DNA of 64,000 bases, from NCBI RefSeq assembly GCF_000739875.1, contig NZ_BBJR01000021.1:124001-188000 (forward strand), given 5' to 3'. The translations under genes and the position numbers were made by a program. The stretch comes from Comamonas aquatica NBRC 14918. Its GTDB lineage: Bacteria > Pseudomonadota > Gammaproteobacteria > Burkholderiales > Burkholderiaceae_C. The notes below the pieces were generated by a model. The model was not told the origin of the DNA and did not search any database. It saw nothing but the letters and a program-made list of their open reading frames with translations. Shown here piece by piece: positions 1 to 64,000 of the stretch; the stretch's first letter is position 1; each line of letters starts with the position of its first letter.

Positions 1-775
1 TGCGGATGGCGTTGCGCGTGCCGTCGGGCCGCCAGCGCGGCACCCAGAAGCAGCCGATGCCGTCGTCCGGCGCCACGCGCGCCACCACCAGGTGGGCGTC
101 GCTGGTCGGCGCCGAGAAGAACCACTTGTGCCCGCGCAACCGGTAGGCACCACCACGCCCGCCGGTGCCCAGGGGCGTGGCCATGGTGGTGTTGGCGCGC
201 ACGTCCGAGCCGCCCTGCTTTTCCGTCATGCCCATGCCCACCCACAGCGCCGTCTTCTCGGCCAGCGGCACATCGCGCGGGTCGTGGCTGCGGCTGAACA
301 GCCCGGCCTGCACCTGGGCCCACAGCGCCGGTTCCCGGCGCAGCAGCGGGATGGCGGCCGTGGTCATGGTGGCCGGGCACAGCGTGCCCTGCTCCACCTG
401 ACCGTGCAGGTAAAAGCCCGCGGCCCAGGCGCTGAAGCGGCCGGGCTGCGCGGTGTCGAACGGCAGGCCGACCAGGCCCTGCTGCCGGTACAGCGCCAGC
501 AGCCCATACCAGGCCGGGTGGAAGTCCACGCGCTCGTCCAGCCGGCCGCGCGCATCGAAGCGCTGCAACTGCGGGCCGTGGCGGTTGGCCTGCTCCGCCA
601 GCGCCCAGGTGGCCGGCTGGCCCAGGGTCTGGGCATAGGCATCCAGCTGGGGCCACCAGGCCTGCGCCCCGGCGCGGCGCAGGGCGTCCTGCAGCGCCGG
701 GTCGGACTGCAGCAGGTGGTAGTCGCGCAATTCATCCACCTGGTTGTGGATGTCGTGGGTGTCCCAAAGGTGCAT
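1..775 (-). CDS. AidB-like acyl-CoA dehydrogenase, C-terminus cut off by window edge
   Basis: Only the first 258 codons are present; the rest lies left of base 1. The N-terminal part reads as an AidB-type (isovaleryl-CoA dehydrogenase superfamily) flavoprotein: it has the long AidB-specific N-terminal extension, the motif GMGMTEKQGGSDVRANTT in the FAD/acyl-pocket region, and HKWFFSAPTSDAHLV further on, both hallmarks of the AidB group. AidB of E. coli is an alkylation-response FAD protein with weak acyl-CoA dehydrogenase activity that binds DNA through its C-terminal domain; that domain is outside the window, so I cannot tell whether this copy is a DNA-binding AidB or a purely metabolic relative. 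The start is the ATG at 775, directly before MHLWDTHDIHNQ. It is transcribed away from recQ, which starts its own unit on the same strand further right. Confidence 0.85.
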   Translation of the reverse strand, partial: MHLWDTHDIHNQVDELRDYHLLQSDPALQDALRRAGAQAWWPQLDAYAQTLGQPATWALAEQANRHGPQLQRFDARGRLDERVDFHPAWYGLLALYRQQGLVGLPFDTAQPGRFSAWAAGFYLHGQVEQGTLCPATMTTAAIPLLRREPALWAQVQAGLFSRSHDPRDVPLAEKTALWVGMGMTEKQGGSDVRANTTMATPLGTGGRGGAYRLRGHKWFFSAPTSDAHLVVARVAPDDGIGCFWVPRWRPDGTRNAIR

Positions 776-864
776 GGCCGCTCCCGCGCTGTGGAGCGAC
801 CAGTCTAGAAGCTGCAAGGCCGGCGCAGCACCGGGTGAACACCAGCCCCGGGGGGCGCCGATCT

Positions 865-2730
<1,866 letters not shown>

Positions 2731-2936
2731 TAGACAATCCCAACAGGCGGTGAAACAAAACGGCGGCCAGGCAGGGGCCGGCCGCGTATTGTGCGCTGCA
2801 CGACGCCCCGGCGGCGGCGCGCCTGGCTTTGACCTTCATCCACCCGCCGTGCGCTTTGGGGTCTTGACTGACAGCCTGGTACGGAGACTGTTCCGAAGAA
2901 TGGAGCATCGGGATTGCACCCTTTGCGGAGGTCTGT

Positions 2937-3494
2937 ATGGCACACATTCGACACTGGCTGGCCCTGGCATGCCTGGCGGGCGGCCTCCCCGTGCTGGCAC
3001 AAACTGCCCCCAGCCCCCCATCCCCCACGATGTACCTGCAGGCAGGCGCTGGCGAGGACAGCAGCCAGGCCCTGGTGCTGGGCGTCACGCTGCCGTGGAA
3101 ATCCTGGTCCTGGCCGCTTGGCGGGGGGCTGGTCCGCGGTCACTGGGACCTGTATGCCGGCGCCTGGTCCGGGCGGGATCTGGCCCAGGACCGTTTCCAC
3201 ACGGCCGTCATCGGCGCCGGGCCCAGCCTGCGCTGGCGCGGGCGGCAAGGAGCGTCGCCATGGTTCCTTGAGGTGGGCACCGGCCTCATGGTGTCCCACA
3301 AACACTTCTACGCCAGCGATGAGCGCATGGCCACGCGCTGGAACTTTGCCTCCCACCTCGGGCTGGGCATGAACTGGGGCCCGCGCCAGGAGCACGAACT
3401 CTCGCTGCGCCTGCAGCACGCCTCCAACGCCGGCGCCAAGGAACCCAACCCGGGGGTCAATTTCCTGCTGCTGCGCTACGCCCACGCGTTCTGA
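2937..3494 (+). CDS. PagL-like lipid A 3-O-deacylase (acyloxyacyl hydrolase family)
   Basis: A 185-residue outer-membrane beta-barrel of the PagL family, enzymes that remove an ester-linked acyl chain from lipid A. There is a signal peptide (residues 1-22, cleavage after VLAQ), then alternating hydrophobic strands, and the family signature HASNAGAKEPNPG at residues 161-173; His161 and Ser163 correspond to the catalytic His-Ser pair. The C-terminal residue is Phe, as expected for BAM-inserted barrels. In characterised PagL the third catalytic residue is a Glu 14 positions after the His; here that position (175) is Asn, so activity is less certain. A good ribosome site (GGAGG) precedes the ATG. 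It stands alone between recQ (divergent) and the thioesterase. Confidence 0.85.
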   Translation: MAHIRHWLALACLAGGLPVLAQTAPSPPSPTMYLQAGAGEDSSQALVLGVTLPWKSWSWPLGGGLVRGHWDLYAGAWSGRDLAQDRFHTAVIGAGPSLRWRGRQGASPWFLEVGTGLMVSHKHFYASDERMATRWNFASHLGLGMNWGPRQEHELSLRLQHASNAGAKEPNPGVNFLLLRYAHAF

Positions 3495-3592
3495 GCGCGG
3501 CCGGTCCACGGCGGCGGGCTGTCGCCTAGCCAACAGCACCGCCTTCCGCAACGCCGCATCATGCGGCGTTGTCTATTTGCAAGGATGTGAAC

Positions 3593-4018
3593 ATGGCCCT
3601 CTGGCTCAAACCCGCGATTCTGGAAGAGATCAACGCCCGCAGTGCCGACACCGCCGTGGCCCACCTGGGCATCGAGATCACCGAGGTCGGCGACGACTAC
3701 CTGGTCGGCCGCGTGCCGGTGGACCACCGCACCAAGCAGCCTTTCGGGCTACTGCACGGCGGCGTCAGCGTGGTGCTGGCCGAAACCCTGGGCTCCATCG
3801 CCGCCTTCCACGCCAGCCCCGAGGGCCACCTGGCCGTGGGCCTGGACATCAATGCCAACCACCTGCGCTCTGTGCGCAGCGGCTGGGTGACTGGTACGGC
3901 ACGGCCCGTGCACATCGGCAGGACCACCCAGGTCTGGCAGATCGACATGGTGGACGAGCGCGGCCAGATGAACTGCGTCTCGCGCATCACCATGGCCATC
4001 CTGCCGCCCAAGGACTAA
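3593..4018 (+). CDS. Hotdog-fold acyl-CoA thioesterase (PaaI/YdiI-like)
   Basis: A 141-residue single hotdog-domain thioesterase that hydrolyses acyl- or aryl-CoA thioesters in the cytoplasm. The sequence FGLLHGGVSVVLAETLGS (residues 51-68) holds the HGG turn and the catalytic Glu64 of the YdiI/YbdB/PaaI group. The start at 3593 is preferred over an in-frame ATG 24 bases upstream because AAGGATG lies just before it and the protein then has the usual family length. The natural substrate cannot be told from sequence: YdiI-type members act on 1,4-dihydroxy-2-naphthoyl-CoA, PaaI on phenylacetyl-CoA intermediates. Neighbouring genes give no pathway context. Confidence 0.88.
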   Translation: MALWLKPAILEEINARSADTAVAHLGIEITEVGDDYLVGRVPVDHRTKQPFGLLHGGVSVVLAETLGSIAAFHASPEGHLAVGLDINANHLRSVRSGWVTGTARPVHIGRTTQVWQIDMVDERGQMNCVSRITMAILPPKD

Positions 4019-4088
4019 GTCCGGGCCCAATCCTGCGGGCCCCTGCGCCAGCACAGACCGAGGCCCCGCCCGCCGCAGTGCTCCGTGC

Positions 4089-4859
4089 TCAATGCACGCC
4101 AACCGTCTCGGGGGCGTAGGCGCGCTGCACCAGGGCCTGGGCCAGCACCCAGGCGGGATCGACCAACGCCCGCCCCTGCGCCTGCGGGGCCTGCGGCAGG
4201 GCCAGCGGAATTTCCGTGCACCCCATGATGACCGGCACGTCCCCATGCCGCTGCAGCATCTGCCCCAGCACCGCGCCCAAACGCTGTTCGGCCAGGGCCA
4301 TGTGGCCGCTCTTCACGCCCTGGTAGATGCCCTCCATGAGCTGGGCCACACCCTGGGCATCGGGCACCAGGGGCTGGACCCCGCAGGCACGCAGGGCCAG
4401 GTCGTACAGCCCCGTCTGGTAAGTGCCCGCCGTGGCCAGCACGATGGCCTGGCGCGCCCCCAGGGCCTGCACATGGCGCGCGGTCTCCTGCGCAATGTGC
4501 AGGATGTGCAGCTGCGGAAACAACGCCTGCAGTTGGGCATGCCAGGCATGGGCCGTGTTGCAGGCCATGGCGATGCTGGCCACGCCCAGGGCCGCCAGCC
4601 GCCCCACCCCCTGCTGCATGTGCAGGGCCGGCCCCGTCGGCGCCTGCGGATCGCCCAGCAGCGCCTGCGAGCGGTCCGGAATCGGCATCTGCACCAGCCA
4701 GTGCTCCGGAAAGGCCTGGTCGCGGACCTCCTGGCCCTGCGCCCGCAGATGGCTGCTGCAGGCCTGCACGAAGAGGCGCACGAAGTCGGCGCCTGCCGCC
4801 GGCCCCATGCCCCCCAGAATCCCCACCGCGCGCGGTGGGCTCCATCCCCCAGCGGCCAT
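4089..4859 (-). CDS. Aspartate/glutamate racemase family protein (amino-acid racemase)
   Basis: A 256-residue PLP-independent racemase of the aspartate/glutamate racemase superfamily (RacX/YgeA type). The N-terminal GILGGMGP and the two catalytic cysteines, Cys100 in MACNTAH and Cys214 in MGCTEIPL, are both present, so it should be active. Superfamily members interconvert L- and D-amino acids by a two-base mechanism. It begins 2 nt after the stop codon of the upstream periplasmic amino-acid-binding protein gene, so the two are almost certainly cotranscribed. With the DadA-like flavoenzyme across the divergent promoter region, this suggests uptake and interconversion or catabolism of D-amino acids. 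The start at 4859 (MAAGGWSPPR) gives normal family length. Confidence 0.88.
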   Translation of the reverse strand: MAAGGWSPPRAVGILGGMGPAAGADFVRLFVQACSSHLRAQGQEVRDQAFPEHWLVQMPIPDRSQALLGDPQAPTGPALHMQQGVGRLAALGVASIAMACNTAHAWHAQLQALFPQLHILHIAQETARHVQALGARQAIVLATAGTYQTGLYDLALRACGVQPLVPDAQGVAQLMEGIYQGVKSGHMALAEQRLGAVLGQMLQRHGDVPVIMGCTEIPLALPQAPQAQGRALVDPAWVLAQALVQRAYAPETVGVH

Positions 4860-4861
4860 GG

Positions 4862-5743
4862 TCAGAACGCAGCCTTGTCGCTCAAGTCGCTCAGGTTCTG
4901 CTTGAGCTGCGTCGACATCGGCAGGCCCAGCGCGGCATTCACCGGCGGGATGGGCTGCATGAACCACTTGTCGTACAGCTGCGTGAACTGGCCGGACTTC
5001 ATCAGATTGCTGATCACACCATCCACCAGCGCCTTGAACTTGGGGTCGTCCTTGCGCACCATGCAGGCATAGGGCTCCACCTGCAGGGCCTGGCCCACCA
5101 CCTCGTAGTCGGCGGGGCTGCGCGAGTTGGAGATCAGGCCGAACAGCAGGATGTCATCCATGCCGAAGGCCGCAGCGCGGTCGTTCTGCACCAGCAGGAA
5201 AGCGTCGGCGTGGTCCTTGGGCGTGACCATCTCCAGCTCCCACTTGTGCTCGGCATTCGCCTTGCGCAGCACCTGCAGGTTGGTGGTGCCGGCGGTGACG
5301 GCCACGGTCTTGCCCTTGAGGTCGGCATAGTCCTTGATGCCGGCGCTCTTCTTCACCAGCAGGCGGGTGCCGGTGTAGAAATGGTTGATCGCGAAATCCA
5401 CGTCCTTGGCGCGCGTGGTGTTGTTGGTGGTGGAGCCACACTCCAGGTCGACCGTGCCGTTCATCAGCAGGGGAATGCGGTTCTGCGACGTCACCGCCTG
5501 CCAGTTCACCTTCAGGTCGCTCTTGCCCGTGGCTTTCTTGACGGCCTCGACCACGGCGTTGCTGATGTCCACCGCCATGCCCACCGGCTTGCCCTTGTCC
5601 AGATAGCTGAACGGCACGGAGGATTCCCGGTAGGCCATGGTGATCTGGCCGCTCTGAGCCACCTTGGCCAGGGTGTCGGCGTGTGCGCCGGCAACAGCGG
5701 CCAGACCCAGGCTGGCGCAGAGCAATGTGGAGCGAAGTTTCAT
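4862..5743 (-). CDS. Periplasmic amino-acid-binding protein of an ABC transporter (GltI-like)
   Basis: A 293-residue family 3 solute-binding protein. Residues 1-22 form a signal peptide (ending AHA), followed by the two-lobe periplasmic fold; GMAVDISNAVVEAV and DLKGKTVAVTAGTTN are typical of the glutamate/aspartate (GltI/AatJ) subgroup. The ATG at 5743 is preceded by GAGAGG at good spacing. No permease or ATPase gene is nearby, so it is an orphan binding protein that must work with transporter subunits encoded elsewhere. It is the promoter-proximal gene of a two-gene unit with the racemase, which hints that its ligand is the racemase substrate (Asp/Glu or a D-amino acid); that link is inference. 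Confidence 0.93.
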   Translation of the reverse strand: MKLRSTLLCASLGLAAVAGAHADTLAKVAQSGQITMAYRESSVPFSYLDKGKPVGMAVDISNAVVEAVKKATGKSDLKVNWQAVTSQNRIPLLMNGTVDLECGSTTNNTTRAKDVDFAINHFYTGTRLLVKKSAGIKDYADLKGKTVAVTAGTTNLQVLRKANAEHKWELEMVTPKDHADAFLLVQNDRAAAFGMDDILLFGLISNSRSPADYEVVGQALQVEPYACMVRKDDPKFKALVDGVISNLMKSGQFTQLYDKWFMQPIPPVNAALGLPMSTQLKQNLSDLSDKAAF

Positions 5744-6042
5744 GCTGTTCCTCTCAAGTGGCGGAAGTGGCTGCGAATGTGCAGGGCCAGTGTAGGAACG
5801 CGCTGCCGCCTTGTGCGATGCCAATCGACGGTGCACCCATGCCGGATATTTATGCTTTCCTCAGGGTTTCCCCAAGACAGGGCGGACTGTGTGTCGCGGC
5901 GGTGCAGACCGCCCGTTTGCGGGCATCCGGTCACTGCCGGCACGTCGCACACCCATAACCTGGGCGCATACCCCAGAAACAAAACGCCATGGCCGCACTC
6001 CCGCCCCCGCCCCTACAGTCGGCACCACAGGGAGAACAAGAC
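5744..6042. other. Divergent promoter region of the amino-acid cluster
   Basis: About 300 bp separate the leftward binding-protein gene from the rightward dadA-like gene. It should hold both promoters. I see no perfect palindrome or RNA gene in it. Confidence 0.5.
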
Positions 6043-7279
6043 ATGCATGTGTGTATCGTGGGGGCGGGCATTGTGGGTTTGACGACGGCGTACGCCCTGC
6101 AGCAGGCGGGCTACCAGGTCACGGTGCTGGAGCGTGCGGCGCAGCCGGCCATGGGCGCCAGCGGCGGCAATGGCGCGCAGTTGAGCTATTCGTACGTGCA
6201 ACCCCTGGCCGACCCGGGCATCTGGGCCAGCCTGCCCAAGCTGCTGCTGGACCCCGATTCGCCGCTGCGCTTTCGCCTGCAGGCCGACCCGCGGCAGTGG
6301 GCCTGGGGCCTGCAGTTCCTGGGCGCCTGCAACCGCCGCACCTCGGCCGCCAGCACCCAGGCCTTGCTGCAGCTGGCCACCGAAAGCCGCCTCGCCTTCG
6401 AGGCGCTGCAGGCGCGCGAGCAACTGGACTGCGACCACGCCACGCCCGGCAAGCTGGTGCTCTACCCGACCCAGGCCAGCCTGGATGCTGCGGCGCGCCA
6501 GGTGGCGCTGCAGGCCCGCCTGGGCGGGGCCGCGCAGCACCTCGTCAGCGCCGCCGAGGCCGCACGCATCGAGCCCGCCCTGCACCACTACGCCGCGCAC
6601 ATCGCTGGGGCCGTGCACACGCCCAGCGAGAGCGTGGTCGATGCGCGTGCGCTGTGCGAGCAGCTGGCCCGCGTGCTGCAGGCGCGCGGCGCGCAGCTGC
6701 GCTGGAACACCGAGGTGCTGTCACTGGCGCGCACGCACGACCGCATCACCGCCGTGCACACCGCGCAGGGGCCGTTGCAGGCCGACCACGTGGTGCTGGC
6801 CAGCGGCTGGGAAAGCGCCGAGCAGGCGCGCCGCGTGGGCGTTCGTATCCCGGTCTATCCGCTCAAAGGCTACAGCATCACGCTGGATGCCTCGGCCCAA
6901 CCCGAGGCCGCGCCCCGCGTCAGCGTGACCGACACGCGCCGCAAGGTGGTGTTTGCACGCCTGGGTGATCGCCTGCGCGTGGCTGGCATGGTGGAGATCG
7001 TGGGGGCCGACACCGCCGTGCACCCGGCCCGCATCCGCAGCCTGCAGCAGTCCACGCAGGCCGTGCTGCCGCAGTTGCGCCACGGCGACGCGGTGCAGCC
7101 CTGGACCGGCATGCGCCCGGCCACGCCCACGGGCCTGCCGATCACCGGCCGCGCCGCCGGCGGGCCGCGCCGCCGGCGGGCCGCGCAACCTGTGGCTGCA
7201 GACCGGCCACGGCGCCCTGGGGCTGACGCTGTCCTTCGGCTCGGCCCAGCGCCTGGTGGCCGCACTGGCCCAGGCCTGA
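6043..7279 (+). pseudogene. D-amino-acid dehydrogenase (DadA-like), frameshifted by a 16-bp tandem duplication
   Basis: An FAD-dependent DAO-family oxidoreductase. The N-terminus has the dinucleotide-binding motif GAGIVGLTTAYALQQAG and the protein follows the DadA layout up to TGMRPATPTGLPITGR near residue 372. At 7151-7166 and 7167-7182 the 16-bp unit GCGCCGCCGGCGGGCC is repeated head to tail. Sixteen is not a multiple of three, so the frame shifts: the genomic reading continues to a stop at 7386 (447 residues, last about 67 aberrant, running into the 3' end of the convergent LysR gene). Removing one copy restores a 406-residue protein ending TGHGALGLTLSFGSAQRLV, the conserved FAD-binding C-terminus. 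So the gene is recently broken, reversibly switched off by slipped-strand copy change, or mis-assembled. It faces the racemase/binding-protein unit across a shared intergenic region. Confidence 0.85.
7151..7182. repeat. Two tandem copies of a 16-bp GC-rich unit inside the dadA-like gene
   Basis: The unit GCGCCGCCGGCGGGCC occurs at 7151-7166 and 7167-7182, followed by four bases (GCGC) of a third copy. Reading through both copies shifts the frame of the flavoenzyme gene; one copy would keep it open. Confidence 0.97.
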
Positions 7280-7288
7280 GGGACGGTC

Positions 7289-8188
7289 CTAGAGCAGCTC
7301 GCGCAGGGCCTTGCGCATCTCCTGCGTCATGGCGCGGGCCAGCACCGAGCTGGGCCGCTGCGCCAGGTGCAAGGCGTTCACGCTGACGGTGATGCGCGGC
7401 AGCAGGGGCAGCACGTGCACCTTGCGCCGGTCGGCCGCCGAGGCCGTGCAGCCATCCACGATGGCAATCCCCAGGCCGTATTCCGCCATCGACAGGGCGG
7501 CGTGGTAGGTCTGCACCGTGACCACGGGCGACAGGCCCACGCCGTGCTCGCGGCAGGCCTGGTTGATGCGCATGCCCAGCGGGTCGCGGGCGTCCAGCGC
7601 CACCACCGGCAGGTCGGCCAGGTCCTGCAGCGCCATGCCCGCCGGCTTGATGCGCGAAGGCGGCAGCAGGCCCTTGGGCACGATGCAGTGCATGTCCACC
7701 TCGGCCAGGGATTCGCGCTCCAGCGCGTGCTGGCCGGCGGAGCTGATGACGAAGCCGACATCGGCCTCCTGCAGCAGCAGGCCGGACACCACCTGGGGCG
7801 TGTGCAGGGCCTGCACCGTGACCTGGACCTGGGGGTATCTCTGGCGGAAACCCGCGACGGCGTGCGGCAGCACCTCGCGGCTGAGGGCGAACACCGTCAA
7901 CACCTGCAGGCGGTCGGTGACGGCGCCGTGGCGCAGGCCCGCAGCCAGGCGCTGCACCTCGTCCAGCTGCTCGTACAGCTTCTCGACATGCGGGAACAGG
8001 GCCATGGCCTCGTTGGTCGGCGTCAGCCGCCCGCGGGCGCGCTCAAACAGGGCGAAGCCCAGCTGCAGCTCGGCGTGCTGCAGGGTGCGGCTGACGGCGG
8101 GCTGGGTGACGTTGAGCAGCCGCGCGGCCGCGCTGACGCTGCCCGTCTGCATGACGGCATTGAACACCTCGATGTGACGTAAACGCAT
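7289..8188 (-). CDS. LysR-family transcriptional regulator
   Basis: A 299-residue LysR-type regulator: N-terminal winged helix-turn-helix (residues 3-62, RLLNVTQPAVSRTLQHAE as the recognition region) and a two-subdomain effector-binding region. Its start follows AGGAGCCCGGGG. It converges with the DadA-like gene with about 10 bp between stop codons. The frameshifted dadA reading would overlap its 3' end. By position it could control the D-amino-acid genes to its left, although LysR regulators more often act on a divergent neighbour; the gene to its right runs in the same direction, so the target is not settled. Confidence 0.93.
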   Translation of the reverse strand: MRLRHIEVFNAVMQTGSVSAAARLLNVTQPAVSRTLQHAELQLGFALFERARGRLTPTNEAMALFPHVEKLYEQLDEVQRLAAGLRHGAVTDRLQVLTVFALSREVLPHAVAGFRQRYPQVQVTVQALHTPQVVSGLLLQEADVGFVISSAGQHALERESLAEVDMHCIVPKGLLPPSRIKPAGMALQDLADLPVVALDARDPLGMRINQACREHGVGLSPVVTVQTYHAALSMAEYGLGIAIVDGCTASAADRRKVHVLPLLPRITVSVNALHLAQRPSSVLARAMTQEMRKALRELL

Positions 8189-8358
8189 CCCCGGGCTCCT
8201 TGTTGCGGCCCTGTGATTCTTGTCGATCTGCGGCCTGCACCGCGCAACCGCTTCAACAAAAAGAGCAGCTGGCGATGGTCAGAATTGGTTTGCAAAGCTT
8301 TTTCAATTCACAACCCTCACTCAGACAGCGCCAGCAGCTCACTTTTTCAGTTCGAAGC

Positions 8359-8931
8359 TCACTCGCTATCGTCCCGCATCTGCGCCAGGCGCTCGCTCTT
8401 CCAGTACACATCGTCGCCGCCGTCCACGCGGTTGAGCACGCGCGCCAGCACGAACAGCAGGTCCGACAGGCGGTTCAGGTACTGGCGCGGCGCGGCGCGC
8501 ATGGCCTCCTGCTCCTGCAGGGCCACCACATGGCGTTCGGCGCGGCGCGCCACGGTGCGGCAGACATGGGCCTGCGACGCGGCGCGCGTGCCGGCCGGCA
8601 GGATGAACTCCAGCAGCCGCGGCAGCTGCGCGTTGTAGTGCGCCAGGGCCGTGTCCAGGTGCAGCAGCGCGTCGTCCTTGAGCAGCTCGTAGCCGGGCAT
8701 GGACAGCTCGCCGCCCAGGTTGAACAGCTGGTGCTGCACCTCGACCAGCAGCGCGCGCACGTCGTCAGGCAGCGGCTCGCACAGCAACAGGCCGATGTGG
8801 GAATTGAGCTCGTCCACATCGCCCATGGCATGCGGGCGTCCGCTGTGCTTGGACACCCGGGTGTTGTCGCCCAGACCCGTGCTGCCGTCATCCCCGGTGC
8901 GGGTGGCGATTTGTGTGAGGCGATTGCCCAT
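8359..8931 (-). CDS. Cob(I)yrinic acid a,c-diamide / cob(I)alamin adenosyltransferase, PduO type
   Basis: A 190-residue ATP:cob(I)alamin adenosyltransferase that makes the 5'-deoxyadenosyl form of vitamin B12. The ATP-binding N-terminal signature TRTGDDGSTGLGD is at residues 11-23, and the conserved helices RRAERHVVAL and NRLSDLLFVLAR complete the PduO-type five-helix bundle. The ATG at 8931 gives normal family length; in-frame extension further upstream lacks family similarity. It is a lone gene on the minus strand with about 160 bp of non-coding DNA before the divergent EF-hand gene. Confidence 0.93.
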   Translation of the reverse strand: MGNRLTQIATRTGDDGSTGLGDNTRVSKHSGRPHAMGDVDELNSHIGLLLCEPLPDDVRALLVEVQHQLFNLGGELSMPGYELLKDDALLHLDTALAHYNAQLPRLLEFILPAGTRAASQAHVCRTVARRAERHVVALQEQEAMRAAPRQYLNRLSDLLFVLARVLNRVDGGDDVYWKSERLAQMRDDSE

Positions 8932-9094
8932 CCGAAAAACTCCTGCATGAACGCCCCGGCCGGGGCCTTGCCGCGATTGTGCGTTACATAGCGCAGGCAG
9001 ATGTTCACCCGGGAAACAGCCTGCAAAAAGCGTGGACATGCCCTGGCGCCCACGGTGCAATGCAAGCCTGTTGAACTTTCCCAGGAGCCTTGCC

Positions 9095-9436
9095 ATGCCC
9101 ACCAGCCGGCGCCAACTGCATGCTTTCGATGTGCGCAGCGTACTGCTGTTCGCCAGTCTGACCCTGGGCGGCACCGCCGCCGTGATGGCCCAGAACCAGG
9201 GCACGCCCCCCGCCAAAACCGCCAGCACCACAGCCACGACCACCACCACGGCCACGCTGGCCATCACCCCGACGGCCGTGTTCAAGCGCGCCGACCGCAA
9301 CCGCGACGGCCAGCTCTCGCGCGAGGAGGCCGAGCACCTGCCCAGCGTGGCCGCGCAGTTCGACCAATGGGACCGCGACGGCAACGGCCAGCTGTCGCTG
9401 CAGGAGTTCCTGCAGCACACCCAACCTGCGCGCTGA
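9095..9436 (+). CDS. Small exported protein with two EF-hand calcium-binding loops
   Basis: A 113-residue protein with a basic N-terminus and a hydrophobic stretch (residues 12-32, ending VMAQ) that looks like a signal peptide, a Thr/Ala-rich linker, and two EF-hand loops: DRNRDGQLSREE (67-78) and DRDGNGQLSLQE (93-104), both with Asp at positions 1, 3 or 5 and Glu at 12. It should bind calcium in the periplasm or at the membrane. The ATG at 9095 follows CAGGAGCC. No partner is apparent; similar small EF-hand proteins are common in Comamonadaceae and have no assigned function that I know. Confidence 0.85.
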   Translation: MPTSRRQLHAFDVRSVLLFASLTLGGTAAVMAQNQGTPPAKTASTTATTTTTATLAITPTAVFKRADRNRDGQLSREEAEHLPSVAAQFDQWDRDGNGQLSLQEFLQHTQPAR

Positions 9437-9565
9437 GCGGCGCCTGCGGCCCGGCGCCCAGGCCGCCCCAGGGCCCCCGCTTGGCGAGTGCGGCCCCAGC
9501 CGATGGCGGGCGCAGCGCCTGCGGTGCCGGTGGTATTCTTTTGCCCCTGTCTTGGAGTCCGCCAC

Positions 9566-10978
9566 ATGAATGCCCCCACCGCCCCCGCCCACCTGCAACC
9601 CCGCGCCATTGCGCCCGCGTTTCTGGAGGCCCTGGCGGCCCGCTTCGGCAAGCAGTGCTCCACCGCCCAGGCCGTGTGCGAACAGCACGGCCGTGACGAA
9701 GGCTCCATCCAGGCCCCGCCGCCCGTCGCCGTGGTCTATGCCGAAAGCACGCAGGATGTGGCCGATGCCGTGCAGCTGGCCGACCAGCACACCGTGCCGG
9801 TGATCGCCTACGGCGCCGGCTCCTCGCTGGAAGGCCATCTGCTGGCCGTGCAGGGCGGCATCAGCATTGACGTCAGTCGCATGAACCGGGTGCTGCGCGT
9901 CAACGCCGAGGACATGACCGTCACCGTGCAGCCCGGCATCCTGCGCAAGCAGCTCAACGACGCCATCAAGGACCAGGGCCTGTTCTTCCCCATCGACCCC
10001 GGGGCCGACGCCTCCATCGGCGGCATGACCGCCACGCGCGCCAGCGGCACGAATGCCGTGCGCTACGGCACCATGCGCGAGAACGTGCTGGCGCTGGAGG
10101 TGGTGACCGCCAGCGGCGAGGTGATCCGCACCGGCAACCGCGCCAAGAAAAGCGCCGCCGGCTATGACCTGACGCGCCTGATGGTGGGCAGCGAAGGCAC
10201 GCTGGGCATCTTCACCGAGATCACGCTGCGCCTGTTTCCGCTGCCTGAAGCGGTGAGCGCCGCCGTGTGCTCCTTCCCCACGATTGCCGACGCCGTGCAC
10301 ACCGTCATCCAAACCATCCAGATGGGCGTGCCGATCGCGCGCGTGGAGCTGGTGGACGCCGCCACCGTGGCCATGGTCAACAAGCACAGCCACCTCACGC
10401 TGCGCGAGGAACCGATGCTGCTGATGGAGTTCCACGGCTCGCCCAACGGGGTGAAGGAACAGGCCGAGCTGGTGCAGGACATTGCGGCCGAATTCAACGC
10501 CCAGGGCTTTGAATGGGCCGACACGCCCGAGGAGCGCACGCGCCTGTTCACCGCGCGCCACAACGCCTACTTTGCCGGCATCCAGAGCCGCCCCGGCTGC
10601 CGCTCCATCACCACCGACACCTGTGTGCCGATCAGCCGTTTGGCGGACTGTTTGCTCGAGTCGATTGATGAAGTCAACGCCAGCGGCATTCCTTACTTTT
10701 TGGTCGGCCACGTGGGTGACGGCAACTTCCACTTCGGCTACCTGATCGACCCCGACAGCGCCGACGAGCGCGCCCGCGCCGAAGACCTGAACCACCGCCT
10801 GGTGCGCCGCGCCATCGCCATGGAAGGCACCTGCACCGGCGAGCACGGCATCGGCATCCACAAGCAGGACTTCCTGCGCGAGGAATGCGGCGACGGCGCC
10901 ATTGCCATGATGCGCGCCATCAAGCTGGCCCTGGACCCCAAGCAGATCCTGAACCCGGGCAAGATCTTCACGCTGTAA
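9566..10978 (+). CDS. FAD-linked oxidase, D-lactate dehydrogenase (cytochrome) type
   Basis: A 470-residue flavoprotein of the vanillyl-alcohol-oxidase/PCMH fold. The FAD-binding region includes VIAYGAGSSLEGH and GGMTATRASGTNAVRYGT. The C-terminal FAD-oxidase domain has GHVGDGNFHFGY and GTCTGEHGIGIHKQ, which carry the conserved His residues near flavin and metal in D-2-hydroxyacid dehydrogenases (Dld/GlcD type). Expected reaction: D-lactate (or another D-2-hydroxy acid) to the 2-keto acid, with electrons passed to cytochrome c or quinone. The start at 9566 is set by GGAG a few bases upstream. It is monocistronic. Glycolate oxidase GlcD is the main alternative, but no glcE or glcF genes are adjacent. 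Confidence 0.93.
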   Translation: MNAPTAPAHLQPRAIAPAFLEALAARFGKQCSTAQAVCEQHGRDEGSIQAPPPVAVVYAESTQDVADAVQLADQHTVPVIAYGAGSSLEGHLLAVQGGISIDVSRMNRVLRVNAEDMTVTVQPGILRKQLNDAIKDQGLFFPIDPGADASIGGMTATRASGTNAVRYGTMRENVLALEVVTASGEVIRTGNRAKKSAAGYDLTRLMVGSEGTLGIFTEITLRLFPLPEAVSAAVCSFPTIADAVHTVIQTIQMGVPIARVELVDAATVAMVNKHSHLTLREEPMLLMEFHGSPNGVKEQAELVQDIAAEFNAQGFEWADTPEERTRLFTARHNAYFAGIQSRPGCRSITTDTCVPISRLADCLLESIDEVNASGIPYFLVGHVGDGNFHFGYLIDPDSADERARAEDLNHRLVRRAIAMEGTCTGEHGIGIHKQDFLREECGDGAIAMMRAIKLALDPKQILNPGKIFTL

Positions 10979-11111
10979 GCGCAGCCCACCGCCGCTTGGC
11001 GGTCGAGGCCCAGCGTGCAACCGCAGACCGGACACCCGGTACGGCAAGGCAACGACGTACCGCGGGTGGCGTGATCCGCTCCAAAAATCAAAGCGGCTCG
11101 CGCTGGTCATC

Positions 11112-11147
11112 GCTGGATTTCAAGTTGTTTTTCTTTTGAAATCCAGC
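11112..11147. repeat. 12-bp perfect inverted repeat (stem-loop)
   Basis: GCTGGATTTCAA at 11112-11123 pairs with TTGAAATCCAGC at 11136-11147 around a 12-base T-rich loop. It lies between the convergent D-lactate dehydrogenase and MFS genes, upstream of a conventional terminator hairpin, and may help stop transcription or protect mRNA 3' ends. Confidence 0.8.
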
Positions 11148-11168
11148 AGGGACAAGCGCTAACCGCTA

Positions 11169-11196
11169 CAAAAAAAGGCCGCGATTGCGGCCTTTT
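11169..11196. terminator. Rho-independent terminator between convergent genes
   Basis: AAAAGGCCGC and GCGGCCTTTT (11173-11182 and 11187-11196) form a 10-bp stem with a GATT loop. The A-run at 11169-11176 gives a U-tract for leftward transcripts (MFS gene), and the stem's own T-run serves the rightward direction. Confidence 0.9.
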
Positions 11197-11222
11197 GTGT
11201 TGGTGGGGTGAAGCAATGGTGC

Positions 11223-12485
11223 TCAGGCTGTGGCCTGCGCCGCCATGCGCTTGTGGTGCAGTTGCACGCCGACCGCACTGGCGGCCAGGACGCTGACGGC
11301 CAGGGCCAGCGAGGCGCCAAAGAACACCTGGCTGTGCAACTGGTGGTCCATCATCCAGCCAAACATCGGCGCCGCCACGGCAAAGCCCGAGTCCAGGCCC
11401 GAATACACCGTGCCGTAGACGCGGCCCGTGGCCCCGGCCGGCGTGGCGCGCTTGATCAGCATGTCGCGCGAGGGGCCGGCCAGGCCGTGACCGAAGCCCG
11501 CCACCGAGGCCACCACCAGCGCCAGCGAGCCCGGCAGCCAGCCCGTGGCCACCAGGGCCAGGCAGGCAGCGGCCAGCAGCAGGAAGGTGGCGATGATCTT
11601 TTCCAGCCGCTGCGTGCGCTGCGCCAGAAAGCCGCCGCCAACCATGCCCACGGCACCGCACAGCATGAAGCCCGTGACCACCAGGGCGGTCTGCGTCAGC
11701 GGCAGGTCGTACATCAGGTGCAGGACGGTGCTGGCGAAGTTCTGAATGGCGCTCAGCGCCACGGTGCTGAAGAAGAAGAAGGCGAAGCACATCCACACGG
11801 CGGGCAGCTTCAGGTAGGCGAACGGGCTCTCGCCCGAGGCGGCCGCCGCCGCACGGGCCTTGGCGTTGCCTGCGGCGGTATCAAAGGCCCGGTCGTCCAG
11901 CCAGCGGCGGTTGCACCACATGGTGACCAGCACGCTGGCGGCAAACAGGGCGCCGCAGACGCAGGCGATGCGCCACGATCCGGTCCAGGTGGTGATGCCC
12001 ATCATGAACACCGGGGCCATGGCCCAGCCGATGTTGCCGGAGATGCCATGCACCGAGAACGCATGGCCGATGTTCTGCGCCGTGACGCGCTTGTTGAGGA
12101 TGGTGAAGTCCACGGGGTGGAAGGGTGCATTGCCCAGACCGGCGAAGAACGAGGCCGCCAGCAGCATGGCGTAGTTCTGCGCGGCCGCCGCCATCAGGCC
12201 GGCCACGACAAAGCTGCTCAGCGCCGCCAGCAGCACGCGCTGCGCACCCACCTTGTCGACCAGGAAGCCCGACAGCATCTGCCCCACGCCCGAGACCACG
12301 AAGAACAGCGACACCATCGCGCCCAGCTGCGAGTAGCTGGTGTCGAAGTCGGCGATCAGCCAGGGGAACAGCGGCGGCAGCAGCAGGTGGAAGAAGTGCG
12401 AAGAACCATGAGCCAGGCCCACCAGGCCAATGGTGCGCGCGTCGCGGCGCTCGGGGGCAGCTGTTGCAATCTCGGAAGCAGTCAT
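11223..12485 (-). CDS. Major facilitator superfamily transporter (fosmidomycin-resistance Fsr-like)
   Basis: A 420-residue inner-membrane transporter with about 12 hydrophobic segments. Motif-like features include GLAHGSSHFFHLLLPPLFPW near the N-terminus, GLGNAPFHPVDFTIL and SVHGISGNIGWAMAPV, which resemble the Fsr (fosmidomycin resistance) branch of drug/substrate exporters. The true substrate is unknown. The start is probably ATG 12485 (MTASEIATAA); an ATG three codons upstream is possible. It is divergent from an AraC-family regulator with 81 bp between them, and the shared region contains a perfect 8+8 inverted repeat that could be the regulator's operator. Confidence 0.88.
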   Translation of the reverse strand: MTASEIATAAPERRDARTIGLVGLAHGSSHFFHLLLPPLFPWLIADFDTSYSQLGAMVSLFFVVSGVGQMLSGFLVDKVGAQRVLLAALSSFVVAGLMAAAAQNYAMLLAASFFAGLGNAPFHPVDFTILNKRVTAQNIGHAFSVHGISGNIGWAMAPVFMMGITTWTGSWRIACVCGALFAASVLVTMWCNRRWLDDRAFDTAAGNAKARAAAAASGESPFAYLKLPAVWMCFAFFFFSTVALSAIQNFASTVLHLMYDLPLTQTALVVTGFMLCGAVGMVGGGFLAQRTQRLEKIIATFLLLAAACLALVATGWLPGSLALVVASVAGFGHGLAGPSRDMLIKRATPAGATGRVYGTVYSGLDSGFAVAAPMFGWMMDHQLHSQVFFGASLALAVSVLAASAVGVQLHHKRMAAQATA

Positions 12486-12520
12486 GCGTCGCATCTTAGG
12501 CAGCAGGAGCGCGGCAGGTA

Positions 12521-12547
12521 TGCGATAGTCGGCCAAAAGCTATCGCA
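12521..12547. promoter_or_regulatory. Palindrome TGCGATAG-N11-CTATCGCA in the divergent MFS/AraC promoter region
   Basis: TGCGATAG at 12521-12528 is perfectly repeated in inverse at 12540-12547, 36 bp from the MFS start and 20 bp from the araC-type start. Its position between divergent regulator and exporter genes makes it a candidate operator. Confidence 0.6.
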
Positions 12548-12566
12548 AAACTGCCAACCACGCACC

Positions 12567-13469
12567 ATGTCTGCCCACTTTGTGCTGCCACCGGCCGCCG
12601 CCGGCGTGAACCCCCACCGCCACGCGCGCACGCTGGCGCAGATTCCGCTGCTGGACCCGGTGCTCTACCAGCCGCATGCACAGCGCCCCGTGCGCTCCAA
12701 GATGCGCGAGCTGGACCGCGACACGCTGATCATGCCGCACGCCCACGCCTGGGCGCAGCTGGCCATTTCCACCGGCGGCGTGATCCGACTGTCGCTGGCC
12801 GACGCCACCTACATCGTGCCCCCACACCGCGCCGTGTGGGTGCCGCCCGGGGTGGAACACGCCGTGACCATGGTGGAGACCGCGCGCCTGTACACCCTGT
12901 ACTTCCTGCCCGAAGCGCATGGCGGCGGCCCGCAGGCGCGCTGGATGGCGGCGCCGGACTGGCAACAGTGCCGCGTGCTGGAAGCCAGCCCCCTGCTGCG
13001 CGCCCTGGTGGTGGAAATGGACACCGGCAGCGACGAAGCCGCCCCGCTGTCGCCCGCCGTGGTGGCGCGTGAGCACCACCTCAGCGCCCTGATCTGCGAG
13101 GAACTGCGCCGCGCCCGCATCATGCACCTGGGGGTGCTGCTGCCCCAGGACAAGCGCCTGAAGAACCTGTGTGAGGCCGTGCTGCAAGACCCGACGCTGC
13201 ACGAACGCCTGGAGGACTGGGTGCTGGACACCGGGGCCAGCCTGCGCACCGTGGCGCGCCTGTTCCGCAGCGAACTGGGCTGCACCTTCACCCAGTGGCG
13301 CCAGCAGGTGGTGCTGGCCCAGGCCGTGGCCCTGGCGGCGCGGCACTGGTCGATTGCCCAGATCGCCGCCGAGCTGGGCTACACCCCCAGCGCCTTCAGC
13401 GCCCTGGTGCGGCGCACCGTGGGCATGACCGCCGCCGCCTTCCTGGGCCAGGGCCTGGGTGCACCCTGA
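12567..13469 (+). CDS. AraC-family transcriptional regulator with cupin sensor domain
   Basis: A 300-residue regulator. The N-terminal half is an AraC_binding-type cupin (PHAHAWAQLAISTGGVI, then YIVPPHRAVWVPPGVEH, about residues 55-95) and the C-terminal part holds the double helix-turn-helix (SLRTVARLFRSELGCTFTQW and WSIAQIAAELGYTPSAFSAL, residues 230-285). This architecture (YdeC/RcsA-like group) commonly controls an adjacent exporter gene, here the divergent MFS transporter. The ATG at 12567 is the first start with full-length homology; no strong ribosome site is evident. Confidence 0.92.
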   Translation: MSAHFVLPPAAAGVNPHRHARTLAQIPLLDPVLYQPHAQRPVRSKMRELDRDTLIMPHAHAWAQLAISTGGVIRLSLADATYIVPPHRAVWVPPGVEHAVTMVETARLYTLYFLPEAHGGGPQARWMAAPDWQQCRVLEASPLLRALVVEMDTGSDEAAPLSPAVVAREHHLSALICEELRRARIMHLGVLLPQDKRLKNLCEAVLQDPTLHERLEDWVLDTGASLRTVARLFRSELGCTFTQWRQQVVLAQAVALAARHWSIAQIAAELGYTPSAFSALVRRTVGMTAAAFLGQGLGAP

Positions 13470-13531
13470 GGCACTGCAGCCAACGCCGCTAGCGCCTGAG
13501 AGCGCCCCCGAGGGCTTTGCACTAAGTGCGC

Positions 13532-14389
13532 TCAGTGCGCGCGCCGCCGCCCGCCCGGGCGGCCCTTGCGCGGATACAGGTTCTGCCCATTGACCTGGAT
13601 GCCCGGGGTGCGCAGCGGCAGCATGCCGGCCACCTCGTCGTCCTCGACGCTGGCATGGTCCACCTCGGCCAGCGGCGCCTGGTAGGCATAGACCTCGCGG
13701 CCATCCGCCAGCGCGGCCACGTGGACCGGCGTCGCATCGGGGATGGGGAAGTTGAGGCTGACCAGCCAGCTGCCGGCAGGCATCTCGCCCAGCGATTTGA
13801 CGGCGGCGCGGCTCATGCTCTCGGGCCGCTGGAACAGGTAGACCAGGGCGTAATCGCCCCAATCGACCTGCCACAGGTCCCCGCGCCGCACCGTGGCCCA
13901 GGGGCAGCGCAAGGCGCTGGCCCAGCGCAGCGGCCAGCTCCATTCCACGCCATGCACCCGGGCCTGCGGCCAGGCACGGTGCAAGGCCATCAGGCCATCG
14001 CCCAGGCCGCTGCCGGCATCCAGCACGCGCGCGCCCTCGGGCAAGGCAATGCGGTCCGACAGGCCATCCAGCGCGCCGGTCGGCGTCGGGAACACCGGCG
14101 CATCGCGCCAGGCATTCAGGGGATAGACCAGCAGCATCACGGCCAGTGGCAGCAGCCACAGCCAGGCGGGCACGGCCCCGGCCGACACCACCAGCCACGA
14201 CAGCGGAAAGCCCAAGGCCATCATCAACCGCCGCCACCAGGTGGCCCCCAGCAAACTGCCGGCCAGCCCGACCAGCAAGGCCGCGCCCAGCGCCGCCCAC
14301 CAGGGGGCCCAGGACTGGAGCACGCCAAAACTGAGCCATGCCAGGGCCCACACCAACAAGGCCGGCAGGGGCCAGATCAGCCGATTCAT
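13532..14389 (-). CDS. Membrane-anchored class I SAM-dependent methyltransferase
   Basis: A 285-residue protein with three or four hydrophobic segments in the first 100 residues (LIWPLPALLVWALAWLSFGV onwards), followed by a Rossmann-fold methyltransferase domain whose motif I is RVLDAGSGLGDGL (about residue 130). Downstream GDLWQVDWGDYALVYLFQRP corresponds to the motif II-III region. The C-terminus is Arg/Gly-rich. The fusion of a membrane anchor to the catalytic domain suggests a lipid, quinone or membrane-protein substrate, but nothing in the neighbourhood identifies it. ATG 14389 (MNRLIW) is favoured; ATG 14398 is three codons longer. It is convergent with the AraC gene. Confidence 0.75.
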   Translation of the reverse strand: MNRLIWPLPALLVWALAWLSFGVLQSWAPWWAALGAALLVGLAGSLLGATWWRRLMMALGFPLSWLVVSAGAVPAWLWLLPLAVMLLVYPLNAWRDAPVFPTPTGALDGLSDRIALPEGARVLDAGSGLGDGLMALHRAWPQARVHGVEWSWPLRWASALRCPWATVRRGDLWQVDWGDYALVYLFQRPESMSRAAVKSLGEMPAGSWLVSLNFPIPDATPVHVAALADGREVYAYQAPLAEVDHASVEDDEVAGMLPLRTPGIQVNGQNLYPRKGRPGGRRRAH

Positions 14390-14580
14390 ACACTTCATTC
14401 CAGCATGGTGCCCGATATCAGCACCTGCATGTCCGATGTGAAGCAACAAAAACTGTGTCTATGCAAGTGCCTTACGGCGGGAAAACGCACCAAAAAGTAT
14501 CTAAAAGAAACCAAGTAAGCACTAACCGAAGAAAAACACAAAAATCTAAAAATACCTACAAACAAAAGAGCGGAGAGAGC

Positions 14581-15180
14581 ATGTGGAAATTTTTGACGGT
14601 GTCTTTCAGCACCAGCTTTGTGCTGCTGGGCTGTGCGGCCCAGAGCCCATCAGATCAATTGGTGCGCACTCCAAATGTGCGGGTGTGTACCGGCTCCAGC
14701 TGTGTGAGCCAGGACCGCAACACTGTCACGTTCCAAAGCACGCCCACCGATCTGCAGGCCGAGCGCCGTTTGGCCGTGTTGACCCAAATGGCAGAAGGCA
14801 ATCCCAAAGCGGCCTACGACCTGGCACTGCGCCTCTTGCGCGGGGATGGCGTTGAACGCAACAGTTACCAAGCACTGGAATGGATGCGCAAAGCCGGTGA
14901 CCACGGTCTACCCGAAGCACAGATGGCCCTGGGCCGCCTGTACTTGGTGGGGTTTGAAGAAATGGGTGCCGATCCTGCTGAAGCAGCGGCATGGTTGAGC
15001 CGTGCCGCTGCGCAAGGCAATCGTGAGGCCCAACAACTGCTGCCACAAGCACAAGCTGCACAGCAAAGCGAACAGGCGCAGTACCAAGTGCGCGAGCTTG
15101 CGCGCAAATCGTGGGGCCACTGGTACGCATCTACGCCGTACTACTGGTACTGGAGCGACGCCGGCTGGATCTTGCGCTGA
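14581..15180 (+). CDS. Sel1-repeat lipoprotein
   Basis: A 199-residue predicted lipoprotein. The lipobox LLGC puts the modified cysteine at residue 18. Two Sel1-like (TPR-related) repeats are visible: NPKAAYDLALRLLRGDGVE and LPEAQMALGRLYLVGFEEMG, each followed by an A-x-x-W-h-x-x-A-A-x-x-G block (EWMRKAGDHG, AWLSRAAAQG). Such repeats mediate protein-protein contacts in the envelope. A Tyr/Trp-rich C-terminus (YYWYWSDAGW) is unusual. The next gene, 61 bp downstream in the same direction, is another lipoprotein (CsgG/HfaB family), so the two probably form an operon. GC content of this pair is visibly lower than in the flanking genes. Confidence 0.82.
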   Translation: MWKFLTVSFSTSFVLLGCAAQSPSDQLVRTPNVRVCTGSSCVSQDRNTVTFQSTPTDLQAERRLAVLTQMAEGNPKAAYDLALRLLRGDGVERNSYQALEWMRKAGDHGLPEAQMALGRLYLVGFEEMGADPAEAAAWLSRAAAQGNREAQQLLPQAQAAQQSEQAQYQVRELARKSWGHWYASTPYYWYWSDAGWILR

Positions 15181-15241
15181 TGCGCCGGCTTGCAACCCCA
15201 TTTTTATTTTTTGATCCATTCCAAAGAGAGGACCCTTTTCC

Positions 15242-16069
15242 ATGACCAAGACCCAGATCAGCCTGCCGCTACTGGCATTGACATCGGCACTCGCCCTGAC
15301 GGGCTGCGTGACCCCCGGCGGCACGATCAGCACGGGCAGTGCCCCCACAGCCGCCAGCGGCGCAGCCGGTGGCGCCACCAGTGTGGATGCGAATGCTTCG
15401 TTGGAGCGTTGTGACGCACCGCTAGGCACCCTGGCCGTGGACGATGGCCGTGGCAAGGAGTGGTATGCCAGCTTTGGAGCAGCCACCCAAGTCACCTCTA
15501 TCGAGCCTCTGATCCGCTTGGCCGTGCAACAGTCCAACTGCTTCGTGATTACGTCGATCGGCAACAACCGTACGGAAAGCAAACTTGGCGCCATCACCGA
15601 CAAGCAGCGCAACTCTGGTGAATTCCGTGCGGGATCGAAGCAACAAAAGGGCCAGCGCGTTGCGGCCGACTACTTCCTGGAACCGGCCATCATCATCAAC
15701 AATGAGTCTGTGGGTGGTCTGGCCTCCAATCTCGGAGGGCTGTTTGGTGGTGTAGCCGGTGCCTTGGCAGGTTCGCTACAAAGCAAACAGTCGGTCGTGA
15801 CCATGACCATGTATGACATACGCTCCGGCGTACAGCTGTCTATTTCGGAAGGCAATGCCACGGCCACCAACTATGGTGCAGCCTTGGGTGCTTTTGGGGG
15901 CGGAGCAGGCGGCAGCTTGGGTGGCTTCTCACGCACCCCTGAGGGCAAAGCTTCCGTAGCAGCCTTCATGGATGCCTACAACAAGATGGTTGTATCGCTG
16001 CGCAACTACAAGGCCCAAGAAGTGAAGGGGGGACTCGGTCGCGGCGGACAGCTCAAAGTTGGCAAGTAA
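15242..16069 (+). CDS. CsgG/HfaB-family lipoprotein
   Basis: A 275-residue lipoprotein with lipobox ALTGC (Cys22). The body resembles the CsgG/HfaB family, whose members form outer-membrane secretion pores (CsgG for curli) or anchor surface structures (HfaB for the holdfast): PLIRLAVQQSNCFVITSIGNN, ADYFLEPAIIINN and MTMYDIRSGVQLSISEGNA are typical strand-forming regions. Two Gly/Ala-rich stretches (GGLASNLGGLFGGVAGALAG and GALGAFGGGAGGSLGGF) interrupt it and could be membrane or oligomer elements. No curli subunit or holdfast genes are present, so its role is not curli assembly here; functional pairing with the upstream Sel1 lipoprotein is likely. RBS AGAGAGGA precedes the ATG. Confidence 0.78.
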   Translation: MTKTQISLPLLALTSALALTGCVTPGGTISTGSAPTAASGAAGGATSVDANASLERCDAPLGTLAVDDGRGKEWYASFGAATQVTSIEPLIRLAVQQSNCFVITSIGNNRTESKLGAITDKQRNSGEFRAGSKQQKGQRVAADYFLEPAIIINNESVGGLASNLGGLFGGVAGALAGSLQSKQSVVTMTMYDIRSGVQLSISEGNATATNYGAALGAFGGGAGGSLGGFSRTPEGKASVAAFMDAYNKMVVSLRNYKAQEVKGGLGRGGQLKVGK

Positions 16070-16084
16070 ACTTTTGGGAACATC

Positions 16085-16112
16085 AAAAAGGCCTTCTAAC
16101 GAAGGCCTTTTT
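16085..16112. terminator. Bidirectional terminator between the lipoprotein gene and parB
   Basis: AAAAAGGCCTTC at 16085-16096 pairs with GAAGGCCTTTTT at 16101-16112 around TAAC, ending in T/A runs on both strands; it separates convergent genes. Confidence 0.93.
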
Positions 16113-16128
16113 ACGTGGCACACCTGCG

Positions 16129-17043
16129 CTAGCCGCGCAGGCGTTCGATCAGGCCGTTGAGCTCGTCCAGCGAACCGAACTGGATGGAGACTTCGCCCAT
16201 GTCCTGGACCTTGCCGTGGCGCTTGACGCGCTTTTTCACGCGCACCTCGACCTGGGCCATCAGCAGGTCGGACAGCTCTTCCTCCACCCGCTGCACGTCG
16301 CGCGACTTGGCGGGCTTGCGCGCTTTGGCCGCCGTGCCGTCGTCGGCCTCGGCGACCTTCTTGACCAGGGATTCGGCCTCGCGCACGGACAGTTTGCGCG
16401 CCGTGATCTGGTTGGCCGTGGTGATCTGTTCGGCCTTGTCCAGGGCCAGCAGCGCGCGCGCATGGCCCATGTCGATGTCGCCGGCCATGAGCATGGTCTG
16501 CACCGGCTCGGCCAGGTTCAGCAGGCGCAGCAGGTTGGACGCGGCCGAGCGCGAGCGCCCCACGGACTGCGCCGCCTGCTCGTGCGTGTAGTGGAATTCA
16601 TGGACCAGCCGCGCCAGGCCCTGGGCCTCTTCCAGCGGGTTCAGGTCTTCGCGCTGGATGTTCTCGATCAGCGCCATGGCGGCGGCGGCCTCGTCGGGCA
16701 CGTCGCGCACCAGCACCGGCACGCGGTCCAGCCCGGCCAGCTTGGAGGCGCGGAAGCGGCGCTCGCCGGCGATGATTTCGTACTTGCCGGCGTGTGCCCC
16801 TTGGGCCAGCTTGCGCACCAGGATGGGCTGCATGATGCCCTGGGCCTTGATGCTTTCGGCCAGCTCGTACAGCGCGCCTTCGTCCATGCGCGTGCGCGGC
16901 TGGTACTGGCCCGCTACCAGCTCGGTCACTGGCAGGCTGCTGGGCAGATCGCTGCCGCTGCCGGCGGCAGGGGTGTCGTCCACGGTGGGGCCGAGCAATG
17001 CTTCCAGACCTCGCCCCAGACCCTTGGGTTTCTTGGTTGCCAT
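16129..17043 (-). CDS. parB: Chromosome partitioning protein ParB
   Basis: A 304-residue ParB/Spo0J CTPase clamp that loads on parS sites and spreads to organise the origin region. The N-terminal KGLGRGLEALLG is typical of chromosomal ParB. The ParB/Srx nucleotide-binding box includes GERRFRASKLAGL (from residue 93), and the parS-reading helix-turn-helix is around THEQAAQSVGRSRSAASNLL (150-169). The C-terminal segment is the dimerisation domain. An alpha/beta hydrolase gene is inserted between parA and parB, all on the same strand, and four parS-like sites lie 1.7-6.5 kb upstream. Confidence 0.97.
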   Translation of the reverse strand: MATKKPKGLGRGLEALLGPTVDDTPAAGSGSDLPSSLPVTELVAGQYQPRTRMDEGALYELAESIKAQGIMQPILVRKLAQGAHAGKYEIIAGERRFRASKLAGLDRVPVLVRDVPDEAAAAMALIENIQREDLNPLEEAQGLARLVHEFHYTHEQAAQSVGRSRSAASNLLRLLNLAEPVQTMLMAGDIDMGHARALLALDKAEQITTANQITARKLSVREAESLVKKVAEADDGTAAKARKPAKSRDVQRVEEELSDLLMAQVEVRVKKRVKRHGKVQDMGEVSIQFGSLDELNGLIERLRG

Positions 17044-17052
17044 GCTTGTTCC

Positions 17053-17598
17053 TTATTCCTTGATCAGGCGGCGCAGCAGCGCATGCCCGGCATCCCAGCG
17101 GCCCAGGCCGCTGGCGGTGTTGATGTGGCCCGCAGGCCCGAGATCGACCAGCTCCGCCCCCCAGGCCTGGGCGAAATGCTGGCTGCGGTCCCAGCGGCAA
17201 TACGGGTCGTCCTGGCTGGCGACCACGATGCTGGGAAACGGCAGCCGGGCCTGGGCCACGGGCTGCCAGCCGGGCAGCTGTGCCGCCACCGGCTCGGCCT
17301 CGGTATCGGCCGGGGCCACCAGCAGCGCGCCCAGCACCCGTGTGCGGGCCAGCGGCGAATGGGCGGCCCACCAGGCGGTCAGCACACAGCCCAGGCTGTG
17401 CGCCACCAGCACCACGGGCTGGGCACTGTCCACCACCGTCTCCTGCAGGCGCGCCGACCAGTCGCCGCGCAGCGGACGCTGCCAGTCGTGCTGCTGCAGG
17501 CGTTCATAGCCGTACAGGGCTTCCCACTGGCTTTGCCAGTGCAGCGCGTCCGAGTTCTGCCAGCCGGGCAGCAGCAGGACGCGGGCGGAGGGGGTCAT
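17053..17598 (-). CDS. Alpha/beta hydrolase of the RBBP9/YdeN family
   Basis: A 181-residue serine hydrolase. VLLLPGWQNSDALHWQ at the start, the nucleophile elbow AHSLGC (Ser in GHSLG-like motif), the Asp in SQDDPYC and the His in GPAGHINTASGLGRW match the RBBP9/YdeN (DUF1234-like) catalytic triad. These proteins are small serine hydrolases with no settled physiological substrate. The gene lies between parA and parB with 9 bp to parB, so it is cotranscribed with the partition genes, an association often seen in Comamonadaceae but without a proven role. The start is probably ATG 17598 (MTPSARVLLLPG), since the in-frame ATGs further upstream fall inside a dispersed intergenic repeat. Confidence 0.83.
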   Translation of the reverse strand: MTPSARVLLLPGWQNSDALHWQSQWEALYGYERLQQHDWQRPLRGDWSARLQETVVDSAQPVVLVAHSLGCVLTAWWAAHSPLARTRVLGALLVAPADTEAEPVAAQLPGWQPVAQARLPFPSIVVASQDDPYCRWDRSQHFAQAWGAELVDLGPAGHINTASGLGRWDAGHALLRRLIKE

Positions 17599-17611
17599 GA
17601 CTTCTTGATTC

Positions 17612-17662
17612 ATAGCTGTCAGCGCTGGCTGCATCGGGGCTGTAGGCCTTTTTGGCTTTAAA
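17612..17662 (+). repeat. Dispersed Comamonadaceae-type intergenic repeat, copy A
   Basis: Begins ATAGCTGTCAGCGCTGGCT and ends near GGCCTTTTTGGCTTTAAA, matching other copies in this window at 27678, 32211 (inverse), 32653, 40198 (inverse), 45130 and 54360. It sits between parA and the hydrolase gene. Confidence 0.7.
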
Positions 17663-17673
17663 CCCCAACGCCC

Positions 17674-18444
17674 TCACATCTTCTGGATGCGTTGGACCAT
17701 CTCTTCGGCAAACTCGATGAAGGCCTTGCTGCCCTTGGCCGCGGGGTCAAACACCACGCCCGGCACCCCGTAGCTGGGGGCTTCCGCCAGTCGCACATTG
17801 CGCGGTATGACGGTGTCGAACACCTTGTCGCCGAAGTGGGACTTGAGCTGGTCGCTGACCTGCTGCTGCAGCGTGGTGCGCGGATCGAACATGACGCGCA
17901 GCAGCCCGATGATCTGCAGGTGCTTGTTCATGTTGGCATGCACCTGCTTGATGGTGTTGACCAGGTCGGTCAGCCCTTCCAGCGCAAAGTATTCGCACTG
18001 CATGGGCACGATCACGCCGTGGGCCGAGCACAGGCCGTTGAGCGTCAGCATGGACAGGCTGGGCGGGCAGTCGATCAGCACAAAGTCGAAGTCGGACTGC
18101 ACCACCTCCAGGGCCGCCTTCAAGCGCTCGTTGCGGCGCTCCAGCGCCACCAGCTCGATCTCGGCACCGCTGAGTTCACGGTTGGCGCCCAGCACGTGGT
18201 AGCCGCACTTTTCCGACAGCACGGTGGCTTCCTGGATCGACGACGACTCCAGCAGCACGTCGTACACGCTCTGCTCCATGGCCCGCTTGTCGATGCCGGA
18301 GCCCATGGTGGCATTGCCCTGGGGGTCCAGGTCCACCAACAGGACACGCTGACCAATCTTGGCCAGACCCGCCGCCAGATTCACTGCGGTAGTGGTTTTG
18401 CCGACGCCACCCTTTTGGTTGGCAATACAGAAAATTTTGGCCAT
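17674..18444 (-). CDS. parA: Chromosome partitioning ATPase ParA
   Basis: A 256-residue Soj/ParA-type Walker ATPase that binds DNA non-specifically when ATP-bound and drives segregation of ParB-parS complexes. The deviant Walker A motif KGGVGKTT is at residues 11-18 with the signature lysine, followed by VDLDPQGNATMGSG and DFVLIDCPPSLSMLT (Walker B region). The short N-terminus (MAKIFCIANQKGG) is that of chromosomal ParA, lacking the plasmid-type DNA-binding extension. The start is ATG 18444. It is separated from rsmG by about 195 bp that includes a terminator, so parA has its own promoter. Confidence 0.97.
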   Translation of the reverse strand: MAKIFCIANQKGGVGKTTTAVNLAAGLAKIGQRVLLVDLDPQGNATMGSGIDKRAMEQSVYDVLLESSSIQEATVLSEKCGYHVLGANRELSGAEIELVALERRNERLKAALEVVQSDFDFVLIDCPPSLSMLTLNGLCSAHGVIVPMQCEYFALEGLTDLVNTIKQVHANMNKHLQIIGLLRVMFDPRTTLQQQVSDQLKSHFGDKVFDTVIPRNVRLAEAPSYGVPGVVFDPAAKGSKAFIEFAEEMVQRIQKM

Positions 18445-18520
18445 GAGAGATTGCTGATGGAAAGTGACCGGGCACCCGGAGAACACACAAGGCGGGCCGC
18501 ACACACTGGCCGCACAACGG

Positions 18521-18551
18521 AAAAAGGCCCAGCGCGGAGGCTGAGGCCTTT
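18521..18551 (-). terminator. Terminator downstream of rsmG
   Basis: AAAGGCCCAGC and GCTGAGGCCTTT form an almost perfect stem (one bulged A) with a GCGGAG loop; the A-run on the plus strand gives a U-tract for leftward transcripts. Confidence 0.8.
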
Positions 18552-18640
18552 CAATACAGCCGGTGCGCGATGCGTTGCCGTCCTGCAGGCACCCGGTATT
18601 GAAAACCCGAGTTTATGCGAGCTGCACGCCGCATGCACTG

Positions 18641-19312
18641 TCAAAGTGTGTCGGCCACCGGCTTCATCCACACAATACAACGCTCGGCATCCAGGCCGGG
18701 GACGGTCAATGGTTCCACGTGAAACACCTGCACGCCGGCCCCCAGTGCGTCGATTTCGTCCTGCGGGTGCTTGCCCTTCATGGCCAGCCAGACCGCGTGC
18801 GGCGCCATCGCGGCACGCGACCAGGTGGTGAAATCCACCAGCGAGGCAAAGGCGCGGCAACTGACGATGTCATACGGACCAGACAGCGATTCCACACGTG
18901 CATGGATGCCGCGCAGATTGGGCAGCTTCAGTGCCACGGCGGCCTGCTGCAGGAAGGCGGCCTTCTTGGCCACGGTGTCCACGCAGTGGATGTCCACCTC
19001 GGGGCAGCACACAGCAAACACCACACCGGGCAGTCCCCCACCCGAGCCCACATCCAGCTGGGCCGTGCGCTCGCCCGCGGCTTTGCCCAGCGACTGCACA
19101 TGGCGCCGCAGCGCCGGCACGGCGGCCAGGCTGTCCAGCAGGTGGTGGGTCATCATCTCCTGCGGGTCGCGCACGGCCGTCAGGTTGTAGACCTTGTTCC
19201 ACTTCTGCAGCAGGTCCAGAAAAGCCATCAGCTGGTCCACCTGGGCCGTGGACAGATTCAGTTGCAGCGCCTGAGCGCCCTGTTCCAGCTGCTTGCGCAG
19301 ATCGGCACTCAT
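18641..19312 (-). CDS. rsmG: 16S rRNA (guanine(527)-N(7))-methyltransferase RsmG
   Basis: A 223-residue class I methyltransferase that makes m7G527 in 16S rRNA (former gidB). The SAM-binding motif I is [16 protein letters not shown] and the family sequence [10 protein letters not shown] is present. Its ATG overlaps the mnmG stop codon by 4 bp (ATGA), so the two genes are translationally coupled, the usual arrangement near bacterial origins. A parS-like site (18711-18726) lies inside its coding sequence. Confidence 0.97.
18711..18726. promoter_or_regulatory. parS-like site within rsmG
   Basis: GGTTCCACGTGAAACA matches the parS consensus TGTTTCACGTGAAACA at 14 of 16 positions, with the core CACGTG intact. 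Confidence 0.6.
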
Positions 19313-21273
19313 GCGGACTCCTTGGCAGCCGCAGTCGTGAACTCCTTGAAGCCGCCCTTCTTCAGGTGGATCATCAGCAGCGAGATGGCGGCCGGTGTCA
19401 CCCCGGAAATGCGCGAAGCCTGGCCCAGGGTTTCGGGGCGGTGCTTCTGCAGCTTCTGACGCACCTCGATCGACAGGGCACTGACCTGCATGTAATCCAG
19501 CTCGGCCGGCAGCTTCAGGGTTTCATAGTGCGCGGCACGCTCCACCTCGTCCTTCTGGCGATCGATGTAGCCGGAGTACTTGGCGGCAATCTCCACCTGC
19601 TCGAGCACGGCCTCGTGCAGCTCGCCCAATGTTTCACGTGAAACCGCTTCCGACTGGTACTTGCCATCGTCCATGGACACCAGCGTGCCGTACTCCACGC
19701 CGGGGCGGCGCAGCAGGTCGAACAGGTTGTACTCGCGCTCGATGTTCTTGCCCAGCACGCGCTCAGCTTCCGCCGCAGGCAGGCTGCGCGGGTTCACCCA
19801 GGTGGCCTTCAGGCGTTCTGTTTCACGTGAAACAGCGTCGCGCTTGCGGTTGAACATGTCCCACTGCGCATCCCCCACCACGCCCAGCTGACGACCGATT
19901 TCGGTCAGGCGCATGTCGGCATTGTCTTCACGCAGCTGCAGACGGAACTCGGCCCGGCTGGTGAACATGCGATAGGGCTCGGTCACGCCCTTGGTGATCA
20001 GGTCGTCCACCAGCACGCCCAGGTAGGCCTCGTCGCGGCGTGGGGTCCAGGCGTCCTGGCCACGCGCCTGCAGCCCGGCATTGATGCCGGCGAACAGGCC
20101 CTGGGCGGCAGCTTCCTCGTAACCCGTCGTGCCATTGATCTGGCCGGCAAAGAACAGGCCCTGGATCTGGCGGGTCTCGAAGCTGGACTTCAGCGCCCGG
20201 GGATCGAAGTAGTCGTACTCGATGGCGTAGCCGGGGCGCAGGATGTGGGCGTTCTCCAGGCCCTTCATCGAACGCACCAGGGCGTACTGGATGTCGAAGG
20301 GCAGGCTGGTGGAAATGCCGTTGGGATAGAACTCGTGGGTCGTCAGCCCTTCGGGCTCCAGGAAGATCTGGTGGCTGTCCTTGTCGGCAAAGCGGTTGAT
20401 CTTGTCTTCCACGCTGGGGCAGTAGCGTGGGCCCACGCCCTCGATCTTGCCGGTGAACATGGGGCTGCGGTCAAAGCCGCTGCGGATGATCTCGTGCGTG
20501 CGCTCGTTGGTGTGCGTGATCCAGCAAGGCATCTGGCGCGGGTGCATGTCGGCATGACCACGGAAGCTGAACACCGGCACATGGCCTTCGTTCACACCGC
20601 CGGGCATGCCGTCGCCGGGCTGCTCGGTGCACTGGCTGAAGTCGATGCTGCGCCCATCAATACGTGGTGGTGTGCCGGTCTTCAAGCGCCCCTGGGGCAG
20701 CTTCAGCTCCTTCAGGCGTGCCGACAGCGTCACGGCCGGGGGATCGCCGGCACGGCCCGCGGCGTAGTTGTCCAGACCCACATGGATCTTCCCGTCCAGA
20801 AAGGTGCCGGCCGTCAATACGACGGTCTTGGATTTGAACTGAATGCCCACCTGGGTGACGGCGCCCACCACGCGGTCGCCCTCCACCATCAGGTCGTCCA
20901 CGGCCTGCTGGAACAGCCACAGGTTGGGCTGGTTCTCCAGCATCTCGCGGATCGCGGCCTTGTACAGGATGCGGTCCGCCTGGGCGCGCGTGGCGCGCAC
21001 GGCCGGGCCCTTGGAGCTGTTCAGGATGCGGAACTGGATCCCGCCCATGTCGGTGGCCAGGGCCATGGCACCACCCAGGGCATCCACTTCCTTGACCAGG
21101 TGGCCCTTGCCAATGCCACCGATGGACGGGTTGCACGACATCTGGCCCAGGGTCTCAATGTTGTGGGTCAACAGCAATGTTTGGCAGCCCATGCGGGCAG
21201 CCGCCAGCGCCGCTTCGGTGCCAGCATGACCGCCGCCGACGACGATCACATCAAATTCTTGGGGGTACAGCAT
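19309..21273 (-). CDS. mnmG: tRNA uridine-5-carboxymethylaminomethyl modification enzyme MnmG
   Basis: A 654-residue FAD/NADH-dependent enzyme (former gidA) that, with MnmE, installs cmnm5U at wobble U34 of several tRNAs. The N-terminal FAD motif [19 protein letters not shown], the family signature [21 protein letters not shown]-like segment with conserved Cys-containing [14 protein letters not shown], and the GTPRIDG-like [14 protein letters not shown] region are intact. The start ATG 21273 precedes [14 protein letters not shown]. Two parS sites lie within its coding sequence, where they encode VSRET each time. Its partner mnmE is at 60.4 kb. Confidence 0.97.
19630..19645. promoter_or_regulatory. 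parS site within mnmG
   Basis: TGTTTCACGTGAAACC matches the consensus parS at 15 of 16 positions; inside the mnmG reading frame it encodes VSRET. Confidence 0.88.
19819..19834. promoter_or_regulatory. Perfect consensus parS site within mnmG
   Basis: TGTTTCACGTGAAACA is the exact 16-bp consensus for ParB binding, 189 bp from the previous site. Confidence 0.95.
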
Positions 21274-21540
21274 GTTCAAGCTCCATCGCGGTGGTGTGTT
21301 CATCCACCTGTGGCAGCCGGGGGCATTCCACGGCTGCGGCCCACGCGGTCGGGAGTGAGGCATGGGCAAACCCTTGATTTTCCCACCCTTTCCCAGGGAT
21401 GTCTTTGACCCATTGAGCGAGCAGGACTTTCACCATCCGCCGCAAGGACGGGGCCACGGTCTTGGTCCGGCCTGCGCGACCTGGCAAGCCCCATCCAACA
21501 CCGCCTTGCCCCGGTGGCATACCACTCTAGCCCGGCCATG
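21274..21540. other. Upstream region of mnmG, no gene seen
   Basis: This GC-rich stretch holds the mnmG promoter region. Open frames cross it but none resembles a known protein or has a convincing ribosome site. No tRNA or palindromic operator was seen. Confidence 0.5.
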
Positions 21541-21568
21541 AAAAAAGGCTTCCTGCGGGAAGCCTTTA
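21541..21568 (-). terminator. Terminator downstream of the chemoreceptor gene
   Basis: AAAGGCTTCC (21544-21553) and GGAAGCCTTT (21558-21567) form a 10-bp stem with a TGCG loop; the A-run at 21541-21546 gives a U-tract for leftward transcripts. Confidence 0.92.
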
Positions 21569-21600
21569 TCGCCGGAGACCACCCCGAAGGGTGACCGCAC

Positions 21601-23274
21601 TCAGCCCAGCAGCGGCGCCTCGGCGCGCTGCGCGGTGGATGCCACAGGCACGGCGCCGCCGTCGCGTGGCAGGCTGTAGGGGCGTGTCGCAGCAGACAGC
21701 GCTGCGGGCTGGTTGCTCAGGATGAACTGGCTGACCACGTCCGACAGCTGGTGGGTCTGTTCCTTGAGCGACTCGGCGGCCGCGGTCGACTGCTCGACCA
21801 GCGCCGCATTCTGCTGGGTCATCTGGTCGATGTCACCCACGGCCTGGTTGACCTGCGAGATACCGGTGGACTGCTCGTTGGCCGCAGCGGTGATCTCACC
21901 GATGATGTCGCCAACCCGCTGGATGCTGCCCATGATTTCCTGCATGGTCTTGCCGGCCGACTCCACGTGGCGCACGCCGCCATCGACGGCGTTCACGCTG
22001 CTCTGGATCAGTCGCTTGATGTCGCTGGCCGCTTCGGCGCTGCGGCGTGCCAGCAGTCGCACTTCACCGGCCACCACGGCAAAGCCACGGCCTTGCTCGC
22101 CCGCACGCGCGGCTTCGACCGCAGCATTCAGCGCCAGGATGTTGGTCTGGAAGGCGATCGAATCGATCAGGCCGATGATGTCGCCGATCTTGCGGCTGGA
22201 GCTCGAGATCTCGTGCATGCTCTCCACGGCCTGCGACACCACCGAGCCACCTTGCGCTGCGGTTTGCGAGGCCGACGCCGCCAGCTGGTTGGCCATCTGC
22301 GCCGAGGAGGCGGTCTGCTGCACCGTCGCCGTCAACTGCATCAGCGACGCCACGGTCTGCTGCAGGTTGCTGGCGGTCTGTTCGGTGCGGGCCGACAGGT
22401 CGCCGTTGCCGACGGCAATTTCCTGGCTGGCGGTCGCGATGTTGCCGCTGGCGTCACGCACGCGGCCCACCATGCGGTTCAGGTTGTCCTGCATGGCCTT
22501 CAGCGCATTCTGCAGGTCGGACACTTCGTCCTTGCCCACCACGTCCAGCTGTTCCGTCAGATTGCCCTTGGCGATGGCATCGGCCAGGCGCTTGGCATCG
22601 GTCAGCGGACGGCAGATCGACACCATGTTCAGCAGGGTCAGCGGCGCCACCACCAAGGTGGTGATCACCAGCGCCAGCACAAACAGCCACTGGGTCTGCG
22701 ACGCCACCTGGCTGCCGCGGGCCTCGGCGGCCTGGGCCTGGGCCTGCAGCAGCTGCTCCAGGGTCTGCAGCTGTTTCTCGGCCTCGACAAACTCGGCGCC
22801 GGCTCGGCGGCCCACGCGCTGCGCCACGGTGGCGCTGTCATAGCCGTTGTCCAGCAGTTGGCGGGCCACCGGTGCAAACAGGGTCTGGTACTGCTCCAGA
22901 TGCTTGAGCAATTGCTGCACAACGGCCCCATCCTCGGCCGGGGCCACCTGGGCCAGGGCCGCACCCGCAGCCTGCACGGCCTGCAGGCTGGTCGTCCATT
23001 CGGCGTGCGTCTTCTTCAGCTGTTCGGGCTGCTCATACTGGATGATCATTTCCTTCTCCAGGTTGCGCACCTGGGTCAGGCTGCCCTGCAGCTTGGCCAC
23101 CAGGCCCGCCTGCTGGAAAGGACCGTTCAGAAAACTCTGGTTGAGGTCGTAAATGCGGAACATGCCGAACATCCCGGCACCGCCCAACAGGCCCAACAAC
23201 ACCAGCACCACCGCAATGGCGCCGAGCATGCGCACCCTGATGGTGAACATTCGCATCAGTGCAAACAGACCCAT
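21601..23274 (-). CDS. Methyl-accepting chemotaxis protein
   Basis: A 557-residue transmembrane chemoreceptor. A first membrane helix (about residues 17-38), a periplasmic four-helix-bundle-type sensor (40-195), a second membrane helix ([20 protein letters not shown], about 198-217), a HAMP domain and a long cytoplasmic signalling coiled coil follow. The hairpin tip is conserved ([20 protein letters not shown], then [20 protein letters not shown]), which is the CheA/CheW contact site. No NWETF-type CheR-docking pentapeptide is present at the C-terminus (it ends EAPLLG). No other chemotaxis genes are adjacent, so it is an orphan receptor. The ligand is unknown. Confidence 0.95.
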
Positions 23275-23481
23275 GATCTGATTTCCTCTCTATCGCTTCA
23301 CATCACCCAGGACAGCGCCAGGCGCCCTGTCCCAACCATCTCCGGCATGCAGACCGAAGCATGCAGGCGCGCAAGAACCACGCTCTGAGTTTGCCAGACA
23401 AGACTGACAACAAAGCTTAAAGAAAACCCCGTCTTATGGTTACTTCCCGAAACACTCTACGGCATGCATGTGTCCCCACCG

Positions 23482-23497
23482 TGTTCCACGTGGAACA
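23482..23497. promoter_or_regulatory. parS-like perfect palindrome upstream of the copper-chaperone gene
   Basis: TGTTCCACGTGGAACA is a perfect 16-bp palindrome matching parS at 14 of 16 positions and identical to the half-site form used in pseudomonads; it is the only parS-like site here that is intergenic. Confidence 0.8.
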
Positions 23498-23550
23498 GGC
23501 GGGCCGCAGCGCTACAGTCGTGCTTTTCCCCATCCACTGAAGGAGCCCCC

Positions 23551-23745
23551 ATGGAACACGTTTTCCAAGTCCAAGGCATGACATGCAGCCACTGCGAACG
23601 CGCCGTGAAGCAGGCCGTCGCCCAGATCGATGCCCAGGCCACCACCACCGTGGAGCTGGCCACAGGCCGGGTCGTGGTGCAGAGCAGTTGCACGCGCGAG
23701 GCCCTGGCTCAGGCCATCCGGGAAGAAGGCTACACCGTCGCCTGA
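23551..23745 (+). CDS. Heavy-metal-associated domain protein, copper-chaperone (CopZ-like)
   Basis: A 64-residue single HMA domain with the metal-binding motif GMTCSHC (residues 9-15) near the N-terminus and the ferredoxin-like beta-alpha-beta-beta-alpha-beta pattern. Such proteins shuttle Cu(I) to P-type ATPases or repressors. AAGGAG stands at ideal distance before the ATG at 23551. No copper ATPase or CueR-like regulator is adjacent, so the partner is encoded elsewhere. Confidence 0.92.
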   Translation: MEHVFQVQGMTCSHCERAVKQAVAQIDAQATTTVELATGRVVVQSSCTREALAQAIREEGYTVA

Positions 23746-23912
23746 TCGCCCTGCGCAAGGGCGGCGTGCCGTGTGCGGTGTACCGCACGAGACAGCCGCC
23801 CGTTGTGCCGTGGCGGCGGTGTCGGTCCAATCGGGCGGGCAGGCTTGGCGAGTTCATGTTGCAGTTGCACAATCTTTCCAGCCATGTTCGAAACAATTCT
23901 TGGAGACACCGC

Positions 23913-25100
23913 ATGAGCACCCGCGAGATTTTTGTTGTCAGCGCCGCCCGCACCGCCATTGGCACTTTTGGCGGCAGCCTGAAAGACGTTGCCAACACCC
24001 AACTGGCGACCACCGCCGTCAAGGCGGCCATCGCACGTTCCGGCCTGGACCCCGCCGCCGTCGGCCATGTGGTGATGGGCAATGTGATTCCCACCGACAC
24101 CAAGGACGCCTACCTGTCGCGCGTGGCGGCCATCGACGCGGGCTGCCCGATCGAGACTCCGGCCTTCAACGTCAACCGGCTGTGCGGCTCCGGCCTGCAG
24201 GCCATCGTCTCGGCGGCCCAGGCCATCGCCCTGGGGGACTGCGACGTGGCCATCGGTGGTGGTTCCGAATCCATGAGCCGCGGCCCCTACTTTGACCAGG
24301 CTGCGCGCTGGGGCGCGCGCATGGGCGATGCCAAGAGCATCGACTACATGCTGGGCATCCTGCACGATCCCTGGCAGAAGATGCACATGGGCATCACGGC
24401 CGAAAACGTGGCCGAGCGCTACAAGATCAGCCGCGAGATGCAGGACGCCCTGGCCCTGACCAGCCAGCAGCGCGCCGCAGCCGCCATCGCAGCCGGGCGC
24501 TTCCAGGAACAGATCGTGCCCGTGGAAATTGCCACGCGCAAAGGCACGGTGCTGTTCGACACCGACGAACACGTGCGCGCCAGCACCACGCTGGAGGTGC
24601 TGGCCGGCATGAAGCCGGCGTTCAAGAAGGACGGCGGCAGCGTCACCGCCGGCAATGCCTCGGGCATCAACGACGGGGCCGCGGCCGTCACCCTGGTGGC
24701 CGGCGACCGCCTGGCCGCCTTGGGGGTCCAGCCCCTGGCCCGCCTGGTGGGCTATGCCCACGCCGGGGTCGATCCGGCCTACATGGGCATCGGTCCCGTG
24801 CCGGCCACCCAGAAGGTGCTGGCACGCACCGGCCTGAAGGTCCAGGACATGGACGTGATCGAGGCCAACGAGGCCTTTGCCGCCCAGGCCTGCGCCGTCA
24901 CCCAGGAGCTGGGCCTGGACCCCGCCAAGGTCAACCCCAACGGCTCGGGCATCTCCCTGGGCCACCCCGTGGGTGCCACCGGTGCCATCATCACCACCAA
25001 AGCCATCTATGAGCTGCAGCGCACCGGCGGCCGCTACGCCCTGGTGACCATGTGCATCGGCGGCGGCCAGGGGATTGCCGCCATTTTCGAGCGCGTCTAA
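23913..25100 (+). CDS. Acetyl-CoA acetyltransferase / beta-ketothiolase (BktB-like)
   Basis: A 395-residue type II (biosynthetic) thiolase. Catalytic Cys91 is in NRLCGSGLQA, the catalytic His is in GHPVGATGA, and the second Cys is in MCIGGGQGIA. It condenses two acetyl-CoA (or acetyl-CoA with propionyl-CoA) or does the reverse thiolysis; in Burkholderiales this group includes BktB, which supplies precursors for polyhydroxyalkanoate or works in short-chain oxidation. The start is ATG 23913 after TTGGAG. No phaB or phaC gene is adjacent. Which role dominates cannot be told from the sequence. Confidence 0.95.
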   Translation: MSTREIFVVSAARTAIGTFGGSLKDVANTQLATTAVKAAIARSGLDPAAVGHVVMGNVIPTDTKDAYLSRVAAIDAGCPIETPAFNVNRLCGSGLQAIVSAAQAIALGDCDVAIGGGSESMSRGPYFDQAARWGARMGDAKSIDYMLGILHDPWQKMHMGITAENVAERYKISREMQDALALTSQQRAAAAIAAGRFQEQIVPVEIATRKGTVLFDTDEHVRASTTLEVLAGMKPAFKKDGGSVTAGNASGINDGAAAVTLVAGDRLAALGVQPLARLVGYAHAGVDPAYMGIGPVPATQKVLARTGLKVQDMDVIEANEAFAAQACAVTQELGLDPAKVNPNGSGISLGHPVGATGAIITTKAIYELQRTGGRYALVTMCIGGGQGIAAIFERV

Positions 25101-25404
25101 GCGCCGCCACCCCGCTCCGGCAGGCGCACCTGCCGGCCGCGCACCGCCCGGTGTGCGGTGCAGGACGGGTCTGCGGCCCCGAGGCCGGCACATCCAGGCT
25201 GCCGGTGCGAGGCTGCATCATTCCACATCTTTTCAGGCGCTGGCCCGCAAGCAGCTCCTGTTTCTGAAAACTGCCCCCGCCCCCACGCGAAAACCCTACC
25301 AGTACGGCGGAAAGCATGGTCCAGACAGCGCGCGACAGCCACTATGCTTGGCGGTTCCGATGTCCCTTCCCCACGCCCCTGCGGCACGCTGACGGTTGTT
25401 TGCC
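25101..25404. other. Intergenic region between thiolase and GAF-GGDEF gene
   Basis: About 300 bp of GC-rich non-coding sequence. I see no terminator of the usual form, no RNA gene and no repeat; it presumably holds the promoter of the GGDEF gene. Confidence 0.5.
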
Positions 25405-26438
25405 ATGGATCCCCTGCTGACTCGCCTCTCCCATTCCTTGCACCAGGCCCAGAGCCAGGAAGAACTGGTCCGCCCGCTGCTGGAAATGCTGGAGCAGGTC
25501 ACCCAGCTGGAGTCCACCTACCTCACCCGCATCGATCTGGAGCAGGACTTGCAGCACGTGCTCTATGCGCGCAACACGCGGCAGATGCAGATCCCCGAAG
25601 GCCTGTCCGTGCCGTGGCAGGACACGCTGTGCCGGCGCGCCCTGAGCGAGGGGCGCATGTGCACCACGGATGTGGCCGCATGCTGGGTGACTCGCAGGCG
25701 GCACGGGCACTGGGGATCCAGACCTATGTCAGCGCGCCCGTGCGCATGTCGGACGGCCACCTGTACGGCACCTTGTGCGCAGCCAGCGCCCAGACCGCCC
25801 TGCTGCCGCCGGACACCGAAAGCGTGCTGCAGCTGTTTGCCAAGCTGATCGCCCAGCATGTGGAGCGCGAACAGCTGCTGCAACGCCTGCAGGCCCACAA
25901 CGCGCAGCTGGCCCACCAGGCGTTCACCGACCCGCTGACCCAGCTGCCCAACCGCGCCGCGCTGCGCGAGGAGCTGCAGCGCCTGCTGGCGCGCGCCCAG
26001 CGCACGCACAGCAGCGTGCTGGTGGCCTTCATCGACCTGGACGGCTTCAAGGCCGTGAACGACCGCCATGGCCATGCGGCGGGCGACCTGTTGCTGCGCA
26101 CGCTGGCGCAGCAACTGCAGCACAGCCTGCGCGCGGGCGACATGGTGGCCCGCATGGGCGGGGATGAGTTTGTGGTGGTCACGCCGGTCGACGGCACGGC
26201 GCGCGAGGTGGCCGTGGCGCAGCAGGGGCTGGAGCAGCGGTTGCGCGCCGCCTCGGTCTGCGACCTGGTGCTGCCCCAGGGGGGCACCCTGCACTACCCT
26301 GGCGCCAGCGTGGGCGTGGTGCCGGTGTCCGGCGACCTCAGCGTCGACCAGGCACTGCAGCAGGCCGACCACGCCATGTACCACGACAAGCAGCTGCGCC
26401 ACCCCCGGGGTGGGCGCCCCGGCAGCGCACTGCACTGA
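25405..26438 (+). pseudogene. GAF-GGDEF diguanylate cyclase with a one-base frameshift
   Basis: Two overlapping frames together make one protein. The first (from ATG 25405, MDPLLTRLSHSLHQAQ) covers the start of a GAF sensor domain and runs to CTTDVAACW at about residue 94, then reads into non-homologous sequence and stops at 25848. The second frame resumes with GDSQAARALGIQTYVSAPV, finishes the GAF domain and continues into a complete GGDEF domain (DPLTQLPNRAAL, then MGGDEFVVV; inhibitory I-site RAGD five residues before GGDEF) to 26438. Adding one G to the GGG at 25685-25687 would restore a 344-residue open frame. The gene is either inactivated or carries a sequencing indel; the GGDEF half has no obvious start of its own. 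If intact it would make cyclic di-GMP. Confidence 0.85.
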
Positions 26439-26609
26439 ACGCCCCCAGCCCCCGCTGCGGCCAGCCAGACCTGGGGTCTGGGACCTTCAACGGGCCCACA
26501 CGACCCCGTCTCTCGGAGATGGGCGCTGGAGGCTAGGTGCGCAGCCACAGACCGGGCTTGCGTACGACCCGGCCCAGCCACCACGCCCCCAGGCTTGCGT
26601 GGGCTGCCC

Positions 26610-27602
26610 TTAGAACGGCGCCTCTTCCGGGGCCGTGTCCACCGGTGCGCTCGCGGCGCCGGTCACCACGCCCTTGCGGCCGGCAGGCACGGCCGTACCC
26701 ACCGCCTCGCCCACGGCGGTGCGGCCTTCGCCGCCCAGGGCTGTGAACAGGTCGGGGATCAGCTTGCTCAGCTCGCCGGTGGCAATCGCCACATCGGTGT
26801 CAAAGCCGCCCTCGTCGCCGGCCTGGTCCAGCACGGCATCCAGCAGCGCAATCTTCTTGACCTGCAGGGCATCGGTCAGCACGAAGCTGACGCGCTCGTC
26901 CCAGGTCATGGCCAGCTTGGTGGGCAGCTTGCCGTGTTCCACGTGTTGCTTGACCTCGTCGATGTCCAGCGGATGGCGGGCATAGCGCACCACGGCCTTG
27001 GACTCGTCGGCGGCCTTGAGTTCGCATTCGCGGTCGATGGAAAAGCCCGCCGGCGCTTCCTGCGTCAGCAGCCAGTGCGCCATCGCCGCCTGGGCGCTGG
27101 TCTGGGTGTCCACCAGGGCCACGCCAAAGCCCTGCAGGCTTTCCACCAGCAGGCTCACCACCTCGTCGGCCTTGCCCTGGGCACCGGTGTCCAGCACCAG
27201 CAGTTGGGCCTGGGGGTCGATCCACACCCACATGCTGGACTGCTTGGTGAAGGCCATGGGCAGCAGATCCAGCTTGGCCTCGTCCTTGAGGTCGCGCTTT
27301 TCCTTCTTGCCCGGCTTGCGGCCAAACTCCAGCTCGATGGCATCGGCCTTTTCCTGCACCTTGCGGTTCAGCACGCTGGCCGGCAGCATCTTGGATTCGC
27401 TCATGAAGCGCAGGATCCACTGTCCGCCCACGCTTTCGGCCAGCAGGCCGTGGGCCTCGCCGCGTGGCGGCACCCAGCCCGACGACTGCTCCTGTGTGGC
27501 ACCACAGGGCTGGAATGGCGCCTTCTGCAGCGCCGCTTCTACCTGCTCCAGCGAGCCCTGCCATTGCGCCGCAATGCGGTACACGATCATGTTCTTGAAC
27601 AC
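26610..27602 (-). CDS. rdgC: Recombination-associated protein RdgC
   Basis: A 330-residue RdgC, a ring-forming DNA-binding protein that restrains RecA and is nucleoid-associated. The family N-terminus FKNMIVYRIA follows a GTG start at 27602 with an AGGAAAAGG ribosome site; the body (PPRGEAHGLLAESVGGQWIL, then GRKPGKKEKRDLKDE) is characteristic. The C-terminal 30 residues are Ala/Gly/Val-rich and variable. RdgC next to the putative origin region is of interest because the protein has been linked to replication-fork and phase-variation functions in Neisseria. Confidence 0.95.
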   Translation of the reverse strand: MFKNMIVYRIAAQWQGSLEQVEAALQKAPFQPCGATQEQSSGWVPPRGEAHGLLAESVGGQWILRFMSESKMLPASVLNRKVQEKADAIELEFGRKPGKKEKRDLKDEAKLDLLPMAFTKQSSMWVWIDPQAQLLVLDTGAQGKADEVVSLLVESLQGFGVALVDTQTSAQAAMAHWLLTQEAPAGFSIDRECELKAADESKAVVRYARHPLDIDEVKQHVEHGKLPTKLAMTWDERVSFVLTDALQVKKIALLDAVLDQAGDEGGFDTDVAIATGELSKLIPDLFTALGGEGRTAVGEAVGTAVPAGRKGVVTGAASAPVDTAPEEAPF

Positions 27603-27677
27603 GCAGTCACCTTTTCCTGAATCTGCATCAAAGTCTGTGACGGGGCCCGGTCTGCGGGCCGTTCCGTCATGAAAATA

Positions 27678-27720
27678 AGAGCTGTCAGCGCCCGTTGTGC
27701 CTGGCTTGGGTGGCAAAAAC
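27678..27720 (+). repeat. Dispersed intergenic repeat, copy B
   Basis: AGAGCTGTCAGCGCCCGTTG followed by a G-rich stretch and CAAAAAC, upstream of rdgC; same family as copy A. Confidence 0.55.
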
Positions 27721-27889
27721 ACTTACAACCACCCACCGCCTGACCGCGGCGCGACAACCCAGCTTTGTATTACTTTACACAGCAGCAGCAAAGCCTCACC
27801 AACGGCTTACACAGAAACCGCACACTTGCAGCCATGCACTGCCGAACCTCTTGGCAGATCCGATGGAAACCACCTCACAGGAGTACACC

Positions 27890-28432
27890 ATGGCCCTCTT
27901 CCAACGTAGCCTGACCGCCGCTGTAGCCGCCGCCGCCCTGGCCGGTGCGTTTGCACTGCCGGCTTCGGCCCAACCCGCCGCCCCCACGGCCGGCCCTGCC
28001 GCCACCGCACCGGCAGCGCGCCACCAGGCGCCCGACTTTGCCAAGCGGCACGCCGAACGCACCGAGCGCATGAAAACCCTTTTGCAACTGCAGCCCAACC
28101 AGCAAGCCGCCTGGGACAAGTATGTGCAGGCCACCACGCCACAGCCCCGCCCCGCTGCGGGCGAGCGCCCCGACCTGCGCAAGCTGACCACCCCCGAGCG
28201 CCTGGACCTGGCCCAGAAGATGCGCAAGGAACACACGGCCCACGCCGAACAGCGTGACCAAGCCACCCGCAGCTTCTACAACAGCCTGAATCCCAGCCAG
28301 CAAAAGGCCTTCGACGAACTGACGGCCCACCGCCCCGGCAAGTTCCACCGTGGCGGCCAGGGCGAGCGCATGGGCCACCAGCCCGGCCACCCCCACGGCC
28401 CCGCCGGCCAACCCATGGGCCGTGGCGCATAA
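27890..28432 (+). CDS. Spy/CpxP-like periplasmic protein with LTxxQ-type motif
   Basis: A 180-residue exported protein. Signal peptide residues 1-27 (AGAFALPASAQ), then a Pro/Ala linker, then an alpha-helical region with MKTLLQLQPNQQAAWDKYVQ and SLNPSQQKAFDEL, the LTxxQ-like repeats of Spy/CpxP family chaperones. The C-terminus is His/Gly-rich (GHQPGHPHGPAGQ), which could bind metals. Likely an envelope-stress or metal-responsive periplasmic protein. CAGGAG precedes the ATG at 27890, and a strong terminator follows the stop. Confidence 0.85.
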   Translation: MALFQRSLTAAVAAAALAGAFALPASAQPAAPTAGPAATAPAARHQAPDFAKRHAERTERMKTLLQLQPNQQAAWDKYVQATTPQPRPAAGERPDLRKLTTPERLDLAQKMRKEHTAHAEQRDQATRSFYNSLNPSQQKAFDELTAHRPGKFHRGGQGERMGHQPGHPHGPAGQPMGRGA

Positions 28433-28451
28433 GCCCCCTCCACTCCCACCC

Positions 28452-28478
28452 AGCAGGTCCCAGGACCTGCTTTTTTTT
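28452..28478 (+). terminator. Terminator after the Spy-like gene
   Basis: AGCAGGTCC (28452-28460) and GGACCTGCT (28463-28471) form a stem followed by eight T residues. Confidence 0.93.
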
Positions 28479-28945
28479 CGCCGGTTGCGCCCCGGACTGC
28501 AAAAGTTTTTTCAGTTGCGCACACCGCACGCGGGCCATGTCCAGGGTGTGCATGGCCTGCAGCACGCCGCTGGTCACCACCGCCGCGACCTCCGGAGGTC
28601 ACGCCCTCCCCACCGGCACGCCACACCCCGGGCCGCCTGCCCGCACGGTCGACCGCGGATTTCGGCAACCTGATAAAACCCAATCAAAACAAGCACTTGC
28701 TGCATCCACTCAGGTTTTTTGGTAACTCCGGGTTTTCCCTGTAATTGGATTACAAGCCCGATATGCTCTCATTTTTGTAACGCGATTACGTGGTGCCACC
28801 AGCCGCTCGCCGCCTTGACCAGTGCCTGTGGATAAACATGGGTAGAAAAAAATAGCAACCTGCTGTTTATCCACAAGCGTTTCCAGTCACTGCAACTTGT
28901 ACCCAAATCTGGTCGTCACCGTCCCTGGGTTCAGACACATGGTTT

Positions 28946-29035
28946 GGGCAGGGACAAGTCCTTGATCTGAAAAAAGTATTTCACCTTATCCACACCCACA
29001 ACCCATCCCTACTATTACTACCAATTAAAAATAGA
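28946..29035 (+). repeat. Origin module copy 1: conserved leader, DnaA box, DnaA-trio run
   Basis: Starts GGGCAGGGACAAGTCCTTGA; DnaA box TTATCCACA at 28986-28994; 14-nt C-rich spacer; trio run CTACTATTACTA at 29009-29020; then AATTAAAAATAG. It is homologous to the module at 29381-29480. Confidence 0.75.
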
Positions 29036-29380
29036 AGACATAGAGATAACTACCGCGCGAAAAAATTCGCGCTTTTTCCGTCGTTGCATTTTTTTCAGTG
29101 TTCCGTTTTTTTCCAGCATCCGGCCTGACGCGGGCGGATGCACTGTTCACAGTTGGGACGATTCTGCGTAAAACACCGTCCATTTCAGTTATTCACATCA
29201 AAAAAAATAGCAACAAGTGACGTATTGATAAGAAAAAACACCAAATAACAAAGTTACATCAGATACAAGCAGACCATGTGGATAAATCGTGTTGAAAAAA
29301 TGAGATATCCACAAAAAAGCACGCCATCGGGAAGTTATCCCTGAAGGCAGTACAGCAGGAACAGGGCCTGCCCCACATGA

Positions 29381-29480
29381 TTGGCAGGGACACAAGTGCT
29401 TGATTTCCGGATGAAAAGCACAGTTGTCCACAATCCCTGGGGATGCTTACTACTACCTACTATCCTTATTAAAAAAAACA
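29381..29480 (+). repeat. Origin module copy 2: conserved leader, DnaA box, DnaA-trio run
   Basis: Starts TTGGCAGGGACACAAGTGCT; box TTGTCCACA at 29424-29432 (one mismatch); 14-nt spacer; trio-like run TTACTACTACCTACTA from 29447, then TCCTTATTA and an A-run. Same order and spacing as copy 1, with diverged sequence. Confidence 0.75.
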
Positions 29481-29871
29481 AAGAACAAGTCAGAGGCAAG
29501 CACTGCAGGAGCAGGATCCCGATCGTCTCCAAAACGTAAGTGCTTGGTGGGACAGACAAAGACCGTCACGTCCAGTGTGCAGGACCACATTTCCGCGCGC
29601 ATGGGCATGAAAATGGTTTTTCAGTCGGTTGCCGCGTTGGGAACGGGACTTATCCTGATCGGATCTTCTGTCCACAGGAAGTTATCCCGGCCTCTGGATA
29701 ACTGGGGCGGTCATGCCACTGCACCGCGCCAAGGGCATTCAAAAAAATTCAATGCTGGTGGTGGGGCCTGCCCAGCGGGGGGCACCCAGGCCCTGCAGCC
29801 TGGGCACAGTGGCTGGCGCACACCCGCAAGCTGCCCTGGTGGGCGAGGCGGCCCGCGGCCACCACAGGCCC
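29481..29871. other. Non-coding tail of the origin-like region
   Basis: Nearly 400 bp with partial DnaA-like sequences (TCTGTCCACAGG near 29668, TCTGGATAACT near 29694) and no gene that I recognise; the base composition returns to GC-rich after about 29720, in the 3' flank of the next gene. Confidence 0.5.
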
Positions 29872-30813
29872 TCAGGCTCGGCGTGGCAGCTTGCGCTGGG
29901 GCATGGACGGGGCACTGGCCAGCATGGCCGCGCTGCGGGCCTGGGCCGCCTGGACCAGCGGGGTGATGAGCTGTGCCTCGGGCAGGTGGGCCCAGTAGTG
30001 GCGGGGCATCTCCCGGCACATGGTGGCCACCTTCAGGCGCGCGGGATTGAAGATGTGGGCGTAATAGGTCAGCCACAGGGCTTCGCCGGCATCGGCGGGC
30101 GGTGCGGCATCGGCACTCGCACCGGGCCCCCAACTGAGCACGCCCGGCCGCCCTGCCAGGGGTTGCAAGGCCTGCTGCGGGGCAATGCCGTGGTCGGCCA
30201 GCGCCGCCACGCTGGGCGCCTGGGGCCACCAGCGCAGGCAGGCCAGGGGCGTCAGGATGGCCCAGCGCATGTTGCTGAAGCGGCCGACAAAGAAGGGGGC
30301 CACGGCATGCACGATGTGGTGCTGGGGCTCGAACCAGGCCACGTGCAGCGGGCCGCTGCCGTCGTGCAGGGCATCGGCCAGGGCCACGGGGCGAAAGCGC
30401 ACGAAGGCATGCATCTGGTGCACCTCCCGGCGCACGGCCTTGCACAGGTACTGCAGGTGCACGCGGTCGGCATCCAGGGGATCGTGGCGCACGCCGGGCG
30501 TGTGCTGCATGCGCCACAGCAGGCGGTACAGCAGGGCAAAGCGCTCGGGGCTGTGGTGCAGCAGCGCGTGCTCGGCCAGCTCCGGCCACCAGCGCGGCAC
30601 GGTCAGCGGGCGCTGCTGCGCTGGCGGCAGATCCTCGCAGGGGGTGACCTGCGGCGTGGGCGTGAACAGGTCGGGGTGCTGGCCGTGGGCCGCTTCGGTC
30701 TGCCATTCCACCAACTGCGGTGGCACCTGCTGCGCCCACAGCCACCTGGCCAGGCGGCGCCAGTGCGCAAAATCGGTGCCGTCGCCGGGCAGGATGAGGT
30801 GCTGGCGGTCCAT
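29872..30813 (-). CDS. TIGR03915/DUF4130 family putative DNA metabolism protein
   Basis: A 313-residue protein of the SAM-gene-associated DUF4130 (TIGR03915) family: FRRLARWLW-like N-terminus, WWPELAEHALLHHSPERFALLYRLLWR, DPLDADRVHLQYLCKAVRREVHQMHAFVRFR and HIFNPARLKVATMCREMPRHYW are family-typical. In other bacteria this domain is fused to a uracil-DNA-glycosylase-like (UdgX) domain or stands next to a radical-SAM gene, as here, where the stop of the radical-SAM gene lies 3 bp upstream of its ATG. No glycosylase domain is attached in this copy. The biochemical function is not known to me; DNA repair or modification is inferred from partners and the SOS operator. Confidence 0.88.
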   Translation of the reverse strand: MDRQHLILPGDGTDFAHWRRLARWLWAQQVPPQLVEWQTEAAHGQHPDLFTPTPQVTPCEDLPPAQQRPLTVPRWWPELAEHALLHHSPERFALLYRLLWRMQHTPGVRHDPLDADRVHLQYLCKAVRREVHQMHAFVRFRPVALADALHDGSGPLHVAWFEPQHHIVHAVAPFFVGRFSNMRWAILTPLACLRWWPQAPSVAALADHGIAPQQALQPLAGRPGVLSWGPGASADAAPPADAGEALWLTYYAHIFNPARLKVATMCREMPRHYWAHLPEAQLITPLVQAAQARSAAMLASAPSMPQRKLPRRA

Positions 30814-30816
30814 GGC

Positions 30817-32106
30817 TCAGAACAGGCTGGCTTGCTGCGGTGGCGGGGCCACGGGCTGGACCAGGCGGCGGGCCAGCCGGGGATCGTCCAGGCTGCGGCC
30901 GGGGTGCCAGTCCAGGCATTCCACGAACGGCAGGATCCGGGCGCAGGGCACGCGCAGGCGTTCCAGGTCGGCCCGGCGCAGCTGGCGCCAGCGCCGCGCG
31001 GCCAGCAGCTTGTCGACCGACAGCACGCCCAGGCCGGGTACGCGCAGCAGCAGCTCGCGCGCGGCGGTGTTGAGGTTGACGGGAAAGCGCTCGCGGTGGG
31101 CCAGGGCCCAGGCCAGCTTGGGGTCGTGCTCCAGCGACAGCATGCGCTGGCCGGGGGCACCTGCGGGCACCAGCTCGCCGGCCTCGAAGCCGTAGAAGCG
31201 CACCAGCCAGTCGGCCTGGTACAGCCGGTGCTCGCGCACCAGCGGCGGGGCGATCAGCGGCAGCTCGGCGCTGGCGTCAGGGATGGGGCTGAACGCCGAG
31301 TAGTAGACGCGGCGCAGGCCATAGCCGCTGTAGAGGCGGGCGCTGGTGAGGATGATGTCGCCATCGTCCGCCGCGTCGGCGCCGACGATCATCTGCGTGC
31401 TGTGCCCGCCGGGCGCAAAGGCTGGGGGCCGGGCCGGCCGCGTGCGGCGTGCCTGGGGGCGCGAGACGATGGCGCTGCGGGCCGCGGACTGGCGCTCGGC
31501 CTGGGCGCTGCGGATGTGCTGGTGCAGCTGGCCCATGCCGTGGTGGATGCTGGCGCTGCTTTTCTCGGGCGCCAGCTGTGCCAGGCCCTGTACCGTGGGC
31601 AGTTCGATGTTGATGCTCAGGCGGTCGGCGTACAGGCCGGCCTGGGCCAGCAGGGCCGGATCGGCGTCGGGAATGGTCTTGAGGTGGATGTAGCCGTGAA
31701 AGCCATGCTCCAGGCGCAGGCTGCGGGCCACGCCGACCAGCTGTTCCATGGTGTAGTCGGGGCTGCGGATGATGCCGCTGGACAGGAACAGGCCCTCGAT
31801 GCAGTTGCGCCGGTAGAAGTCGAGCGTGAGCTGCACCACCTCTGCCACCGAGAAGCGGGCGCGCGGGATGTTGGAGCTGACACGGTTGACGCAGTACTTG
31901 CAGTCGTAGAGGCAGAAGTTGGTCAGCAGGATCTTGAGCAGCGACACGCAGCGCCCGTCGGGCGTCCAGCTGTGGCAGATGCCCATGCCGGCGGTCGAGC
32001 CGATGCCGCCCGCCTGGGCCGTGCGCTGGGCACTGCCGCTGGAGGCACAGGAAGCATCGTATTTGGCGGCGTCCGCCAGGATGGCGAGTTTGTTTTGCAG
32101 GTCCAC
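30817..32106 (-). CDS. Putative DNA modification/repair radical SAM protein (TIGR03916 family)
   Basis: A 429-residue radical-SAM enzyme. The 4Fe-4S binding motif CLYDCKYC (Cys65, 69, 72) sits in LTNFCLYDCKYCVNR. The N-terminal LAILADAAKYDASCASSGS is the family hallmark, and the C-terminal third has helix-hairpin-helix sequence (AARELLLRVPGLGVLSVDKL), suggesting DNA contact. The start codon is GTG at 32106, which overlaps a perfect LexA-type palindrome at 32105-32122; N-terminal family similarity begins at that codon, so no later start fits. It is cotranscribed with the DUF4130 gene (3 bp apart). Role inferred: an SOS-induced DNA lesion-processing enzyme; the reaction is unknown. Confidence 0.9.
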   Translation of the reverse strand: MDLQNKLAILADAAKYDASCASSGSAQRTAQAGGIGSTAGMGICHSWTPDGRCVSLLKILLTNFCLYDCKYCVNRVSSNIPRARFSVAEVVQLTLDFYRRNCIEGLFLSSGIIRSPDYTMEQLVGVARSLRLEHGFHGYIHLKTIPDADPALLAQAGLYADRLSINIELPTVQGLAQLAPEKSSASIHHGMGQLHQHIRSAQAERQSAARSAIVSRPQARRTRPARPPAFAPGGHSTQMIVGADAADDGDIILTSARLYSGYGLRRVYYSAFSPIPDASAELPLIAPPLVREHRLYQADWLVRFYGFEAGELVPAGAPGQRMLSLEHDPKLAWALAHRERFPVNLNTAARELLLRVPGLGVLSVDKLLAARRWRQLRRADLERLRVPCARILPFVECLDWHPGRSLDDPRLARRLVQPVAPPPQQASLF

Positions 32107-32122
32107 TGTATAAATATACAGT
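32105..32122. promoter_or_regulatory. LexA (SOS) box overlapping the radical-SAM start codon
   Basis: ACTGTATAAATATACAGT is an 18-bp perfect palindrome fitting the LexA consensus CTGT-N8-ACAG with an A/T centre. Read on the minus strand, a possible -10 (ATAACT) lies just before it, so a bound repressor would block transcription start. The GTG of the gene shares its last bases, implying a very short or absent leader. Confidence 0.88.
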
Positions 32123-32151
32123 TATCTGCCATGTTCTGCACCTGAAAATGC

Positions 32152-32192
32152 CAACGCCAGGCTGCAGTGGGTGGGCCGCAGGCCTGGCGTTG
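32152..32192. repeat. 11-bp inverted repeat upstream of the SOS-controlled operon
   Basis: CAACGCCAGGC (32152-32162) pairs with GCCTGGCGTTG (32182-32192) around 19 nt. It lies between PhnA and the radical-SAM promoter and could terminate leftward read-through from phnA, although no T-run follows. Confidence 0.6.
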
Positions 32193-32210
32193 TCATCTGT
32201 TTTTGCCGGC

Positions 32211-32250
32211 CAGCGCTGATATAGCAAGCGCTGGCAGCTATGGTTTTTAA
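32211..32250 (-). repeat. Dispersed intergenic repeat, copy C (inverse)
   Basis: On the minus strand it reads ATAGCTGCCAGCGCTTGCTA then a second AGCGCTGG; located just after the phnA stop codon. Confidence 0.7.
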
Positions 32251-32258
32251 GGCCTGCT

Positions 32259-32612
32259 TCAGGCCTTTTTCAGGAATTCCGACTTGAGGATGAAAGGCCC
32301 CTGCTCGGTCTTGCAGTCCACGTCGTGGTCGCCGTTGTCGTAGACCAGCCGGATGCCCTTGATCTTGCTGCCCTTCTTGATCACGGTGGACGAGCCCTTG
32401 ACCTTCAGGTCCTTCACCAGGATCACGCTGTCGCCATCGGCCAGGGGCGTGCCGTGGGCGTCCTTGATGACGCGCGGGCCGGCGTCGTCTTCGTCCGCGC
32501 TGGCCTGCGCCGACCATTCATGGGCGCAGTCGGGGCAGATGAACAGGTCCGCGTCGGGGTAGGTGTTGGGCTGGCCGCATTGGGGGCAGGCTGGAAACTC
32601 GGTGGCGCTCAT
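32259..32612 (-). CDS. Zinc-ribbon alkylphosphonate-utilisation-type protein PhnA (YjdM)
   Basis: A 117-residue protein with an N-terminal zinc ribbon (CPQCGQPNTY, then FICPDCAHEW; four Cys) and a C-terminal SH3-like PhnA domain (VILVKDLKVKGSSTVIKKG, YDNGDHDVDCK). Despite the name, YjdM/PhnA is not part of the C-P lyase pathway proper and its function is unsettled; phosphonoacetate hydrolase activity was assigned to a different protein. The ATG at 32612 is preceded by AGAGAGGG. It lies upstream of the SOS operon on the same strand, but the LexA box suggests separate control. Confidence 0.92.
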   Translation of the reverse strand: MSATEFPACPQCGQPNTYPDADLFICPDCAHEWSAQASADEDDAGPRVIKDAHGTPLADGDSVILVKDLKVKGSSTVIKKGSKIKGIRLVYDNGDHDVDCKTEQGPFILKSEFLKKA

Positions 32613-32972
32613 GGCAATCCCTCTCTGGATCGGTGCAAGTGGTATGAAATGAATAGCTGCCAGCGTAGGTGATTTCTTGAATTCCAAGCGATTTAATCTT
32701 GAATGCAAGACATATCGAGCGAAAACAGCTCCTTTTTTAGCGATCTGGGCAGGCCGCAGTCCCAGGCCGGATTGCGGGCTGGCGCTGCAAGGCAGCACCG
32801 TGCGGGACCCCCTGCGGGCATGCCGGGTCGATGCCGGCCGTGCTGCGGGCCATGGCTGCTTCTGCGACAGCGTGGTGCCGCCGGGGGGCCCACGGCGCCG
32901 CATCGGCGGCCTCAGCGGCTTCAGGCCGGTGGCGGGTCACCGCCACGGCGGTGGGCACAGCGCCGGCTGCGC
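32613..32972. other. 360-bp intergenic region between phnA and the DinG-like gene
   Basis: Holds the phnA promoter side with a dispersed repeat (copy D at 32653-32700, starting ATAGCTGCCAGCG) and then a GC-rich stretch to the helicase stop codon. No gene or RNA recognised. Confidence 0.5.
32653..32700 (+). repeat. Dispersed intergenic repeat, copy D (degenerate)
   Basis: ATAGCTGCCAGCGTAGGTGA followed by an A/T-rich half; shares the family's head but the tail is diverged. Confidence 0.5.
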
Positions 32973-35138
32973 CTACGCGGCGCGCTTTTCCAGCGTGAAC
33001 GGTGGCAAGCCGTTGAGCAGTTGCTGGCCGTAGCTGGTGGCCACCAGGCGACGGTCGTAGCAGTAGACGTGGGCCTGGTCCTCCTCGGTGCGGATGGCGC
33101 GGCCCACCCACTGCGCCAGGCGGATGGCGGTGGCGGGCACGACCAGTTCGTTGAACGGATTGCGCCCGCTGGTGCGCAGCCACTCGGCGCGCGATTCGCC
33201 CACCGGGTCGTCCGGTGGGGCAAACGGCAGCTTGGTGATGAACAGCGACTCGCACAGCGCGCCCGGCAGATCCAGCCCTTCGCCGAAGGACTGCATGCCG
33301 AAGATGATGCTGGGCAGGCCCTGTTCCACGCGCTGGCGGTGGTCGGCCAGCAGCATGGCGCGCGGCATGGCGGTTTGCACCAGCACCTGGCTGCGCATGG
33401 CCGTGGGCAGGGCATCGACGGCCTGGCGCATCTGGTCGCGGGAGGTGAACAGCACCAGCGCCCCGGCCTGGACCTGGCTCAGGTCGTGCAGCAGCCGCTC
33501 CACCATCTCCTGCGTGAAGGCGGCGGCTTCGCGCGGATCGGCCCGGGTCTGGTGCGCCACCAGCGTGCCCTGGGCCGCATAGTCGAAGGGGCTGGCCACC
33601 TCCAGCGTCTGCACGGCCGCATCGCCGTGCAGGCCGGCCTCGCGCAGGAAGAAGTCGAAGCTGCCGCAGCTGGTCAGCGTGGCGCTGGTCAGCACCGCGC
33701 CGCGCACCTGGCTCCACAGGTGGTGGCGCAGCGTGGCGCCGGGCAGGATGGGGCTGGCATGGGCCTTGACGACGATGTAGTCGCCCTCCAGCTCCACGGT
33801 GAACCATTTGGCGTTGGGCACGCTCTCGGAGCCGTCCTCGCGCGTCTCGGGCTGCTGGCTCAGCAACTGGGCCGTGTCGTGCACGGCCTCCAGGCGCGGC
33901 GCTAGGGTGCCGACCTGGGCGTACAGCTGGGACAGGCGCTGGGCCTCGTCAGGCTTGTCCTTGATCTCGGCCTTCAGGGCCTTGGCAATGGCCCGCAGCA
34001 CGTCCAGAAAGCCGCTGGCGTGGTGCATGACCTGGGCCAGGGGGTCCAGCAGGGCCGGGGGCAGATCGCCGCGTGGCACGCGCACACGCGCCGGGCCAAA
34101 GCGATCGCGCTGGCCCTTGAGGGTGTCGCCATAGGTCTCCATCACCAGGCGTGCCAGCTCGCTCAGGTGCTCGCGCAGGCCGCTGCTGTGGCCGGCGATG
34201 TCGGCCAGCTCGTCCACCTCCATCAGCTGGCCCACGCGCAGGGCGCGGCTGGCCAGCTTGTCGATCCATTGCAGGCGGCTGAGGTCCATGTCGCAGGCGA
34301 ACTGCGACAGCGCCGTCTGCGGCAGGTGGTGGGCCTCGTCCAGGATCAGCAGGCTATCGCTGAGCTCCGGCAGCAGGCGTGCGCCCAGACTGGAAAGCAG
34401 TAAATCATGATTGGCGACAATGACTTGCGCCGCCACCATGTCCTTGCGGCGCTCGTAGTAGGTGCAGCTGGAAAACACCGGGCAATGCTTGCCGGTGCAG
34501 GAGCTGCCCTCGGCCGCCACGGGGCCCCAGGCCTCGGCTTCGGGCGGATTGGGCAGGCTGTCGCGGTCGCCGTTCCATTCGCCGCTGGCCAGGGCATCGG
34601 CCATCGAGGCATAGAACTGCATGCGCGCCTCGGTCTCGGCGCGGGGCCGCGCCTTGCGCTGCTCGGCCGCCTCTTCGGCGAACAGATCGTCCGCGTCCTC
34701 GCTGTTTTCGCCCGAACTGGCCAGGCGCTCCAGCTTGAGCTTGCAGACAAAACGGCCCCGCCCTTTGGCCAGCGCAAATTTGAACGGCATAGGCAATTGC
34801 TGCGCCAGCGCCGGCAGGTCCTTGTTCACCAGCTGCTCCTGCAGCGCCACCGTGGCCGTGGAAATCACCACGCGCGTGCCACGCGCCAGGGCCATGGCGA
34901 TGGCCGGGGCGGCATAGGCCAGCGACTTGCCCACCCCTGTGCCCGCCTGGACGACGGCGATGGATTTTTTCGGTTCCGGAGCCCCCTCTTCGACCTTGCC
35001 GAGCTGGGCGGCCGCCAGGGTCTGCGCGATCTGGGCCGCCATTTGGCGTTGGCCCTCGCGCACCCGGAACCCCGGGATGGCAGCGACGACGGCGTCAAAG
35101 GATTCCAGGGCCTCGGTGGCCCATTTTTTTTGGCTCAT
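32973..35138 (-). CDS. DinG-type ATP-dependent DNA helicase with iron-sulfur cluster
   Basis: A 721-residue XPD/DinG superfamily 2 helicase (5'-3'). Walker A is GTGVGKS at residues 66-72; the four FeS-cluster cysteines are Cys131 (FVCKLK), Cys213, Cys218 and Cys224 (SSCTGKHCPVFSSC); the DEAH box is at 266-269 (LILDEAHH). Late motifs include FGMQSFGEGLDLPG and QWVGRAIRTEED (motif VI). DinG unwinds D-loops and RNA-DNA hybrids and helps forks pass transcription; in E. coli it is SOS-controlled, but I see no LexA box before this start. It starts in front of the second DnaA-box cluster. Confidence 0.95.
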   Translation of the reverse strand: MSQKKWATEALESFDAVVAAIPGFRVREGQRQMAAQIAQTLAAAQLGKVEEGAPEPKKSIAVVQAGTGVGKSLAYAAPAIAMALARGTRVVISTATVALQEQLVNKDLPALAQQLPMPFKFALAKGRGRFVCKLKLERLASSGENSEDADDLFAEEAAEQRKARPRAETEARMQFYASMADALASGEWNGDRDSLPNPPEAEAWGPVAAEGSSCTGKHCPVFSSCTYYERRKDMVAAQVIVANHDLLLSSLGARLLPELSDSLLILDEAHHLPQTALSQFACDMDLSRLQWIDKLASRALRVGQLMEVDELADIAGHSSGLREHLSELARLVMETYGDTLKGQRDRFGPARVRVPRGDLPPALLDPLAQVMHHASGFLDVLRAIAKALKAEIKDKPDEAQRLSQLYAQVGTLAPRLEAVHDTAQLLSQQPETREDGSESVPNAKWFTVELEGDYIVVKAHASPILPGATLRHHLWSQVRGAVLTSATLTSCGSFDFFLREAGLHGDAAVQTLEVASPFDYAAQGTLVAHQTRADPREAAAFTQEMVERLLHDLSQVQAGALVLFTSRDQMRQAVDALPTAMRSQVLVQTAMPRAMLLADHRQRVEQGLPSIIFGMQSFGEGLDLPGALCESLFITKLPFAPPDDPVGESRAEWLRTSGRNPFNELVVPATAIRLAQWVGRAIRTEEDQAHVYCYDRRLVATSYGQQLLNGLPPFTLEKRAA

Positions 35139-36038
35139 TGCGGGAATTTCAGACCGGGCAATCCGGCCAAGAAGACTGAAAAATTGTTTTCAATACAGAT
35201 GCAGAGCACCACATGCATCTTTTTCTTTATCAACATCCTGTGCGATATCGGATGTTCTGCTGATTTATTCAGCACCAAAGAGGGTCTGCCAAGCGCATCA
35301 TCAGGCAGATTTCTGCCAACTACTCTGCTGTGGACAATTGATTATAGGTTGTGGATGCTGAACCTGTCGGTGCCAGGGATGCCACCTGAGTCGCACCACA
35401 CGCTGTGGCACAAACCCTGTGGAAAATTTCGAGATGCATGGCATGGAGAGGTTGAAAAAATATTTTCAATCAACACATCCTTGTGCACAGCCTGCTGAAT
35501 GCATGAGGCTGTGGATAAGTAAAAAAGACAGTCCAGGTGGATTGAAAAATCTGTCCACATTTTGGCATGTGGAGTTATCCACAACCTGTGTGCAGATGGA
35601 AGCTGCATGCTGTGGTGCTGGCATACAAACGCACCACACAGAATTGACGGATTCAACGTTGCGGCGCGAGCGCTTGATTTGTTGTAAAAATTATTTTTTG
35701 ACCGTGCGTCTGGTGGCGATGACTTGTAATTTTGTGTATTTTTTTTCAAAAACACCGACAAACATCGCTGATGCACCTGGATGCTTGTGCATTTTTTTAT
35801 GAAAAAAAGATGATGAGATGGGTTTTGTATAAAAAATAACGGCTATGGCACGCAATGCGGCGGACTGAAGCCTGCAGGTGCAATGGCGGCGGCTGTCGAT
35901 GGCGGTGGCGGTGCCCCAGCGCCGAGGTTTCGCAGGGCCCCTTGCCACTGCGGGGCCGGGAGTTGGCGCCGCCTGCGTGGCAGGCCCGGGCGCTACACTG
36001 CTCAGCGCTCCGTTTCCGCTTTTTTTCCACTGATTCCT
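35139..36038. other. 900-bp gene-free AT-rich divergent region with a second DnaA-box cluster
   Basis: Between the leftward DinG-like gene and rightward uppP. Perfect DnaA boxes are at 35510-35518 (reverse) and 35575-35583; a one-mismatch box is at 35329-35337 (TGTGGACAA), with weaker ones (TGTGGATGC near 35350, TGTGGAAAA near 35418, CTGTCCACA near 35551). A/T-rich tracts follow at about 35685-35755 and 35795-35840. No CTA/TTA trio run comparable to the 29-kb region was seen. Gene orientation flips here. It could be a second part of a bipartite origin, a DnaA titration site, or a DnaA-regulated promoter region. Confidence 0.6.
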
Positions 36039-36887
36039 ATGAACGCCACTTTTGGCTGGCTGGACGCCCTCATCCTGGGCCTGGTCCAGGGTCTGACCGA
36101 ATTCCTGCCCATCTCTTCCAGCGCCCACCTGCGCATCCTGGGTCCCTTGCTGCCCGGTGGCGCCGATCCGGGCGCGGCCTTCACCGCCATCACCCAGCTG
36201 GGGACCGAACTGGCGGTGCTGATCTACTTCCGCAAGGATGTGCTGCGCATGCTGGTGGCCTGGTTTGCCAGCCTGCCCGTGATTGGCAACCGCCGCCCGG
36301 GGGAAGCCCTGCACCCCGACGCCAAGCTGGCCTGGCTGGTGATCCTGGGCACCATCCCCATCTGTGTGCTGGGTCTGCTGCTGCGCAGCTGGATTGAAAC
36401 CACCTTCCGCACGCTGGCGCTAACGGCCGTGATGCTGATCGTGTTCGGCCTGATCCTGGGCTGGGCCGAAAAGCGCAGCACCCAGACGCGCCAGATTGGC
36501 CAGTTGGGCTTGCGTGACGGCATCGTGCTGGGCTTTGCCCAGGCCATGGCGCTGATCCCGGGCGTGTCACGTTCCGGTGGCACGATTACTGCAGGCCTGC
36601 TGCTGGGCATGACCCGCGAGGCGGCTGCGCGCTTTTCCTTCCTGCTGGCCATTCCGGCGGTGCTGCTGTCGGGCTTTTACCAGTTGCTGTTCAAGCGCGA
36701 TCCCATGAGTGGCGAGCAATGGATGCTGACCTTCATGGCGACCGCGATCGCCTTTGTCGTGGGCTATGCGGTCATCGTCTGGTTCATGCGGCTGATCTCC
36801 AACAAGGGCTTCGGCTTCTTCGTGATCTACCGCGTGCTTTTAGGGCTTGCCATCCTGGCTGGCCTGCATTTTGGATTTATCCAGTAA
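36039..36887 (+). CDS. uppP: Undecaprenyl-diphosphate phosphatase UppP (BacA)
   Basis: A 282-residue integral membrane phosphatase that recycles the undecaprenyl carrier for peptidoglycan and O-antigen synthesis. The first signature GLVQGLTEFLPISSSAH (residues 15-31) and the second PGVSRSGGT (near residue 174) carry the catalytic Glu/Ser/His and Arg residues. About eight membrane segments are visible. The start is ATG 36039 (MNATFGWLDAL); in-frame upstream sequence lacks similarity. Monocistronic, 54 bp before the CNNM gene in the same direction. Confidence 0.97.
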   Translation: MNATFGWLDALILGLVQGLTEFLPISSSAHLRILGPLLPGGADPGAAFTAITQLGTELAVLIYFRKDVLRMLVAWFASLPVIGNRRPGEALHPDAKLAWLVILGTIPICVLGLLLRSWIETTFRTLALTAVMLIVFGLILGWAEKRSTQTRQIGQLGLRDGIVLGFAQAMALIPGVSRSGGTITAGLLLGMTREAAARFSFLLAIPAVLLSGFYQLLFKRDPMSGEQWMLTFMATAIAFVVGYAVIVWFMRLISNKGFGFFVIYRVLLGLAILAGLHFGFIQ

Positions 36888-36941
36888 CCTTGCAGTGTTT
36901 TTGTTACCCCGAGCGAGTTTGAAAGGACGCTCAACCACATC

Positions 36942-38258
36942 ATGGAAATTCCTATACTTATCGCCCTCATCCTGCTCAATGGCGTGTTTGCCATGTCTGA
37001 AATCGCGCTGGTCACAGCACGCAAGGCAAGGCTTCAAAAATTGATCGATGAGGGCGATTCCGCCGCAGCTGCCGCCCTGAAGCTCGGCGAAGACCCCACC
37101 CGCTTCCTGTCCACCATCCAGATCGGCATCACCTCCATCGGTGTGCTGAACGGTATCTTTGGTGAGGCCGCCCTGGCCCAGCCGATGGCGGAATGGCTGG
37201 TGCAGCTGGGCATGGCGTCCAACTACGCCAGCACCTTGTCCACGGCCGTGGTGGTGGTCTTGATCACCTATGTCTCCATCGTGGTGGGTGAACTGGTGCC
37301 CAAGCGCCTGGGACAGACCAACCCCGAATCGATTGCCCGCCTGGTGGCCCGCCCCATCAACCTGCTGGCCAAGCTGACCAAGCCCTTTGTGCTGCTGCTG
37401 ACGGGGTCGACCCTCGCCCTGCTTCGCCTGCTGGGCGTGCGCCAGACCAACGACAGCAGCGTGACGGAAGACGAGATCCACGCCGTGCTGGCCGAAGGCA
37501 CCACCTCGGGTGCCATCGAGCAGAACGAGCACACCATGATCCGCAACCTGTTCCGCCTGGACGATCGCCAGATATCCTCGCTGATGGTGCCGCGCTCGGA
37601 CGTGGTCTGCCTGGACGTGAGCCTGTCGTTCGAAGAGAACATGGCCATCCTGGAATCCCAGGACCATGCGCGCTATCCCGTGATCGATGGCAACTTCGAG
37701 AACCTGCTGGGTGTGATCAACTCGCGCCAGTGGCTGGCCCATGCCCTCAAGGGGCAGCGTGACCTCAAGGACGCCAAGGACCTGATCCACAAGCCCATCT
37801 ACATCCCGGAAACCATCACCGGCATGGAGCTGCTAGAGAACTTCAAGCAATCCGGTGCGCCCATGGCGTTCGTCATCGACGAGTACGGCGAAGTGCAAGG
37901 CATCGTCACCGTGCGTGACCTGACCGAGGCCATCACCGGCGAGTTCGTGACCGAGGACCCCAGCGACGCCTGGGCCGTGGAGCGCGAGGATGGCAGCTGG
38001 CTGCTGGACGGTCACATCCCGGTCGTGGAACTCAAGGACCGTCTGGGCCTGAAGACCGTGCCCGAAGAGGAAAAAGGCCGCTACCAGACCCTGAGCGGCA
38101 TGATGATGCTGCTGACCGGCAAGCTGCCCGCCGTGACCGACAAGGTGGTCTGGGAAGCCTGGGAGTTCGAGGTGGTGGACATGGACGGCAAGATCATCGA
38201 CAAGATCCTGGCCACCAAGGTGGAAGTCCCCGAGATCGACCTCTCCGACGAGGCCTGA
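36942..38258 (+). CDS. CNNM/CBS-domain membrane protein (hemolysin-like HlyC/CorC family)
   Basis: A 438-residue protein: an N-terminal CNNM (DUF21) membrane domain (about residues 1-190, with GELVPKRLGQTNPE typical), two CBS domains (about 205-330; MVPRSDVVCLDVSLS and IDEYGEVQGIVTVRDL) and a C-terminal CorC_HlyC domain. Members such as YtfL/YoaE and MpfA act in Mg2+ or Co2+ homeostasis or polyamine export. No true haemolysin activity is expected. Followed by a strong terminator. Confidence 0.93.
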   Translation: MEIPILIALILLNGVFAMSEIALVTARKARLQKLIDEGDSAAAAALKLGEDPTRFLSTIQIGITSIGVLNGIFGEAALAQPMAEWLVQLGMASNYASTLSTAVVVVLITYVSIVVGELVPKRLGQTNPESIARLVARPINLLAKLTKPFVLLLTGSTLALLRLLGVRQTNDSSVTEDEIHAVLAEGTTSGAIEQNEHTMIRNLFRLDDRQISSLMVPRSDVVCLDVSLSFEENMAILESQDHARYPVIDGNFENLLGVINSRQWLAHALKGQRDLKDAKDLIHKPIYIPETITGMELLENFKQSGAPMAFVIDEYGEVQGIVTVRDLTEAITGEFVTEDPSDAWAVEREDGSWLLDGHIPVVELKDRLGLKTVPEEEKGRYQTLSGMMMLLTGKLPAVTDKVVWEAWEFEVVDMDGKIIDKILATKVEVPEIDLSDEA

Positions 38259-38280
38259 TCCCCCGCCAGGGCACACCCTG

Positions 38281-38310
38281 AAAAAAAGCAGCCGCAAGGC
38301 TGCTTTTTTT
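38281..38310. terminator. Bidirectional terminator
   Basis: AAAAAAAGCAGCC (38281-38293) and GGCTGCTTTTTTT (38298-38310) with a GCAA loop, between convergent genes. Confidence 0.96.
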
Positions 38311-38407
38311 ATGCTGGTGCCGCAGTTGGAGGGGGCTCAGGCGCGAGGCTGACCCCGTGAATGCATGGTCTGCGCTTGGCAGCAGCACACTGCTCTGAGC
38401 CTCTTGC

Positions 38408-39265
38408 TTAGAGGCTAGCCCGGTAGGTCACGGGGTCCAGCGTGCAATGGCTGGCGATATTGCCTGGCAAAGCAAAGAATTTGGGCTGCCTGCGAAACTC
38501 GAAGACCCGATACAGCTGAAATTTTTCGGCTTCGGCCTGGGACGTCGCCAACTCGTTGTGCGTCACGTAGAACGGGGTGTTCTTGGCAAAGCTGGTGGTT
38601 TTCACCTCAATCCAGCATTCCTGGCCGTCCAGGTCAAAAGAGCGCACATCAAACCCCAACCCGTCGCCCAGGGTGACGGCCACATGCTCTACGCGGTCGG
38701 CCAGACCTGGCAGGCCATGGCGCTGCAGTTTCCAGCGCTCGTAACCCACAACAAATTCCTCCCCGGCCAAGCCCAGCGCCTGGTTGCGTGCCTCTTGCGC
38801 CAGATAGTCGTGGCGCGCAGGACTGCGCACGGCGTAGGCAGCGTTGGTTTCACTGACCTGGTGCGTCGCTTCGGGGGCTGCTTGCCATGCATGGTCAAAC
38901 GCAGGATGCGGCAGTGTGTGTGCGGGCAAGGTCACTGCGGCTTGCACAGTGGCCGCCAGATGCGGGTGCTGCATCACCTGTTGCTCCACTTCTTGCAACA
39001 GGCTTTTTTGAAAGTTGTTGCGGGGCTTGTAGCCTTGGATGCTGGGGTATTGCAACAGCTGCATCACCGTACTGATGTTGCAGTACTTGAATTCGACGGC
39101 GCCGGCAGAGCGTTGACCGGACAGTTGTGCCAACACCTGCTCGCGGTAGGTGCTTTTGCGATAGCGCTGGCCCGCCAACTCCAGTGTCAACATGTCGAGG
39201 TAGCTGCGAACAACGACAGCAACTTCTTGATCGCTCCAGGCGGTGTGGGATGTTTCATGATCCAT
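38408..39265 (-). CDS. Solo DUF3883 domain protein (PD-(D/E)XK-like nuclease fold candidate)
   Basis: A 285-residue protein. The C-terminal half is a DUF3883-type domain: LGLAGEEFVVGYERWKLQ, then GLGFDVRSFDLDGQECWIEV and IEVKTTSFAKNTPFYVTHNE, i.e. the D-x(n)-E-V-K pattern of restriction-endonuclease-like folds. DUF3883 is often the C-terminal part of large helicases and restriction proteins; here it stands alone with an N-terminal region (SDQEVAVVVRSYLDMLTLEL, then FKYCNISTVMQLLQYPSIQG) that resembles the winged/SNF-type module found with HNH or restriction proteins. No methyltransferase is adjacent. Probable DNA-targeting or defence-related nuclease; this is inference. Confidence 0.7.
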   Translation of the reverse strand: MDHETSHTAWSDQEVAVVVRSYLDMLTLELAGQRYRKSTYREQVLAQLSGQRSAGAVEFKYCNISTVMQLLQYPSIQGYKPRNNFQKSLLQEVEQQVMQHPHLAATVQAAVTLPAHTLPHPAFDHAWQAAPEATHQVSETNAAYAVRSPARHDYLAQEARNQALGLAGEEFVVGYERWKLQRHGLPGLADRVEHVAVTLGDGLGFDVRSFDLDGQECWIEVKTTSFAKNTPFYVTHNELATSQAEAEKFQLYRVFEFRRQPKFFALPGNIASHCTLDPVTYRASL

Positions 39266-39303
39266 GTCGGCATCTTGCCAGGCATGGATGGCACGCGGTT
39301 GGC

Positions 39304-39711
39304 TCAGTCCGCCATCTGCTGCAGCGCGGGCAGCACCTGCTCGTGCAGCAGCGGGGCCAGGGTGGCGGGGTGGGGGCCGTCCAGCGCCAGCCAGTCCATG
39401 GCCTCAATCTCGGCGGCAATCTGCACGGCGGGCGTGTGCGCCAGCCGGGCGTAGAACACCTGGGCCTGCACGCGCGTATCGGCCTCGTTGGCGGCGCGGT
39501 TCTCGAAGTGGGCCAGGGGCAGCAGATGCTCCATGGGGGCCTGCCATTGCAGCTCTTCCTGCAGTTCGCGCTGCAGGGCCTGGAGTGCGGATTCGCCGGC
39601 GTCGATCTTCCCGCCGGGCAGCATCCAGAACGGGCTGCCGCGCTTGCGCACGACCAGCAATTGGCGTTCGGGGTTGATCAGGCAGGCGGTGGCCAGGTGC
39701 AGGGTGTGCAT
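39304..39711 (-). CDS. Nudix hydrolase
   Basis: A 135-residue Nudix pyrophosphohydrolase. The Nudix box is GGKIDAGESALQALQRELQ continuing EEL, with all acidic metal ligands (REL-x-EE) present; the final Gly of the classical box is Gln here. It may clean up oxidised or non-canonical NTPs or other X-linked diphosphates; the specificity is not predictable. ATG 39711 (MHTLHLATACLIN) gives a normal compact domain. It follows a YkgJ-family gene by 23 bp on the same strand, a likely operon. Confidence 0.9.
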   Translation of the reverse strand: MHTLHLATACLINPERQLLVVRKRGSPFWMLPGGKIDAGESALQALQRELQEELQWQAPMEHLLPLAHFENRAANEADTRVQAQVFYARLAHTPAVQIAAEIEAMDWLALDGPHPATLAPLLHEQVLPALQQMAD

Positions 39712-39734
39712 GGGGATCGGGGGTGGGAAGGCCT

Positions 39735-40136
39735 TCAGCGCATGCGTTTGTCGCCGTAGGCGCACCAGCCGGGCTTGGGGCCCTTCTTGGGGTGCAGGCG
39801 GCAGGTTTCGGGACGCCGCTCATAGACCGTGCAGCGGCGTGTGCTGGCGTCCAGAAAGTTGCAGTCCCCGCTGGCGCGGCGGGCCATGGTGAAGATGTTG
39901 TGCTTGGGGTTGTAGTGGTCGATCAGCCGGGCCTTGAGCAGGCGCTTGGCGATCAGTTTGTGGTCGACGTTGTCGACCTCGAAGGCATCCACCAGCCCCA
40001 GGCGCACCAGGTCGGGCAGCTGCACTTCCAGCAGCATGGTGCAGCAGTTGGCGGCGCAGCTGTCGCACAGGCCGGGCTTGTACTTGCTCCAGGTGTCGAG
40101 CCGGTCTACGTCCACGATGCGGATGGCGGGTTTCAT
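39735..40136 (-). CDS. YkgJ family cysteine-cluster protein
   Basis: A 133-residue protein with a putative metal- or Fe-S-binding cysteine pattern: CDSCAANCC, CNFLDASTRRCTVYERRPETC. This is the YkgJ/CxxCxxCC (UPF0153) family, cytoplasmic proteins of unknown function thought to bind zinc or iron-sulfur. It sits directly upstream of the Nudix gene. Confidence 0.88.
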   Translation of the reverse strand: MKPAIRIVDVDRLDTWSKYKPGLCDSCAANCCTMLLEVQLPDLVRLGLVDAFEVDNVDHKLIAKRLLKARLIDHYNPKHNIFTMARRASGDCNFLDASTRRCTVYERRPETCRLHPKKGPKPGWCAYGDKRMR

Positions 40137-40197
40137 GCGAAAAAGGGGGCGGGATGCGCTATCAGAAAGATGAGCAGGCAGCGCGCGTTTTGCAAGG

Positions 40198-40255
40198 TTT
40201 TCAAATAGAAAACTGGTTGGAAACCAGGTCCAGACTGCGCTGCCAGCTATGAATA
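40198..40255 (-). repeat. Dispersed intergenic repeat, copy E (inverse)
   Basis: On the minus strand it starts ATAGCTGGCAGCGCAGTCTG and contains GGTTTCCAACCAG, a short palindrome, before an A/T-rich tail. Confidence 0.6.
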
Positions 40256-40343
40256 TATTGGGCTGCGTTGCCTGGCGGTGACCGGGCGGCAGCGCCTGCG
40301 GCAGGCACTATAGCGGTTGGGGGCGTGGCCCGGGGCGGCCTGC

Positions 40344-40372
40344 AAAAAAGCCTGCGCACCAGGCGCAGGCTT
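40344..40372 (-). terminator. Terminator downstream of the small membrane protein gene
   Basis: AAGCCTGCGC (40348-40357) and GCGCAGGCTT (40363-40372) with an ACCAG loop; the A-run at 40344-40349 gives the U-tract for leftward transcripts. Confidence 0.9.
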
Positions 40373-40399
40373 CGGGGGCAAGGTAGGCCCCGCGGGGAC

Positions 40400-40717
40400 T
40401 CAGCGTGACTGGTGCACGCCCAGCAGGAACTGGCTGCACATGGACTGGGGCGAGGCTTCGCGCGCGCTGTGGTCCGAGATGCTGAGCTTGTCCGCCACCG
40501 CGCGGTGGTCGCGTTTGAGCGTGCTGCCCGTGACCATGCCCAGCTGGCGCACCTGCTCGGGCGCCAGCATCTGCAGGCGCACGGCCTCCTGCATGGCCAC
40601 GCACACGCTGCTGACGGCGTCGTAGCGCGCCATGGTGTGGGCGTAGAAGAAGTAGCCGCCGGCAAAGCCGAGTAGGGCCGTGAGCGCAGCGATCAGTGCA
40701 GCTTGGGTGCGGTTCAT
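40400..40717 (-). CDS. Small single-pass membrane protein, function unknown
   Basis: A 105-residue protein with one N-terminal membrane helix (AALIAALTALLGFAGGYFFY, residues 6-25) and a polar domain with two cysteines (SVCVAMQEAVRLQ, SPQSMCSQFL). I do not recognise the family. It is followed by a clear terminator and preceded, 30 bp upstream, by the PepSY gene on the same strand, so the two may be cotranscribed. Confidence 0.65.
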   Translation of the reverse strand: MNRTQAALIAALTALLGFAGGYFFYAHTMARYDAVSSVCVAMQEAVRLQMLAPEQVRQLGMVTGSTLKRDHRAVADKLSISDHSAREASPQSMCSQFLLGVHQSR

Positions 40718-40747
40718 GGGGTGGGATGGTGTTCAGTCACAAGGGGG

Positions 40748-41287
40748 TCAGTCGCGCTTGGCGCGCAGCACCTTGCCGTCGGCCGCATCCAGCTTGACCT
40801 CCATCAGGCGGTGGTCGGCCTGCAGCACATCGACCTGGTAGCTGATGGTACCCCAGTGGTTGTCCAGCTCGGCCTTCATGGCCTTGCCGGGCGTGTGCGC
40901 CGTGGCAGCGCGGATGGCCTGCAGGATGTCGATCTTGGCGGCCTGGCTGCGTTCCACATCCTTGCGCTTGGCCGCGCCGTCGTTCTCGTGCAGGCGGGCC
41001 TGGCCGGTCACCGCGTCCACCCAGACCTCCACGCTCTGCCGCTGCGGCGTGAGGATGTGGGCCTCGTAGCGCACGCCGGCCCCGTCGCCGTCATCCAGCT
41101 CGATCTCGATCACCTGGCCCGGCGTCATCTGCGTGGCGTTCTGCACGGCCTGCTCCAGGCTGATCTTCACGGGCGCGGTCAGCGCCTGCCACTGTGCCGG
41201 GGTCTTGGCATGGGCGCCCAGGGCCAGCGTGGCGGCGGCCAGGGGCAAGGCGATGCGGTGGGACAGCAGGTGGTGCCAATGCTTCAT
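40748..41287 (-). CDS. PepSY-domain periplasmic protein
   Basis: A 179-residue exported protein with a signal peptide ending ALGAHA (residue 27) and two PepSY-type units: ISLEQAVQNATQMTPGQVIEIELDDGDG continuing into YEAHILTPQRQSVEVWVDAV, and KIDILQAIRAATAHTPGKAM continuing into TISYQVDVLQADHRLMEVKL. PepSY domains are thought to inhibit peptidases or bind metals near membranes. AAGGAG precedes ATG 41287. Confidence 0.87.
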   Translation of the reverse strand: MKHWHHLLSHRIALPLAAATLALGAHAKTPAQWQALTAPVKISLEQAVQNATQMTPGQVIEIELDDGDGAGVRYEAHILTPQRQSVEVWVDAVTGQARLHENDGAAKRKDVERSQAAKIDILQAIRAATAHTPGKAMKAELDNHWGTISYQVDVLQADHRLMEVKLDAADGKVLRAKRD

Positions 41288-41534
41288 GAGCGTTCTCCTT
41301 GGTAACGATGCAGGACAGGTGCACACCCTAAGCCAGTCGGCCCCCGCCGGGCGTGGGACGGGGTTGCGTCGCGCGCCGCTGGCGGCGAGTCTGGTGCATG
41401 GCGCGGGGCATGCTGTGCACAAATGGTGCGCTTTTCACGATATGGGGGCTTTTGTCGGCGATTTCCAGAGTTTTGGCGCAAAAAACATCCATTCCCAAAC
41501 TGGCACGCCACTTGCTGAACTGTGCCTGTGCCGG

Positions 41535-41546
41535 CTTGTGTACAAG
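41535..41546. promoter_or_regulatory. GntR-type palindrome upstream of the ABC transporter operon
   Basis: CTTGTGTACAAG, 55 bp before the start of the binding-protein gene, fits the TTGTATACAA-like operators of FadR/FCD-class GntR regulators with one mismatch; a matching site lies before the allophanate hydrolase gene (47716-47727). Confidence 0.6.
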
Positions 41547-41601
41547 GATGTATTCAAGTGCGGTCCGTCTGTCACAGCCCTTGTTTGATGAAGGAAACGC
41601 C

Positions 41602-42546
41602 ATGCTGTCTCGCCGCCTCCTGCTTGCTTCTCTGACCTCTTCCGCCCTGGCCCTGGCCCTGTCCGTGGCCACACCCGCCCAGGCGGCGGACAAGGTGATC
41701 AAGGTGGGCACGCTTAAGCTCATCCACGGCATCACGCCCTACTTCTACGACAAGTTCACGCCGGCCGGCTACAAGATCGAGGTGATCCCCTTCGAGACCC
41801 CCACCGATGGCAAGAACGCCGTGGTGACCAAGTCGGTGGACTTTGGCACCTACGGCCTGGCTGCCGCCACGCTGGGTGCGGCGGCGGGCGAGCCCGTGGT
41901 CATCGTCGCGCCCACCTGCAATGGTGGCATGGCGATCGTGGTGGGCAAGCACAGCGGCATCGGCAGCTTCAAGGGCCTGCAGGGCAAGCGCATCGGCATC
42001 CTGCCGGGTTCCACCCAGGAAGCGGTGTTCAATGACCGCCTGAAGTCCGAAGGCATGACGCTCAAGGACATCAAGTCCGTGCGCGTGTCCTTCAGCGAAA
42101 TGGCCGGCGCGCTGGAGCGCGGCGACATCGACGCCTACGTCGGCGCCGAGCCCGGCCCCTCCATCAGCGTGACCCGGGGCGTGGGCAAGGTGCTGGAGTT
42201 CCCGTACAGCACGCTCACCGGCAAGGTCAACATGGTCATGACCACGCACGCCGACACGGTCAAGAAGGACCCGGAACTGGTCAAGGTGTTCCTGGAGATC
42301 CACCGCAAGGCGTCGGAATACGCCATGGCCCACCGCGCCGAACTGGTGCAGATGGCCGGTGCCAAGCTGGGCTTTGCCCCTGACGTGGCCAACCTGGCGG
42401 CCGACAACGTGGAGCTGACCTGGAAGATCGACGAAGACTGGATCACGCGCAGCAAGTACTACGGCTCGCTGATGCTGGAGCGCAAGCAGATCCGCAAGCT
42501 GCCCGACTACAGCCGCTTCATCGTCACCGGCTTCAACCCCCAGTAA
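41602..42546 (+). CDS. ABC transporter substrate-binding protein (NrtT/TauT/SsuA-like)
   Basis: A 314-residue periplasmic binding protein of the nitrate/sulfonate/taurine class. Residues 1-28 are a signal peptide (ending TPAQA), then the NMT1/SsuA-like fold: KVGTLKLIHGITPYFYDKF, LQGKRIGILPGSTQEAVF and ERGDIDAYVGAEPGPS. It is the first gene of a tightly packed unit: binding protein, permease, ATPase, alpha/beta hydrolase. RBS GAAGGAAA lies before ATG 41602. The substrate is probably a small nitrogen compound, judging by the allophanate hydrolase gene nearby. Confidence 0.92.
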   Translation: MLSRRLLLASLTSSALALALSVATPAQAADKVIKVGTLKLIHGITPYFYDKFTPAGYKIEVIPFETPTDGKNAVVTKSVDFGTYGLAAATLGAAAGEPVVIVAPTCNGGMAIVVGKHSGIGSFKGLQGKRIGILPGSTQEAVFNDRLKSEGMTLKDIKSVRVSFSEMAGALERGDIDAYVGAEPGPSISVTRGVGKVLEFPYSTLTGKVNMVMTTHADTVKKDPELVKVFLEIHRKASEYAMAHRAELVQMAGAKLGFAPDVANLAADNVELTWKIDEDWITRSKYYGSLMLERKQIRKLPDYSRFIVTGFNPQ

Positions 42547-42618
42547 GCCCGCCCCGCCTGGCGGTGTGCTGCACCGCCGGGCTACCGGCCTCCCCTGCCC
42601 GCTTCCGGAATGCCTGCC

Positions 42619-43479
42619 ATGTCGTCTTCGCCCCCCTCTTTCACACCCGCCACGTCCCCGGTGGCACTGGCCATGCCGCCCCAGCCCAGCGCGGCCCGTG
42701 TCTGGATGACCACCTGGCTGGTGCCCGCCGTGCTGCCCCTGTTGCTGCTGCTGGCCTGGGACGTGGCCGTGCGCGCCACGGGGACCATGCTGGTGCCTTC
42801 TCCCCAGGAGGTGGGCCTGATGCTCTGGGATTTCGCCTTTGGCGGCATCTATGACGACGCCTTCAGCGCCACCCTGCCCACGCACTGGCTGCAGTCCATG
42901 TCGCGCGTCTACGGGGCCTTTGCGCTGGCCGCGCTGGCCGGCATTCCGCTGGGCCTGGTGATCGGCAAGAACGCCGCCATCCGCCGCTTCGTGGACCCCA
43001 CGCTGCAGATGCTGCGCCCGGTGCCGGTCACGGCTTGGTTGCCGCTGTCCATGATCTTCTTTGGCGTGGGCCCCAACGCCGCCATCTTTCTGGTGTTCCT
43101 GGGGGCGTTCTTCCCCATCGTCATCAACACCACCTTTGGCGTGAAGTCGGTCGAGCCGCGCCTGTTCGAAGCCGCCGCCATGCTGGGCTGCAAGGGCACC
43201 TCCATGTTCCGCCAGGTGGTGCTGCCAGCGGCCATGCCCTCCATCTTCAACGGCCTGCGCCTGGGCCACGGCATCGCTTGGTTCCTGATCGTGGTGGGCG
43301 AGATGACGGGCGTGCCCGAAGGCCTGGGCGCGGCCATCATGGACGGCCGCATGCTGTCGCGCACCGACGTGGTGATCGCCGGCATGGTGGTCATCGGCTT
43401 CACCGGCTTTGTCACCGACCGCCTGCTGGTCATCCTCAACAACCGTCTGCTCAAGTGGAGCCCGCAACACCATGTCTGA
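42619..43479 (+). CDS. ABC transporter permease (SsuC/TauC-like)
   Basis: A 286-residue inner-membrane permease with about six helices. The EAA-type loop that docks the ATPase is EAAAMLGCKGTSMFRQVVLP and continues AAMPSIFNGLRLG. It overlaps the ATPase gene by 8 bp. Either ATG 42610 or 42619 may be used; the second has better spacing from CCGGA. Confidence 0.93.
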   Translation: MSSSPPSFTPATSPVALAMPPQPSAARVWMTTWLVPAVLPLLLLLAWDVAVRATGTMLVPSPQEVGLMLWDFAFGGIYDDAFSATLPTHWLQSMSRVYGAFALAALAGIPLGLVIGKNAAIRRFVDPTLQMLRPVPVTAWLPLSMIFFGVGPNAAIFLVFLGAFFPIVINTTFGVKSVEPRLFEAAAMLGCKGTSMFRQVVLPAAMPSIFNGLRLGHGIAWFLIVVGEMTGVPEGLGAAIMDGRMLSRTDVVIAGMVVIGFTGFVTDRLLVILNNRLLKWSPQHHV

Positions 43480-44272
43480 GATCCTTGCCCACCGCACCCC
43501 CGCGCCCATCCTGGACATTGCCAACGTCAGCAAGGTCTTCTCCCTGCATGGCCGCCCCATCCACGCGCTCAAGGACGTCAACCTGCAGATCCAGAAGGGC
43601 GAGTTCGTCTGCCTGATCGGTGCCTCGGGCTGCGGCAAGTCCACGCTGCTGCGCATCATGGGCGGCTTTGAAAGCGTGTCCACCGGCGTGGCCCGGATGT
43701 ACCACACGCCCATCAGCGAGCCCGGGCCCGACCGCGGCATGGTGTTCCAGGACTATGGCCTGTTCCCCTGGCTGACCGTGCGCCAGAACATCGCCTTCGG
43801 GCCCAAGCAGCGCGGCCTGCCCGAGGCCAAGCTGCGCGAGATTGCCGACCACTACCTGCACATGGTCGGCCTGAGCAAGTTTGCCGACCACTTTCCCCAC
43901 CAGCTGTCGGGCGGCATGAAGCAGCGTGTCTCGATCGCGCGGGCCCTGGCCAACGACTGCGAAGTGCTGCTGATGGACGAGCCCTTTGGCGCCCTGGATG
44001 CGCTGACACGCGAAGTGCTGCAGCAGGAGCTGCTGGACATCTGGGCCAAGACCCGGCTGACCGTGATCTTCGTCACCCATGCGGTCGAAGAAGCCGTGCT
44101 GCTGGCCGACCGCGTGGTGGTCATGACCGCCGGCCCCGGCCGGGTGGAGCGCGACTACCGCATCCCGCTGGAGCGCCCGCGCCACATCACGACCCCCGAG
44201 TTCAACCGCGTGCGCCAGGAGCTGACCGAACTGCTCAGCAGCCACGTGGCCCACCACGCCAAGGCCGCCTGA
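43472..44272 (+). CDS. ABC transporter ATP-binding protein (SsuB/TauB-like)
   Basis: A 266-residue ATPase subunit. Walker A is GASGCGKST, the Q-loop is VFQDYGLFPW, the signature is LSGGMKQR, and Walker B is EVLLMDEPFGALDALTR followed by the H-loop in VTHAVEEAVLLADR. The TauB/SsuB subfamily powers uptake of sulfonates, nitrate, cyanate or related small molecules. Its stop codon overlaps the next start (TGATG), so translation is coupled to the alpha/beta hydrolase. Confidence 0.95.
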   Translation: MSEILAHRTPAPILDIANVSKVFSLHGRPIHALKDVNLQIQKGEFVCLIGASGCGKSTLLRIMGGFESVSTGVARMYHTPISEPGPDRGMVFQDYGLFPWLTVRQNIAFGPKQRGLPEAKLREIADHYLHMVGLSKFADHFPHQLSGGMKQRVSIARALANDCEVLLMDEPFGALDALTREVLQQELLDIWAKTRLTVIFVTHAVEEAVLLADRVVVMTAGPGRVERDYRIPLERPRHITTPEFNRVRQELTELLSSHVAHHAKAA

Positions 44273-45090
44273 TGGTGATCGACACCCTGCTCCACCTGCC
44301 CCAGGCCGTGCGCGATGCGGCCTATGACAACACCCGTGCCGTGGCCAGCAGCGCCCAGCAGCTGGCGGCGTTTGAAGCGCGCAGCCTGGCCGTGGTGCAG
44401 CAGCACGCCGCCGATCTGGACGTGGCCTATGGCTCGGGCGCGCGCCAGCGGCTGGATTACTTCCACGGCCCGGCCGGTGCGCCCACCCTGCTGTTCATCC
44501 ACGGGGGCTACTGGCAGATGCGGCACAAGAACAGCTTCCGCTTCGTGGTCCAGGGCGCCTTGCAGCAGGGCGTGCAGGCGGCCCTGATCGGCTACACGCT
44601 GGCGCCCCAGGCCAGTCTCACGCAGATCGTGCAGGAAGTGCGGCAAGGCATTGCCGCCGTGCGCCGGCAGGCCCTGGCGGCCGGCGGCAGCGGCCGCATC
44701 CTGCTGTGCGGTTGGTCGGCGGGCGGGCATCTGACGGCCCTGGGCCTGGACAGCGACGGGGTGGTGGGCGGCCTGGGCATCAGCGGCATCTATGCGCTGG
44801 AGCCGGTGCGCCACACCTACCTGAACCAGGCCCTGCAGCTGACGCTGGCCGAGGTGGCGCAGCTCAGTCCGCTGCAATTGCCGGTGGTCGACAAGCCCCT
44901 GGTGCTGGCCTATGGCACGGCCGAGCTGGCGCAGCTGCAGGCGCAGACCCAGGCCTTTGCCCACTACCGCCAGGCCGCCCCGGGCGCCTGCCTGGCGGTG
45001 CCGGGGGCGGACCATTTCAGTATTTTGAATGCCCTGGCCGATCCGCAGGGCGTGGCGCTGCAGGCCTTGCTGGCGCTGGACCGGGCCTGA
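44272..45090 (+). CDS. Alpha/beta hydrolase, kynurenine-formamidase/esterase-like
   Basis: A 272-residue hydrolase of the HSL/formamidase-like group: oxyanion motif FIHGGYWQM, nucleophile elbow LCGWSAGGHL (Ser in G-W-S-A-G), and a C-terminal His in PGADHFSILN. It is translationally coupled to the ABC transporter ATPase, so it probably acts on the imported compound (ester, formamide or carbamoyl bond). Kynurenine formamidase (KynB of the alpha/beta type) is the nearest named function I can think of, but no tryptophan genes are near, so I leave the function open. Confidence 0.82.
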   Translation: MVIDTLLHLPQAVRDAAYDNTRAVASSAQQLAAFEARSLAVVQQHAADLDVAYGSGARQRLDYFHGPAGAPTLLFIHGGYWQMRHKNSFRFVVQGALQQGVQAALIGYTLAPQASLTQIVQEVRQGIAAVRRQALAAGGSGRILLCGWSAGGHLTALGLDSDGVVGGLGISGIYALEPVRHTYLNQALQLTLAEVAQLSPLQLPVVDKPLVLAYGTAELAQLQAQTQAFAHYRQAAPGACLAVPGADHFSILNALADPQGVALQALLALDRA

Positions 45091-45129
45091 CCCACACCTG
45101 CACCGCGCGGACGGTCAGTCCGCGTTTTT

Positions 45130-45180
45130 CATAGCTGTCCGCGCAGGTCAGGCGGCCGCTTCCAGCCTTTTTGGCTTGGC
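45130..45180 (+). repeat. Dispersed intergenic repeat, copy F
   Basis: CATAGCTGTCCGCGCAGGTC and a tail CAGCCTTTTTGGCTTGG that also ends copy A; it overlaps the 3' end of the GntR gene, which therefore encodes QNAKPKRLEAAA from repeat sequence. Confidence 0.65.
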
Positions 45181-45831
45181 ATTTTGCAGGGTGTGCAAGG
45201 TGATGTTCTTCACCTCGTCGCGGCTGACGCGGATGTGCTTTTGCAGCAGCACCTTGGCCTGCAGCCCGTCGTGCTGCAGCAGCGCGCGCAGGATGCGGCT
45301 GTGCTCGTCGTAGGTGACGTCGATGCGGTAGTTGCGCGTGAATTCCAGGCGCCGCACGATGCGGATGCGGTCCGTGATGTCGCGGTGGATGCGCGCCATC
45401 TCCAGGTTGCCGCTGGCCTCCATCAGGTCGATGTGGAAGCGCTCATCGATGTGCGACACCGCGTGCTGGTCCGTCAGGCGCTCCTGCAGCGGCACGCACC
45501 ACAGCGCGCACAGCGCGGCCAGGCGCTGCTCCAGGTCTGGGGCCACCACCAGCAGGTCCACGGCCGCGCACTCCAGCACGGCGCGCACGTCGTACAGCTG
45601 CTCGAACACCGCGAAATCGATGCTGTTGACCACCCAGCCCATCTTGGGCATGACCGAGATATAGCCTTCGCGCTGCAGGCGCACCAGGGCCTCGCGCACG
45701 GGGGTGCGGCTTATGCCCAGCTGGGCACCGATTTCGCTTTCGCTGAAGCGGTCTCCGGGCACGTACTGAAAATTGTCGAAAGCCTGTCGCAGCTTGTCGT
45801 AGGCCATGTTGGCAAGGCTGGTGGGCGCCAC
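45148..45831 (-). CDS. GntR-family (FCD-type) transcriptional regulator
   Basis: A 227-residue regulator: N-terminal winged helix (YVPGDRFSESEIGAQLGISR, TPVREALVRLQREGYI) and a C-terminal all-helical FCD ligand domain with metal-binding residues (DERFHIDLMEASGN, His...His pattern). A GTG start at 45831 follows GCAGGAG at good distance. It lies between the transporter operon and the allophanate hydrolase gene; palindromes of the right type lie upstream of both, so it is the likely repressor of both, relieved by a pathway metabolite. Confidence 0.92.
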   Translation of the reverse strand: MAPTSLANMAYDKLRQAFDNFQYVPGDRFSESEIGAQLGISRTPVREALVRLQREGYISVMPKMGWVVNSIDFAVFEQLYDVRAVLECAAVDLLVVAPDLEQRLAALCALWCVPLQERLTDQHAVSHIDERFHIDLMEASGNLEMARIHRDITDRIRIVRRLEFTRNYRIDVTYDEHSRILRALLQHDGLQAKVLLQKHIRVSRDEVKNITLHTLQNAKPKRLEAAA

Positions 45832-45915
45832 GGGCGTCTCCTGCGGAAATGGGGGGATGCGGTTGTATCGGGTGCAGGGCGTGCCTGATTCAGGTGCACG
45901 CCCTGCACCAGGGTG

Positions 45916-47703
45916 TTACGCCGCCATGCAATACGCGCGCCAGCCCCCGAAATGCGTGATGTCCTGGGCATTACCCAGGGCCACGCCTTCGCAGATGAAG
46001 CCCTTGACGTGGCGGCCATCCTGCAGCGTGACCGTGCCAATGCCCAGTGGTGCGGGCACACCGGCCACAAAGCGCCCCAGGTTGGCGACGGGCATGTCCC
46101 AGACCTCCACGGCGATCGCGGCCCCGTCCTCGGCCCGGGCCAGGCCGGGCTTGGCGGGCACCGTGCCGGCCAGCGCATACAGGCGGTAGTGGGGCGCCGT
46201 GTGCGTGGCTTCACGGAAGCGTGCCCCGCAGGCCAGCAGTTCGTGGTTCAGCGGCATGCCGCGCAGGTGGGCGCCGACCACGGTCAGCGCAATTGTCTCG
46301 CCCTGCGTGGGCACGTGCCAGCGGGGCAGCGCGCCCAGGGTGCGCACGGGCAGGCCCGTGGCGCCGGCGGTGAGTGGGGTCTGGGCTTCCAGGGCCTGGG
46401 CCCAGCGCACCAGATCGGGCTCGCGCCAGGCCGGTGCAATCAGGGTGATGCCGAACGGCAGCCCGCTGGGCAGTTGCGCGGCCGGAATGGCGATGGCCGA
46501 CCAGCCCAGCAGATTCACGAAGTTGGTGTACGTGCCCAGCTCGGAATTGGCGGCCACGGGTTCGGCCTGCAGATCGGCCATGCTGGGGTGGCGCGGCGCC
46601 GTGGGCACGCACAGCACGTCGCAGTCCTGCCAGATCTTTTCCGCCTCGCGCTGCAGCGTCTGCAGCTGGTACTGCGCGGCAAAGGTGTCCACGGCATTGA
46701 AGCGCTGGTGCACGTCCAGCACCTGGCGGATCACGGGCAGCAAGGCCTCGGGCTGCTGCTCGTACAGGCGGCGCGCACCCACCACCCGCTCGGCCACCCA
46801 GGGGCCGTAGTACAGCAGCTGGGCCACCTCGAACAAGGTGTCGAAGGCCAGTGTCTGCACGCTGGCCACCTGGGGCTGCAGCCGCTGCGCAAACTGGGTG
46901 AAGGCGGCCTCGTAATCGGCGGCCAGTTGGCGCCCGCCCGGGATCGCCACCCGCAGCTGCGCCAGCGGTCGGTGCGCGGGGATGGCGGGCCGCGCCTGCG
47001 AGTAGGCATCCTGCGCGTCGGGCCCTTCCATGATGGACAGTGCCAGGGCGCTGTCGGCCACATTCAGGGCCAGCACGCCGATGCAATCCAGCGTGCGGCA
47101 GGCGGGCACCAAACCGGTGCCACTGACGGCACCGGGTGTGGGCTTGAGCCCCACGATCTGGTTGAAGCCCGCGGGCACGCGGCCCGAACCGGCCGTGTCC
47201 GTGGACAGGGCAAACGGCACCAGCCCGCGCGCCACCACCGAGGCCGAGCCCGAGCTGGAGCCGCCCGAGACCAGCGCGGGATCAAAGGTGTTGGGCACGG
47301 CCCCATAGGGCGAGCGTACGCCCACCAGGCCGGTGGCGAACTGGTCCAGATTGGTCTTGCCCAGCACGATGGCGCCGGCCTGCCTCAGCCGCTGCACGGC
47401 CACGGCATCCTGCGCCGCCACATAGGCAAACGCCGGGCAGGCGGCGGTGGTGGTGAAGCCGGCCACATCGATGTTGTCCTTGGCGGCAAACGGGATGCCG
47501 TACAGCGGCAACTGGTCGCGGCCCACGGCATGTTCCAGGGCCTGCAGTTGCTGCAGCTGCGCCTGCAGCTGTGCCTCCGTGGCAATGCTGATCCACGCCG
47601 TGTCATCGGCCTGCAAGGCCTGGCGCTGCTGCTCCAGCAGCGCAGCCGGCGCTGCGCCACCGTGGTAGGCGTGCTTCCAATCGTCGAATGTGCCAATCAG
47701 CAT
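45916..47703 (-). CDS. atzF: Allophanate hydrolase (AtzF-like)
   Basis: A 595-residue amidase-signature enzyme that hydrolyses allophanate to ammonia and CO2. The Ser-cisSer-Lys machinery is visible: Lys in FAAKDNIDVAG, the GSS core in VSGGSSSGSASVVARG, and LSTDTAGSGRVPAGFNQI. A C-terminal AtzF-specific domain (MPLNHELLACGARFREATHT, then ICEGVALGNAQDITHFGGW) of about 130 residues separates it from generic amidases. No urea carboxylase or cyanuric-acid/biuret hydrolase gene is adjacent, so the source of allophanate is unclear. The start at ATG 47703 is directly downstream of a GntR-type palindrome. The ribosome site is weak. Confidence 0.9.
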   Translation of the reverse strand: MLIGTFDDWKHAYHGGAAPAALLEQQRQALQADDTAWISIATEAQLQAQLQQLQALEHAVGRDQLPLYGIPFAAKDNIDVAGFTTTAACPAFAYVAAQDAVAVQRLRQAGAIVLGKTNLDQFATGLVGVRSPYGAVPNTFDPALVSGGSSSGSASVVARGLVPFALSTDTAGSGRVPAGFNQIVGLKPTPGAVSGTGLVPACRTLDCIGVLALNVADSALALSIMEGPDAQDAYSQARPAIPAHRPLAQLRVAIPGGRQLAADYEAAFTQFAQRLQPQVASVQTLAFDTLFEVAQLLYYGPWVAERVVGARRLYEQQPEALLPVIRQVLDVHQRFNAVDTFAAQYQLQTLQREAEKIWQDCDVLCVPTAPRHPSMADLQAEPVAANSELGTYTNFVNLLGWSAIAIPAAQLPSGLPFGITLIAPAWREPDLVRWAQALEAQTPLTAGATGLPVRTLGALPRWHVPTQGETIALTVVGAHLRGMPLNHELLACGARFREATHTAPHYRLYALAGTVPAKPGLARAEDGAAIAVEVWDMPVANLGRFVAGVPAPLGIGTVTLQDGRHVKGFICEGVALGNAQDITHFGGWRAYCMAA

Positions 47704-47715
47704 GATGAATACCCA

Positions 47716-47727
47716 GATGTATACAAG
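47716..47727. promoter_or_regulatory. GntR-type palindrome upstream of the allophanate hydrolase
   Basis: GATGTATACAAG, with the core TGTATACA, lies 13 bp before the start codon and resembles the site at 41535-41546 (CTTGTGTACAAG). Confidence 0.6.
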
Positions 47728-47775
47728 ATGCGGAGTTAAAGCAGATTGCGTGCCAATTGCAGCGGCTGCGTGGCG

Positions 47776-47826
47776 CGTTGGCTTCGATGAAGTTGCGGCG
47801 AGTGCGACGGCGTCGCCCACCAGCCC
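47776..47826 (-). pseudogene. Fragment resembling the 3' end of gyrB
   Basis: Over about 50 bp this sequence parallels the gyrB 3' coding end at 51780-51831 in the same orientation: the run CTTCGATGAAGTTGCGGCG is identical, and after a one-base gap the CGTCGCCCA and CAGC blocks recur. About 41 of 48 positions match. It marks the left side of the low-GC accessory segment that ends at the intact gyrB, so it may be an attachment-site copy or a scar of rearrangement. Confidence 0.65.
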
Positions 47827-47845
47827 TGGAGCAGCGGCAGGCCAA

Positions 47846-47868
47846 GAAAAAAGGCTTGAAGCCTTTTG
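47846..47868 (-). terminator. Probable terminator near the gyrB-like fragment
   Basis: AAAAGGC and GCCTTTT pair around TTGAA, with an A-run on the left giving a U-tract for leftward transcripts. Confidence 0.7.
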
Positions 47869-48083
47869 GGCTCCAAGCCTTGTACTACTTGCGCAGACAG
47901 CTCTGATTTTGGAGATGTAGGCGTGCGAAATAAATGAGATTTCTGAGCCTTTGAAATCAACAGCTTGCAGCTTCTTTGTGCCCATAACGTGGGACAAATT
48001 GCATGTAAAAGCTGGGACAAAATTCCACGACTGAAGAAGGTCCGCGAAAACTTCCTTAGTTAGGCTAGCAACCCCATTGAAGT
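47869..48083. other. Low-GC spacer, no gene recognised
   Basis: No coding sequence with similarity, no RNA gene and no clear repeat; several weak open frames cross it. Confidence 0.4.
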
Positions 48084-48866
48084 CTAGGTACAACAAACGT
48101 AACGCCTCAGATAAGAGACGTTAGTCCGTGGGGGAGTTGGTTCTTGGCTGAAATTATGCGGCAAACAGTCTTGCTTGCCTATACCGTTGGCTTTTACTGG
48201 AGATAGAGCCAAATAGGCACAAAAAAACCTGCCGAGGCAGGTTGAGATTGGGGGGGCAGGTATCAGCGGACTCGCCGTTGTAAAGCATCGCGTAGCTGGC
48301 TGTACTCCGCTTCTCGAAAGCCAACGTATTCTTGGCATAAGACAAGGAAGGAGCGGTCTTGTGGATTCCACATCTTGAAGCCGTTGCCTGCCCTTGGTGA
48401 CGTATAGCACCTCGCGCATCAGCCGCAGCGGCCGCTCGCGCTTCAAGAAGTCGATGGATGTGATGAGCCGCGGGTAGTGGCTCCATGGGTTCACGTGCAG
48501 GCCGCGGCTGCGCCGAAGCTGCTTCATGGCCTCGCTGTCGACGATGCGGAAGTCCAGGCCGAACTTGTCGCGCATCTGCTCGCGCCACTGAATCTGCAGG
48601 CCCGACGGACACACGATGAGCACCGACCGGATACGGTGGCGCAGCATCAGTTCTTGGACCACCAATCCGCTCTCGATGGTCTTGCCCAAACCGACGTCGT
48701 CGGCGATGAGCAGGTTGACCCGAGGCATCTGGATGGCACGGGCCAGCGGGTCGAGCTGGTAGTCCTCGATTTCTATGCCTGCACGGAAGGGGGCCTGTAG
48801 GGTGCTGGTGTCGGTCTGCGACACGGCTCCCCATCGCACTGCATTCAGGAACGCATCAAGTTGCAT
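48084..48866 (-). pseudogene. N-terminal remnant of a DISARM-type SNF2-like helicase (DrmD-like)
   Basis: The first 154 residues (48405-48866) read as the start of a large SNF2 helicase: VRWGAVSQTDTSTLQAPFRA, GIEIEDYQLDPLARAIQMPR, the Walker A LIADDVGLGKTIESGLVVQE, then LIVCPSGLQIQWREQMRDKF and HVNPWSHYPRLITSIDFLKR. This matches what I know of DrmD, the SNF2-like helicase of class 1 DISARM anti-phage systems, rather than RapA/HepA. After LMREVL the similarity ends abruptly and the frame continues in unrelated sequence to 48084. The rest of the helicase (more than 800 residues) and drmA/B/C and the methyltransferase are absent, so this is a dead relic. Confidence 0.72.
48221..48243 (-). terminator. 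Terminator-like hairpin downstream of the helicase remnant
   Basis: AACCTGCC and GGCAGGTT (48226-48233, 48236-48243) around GA, with seven A residues at the left giving a U-tract for leftward transcripts. Confidence 0.8.
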
Positions 48867-49842
48867 ATCAGAAGCCGTAAGGCTTGCCTATATCTCTACT
48901 ACCGTTAACTGAACCGCTTTACGTTGAAGTACATGTGCGACTTTCAAACTAGATAGAAAGCAGTGACGACTAGCAAAGATGATATCTGGTTGATTTTTGC
49001 GAGTTGACTGTGGTCAGCACCGTTCCCCAAAAAATGCCTACTGAGTAGGTCCCAGAGAAAACAAAAAAGCCGCTTTAAGCGGCTTTTTTTTCAGTGTGAC
49101 AAGGATTGATAGGAACTGACTATTCGATTCCTGTACTCATAAAAATCCCAGCTTTTACTTACCAAAATCCCACTTATTACGTACACCTACATGTAGAGAG
49201 CACCATAAGGTGCGAAACAAGCATCATTAAAATCAAAGGGTTACGCAAACTTTTCTTCGGCGGTGCGAAAGATTGTCTTTAAGCATTGCGAAAAAAACCA
49301 AGCGAATTCTTAAGTGCTTGATTTAAAAAATAAAAAAAACAGATGCCACCCACAAAGAGTGGGCGCTGACCTGATTCCGCTTTTTGGACTTGAATAGAGC
49401 ACTTTCGTGTTGAAGTCTGCCCTAAAGTCCTTTTTTAGTCACATTATTTTTTGTTAACCCCCCGGAAGGGGCGTTGAGCGGAAGTTTTAGCGCAGGACTT
49501 CTAGAGTGCTGAATCCCGCAATTCGTGGACAACATGTTTTGTCTAGCTGGACAGAATTCTGAAATTGCATGTGAAATTGGACGGCTGCTAGCGGCCAAGT
49601 GCACCCCCTTGACCGATTTGTCCCCATGCTGACTGCAGTCGTTCCGCTACGAAATACCAGTGATTGCTGATGCTCACAAAGCAGACATTGCACAGAGGCA
49701 ATCTCGGAGTTGAGGTGCTAAGCAGAAGCAAACGACCCAAAGCAGTCTATCTACGAAATGCTAGTCAATTCAGTTGTAGTTTCGTAATTGAGCTTTGCAG
49801 GGCAATCAATACAATCGACTTCATTACAAGCATGGAGTCCAG
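48867..49842. other. 976-bp low-GC region without a recognisable gene
   Basis: Apart from one bidirectional hairpin (49063-49091) I see only short frames with no family resemblance. The base composition is well below that of the chromosome. The stretch 49560-49640 with GGACGGCTGCTAGCGGCCAA is reminiscent of insertion-sequence flanks, but I cannot name one. Confidence 0.5.
49063..49091. terminator. Bidirectional terminator hairpin in the accessory patch
   Basis: AAAAAAGCCGCTT and AAGCGGCTTTTTTTT pair around a single T, with homopolymer runs on both sides. Confidence 0.9.
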
Positions 49843-50145
49843 ATGAAGCTCTTAGCAATTGCCTGTTTAATGTTTAGCTCTGTCGCCTTTGCCCAGTCTG
49901 AAGTAGCTCGAAGCGTTGGTCGAGTAGCTGGGCAGTTTGGTGTGGGTGTTACAGACACTATTCGTGACTCTCAACCACAGTGGGAAACAATACGTGCGAA
50001 GTCGAAAGATGAATGCTTGAAAGAGTCGGGCGGGGTGCTTGATAACGCCTTTGTCCGATGCCGCAATGGCCGTCAGGAATACGTGCAGTACAACAGCAAG
50101 AACGAACGCATGGTTCTAAGAGAGCGCCCGATACCTGTAAATTGA
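49843..50145 (+). CDS. Small secreted protein of unknown function
   Basis: A 100-residue protein with a clear signal peptide (MKLLAIACLMFSSVAFAQ) and a mature part of about 82 residues containing two cysteines (DECLKES, FVRCRNG) that could form a disulfide. ATGGAGTCC lies upstream of ATG 49843 as a ribosome site. Codon use is low-GC like the rest of the accessory patch. I do not recognise the family. Confidence 0.65.
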   Translation: MKLLAIACLMFSSVAFAQSEVARSVGRVAGQFGVGVTDTIRDSQPQWETIRAKSKDECLKESGGVLDNAFVRCRNGRQEYVQYNSKNERMVLRERPIPVN

Positions 50146-50269
50146 CCTGAATCGACCAGTGTTTCCAGAAGCAGTCTGAGAATGTTGGCCCGCTCAGCCC
50201 ATCGGGCCTGCATGCTCATCTAACTGGTGCAGGAATTCGAGGGGACTTCAAGCGTGGTATCCCCGTCAC

Positions 50270-50485
50270 TGTGACAGGGCTGTGGTTAGCGTATGCAGTG
50301 GTCCTGAGGAGATTCGTCGCTCGGTGCGAACTTTCATTAAGTACGGTGTTGACCATCTGAAAATCAACTTGTCTGGTGAGTACATCGCTGGTATTCCCGC
50401 TGAGATGTCGCCATTCGCTGAAGATGAAATTGCCATGCTGGCTCAGGAGGCCAAGCGGTACGGTGTTGATTTCCATGCAATCTGA
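50270..50485 (+). pseudogene. Internal fragment of an amidohydrolase (imidazolonepropionase-like)
   Basis: The frame reads VVSVCSGPEEIRRSVRTFIK, YGVDHLKINLSGEYIAGIPA and EMSPFAEDEIAMLAQEAKRYG, which is the middle of a metal-dependent amidohydrolase (prolidase/imidazolonepropionase-like group, where the next residues would be a VAAHA metal-binding strand). It has no start, no N-terminal metal motif and ends where the IS21-family element begins (about 50486), so it is a fragment left after insertion and deletion. Confidence 0.65.
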
Positions 50486-50536
50486 ACCCACCAATTCCAT
50501 CTCGATCTGACCCACCCTGTTGCGTGAACTTGAAGC

Positions 50537-51334
50537 TCACGTTGTGGATAAGTTCTTGGTGTTCCTTTCCTTTTTAGATTGGGGTTGCTGGGCAGAACTG
50601 TTCTTGAATCGGTAGCTGTCGTTGCCGGTTTCAAGAATATGGCAGTGATGGGTGAGTCGGTCCAGCAGTGCCGTGGTCATCTTTGCGTCCCCGAACACGC
50701 TGGCCCATTCACTGAAGCTCAGGTTGGTGGTGATCACGACGCTGGTGCGTTCGTAGAGTTTGGACAGCAGATGGAACAGAAGTGCCCCGCCAGAGGCACT
50801 GAATGGCAGGTAACCCAGCTCATCCAGAATCACCAGGTCGGCATACGCCAGCCGGTGAGCGAGCTGTCCCGCCTTGCCCTGAGCCTTCTCTTCCTCCAAT
50901 GCGTTGACCAACTCCACCGTTGAGAAGAACCGCACCCTGCGGTGGTGATGTTCAATCGCTTGCACGCCCAGGGCTGTGGCAATGTGGGTCTTACCCGTTC
51001 CCGGTCCGCCCACGAGAACCACGTTGTTGGCATCTTCTAGGAACTCACAGCGGTGCAACTGCCGAACCAAGGCTTCATTGACCTCGCTGTGGCTGAAGTT
51101 GAAGCCCGTCAGGTCTCGATAGGCTGGGAACCTTGCCACCTTGAGCTGATAGGCCACCGAGCGTACCTCCCGTTCGGCAGTCTCGGCCTTGAGCAACTGC
51201 GACAGGATGGGCTGCGCAGCGTCAAACGCTGGGGCCCCTTGTTCAGCCAGTTCATTGACCGCCTGAGCCATCCCATGCATCTTGAGCTCTCGCAACATGA
51301 TGACGATGGCCGCAATAGCTGGGTCATGTCGCAT
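50537..51334 (-). mobile_element. istB: IS21-family helper ATPase IstB
   Basis: A complete 265-residue Ist[21 protein letters not shown] holds Walker [21 protein letters not shown] holds Walker B and the sensor region, and the [17 protein letters not shown] tail is typical of IS21-type IstB. It is the AAA+ partner of the IstA transposase. Only a stub of istA remains upstream, so the element cannot move alone but IstB could serve other copies. The frame ends before AT-rich DNA and the amidohydrolase fragment. Confidence 0.93.
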
Positions 51335-51493
51335 GGCGCACCTCCCTCAACTGGTCATAGCGCAGCACATTGGCCATGGGTTCCACCACCAGGCGCAAGG
51401 CTTGGGGGGAAGTGACCGGAGCCGGAGCGGGTCTGCCATCGACCAATCTATGCAGAACGTTCAGGATGTGTGTCTTGCTGGGAGCACCCGTAA
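51324..51493 (-). pseudogene. C-terminal stub of the IS21-family transposase istA
   Basis: On the minus strand the frame SKTHILNVLHRLVDG ... [20 protein letters not shown] ends in TGA at 51324 and overlaps the istB start by 11 bp, as in intact IS21 elements. Upstream the frame meets a stop (TAA) near 51494, so all but about 55 residues of istA are gone, together with the left end of the element. Confidence 0.85.
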
Positions 51494-51648
51494 TTTAGGG
51501 GTGTATGGCAGTTGGAAGCATGACTCGGGCCTGTATGCAGATGCTGCAAGTTTGGGGAATGGCAGGTATGAGGTGTGGAGCTGACGCTGGGTGGAGGGGA
51601 TTGAAAGTCGCGAGTCGCTGCATAGCAGCCATAGACTTCATTTCGAGT

Positions 51649-51684
51649 AAAAAAATAGCCCGGATTGCTCCGGGCTATTTTTTT
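51649..51684. terminator. Strong terminator downstream of gyrB
   Basis: AAAAAAATAGCCCGGA and TCCGGGCTATTTTTTT pair around a short loop; the A-run serves leftward gyrB transcripts. Confidence 0.95.
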
Positions 51685-51751
51685 CATCAACTTTGTCAAA
51701 AGTTTTTCACCAACTTGGCAAAGTTTTCAACAATGGTGGCATTCGACAAGA

Positions 51752-54343
<2,592 letters not shown>

Positions 54344-54359
54344 TTACTGCTGCAATAAC

Positions 54360-54445
54360 AGGAGCTGTTTGCGCTTGTATTGCCTGGAAATTACCAATAA
54401 ATCATTTGAAAAAGAAGCGCTGGCATACGCCAGCTGCTCCTTTTT
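54360..54445 (+). repeat. Dispersed intergenic repeat, copy G, in the dnaN-gyrB gap
   Basis: GGAGCTGTTTGCGCTTGT at the head; an inverse-type AAGAAGCGCTGGCATACGCC and CAGCTGCTCCTTTTTT at the tail, so the element can fold into a long imperfect hairpin. On the minus strand it lies between the dnaN stop and the gyrB... promoter side and could modulate read-through. Confidence 0.6.
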
Positions 54446-54482
54446 TGGGATGGACAGGCTAACACGCCGGTCCACGGGCGCA

Positions 54483-55604
54483 TCAGATGCGCATGGGCAT
54501 GACGACGTACTTGAAGTTGTCGTTGCCGGGGATGCTGACCAGGGCCGAGCTGTTGCTGTCGGCCAGCTCGATCTTGACCATGTCCTGCGACATGTTGGCC
54601 AGCACGTCCAGCAGGTAGGTCACGTTGAAGCCGATGTCGATGGTGTCGCCGCCGTAGTCGATGTCCAGCTCGTCCACCGCCTCTTCCTGGTCGGCGTTGT
54701 TGGACGCCACGCGCAGCGTGCCGGGTTCGATGGTCAGGCGCACGCCCTTGAACTTGTCACTGGTCATGATGGCCGTGCGCTGCAGCGAGGCCAGCAGCGG
54801 GGCGCGGCCCAGGGTCACGCTGTTGTGGTGGTTGCGCGGGATGACGCGGTTGTAGTCGGGGAACTTGCCCTCGACCAGCTTGGTCACGAACTCCATGCCG
54901 CCAAAGGTGAACTTGGCCTGGTTGTTGGCGAACTGCATCTCGATGCGGGGCGAGTTCTCGCCGCCCACGTCGGACAGCAGGCGCTGCAGCTCCAGCACGG
55001 TCTTCCGCGGCAGGATGACTTCCTGCTTTTCGCCCACGTCCACGTCCAGCTCGGCGCTGGCAAAGGCCAGGCGGTGGCCGTCGGTGGCCACCAGGCTCAG
55101 CGTGTTGCCTTCGGCGACGAACAGGATACCGTTCAGGTAGTAGCGGATGTCCTGCACCGCCATGGCGAACGACACCTGACCCATCAGGTCCTTGAGCACC
55201 TTCTGCGGCACGCTGAAGGCGGGGCCGAAGTTGGCGGCCTCCTGCACCAGCGGGAAGTCCTCGGCCGGCAGGGTCTGCAGCGTGAAGCGGCTCTTGCCGC
55301 CCTTGAGGATCATCTTGCTTTGCTGCGACTCCAGGCCCACGGTCTGGTCGCCGGGCATGGTCTTCAAGATATCGATCAGCTTGCGCGCACCGATGGTGGT
55401 GGAAAAGTCACCGGTGTCACCGCCGAGTTCGGCCGTGGTGCGGATCTGGATTTCCAGGTCGCTGGTGGTGAACTGCAGGGCGTTGCCGGTCTTCTTGATC
55501 AGCACGTTCGCCAGAATGGGCAGGGTGTGGCGGCGTTCAACGATGCCGGACACCGATTGCAGGACCGCGAGAACTTTGTCTTGTGTGGCTTTCAGGACGA
55601 TCAT
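54483..55604 (-). CDS. dnaN: DNA polymerase III beta subunit (sliding clamp)
   Basis: A 373-residue clamp made of three similar domains; the N-terminal [20 protein letters not shown] and the C-terminal sequence ending KYVVMPMRI are canonical, the latter supplying part of the hydrophobic binding pocket. It tethers the replicative polymerase to DNA. It is 117 bp downstream of dnaA and 148 bp upstream of gyrB, all leftward. AGAGG precedes ATG 55604. Confidence 0.98.
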
Positions 55605-55721
55605 GTCAACCTCTGTGTTTCAGGATGCGGGTCTCTTGTGGATGGGGCAGCCTCCCTCTCGCGGCCACCCAAACCCCCTCATTTTGCCCGGTAGGCCCGG
55701 GCTGGGCGAGGGAAAATTCCA

Positions 55722-57131
55722 TCAGCCTTTGAGCGTTTGCTCCAGCACATGCAATTGCTGGTTCAGCTCGGTCAGCTGCTGGCGCTCGGCGGCAATCTTG
55801 CGCACCGCGTGCAGCACCGTGGTGTGGTCGCGGCCGCCAAACAGCTCGCCGATCTCGGGCAGGCTCTTTTGCGTCAGCTCCTTGGCCAGGTACATGGCGA
55901 TCTGGCGCGGACGGGCAATGCTGGCCGGGCGCTTCTTGCTGTACATGTCCGCGACCTTGATCTTGTAATAGTCGGCCACGGTCTTCTGGATGTTCTCCAC
56001 GCTGATCTGGCGGTTCTGGATGCTCAGCAGATCGCGCAGCGCCTCGCGCGCCAGCTGGATGGAGACTTCCTTCTGGTTGAAGCGCGAGTACGCCAGGATC
56101 TTGCGCAGCGCGCCTTCCAGCTCACGCACGTTGGAGCGCACGTTCTTGGCCACGAAGAAGGCGACTTCCTCGGGCATCTCGGCGTTCTCGGCGCGGGCCT
56201 TGTTGATCAGGATGGCCACGCGCATTTCCAGCTCGGGTGGCTCGATGGCCACCGTGAGGCCGGAGTCGAAGCGCGAGACCAGGCGCTCGTGGATGTTGGC
56301 CAGACCCTTGGGGTAGGTGTCGGACGTCATCACGATGTGGCTCTTCTTGGCCAGCAGGGCTTCGAAGGCGTTGAAGAACTCTTCCTGCGTGCGGTCCTTG
56401 TTGGCGAAGAACTGGACGTCATCGATCAACAAAAGGTCGAGCGAGTGGTAGCGTTCCTTGAACTCGTCAAAGGTGCGGCGCTGGTATGCCTTGACCACAT
56501 CTGAAACAAATTGTTCAGCGTGGATGTAGAGAACTTTGGCGTCGGGCCGGTCTTTGAGCAACTGGTTGCCCACAGCGTGCACCAGGTGGGTCTTACCCAG
56601 ACCCACACCGCCATAGATGAACAGCGGGTTGTACAGGTGGCCGGGCGAGGCGGCGACGTGCATGGCGGCCGAGCGGGCCATGCGGTTGGCCGTGCCTTCC
56701 ACCAGCGTCTCGAACGTCAGGGCGGAATTGAGGCGGTTGCGGAAGACGGGCGAAGCCGGTTCCTCCGCGCTGGGGCTGGAGGTGGGCGCTGCGCTGGGGC
56801 TGTCGGAGGGCGTGTTGCGCTCGCCGGCATAGGGGCGAACATACGTGCGCACCACGCTTTCGCGCTGAGCGAGTGCCAACTCCAGTGCCACGGGTTGACC
56901 GTACAGGTCTTCCAGCAGGCCCGCGATGCGCGCGGCGTACTGGGCGCGGATCCAGTCCAGCTTGAAGCGGTTGGCGACATACACCGTCACCTTGGAGAAA
57001 TCCTCCGCCACGTGCGCGGTCAGGGGCTTGATCCAGGTGTTGAACTGTTGCTCGGGCAGGTCCTGGCCGAGCTGCTCGACGCAGGCCAGCCACAGGCCCA
57101 GGCCGGCGTCGTTGGTGGGTTCCTCGGTCAT
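55722..57131 (-). CDS. dnaA: Chromosomal replication initiator protein DnaA
   Basis: A 469-residue DnaA: domain I (1-80), a Pro/Ser-rich linker (about 100-125, [16 protein letters not shown]), the AAA+ domain III (Walker [14 protein letters not shown], Walker [11 protein letters not shown]) and the C-terminal DNA-binding domain with the signature [15 protein letters not shown] that reads DnaA boxes. Its promoter region contains one perfect DnaA box (57200-57208) and one near box (57150-57158), consistent with autoregulation. Confidence 0.98.
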
Positions 57132-57475
57132 TTCAATCGGAGCGCTTTTTGTGGATAGGAGGAACGGTGATGGGGCTGTGATTGTAGCTTTTCAAACGGT
57201 TATCCACAAACACGGACGACTTTTGCACCGGTCTGGTGCGGGGGCGTATTTTGGACCATCTTTAGAGGGTCATTGCAAGAGGTGGCTAACACTGAGATAA
57301 TTTTGGGTTTCCCTGAATGTGTTCAGGGTGATAAGCCCCGCGCGAAGCTTTTATTTGCGGCCGCTTGCCCCTGGCAGGCGCCTTGCAGATGTGCTTGGCT
57401 GGGGGAATTTGGGCAGTGTGCATTCATGAGGAATGCATGGGCCAGTAAAAAACTGAACCTTCTCAAGGAACGAAC
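57132..57475. other. dnaA-rpmH divergent promoter region
   Basis: In many bacteria oriC lies here. In this window it is only 344 bp, not strikingly AT-rich, and holds just two DnaA boxes: TGTGGATAG at 57150-57158 and TTATCCACA at 57200-57208. I read it as an autoregulated dnaA promoter plus the rpmH promoter rather than a full origin. Confidence 0.7.
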
Positions 57476-57610
57476 ATGAAGCGTACATACCAACCCTCCA
57501 AGACCAAGCGCGCTCGCACCCACGGTTTCCTGGTCCGCATGAAGACCAAGGGCGGCCGCGCCGTGATCAACGCACGCCGCGCCAAGGGCCGCAAGCGTCT
57601 GGCCGTCTAA
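57476..57610 (+). CDS. rpmH: 50S ribosomal protein L34
   Basis: A 44-residue basic ribosomal protein with the invariant [18 protein letters not shown] start and RRAKGRKRL end. The ATG at 57476 follows CAAGGAAC. It begins the conserved rpmH-rnpA-yidD-yidC-mnmE block, divergent from dnaA. Confidence 0.98.
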
Positions 57611-57671
57611 GGCAAGCACGCTTGGCCGACTGCCTGACACCAATCCCTGCTGCATGGCAGGGCCTGTTGTG

Positions 57672-58172
57672 ATGCAACGGCTCAAAACGCGCCCCCAATT
57701 TCAGGCAACGCTGTCCGGGGGAACCGTTTCCCGGACGCCGCACTTTGCTTTGCACCGCCTGGTGCTGGGCGCTACGGATGTTGCCAAGGACGCTGTGCCA
57801 ACAGGGCCCGGTGCCGTGCTTTATGAGCAGGCACCGCAGGCCCTGTTTGTCGTGCCCGGGTGCTCGGCACCCCAGGTGTGGCTGAGCCCGTTGGTGCCCA
57901 AGCGCTGGGCCAAGCGTTCGGTGACGCGGCACACCATCAAGCGACAGATCTATGCCGTGGCCAGCGAATTCGATGCGCAGCTGCAGGCCTTGCCGCCGGC
58001 GGCGTATGTGGTGCGCCTGCGTGCCGGCTTTGACCGCAAGCAGTTCATCAGCGCCACCTCGGAGCCGCTGAAGCAGGCGGTGCGTGCGGAGCTGCAGCAA
58101 CTGCTGGCACACGCCACGCGCCGCAAGACGCCCGAGCCGGCGGCCGATGCCGCAGTGCAGGAAGCGGGCTGA
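57672..58172 (+). CDS. rnpA: Ribonuclease P protein component
   Basis: A 166-residue RnpA that assists the catalytic RNA in processing pre-tRNA 5' ends. The N-terminal MQRLKTRPQFQATL is typical for the family in Comamonadaceae; the RNR-type basic motif appears as AKRSVTRHTIKRQIY. It carries a 20-residue variable C-terminal tail. The start at 57672 is favoured; an in-frame ATG six codons upstream (57654) is possible. Confidence 0.95.
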   Translation: MQRLKTRPQFQATLSGGTVSRTPHFALHRLVLGATDVAKDAVPTGPGAVLYEQAPQALFVVPGCSAPQVWLSPLVPKRWAKRSVTRHTIKRQIYAVASEFDAQLQALPPAAYVVRLRAGFDRKQFISATSEPLKQAVRAELQQLLAHATRRKTPEPAADAAVQEAG

Positions 58173-58175
58173 GCC

Positions 58176-58448
58176 ATGGTGCGCGCCCTGCTCATGGCCC
58201 TGGTGCGTGGCTACCGCTTTTTCCTGAGTCCGTGGCTGGGCTCGGCCTGCCGTTTTGAACCGACCTGTTCCGCCTACTCTTTGAAGGCGTTAGAGCAGCA
58301 TGGCGCAGCGGCCGGCACTTATTTGACACTGCGGCGACTGGTACGCTGCCATCCGTGGTGTGATGGCGGGCATGATCCGGTGCCCGACCACCCGCCCAAG
58401 CTGTTTACCGGTTTGACCTCCTCTTCCTCACCAAAGAAGTCTTCATGA
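58176..58448 (+). CDS. yidD: Membrane protein insertion efficiency factor YidD
   Basis: A 90-residue YidD: RGYRFFLSPWLGSACRFEPT and CSAYSLKALEQHG hold the conserved cysteines and the amphipathic helix; CHPWCDGGHDPVP closes the family pattern. It helps YidC insert proteins. It starts 3 bp after rnpA and overlaps yidC by 4 bp (ATGA), so it is translationally coupled. Confidence 0.97.
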   Translation: MVRALLMALVRGYRFFLSPWLGSACRFEPTCSAYSLKALEQHGAAAGTYLTLRRLVRCHPWCDGGHDPVPDHPPKLFTGLTSSSSPKKSS

Positions 58449-60148
58449 ACGACATTCGCCGCACCATTTTGTGGGTGATATTTGGCTTTTCCATGGTTTT
58501 GCTGTGGGACAAATGGCAAATCCACAACGGCAAGCAAGCCACGTTCTTCCCCACGCCCGTGACGGCCACCGCGCCTGCCGAGAGCAAGCCGGCGGAAGTG
58601 CCTGCGGCCGTGGCCGCTGCAGCGACGGCGTCGCCCAGCGACGTGCCCGGTGGCGCGGACGCCGCCCCGGTGGCCCGCGAGAAGATCACCGTCACCACCG
58701 ACGTGATGCGCCTGACCTTTGACGGCCAGGGCGGTGCGCTGGTGCACGCCGAGCTGCTGAAGTACGCCGCCGACGGCGACCACAGCCAGCCCTTCGTGCT
58801 GTTCGATGAGAGCAGCAGCCGCGTCTATATGGCGCAGACGGGCCTGATCGGCGGCAACTACCCCACGCACAAGACCGTGATGACGGTGCAGCCCGGCGAG
58901 CGCACGCTCAAGGACGGCCAGAACGAGCTGCAGGTGCGCTTCGAGTCGCCCGTGCAGGACGGCGTGAAGCTGGTCAAGACCTTCACCCTCAAGCGCGGCG
59001 CCTACGACATCGGCGTGCAGCACGAGGTGGTGAACGCCGGCACGGCCGCCATCACCCCCCAGCTGTACCTGCAGCTGCTGCGTGACGGCAACGCGGTGGA
59101 CGGCGGCAATGCCTTCTACTCCACCTTCACCGGCCCGGCCATCTACACCGACACCGCCAAGTACCAGAAGGTCGAGTTCAAGAACATCGACAAGGACAAG
59201 CTCGACTTCGAGAAGTCCTCCACCAGCGGCTACGTGGCCATGGTGCAGCACTACTTCGCCAGCGCCTGGTTGCTGGGTGACGGCATCCAGCGCGATAACT
59301 ACGCGCGCAAGGTGGGCGACAACCTGTACGCCGCCGGCATGATCACCCCCGTGGGCACGCTGCAACCTGGCGAGACCAAGACCGTGCAGGCGCGCCTGTT
59401 CGCCGGCCCCCAGCTGGAAAAGACCCTGGAAGCACTGGCCCCCGGCCTGGAGCTGGTCAAGGACTACGGCTGGCTGACCATCCTGGCCAAGCCCCTGTAC
59501 TGGCTGCTGGACAAGATCCACGGCATCCTGGGCAACTGGGGCTGGTCCATCGTCGGTCTGGTGCTGTTCCTGAAGATCCTGTTCTACTGGTTGAACGCCA
59601 AGGCCTACGCCTCGATGGCCAAGATGAAGGCCATCAACCCCAAGATCATGGAGATGCGTGAGCGCCTGAAGGGCAACCCGCAGCAGATGCAGCAGGAGAT
59701 GATGCGCATCTACCGTGAGGAGAAGGTCAACCCCATGGGCGGTTGCTTCCCCATCATGATCCAGATCCCCGTGTTCATCGCGCTGTACTGGGTGCTGCTG
59801 TCGTCGGTGGAAATCCGCCACGCGCCCTGGATCTTGTGGATCACCGACCTGTCGGCCAAGGACCCCTTCTTCATCCTGCCGCTGCTGATGACCCTGTCCT
59901 CGCTGCTGCAGACGGCCCTGAACCCCGTGCCGCCCGATCCGATGCAGGCCAAGATGATGTGGTTCATGCCCCTGATCTTCAGCGTCATGTTCTTCATGTT
60001 CCCGGCCGGCCTGGTGCTGTACTGGCTGACCAACAACATCCTGTCGATCGCCCAGCAGTGGGTCATCAACACCCGCATGGGCGTGCCCCCGCAGTTCAAC
60101 CTGCCCAGCTTCAAGTCGGCGCCCGCAGACGCCGGCAAGATGAAGTAA
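58445..60148 (+). CDS. yidC: Membrane protein insertase YidC
   Basis: A 567-residue YidC/Oxa1 insertase: an N-terminal signal-anchor helix (TILWVIFGFSMVLLWDKW), a large periplasmic domain (about 80-350) and five C-terminal membrane helices with the conserved 60KD_IMP core (GNWGWSIVGLVLFLKILFYW, NPMGGCFPIMIQIPVFIALY, FPAGLVLYWLTNNILSIAQQ). Inserts respiratory and ATP synthase subunits with or without SecYEG. Followed by a strong terminator. Confidence 0.98.
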   Translation: MNDIRRTILWVIFGFSMVLLWDKWQIHNGKQATFFPTPVTATAPAESKPAEVPAAVAAAATASPSDVPGGADAAPVAREKITVTTDVMRLTFDGQGGALVHAELLKYAADGDHSQPFVLFDESSSRVYMAQTGLIGGNYPTHKTVMTVQPGERTLKDGQNELQVRFESPVQDGVKLVKTFTLKRGAYDIGVQHEVVNAGTAAITPQLYLQLLRDGNAVDGGNAFYSTFTGPAIYTDTAKYQKVEFKNIDKDKLDFEKSSTSGYVAMVQHYFASAWLLGDGIQRDNYARKVGDNLYAAGMITPVGTLQPGETKTVQARLFAGPQLEKTLEALAPGLELVKDYGWLTILAKPLYWLLDKIHGILGNWGWSIVGLVLFLKILFYWLNAKAYASMAKMKAINPKIMEMRERLKGNPQQMQQEMMRIYREEKVNPMGGCFPIMIQIPVFIALYWVLLSSVEIRHAPWILWITDLSAKDPFFILPLLMTLSSLLQTALNPVPPDPMQAKMMWFMPLIFSVMFFMFPAGLVLYWLTNNILSIAQQWVINTRMGVPPQFNLPSFKSAPADAGKMK

Positions 60149-60168
60149 GCCGCCCCGCTGACATCCCC

Positions 60169-60199
60169 CAAAGGCCGCGCAAGCGGCCTTTGGTTTTTA
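60169..60199 (+). terminator. Terminator downstream of yidC
   Basis: CAAAGGCCGC (60169-60178) and GCGGCCTTTG (60183-60192) with a GCAA loop, then GTTTTTAA. Confidence 0.93.
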
Positions 60200-60352
60200 A
60201 AACAAGAGCGCACTGCGCGCGCCAGGACTGCGTTTCACAGTCGATTGGCTGCAAAGTCGTTGAGTGCCGAGCGCAGTGTGCTCCTGTTTTGAAAGCCTGT
60301 TTTGCGTGCCCCTGGCTATCATGGGCACCGCCCCCACTGAGGACGTGACGCC

Positions 60353-61795
60353 ATGCTTGCCCGCCATTCCGATCCCATCGTCGCCATCGCCACCGCCCCC
60401 GGGCGCGGGGCCGTCGGCATTGTGCGTGTCTCCGGCAAGGCCATCGGCGCCCTGGTGCGCCACCTGCTGGGCAAGGACCTGAAGCCGCGCGAGGCCAGCT
60501 ACCTGCCCTTCAAGGACGCCAAGGGCGCGCCCATCGACCATGGCCTGGCGCTGTACTTCCCCGGCCCGAACAGCTACACCGGCGAGGACGTGCTGGAGCT
60601 GCAGGCCCACGGCGGCTCCGTGGTGCTGCAGCTGCTGCTGGCGCGCTGCCTGGAGGCCGCACAGGCGCCGGGGGCTGACGGCGCCCCGGTCCTGCCCGGC
60701 CTGCGCCTGGCCCAGCCCGGCGAGTTCACCGAGCGCGCCTTCCTGAACGACAAGATCGACCTGGCCCAGGCCGAGGCGATTGCCGACCTGATCGACGCCA
60801 GCACCGAGGCCGCGGCGCGCAGCGCCAGCCGCTCGCTGTCGGGCGACTTCTCGCGCGAGATCGGCGAACTGCGCGAAGCCCTGGTGCACCTGCGCATGCT
60901 GGTGGAGGCCACGCTGGACTTCCCCGAGGAAGAGATCGACTTCCTGCAAAAGGCCGATGCCTATGGCCAGCTGGACGCGCTGCGCGACCAGCTGGGCCAG
61001 GTGCTGGCCCGCACCCAGCAGGGCGCGCTGCTGCGCGAAGGCATCAAGGTGGTGATTGCCGGCCAGCCCAATGCCGGCAAAAGCTCGCTGCTGAACGCGC
61101 TGGCCGGGGCCGAGCTGGCCATCGTCACCCCGATCGCCGGTACCACGCGCGACAAGGTGCAGCAGACCATCCAGATCGACGGTGTGCCGCTGCACGTGAT
61201 CGACACCGCCGGCCTGCGCGACAGCGAGGACGAGGTGGAGCGCATCGGCATTGCCCGCGCCTGGGACGAGATCGCCGCCGCCGATGCCGTGCTGTTCCTG
61301 CACGACCTTTCGCGCATGGGCGAGGCCGGCTACGTGGCCGACGATCTGGAGATTGCGCACACGCTGGCCGAGCGCATTGCGCCGAACATTCCTGTCATCG
61401 ACCTGTGGAACAAGACCGACCTGGCCGCACCCGGCGCGCAGATGCAACCGCTGGCGCCCTTGGCGGGTCGCCAGGGCAGCGAGGCCAGCCTGAGCCTGTC
61501 GGCGCGCACCGGCGACGGCCTGGACGCCGTGCGCCAGCGCCTGCTGCAGGTGGCCGGCTGGCAGTCGGCGGCCGAGGGCCTGTACATCGCCCGCGCGCGC
61601 CATGTGGAGGCGCTGCAGGCCGTGGGCGCCCACCTTGAGGAAGCGCACGCGCAGCTGAACGTGCCCGGCCCGGCGCTGGACATCCTGGCCGAAGAACTGC
61701 GCCTGGCGCAGACGGCGCTGAACAGCATCACGGGCGAATTCACATCGGATGATTTGCTAGGCGTGATCTTCTCCAGCTTCTGCATCGGAAAATAA
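60353..61795 (+). CDS. mnmE: tRNA modification GTPase MnmE
   Basis: A 480-residue MnmE (TrmE/ThdF), the GTPase partner of MnmG in making cmnm5U34 in tRNAs. The tetrahydrofolate-binding N-terminal domain begins [20 protein letters not shown]; the G domain has [14 protein letters not shown] (G1), the IAGTTRD loop, DTAGLRD (G3) and NKTD (G4); the C-terminal FCIGK motif, with the catalytic Cys, ends the protein. Its last 18 bases (61778-61795) match the kind of attachment site used by SGI1-family and other islands, and an integrase gene follows 240 bp downstream. Confidence 0.98.
61778..61795 (+). other. Candidate island attachment site (attL) at the mnmE 3' end
   Basis: TTCTGCATCGGAAAATAA encodes FCIGK-stop and corresponds in position to the 18-bp attB of SGI1-type islands at the mnmE/trmE 3' end. 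The partner copy would lie right of the window, so the site cannot be confirmed here. Confidence 0.65.
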
Positions 61796-61906
61796 ATTTG
61801 GTTCCGCAACGGTCCGGATTGTTCTGTTTTCTGATCTGCAACCCATTGATCAATCATTGATATTCATCCAGGTTGTTCTTGGATGTTCCGCATGGATCCG
61901 TCAGAA

Positions 61907-62014
61907 TGTGTGCCCAGATGTGTGCCCATTTTGAGAATGGTGTGCCCATCAGAAATATGTCGGTGTGCCCTTGATGATTTTTTAAGCAATCACCTTGCTT
62001 CCCATGGGCACACC
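61907..62014. repeat. Cluster of GTGTGCCCA repeats (candidate integrase arm sites)
   Basis: Direct copies TGTGTGCCCA (61907-61916), TGTGTGCCCA (61919-61928), GGTGTGCCCA (61939-61948) and GGTGTGCCCT (61962-61971), plus one inverted copy TGGGCACACC (62005-62014), lie between the mnmE 3' end and the integrase start. Such short repeats beside att cores usually bind the N-terminal arm-binding domain of tyrosine integrases; they could also regulate the integrase promoter. Confidence 0.75.
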
Positions 62015-62034
62015 TCCTCGAGGAGACTGCGCCC

Positions 62035-63357
62035 ATGCCACTGACGGACACCAAGCTCAAAGCATTGAAACCACGCGACAAGTCGTACCAAGAAGCCGAT
62101 GAAGGCGGCTTGTTTGTCGAGGTCTTGCCCAGTGGCCAAAAGACATGGCGCTTGCGCTATCGCATGGGGGGGCGTGGCGCCAAGCAGGAGAAAGTGACCC
62201 TGGGTGAATACCCGGTCTACAGCTTGGGGGATGCGCGTGCTTGGCGGGAGGCATCCAAAGCCTTGGCGGCCCGGGGCGTGTCACCGATGGCACTCAAGCG
62301 GGGCGATCTGGTGTCTGCAGATGCCACGCCTGCTGCCAAGGAGTTGGCGGATAGTTATCTGAAGCACTGGTGCCAGAAAACGACTGAAAAGGCCCGTGCC
62401 AAAGAAGAGCAGCGCCAGCAAGAGGATTCGGTGGCTGCCTTTGCGTGGCGCTGGTTTGCAGAGATTGCCGAACCATCCAATAGCAACCCGCGCAATGTGC
62501 GGCGGGTGCTGGAGAAGGACATCATTCCGGCCATTGGGACCCAGCAGGTGTCGGACGTGACGGTCGAGGATGTGCTGGCCATCACCGACCGCATCAAGGC
62601 GCGCGGGGCCGACCAAATGGCATTGCAAACCCGCAATGTGTTGAAGCGCCTTTTTGCCTATGCGATTGCGCGGCAGAAGATGCAATTCAATCCTGCGGCA
62701 GCGATCGAGGCCAAGTTCATCGCCCAGGCGCGCAGCCGGGACGTGGCCCTCAGCCCCGAGGAAGTGGGGCGCTTGCTGCGTGGGATTTACCAGTCCGGCA
62801 TGAAGCGTGCACACAAGCTGGCGCTGCACCTGCTCATCTTGTGCATGGTGCGCAAGACCGAGTTGGTGCATGCCCGCTGGGAAGAGCTGGATCTGGAAAA
62901 CGCCGAGTGGTGCATACCGATGGAGCGCATGAAGAAAGACCGGCCTCACTTTGTCCCCCTGTCGCGCCAAGCCGTGGCCATGTTTGAAGAGTTGAAGGGC
63001 CTGGCTGGCGGATCAGAATGGGTGTTTCCCAGCCGCAGCAGCTTGCACCAGCCCATCTCTCAGTCCACCCTGAATGTGGCCGTGCGTGCCTTGGAGCTGG
63101 ATGTGCGGGATTTTGTGATCCACGATTTCCGCCGCACAGCTTCCACCCTGTTGCATGAAGCCGGTTTCAACTCAGACTGGATTGAAAAGTCCTTGGCGCA
63201 CGAGCAAAAAGGTATCCGTGGCGTCTACAACCGGGCGCAATATGCGGAGCAGCGCCGCGATATGTTGCAGTGGTGGGCGGACTTTGTAGACAACCAGATT
63301 GACGAGGGTCGCAAAGTCATCATCGGTCGGTTTGGCAAGACGTACCAGGCGGCGTGA
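62035..63357 (+). CDS. Tyrosine-type site-specific integrase (P4-like, DUF4102 family)
   Basis: A 440-residue recombinase: N-terminal DUF4102 arm-binding domain (MPLTDTKLKALKPRDKSYQE, then EVLPSGQKTWRLRYRMGGRG), a SAM-like core-binding domain (about 130-230) and the catalytic domain. Catalytic residues are visible: Arg in MVRKTELVHARW, His-x-x-Arg in HDFRRTAS, His in KSLAHEQKG and the Tyr nucleophile in GVYNRAQYAEQ. Located 240 bp downstream of the mnmE 3' end in the same direction, it presumably integrates and excises the island that includes the hsdM gene. Confidence 0.95.
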   Translation: MPLTDTKLKALKPRDKSYQEADEGGLFVEVLPSGQKTWRLRYRMGGRGAKQEKVTLGEYPVYSLGDARAWREASKALAARGVSPMALKRGDLVSADATPAAKELADSYLKHWCQKTTEKARAKEEQRQQEDSVAAFAWRWFAEIAEPSNSNPRNVRRVLEKDIIPAIGTQQVSDVTVEDVLAITDRIKARGADQMALQTRNVLKRLFAYAIARQKMQFNPAAAIEAKFIAQARSRDVALSPEEVGRLLRGIYQSGMKRAHKLALHLLILCMVRKTELVHARWEELDLENAEWCIPMERMKKDRPHFVPLSRQAVAMFEELKGLAGGSEWVFPSRSSLHQPISQSTLNVAVRALELDVRDFVIHDFRRTASTLLHEAGFNSDWIEKSLAHEQKGIRGVYNRAQYAEQRRDMLQWWADFVDNQIDEGRKVIIGRFGKTYQAA

Positions 63358-63565
63358 GCCCCTGTCGGGACTCTCCCACGGCCTTTGACAGGGGCAATGC
63401 CTCTGCTGGCGCTGCCTGCGGGCTCATCTTTGGACCTGCTGGTTGGCGCCACGCTGCCGGCTAGGCAACTTGGGCATCCGGGAGGCTGCGGATCGCCGCT
63501 AAGATGAATGCAGTTACAAATCAAGCCAGAGTCTCTCGGGACGCTGGCCGTGCCTGTTCTTCCCC

Positions 63566-64000
63566 ATGCTCGACGACATCAAAAAAACCCTTTGGGCCAC
63601 CGCCGACAAGCTGCGCGCCAACATGGACGCTGCCGAATACAAGCACCTGGTGCTCGGCCTCATCTTCGTCAAATACATCTCTGACACCTTCGCCGCACAC
63701 CACGCCACGTTGATGCAGCGCCTGGCCGACCCGAACGACGAATACTTCTACGGCGATGCCGACCCCGCCGACATTGCGGCGGAACTGGAAGACCGCGACT
63801 ACTACAAAGAGGCCAACGTCTTCTGGGTGCCCGAAGGCGCACGCTGGGAAGCCCTGCGCAACGCGGCCAAACAGCCCGACATTGGTAAACGCATTGACGA
63901 CGCCCTGACCCTCATTGAGGCCGAGAACCCCAAACTCAAAGGCATCCTCGACAAACGCTATGCCCGCGCTCAGTTGCCCGATGGCAAGCTGGGCGAGCTG
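63566..64000 (+). CDS. hsdM: Type I restriction-modification methyltransferase subunit HsdM, 3' end beyond window
   Basis: The first 145 residues of HsdM: MLDDIKKTLWATADKLRANM, DAAEYKHLVLGLIFVKYISD and the helical N-terminal domain (HsdM_N) that follows (VFWVPEGARWEALRNAAKQP). The SAM-binding and NPPF motifs lie outside the window. Type I systems methylate or cut DNA at bipartite targets with HsdS and HsdR, which are expected downstream. The gene is the first cargo gene of the mnmE-associated island. No clear ribosome site precedes ATG 63566. Confidence 0.93.
   Translation, partial: MLDDIKKTLWATADKLRANMDAAEYKHLVLGLIFVKYISDTFAAHHATLMQRLADPNDEYFYGDADPADIAAELEDRDYYKEANVFWVPEGARWEALRNAAKQPDIGKRIDDALTLIEAENPKLKGILDKRYARAQLPDGKLGEL

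Follow-up and report, generated by a model that had tools for sequence, protein, structure and literature searches.

A probable chromosomal replication origin of Comamonas with two candidate unwinding units in direct repeat

The window, by which we mean the whole 64-kb stretch of DNA that was analyzed, contains an intergenic gap whose segment at 28.8–29.5 kb is very probably the chromosomal oriC, on the basis of strand asymmetry, anatomy and conservation. The gap carries two units in direct repeat, and their anatomy, conservation and predicted duplex stability support the presence of two unwinding elements. We consider it likely that both units are functional opening elements and that unit 2 is the dominant one. 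A sequence-only reading had proposed an oriC with two unwinding elements at this place and had called the arrangement unusual. Two elements are indeed supported on the grounds just named, but the twin layout, judged by sequence comparison, is the norm in the genus and is also seen in further genera of the family and of the order.

Anatomy and conservation of the two units

The gap is 1.44 kb long, between an LTXXQ gene that ends at 28432 and a DUF4130 gene that runs from 29872 on the − strand (Table 1). It contains four perfect TTATCCACA DnaA boxes and three near ones, and all seven span 606 bp, in agreement with the sequence-only reading, which had counted them in about 0.6 kb of AT-rich, gene-free DNA; the gap shows the DnaA-box cluster in A/T-rich intergenic DNA by which an oriC is recognized. 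Between the units there is no ORF of at least 150 aa, while a mechanical ORF (29424–29966) overlaps unit 2, and the Rfam and tRNA scans of the window returned no matches. When one mismatch is allowed, TTATNCACA has 26 matches in the window, compared to a shuffle mean of 14.2, and 26 was reached in 1 of 100 shuffles. The composite pattern box-N13-15-YTAYTAYTA, also at up to one mismatch, is found in the 64-kb window at 28986 and 29424 only, both on the + strand. The strict box-spacer-trio pattern had no match in 5000 Markov copies of the gap and, read backwards, none across 53 genomes of the genus.

Table 1. Coordinates of the gap, its two units and the marker genes, in window positions; offsets are from the BUS box of the same unit.
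Feature	Position	Strand	Remark
Intergenic region very probably bearing oriC, LTXXQ gene (+) to DUF4130 gene (−)	28433..29871		contig skew minimum at 29535
rdgC, left neighbor, synteny marker	26610..27722	−	Pfam RdgC E 9e-109
Unit 1 upstream DnaA box, −159	28827..28835	−	perfect; offset kept in 37/40 genomes
Unit 1 upstream DnaA box, −119	28867..28875	+	perfect; offset kept in 37/40 genomes
Unit 1 CACATGGTT element, −50	28936..28944	+	conserved
Unit 1 IHF-type motif CAAGTCCTTGATC, −31	28955..28967	+	one mismatch to YAANNNNTTGATW; ≤1 mismatch at −31 in 39/40 genomes
Unit 1 BUS DnaA box TTATCCACA	28986..28994	+	perfect
Unit 1 spacer, 14 nt	28995..29008	+	length kept, sequence free
Unit 1 DnaA-trios (CTACTATTACTA...) and A/T-rich tail	29009..29035	+	
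Inter-unit DnaA box TTATTCACA in A/T-rich stretch	29189..29197	+	near; moderately conserved
Unit 2 upstream DnaA box, −147	29277..29285	−	perfect; offset kept in 36/40 genomes
Unit 2 upstream DnaA box ATATCCACA, −119	29305..29313	+	near; offset kept in 36/40 genomes
Unit 2 CACATGATT element, −50	29374..29382	+	
Unit 2 IHF-type motif CAAGTGCTTGATT, −31	29393..29405	+	perfect; ≤1 mismatch at −31 in 21/40 genomes
Unit 2 BUS DnaA box TTGTCCACA	29424..29432	+	near; TTATCCACA in 27/40 genomes
Unit 2 spacer, 14 nt	29433..29446	+	
Unit 2 DnaA-trios (TTACTACTACCTACTA) and A/T-rich tail	29447..29480	+	
dnaA, initiator gene	55722..57131	−	~26 kb from unit 2

Each unit covers about 200 bp, and the two lie 438 bp apart on the same strand. 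Their parts are an inverted DnaA-box pair, an IHF-type motif (consensus as in PMC10380432), a DnaA box, a 14-nt spacer, about four to five DnaA-trios and a low-stability tail. A BUS has been described as a DnaA box, a spacer within 16 nt, at least three 3′-NAN-5′ trios (mostly 3′-GAT-5′) and an A/T-rich tail (PMC8287927, PMC6669920), and both units contain a box, a spacer of at most 16 nt and at least three trios. When the 50-mers of the window are ranked from the least stable upwards by nearest-neighbor energies, the unit-1 tail (29004–29053) comes second and the unit-2 tail (29446–29495) third. Among 100-mers the inter-unit stretch at 29169–29268 is least stable, the unit-1 tail is second and the unit-2 tail only tenth. 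The origin also contains an exact 14-nt direct repeat, AAAAAAATAGCAAC, at 28846–28859 and 29201–29214, whose second copy is moderately conserved in relatives.

The sequence-only reading had described two diverged modules that share a leader, a box, an identical 14-nt spacer and trios. The box-spacer-trio part was recovered at both places. The spacers agree in length but differ in sequence (CCCACAACCCATCC versus ATCCCTGGGGATGC), and the GGCAGGGACA leader, though present twice here (28947–28956 and 29383–29392), is not conserved in relatives and was rejected as a shared element; the leader that is conserved consists of CACATG-N-TT, located at −50, plus CAAGTnnTTGATtT. The repeat finder did not report the two modules as one family because their divergence is too large.

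The same reading had proposed looking for the modules in close relatives. Three genomes of the genus have modules identical to those of named loci (G033 to Comamonas jiangduensis L037, G066 to C. kerstersii L036 and G065 to Comamonas sp. NoAH L034), which points to Comamonas in the broad GTDB sense. Of 53 genomes in the genus, 34 contain the strict pattern two times, 8 contain it once and 11 lack it. With a looser reading and the unit model described below, which add G001, G004, G022, G032, G070, G012, G027 and G024, both units are present in 42 of the 53 genomes. A single trio-bearing module was found in nine (G007, G008, G011, G014, G018, G020, G031, G067 and G068), and in two the module search gave no location (G005 and G074, each 85% complete). 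The single-module verdicts rest on loci of about 3 kb, or 260 kb for G031, together with the genome-wide strict pattern, and the genomes are related, so that none of these counts are independent.

The units are on the same strand and their spacing is 417–439 bp in 37 of 40 measured genomes (428–430 bp in 23, 437–439 in 8, 417–426 in 6 and 367–392 in the last 3). We considered a helical phasing of this spacing, which clusters at 417–419, 428–430 and 437–439 bp, but the values 367, 392 and 424 do not fit; for a period of 10.5, R is 0.72 over the 40 genomes and 0.41 over the 13 distinct spacing values, and phasing is not claimed because the genomes are related. The spacer between box and trios is 14 nt long; exceptions, with 13–16 nt, are G012, G027, the G031 group and, in G024, the weak unit 2. 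Its length thus hardly varies, while its sequence shows no more conservation than the flank that precedes the box (mean pairwise identities in units 1 and 2, respectively: spacer, 0.44 and 0.37; flank, 0.42 and 0.40; trios, 0.84 and 0.76). Within one genome the two units are on average 53% identical in register, compared to 28% (sd 4.5) when shuffled. A BLAST search with the whole gap found matches in 17 of 61 genomes, our own included, and these were mostly short pieces.

The two units differ in the quality of their predicted protein sites. An IHF-type motif with at most one mismatch is found at −31 far more often than in any-position shuffles (5–7%; counts in Table 1), and the motif of unit 2 has at least two mismatches there in 19 of the 40 genomes. 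When the two units of a genome are compared, the IHF match of unit 1 is the better one in 28 of 40 cases, with 10 ties, while the better DnaA box belongs to unit 2 in 16 and to unit 1 in 3, with 21 ties; the BUS box is perfect in 14 of 40 genomes for unit 1 and in 27 of 40 for unit 2. These preferences hint at a division of labor, with the better IHF match in unit 1 and the better box in unit 2.

Proposed working of the two units

In the mechanism that we propose, each unit would be a complete opening device, composed of an inverted box pair, a weak half-site (CACA), a site at which IHF bends the DNA, a box, a spacer, trios and an A/T stretch. DnaA would load onto the box of the unit, and IHF would bend the DNA so that upstream DnaA is brought near. 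DnaA would then spread from the box to the trio strand, the duplex would open at the A/T tail and the helicase would be loaded. We infer the binding of DnaA and IHF, unwinding by both units in vivo and helicase loading. Two units with the same direction could create two bubbles that merge, or they could act as a main site (unit 2) and a conditional site (unit 1).

The best solved relative of the DnaA encoded here is the B. subtilis DnaA structure 8btg. The residues that contact the trios (PMC10721633; I190 from PMC8287927) agree only in part with those of B. subtilis: as we read the alignment, E183 and E228 are kept, while N187 is replaced by S, I190 by V and R202 by K. An IHF-alpha-like gene is present, with a score of 119.5 bits that is just below the cut-off of 120.25.

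Unit 2 is the likelier main start, because genomes in which unit 1 has lost its trios retain the unit-2 type, because the DnaA box of unit 2 is more often the better of the two and because the mean skew minimum falls at this unit. Unit 1, whose IHF site is more often the better one, probably provides an additional or conditional place of opening, or makes the bubble larger. More tentatively, it is possible that Comamonas and related Burkholderiales have multi-bubble origins, in which complete IHF-DnaA-trio units, two per origin or three in some genomes, would each open DNA, cooperating or alternating. If so, genomes whose units are 11–13 kb apart would carry two separable natural origins per chromosome.

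A different and rather unlikely arrangement is that unit 2 alone opens the DNA, while unit 1 is a docking half for DnaA and IHF, as in bipartite origins, with trios that are dispensable or act as a low-affinity brake. Such an arrangement would fit the G031 group of six genomes, where the boxes of unit 1 and a partial model match are kept and the trios are absent (in G031 itself, no second trio-bearing unit lies within a 260-kb contiguous stretch). It would also fit the single-module genomes, eight of nine of which have by eye retained the unit-2 type (G011 is ambiguous), the position of the mean skew minimum at unit 2 and the weaker DnaA box of unit 1. However, unit 1 has its trios in 42 of the 51 genomes where modules were located, nearly always behind a 14-nt spacer, and these trios are better conserved than those of unit 2, whereas a pure docking half would have no need of them.

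It is far less probable that unit 1 is the remnant of a duplication, in decay and without a present role. The absence of its trios in one clade and the low average identity of the two units within a genome would agree with decay, but the units form conserved islands in DNA that is otherwise poorly alignable, the registers at −159, −119, −31, 0 and +23 are fixed in most genomes, the distance between the units changes by about 20 bp at most in 37 of 40 genomes and four genomes of genus g41 keep two units that are 11–13 kb apart.

The origins described in the cited papers have a single unwinding element. If both units are opening elements, a twin-unit origin that recurs across Burkholderiales would let one ask why one opening site is needed, whether two sites can fire per chromosome and how the cell counts them. 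The constraint on the ~100-bp element can be read from many natural variants, and the genomes with a trio-less unit 1 are natural controls.

Strand asymmetry and the position of the origin

The cumulative GC skew of the 189-kb contig drops over about 150 kb with small reversals and turns at its minimum, window position 29535. Because the genome is a draft of 103 contigs, this curve covers the contig and not the whole chromosome. The sequence-only reading had proposed this comparison for the whole chromosome, in which a minimum near 35 kb, or between dnaA and rpmH, would have spoken for another site, and its placement of oriC agrees with the curve. In all of 21 twin-module genomes of the genus (our own and 20 picked among those with enough flank), the lowest skew within 8 kb is reached −626 to +241 bp from the unit-2 box, and the mean profile is lowest at +66 bp. 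The oriC reading is drawn from the contig minimum and from these 21 minima near unit 2.

Longer skew curves are available for two relatives with a distant dnaA. In G022 (dnaA at a distance of 82 kb), a stretch of 160 kb has its minimum at 251284, about 230 bp beyond the unit-2 box. In G031 (dnaA at 177 kb), the curve over 260 kb is lowest at 4406635, with a value of −2308, about 190 bp beyond the box of the single trio-bearing module; the skew locates this origin only roughly, because a second low 40 kb further (4446938, −2306) is practically as deep. Samples taken far apart show opposite skew signs on the two arms of both genomes, with one G031 sample near zero. Outside the genus, a local minimum lies near the unit in some stretches of 6–20 kb, often several kb off, and such local minima of short stretches are not counted as proof.

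Origins adjacent to dnaA are common, and the region upstream of dnaA has boxes at 57150 (−) and 57200 (+). Nonetheless, the notion that the true origin is at dnaA/rpmH and that the segment at 28.8–29.5 kb is a DnaA-titration or regulatory cluster is extremely improbable: the small skew dips within about 5–25 kb of dnaA in G031 and G022 (−753 and about −400) are far shallower than the lows at their units (−2308 and −1940), the cumulative skew of our contig is −3519 at dnaA versus −4216 at the gap, and the box-spacer-trio pattern occurs nowhere else in the window.

The DnaA-box clusters upstream of dnaA and at 35.2–35.6 kb were both rejected as origins, as they have neither the box-spacer-trio pattern nor a skew minimum. 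The second of these (35227–35583, between dinG and a uppP-like ORF) has five boxes at up to one mismatch to TTATCCACA, two of them perfect, and trios are absent from it; it is possibly a DnaA-titration or reactivation site. Just past it, at 35790–35839, is the least stable 50-bp stretch of the window. Clusters of five or six boxes lie about 3–8 kb from the origin in 8 of the 20-kb stretches from 20 relatives.

The distance between dnaA and the origin differs greatly among genomes of the genus: it is about 82 kb in G022, 177 kb in G031 and 186 kb in G018, and on the 4.21-Mb contig of G030 dnaA is found at 0.6 kb and the origin at 4.09 Mb. Beside gyrB, a low-GC segment (48084–51334) that includes an IS21-type IstB gene (50537–51334) and a short ORF (48084–48866), helicase-like by eye, is a probable mobile-element remnant.

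Known origins and occurrence beyond the genus

We built a model of the unit (model R1, here the unit model) with 98 positions from 54 training rows of this family, E. coli excluded. In our own genome it matches just the two units (E-values of 6e-16 and 1.9e-13, both units being among the training rows), and the next match has an E-value of 0.16. It also matches E. coli oriC, with an E-value of 4.6e-4 in 436 kb. The left half of E. coli oriC is arranged as DUE-R1-IHF site-R5M, and E. coli oriC has one such core. The CACATGGTT element of unit 1 presumably sits where E. coli has R5M. The alignment to E. coli oriC is gapless over model positions 3–75, which comprise the CACA, the IHF site, R1 and the next 14 nt, and it stops where the trios start; the best IHF match of E. 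coli oriC begins 31 bp before R1, with two mismatches. Based on this gapless alignment and on the shared IHF register at −31, the unit looks like an E. coli DUE-R1-IHF core to which strong Bacillus-type trios have been added.

The Comamonas units share with E. coli oriC an IHF-type motif at −31 before an R1-like box, and this motif is stronger in unit 1 (39/40) than in unit 2 (21/40). Unlike E. coli oriC, the Comamonas origin has a second core, strong trios in both cores and inverted boxes further upstream, at −119 and −147/−159; the BUS score of E. coli is relatively weak (PMC8287927), and an IHF-delivered strand capture has been proposed for it (PMC6669920). Like the B. subtilis BUS, each unit has a DnaA box, a spacer, trios and an A/T-rich tail, but here there are two complete copies in direct repeat, each with an IHF-type motif at −31, and the distance from box to trios is 14 nt compared to a published peak of 10–13. 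Box- and trio-dependent opening has been shown in vitro for the BUS origins of several species, and the search program of the published survey almost always narrows its hits to a single candidate per genome, so that a second copy would go unreported (PMC8287927). The unit would unite in one ~100-bp element two models that are usually contrasted, the DnaA-trio filament of Bacillus and the IHF-assisted strand recruitment of E. coli.

The bipartite origins of B. subtilis and H. pylori likewise consist of two DnaA-box clusters that form one origin, with the unwinding region in one half only (PMC6669920, PMC4285127). In Comamonas, by contrast, both halves carry box, spacer and trios together with a low-stability stretch. 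Bipartite origins of this type also have a gene between their halves, whereas the DNA between the two units is gene-free in our own genome. In the open-licence literature, we found no account of two unwinding elements in one bacterial origin.

Ralstonia pickettii 12D belongs to the same order as Comamonas. It is included in the Gao 2015 list of putative double origins, which draws on box clusters, indicator genes and skew switches and whose table, in the available text, does not contain Comamonas (PMC4403523). Those chromosomes also have more than one origin-like region, but the Comamonas twin units differ in being defined by unwinding units. The use of two functional origins by a single bacterial chromosome was, according to that paper, not supported by any evidence at its date (PMC4403523), and a later case in Vibrio cholerae is mentioned (PMC10225481).

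Within the family, 397 genomes were scanned for a pattern with a more stringent box and a gap of 11–16 nt. The pattern matched 53 genomes, with 344 lacking a match, and by eye 18 of the 53 have at least two same-strand hits on one contig and none has an opposite pair on one contig. The pattern misses weaker units: G094, G139, G154 and G158 are matched by the unit model only. Of 20 family loci, a chosen set that gives no rate (14 had at least two strict hits on one contig, the other six a single hit), 17 contain either two or three units on the same strand, about 0.3–13 kb apart, including three of the six one-hit loci. The four genomes of genus g41 (L203–L206) have two same-strand units 11–13 kb apart and may be better test cases for double origins than the Gao 2015 list. 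In these four, the local skew minimum of the stretch is 0.8–2.7 kb past the second unit. ORFs recognized by eye show an rdgC-like ORF near a unit in L203, L211 and L217: in L203 the second unit adjoins rdgC-like and LTXXQ-like ORFs, as in our own genome, and in L217 rdgC-like and SpmA/B-like ORFs lie between the units.

At the level of the order, the unit model matches 92 of 250 genomes, and in 20 of them two or three copies were counted by eye on one strand within 10 kb (G000, G002, G006, G043, G094, G155, G470, G495, G515, G528, G563, G577, G591, G617, G628, G637, G640, G661, G662 and G683). For 12 of these genomes, the matches of all copies extend over three or more trios. In the other eight (G470, G515, G528, G563, G577, G628, G637 and G661), the match of at least one copy ends before model position 84, so that this copy may lack trios. 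Opposite-strand pairs within 10 kb were found in G550, G668 and G674. In a sample of the class, 74 of 281 genomes match, 71 of them outside our own family; outside the family, G704 alone has a same-strand pair (294 bp apart) and G913 alone an opposite pair, and weak second copies elsewhere would escape the model because it was trained on our own family.

We also tried to assign orthology to unit 1 and unit 2 across genera and rejected the assignment, as identity to the Comamonas sets gives no sorting and both units of one genus often fall on the same side; the identity test leaves ancient duplication, recurrent duplication and concerted evolution unseparated. The 98-position model may help to locate origins in Burkholderiales where box counts are ambiguous, such as chromosome 1 of B. 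cenocepacia, whose origin site was left uncertain by box counts (PMC4948915). In one genus of another family (L244, L245 and L246), three unit matches stand in tandem, about 0.37–0.78 kb apart.
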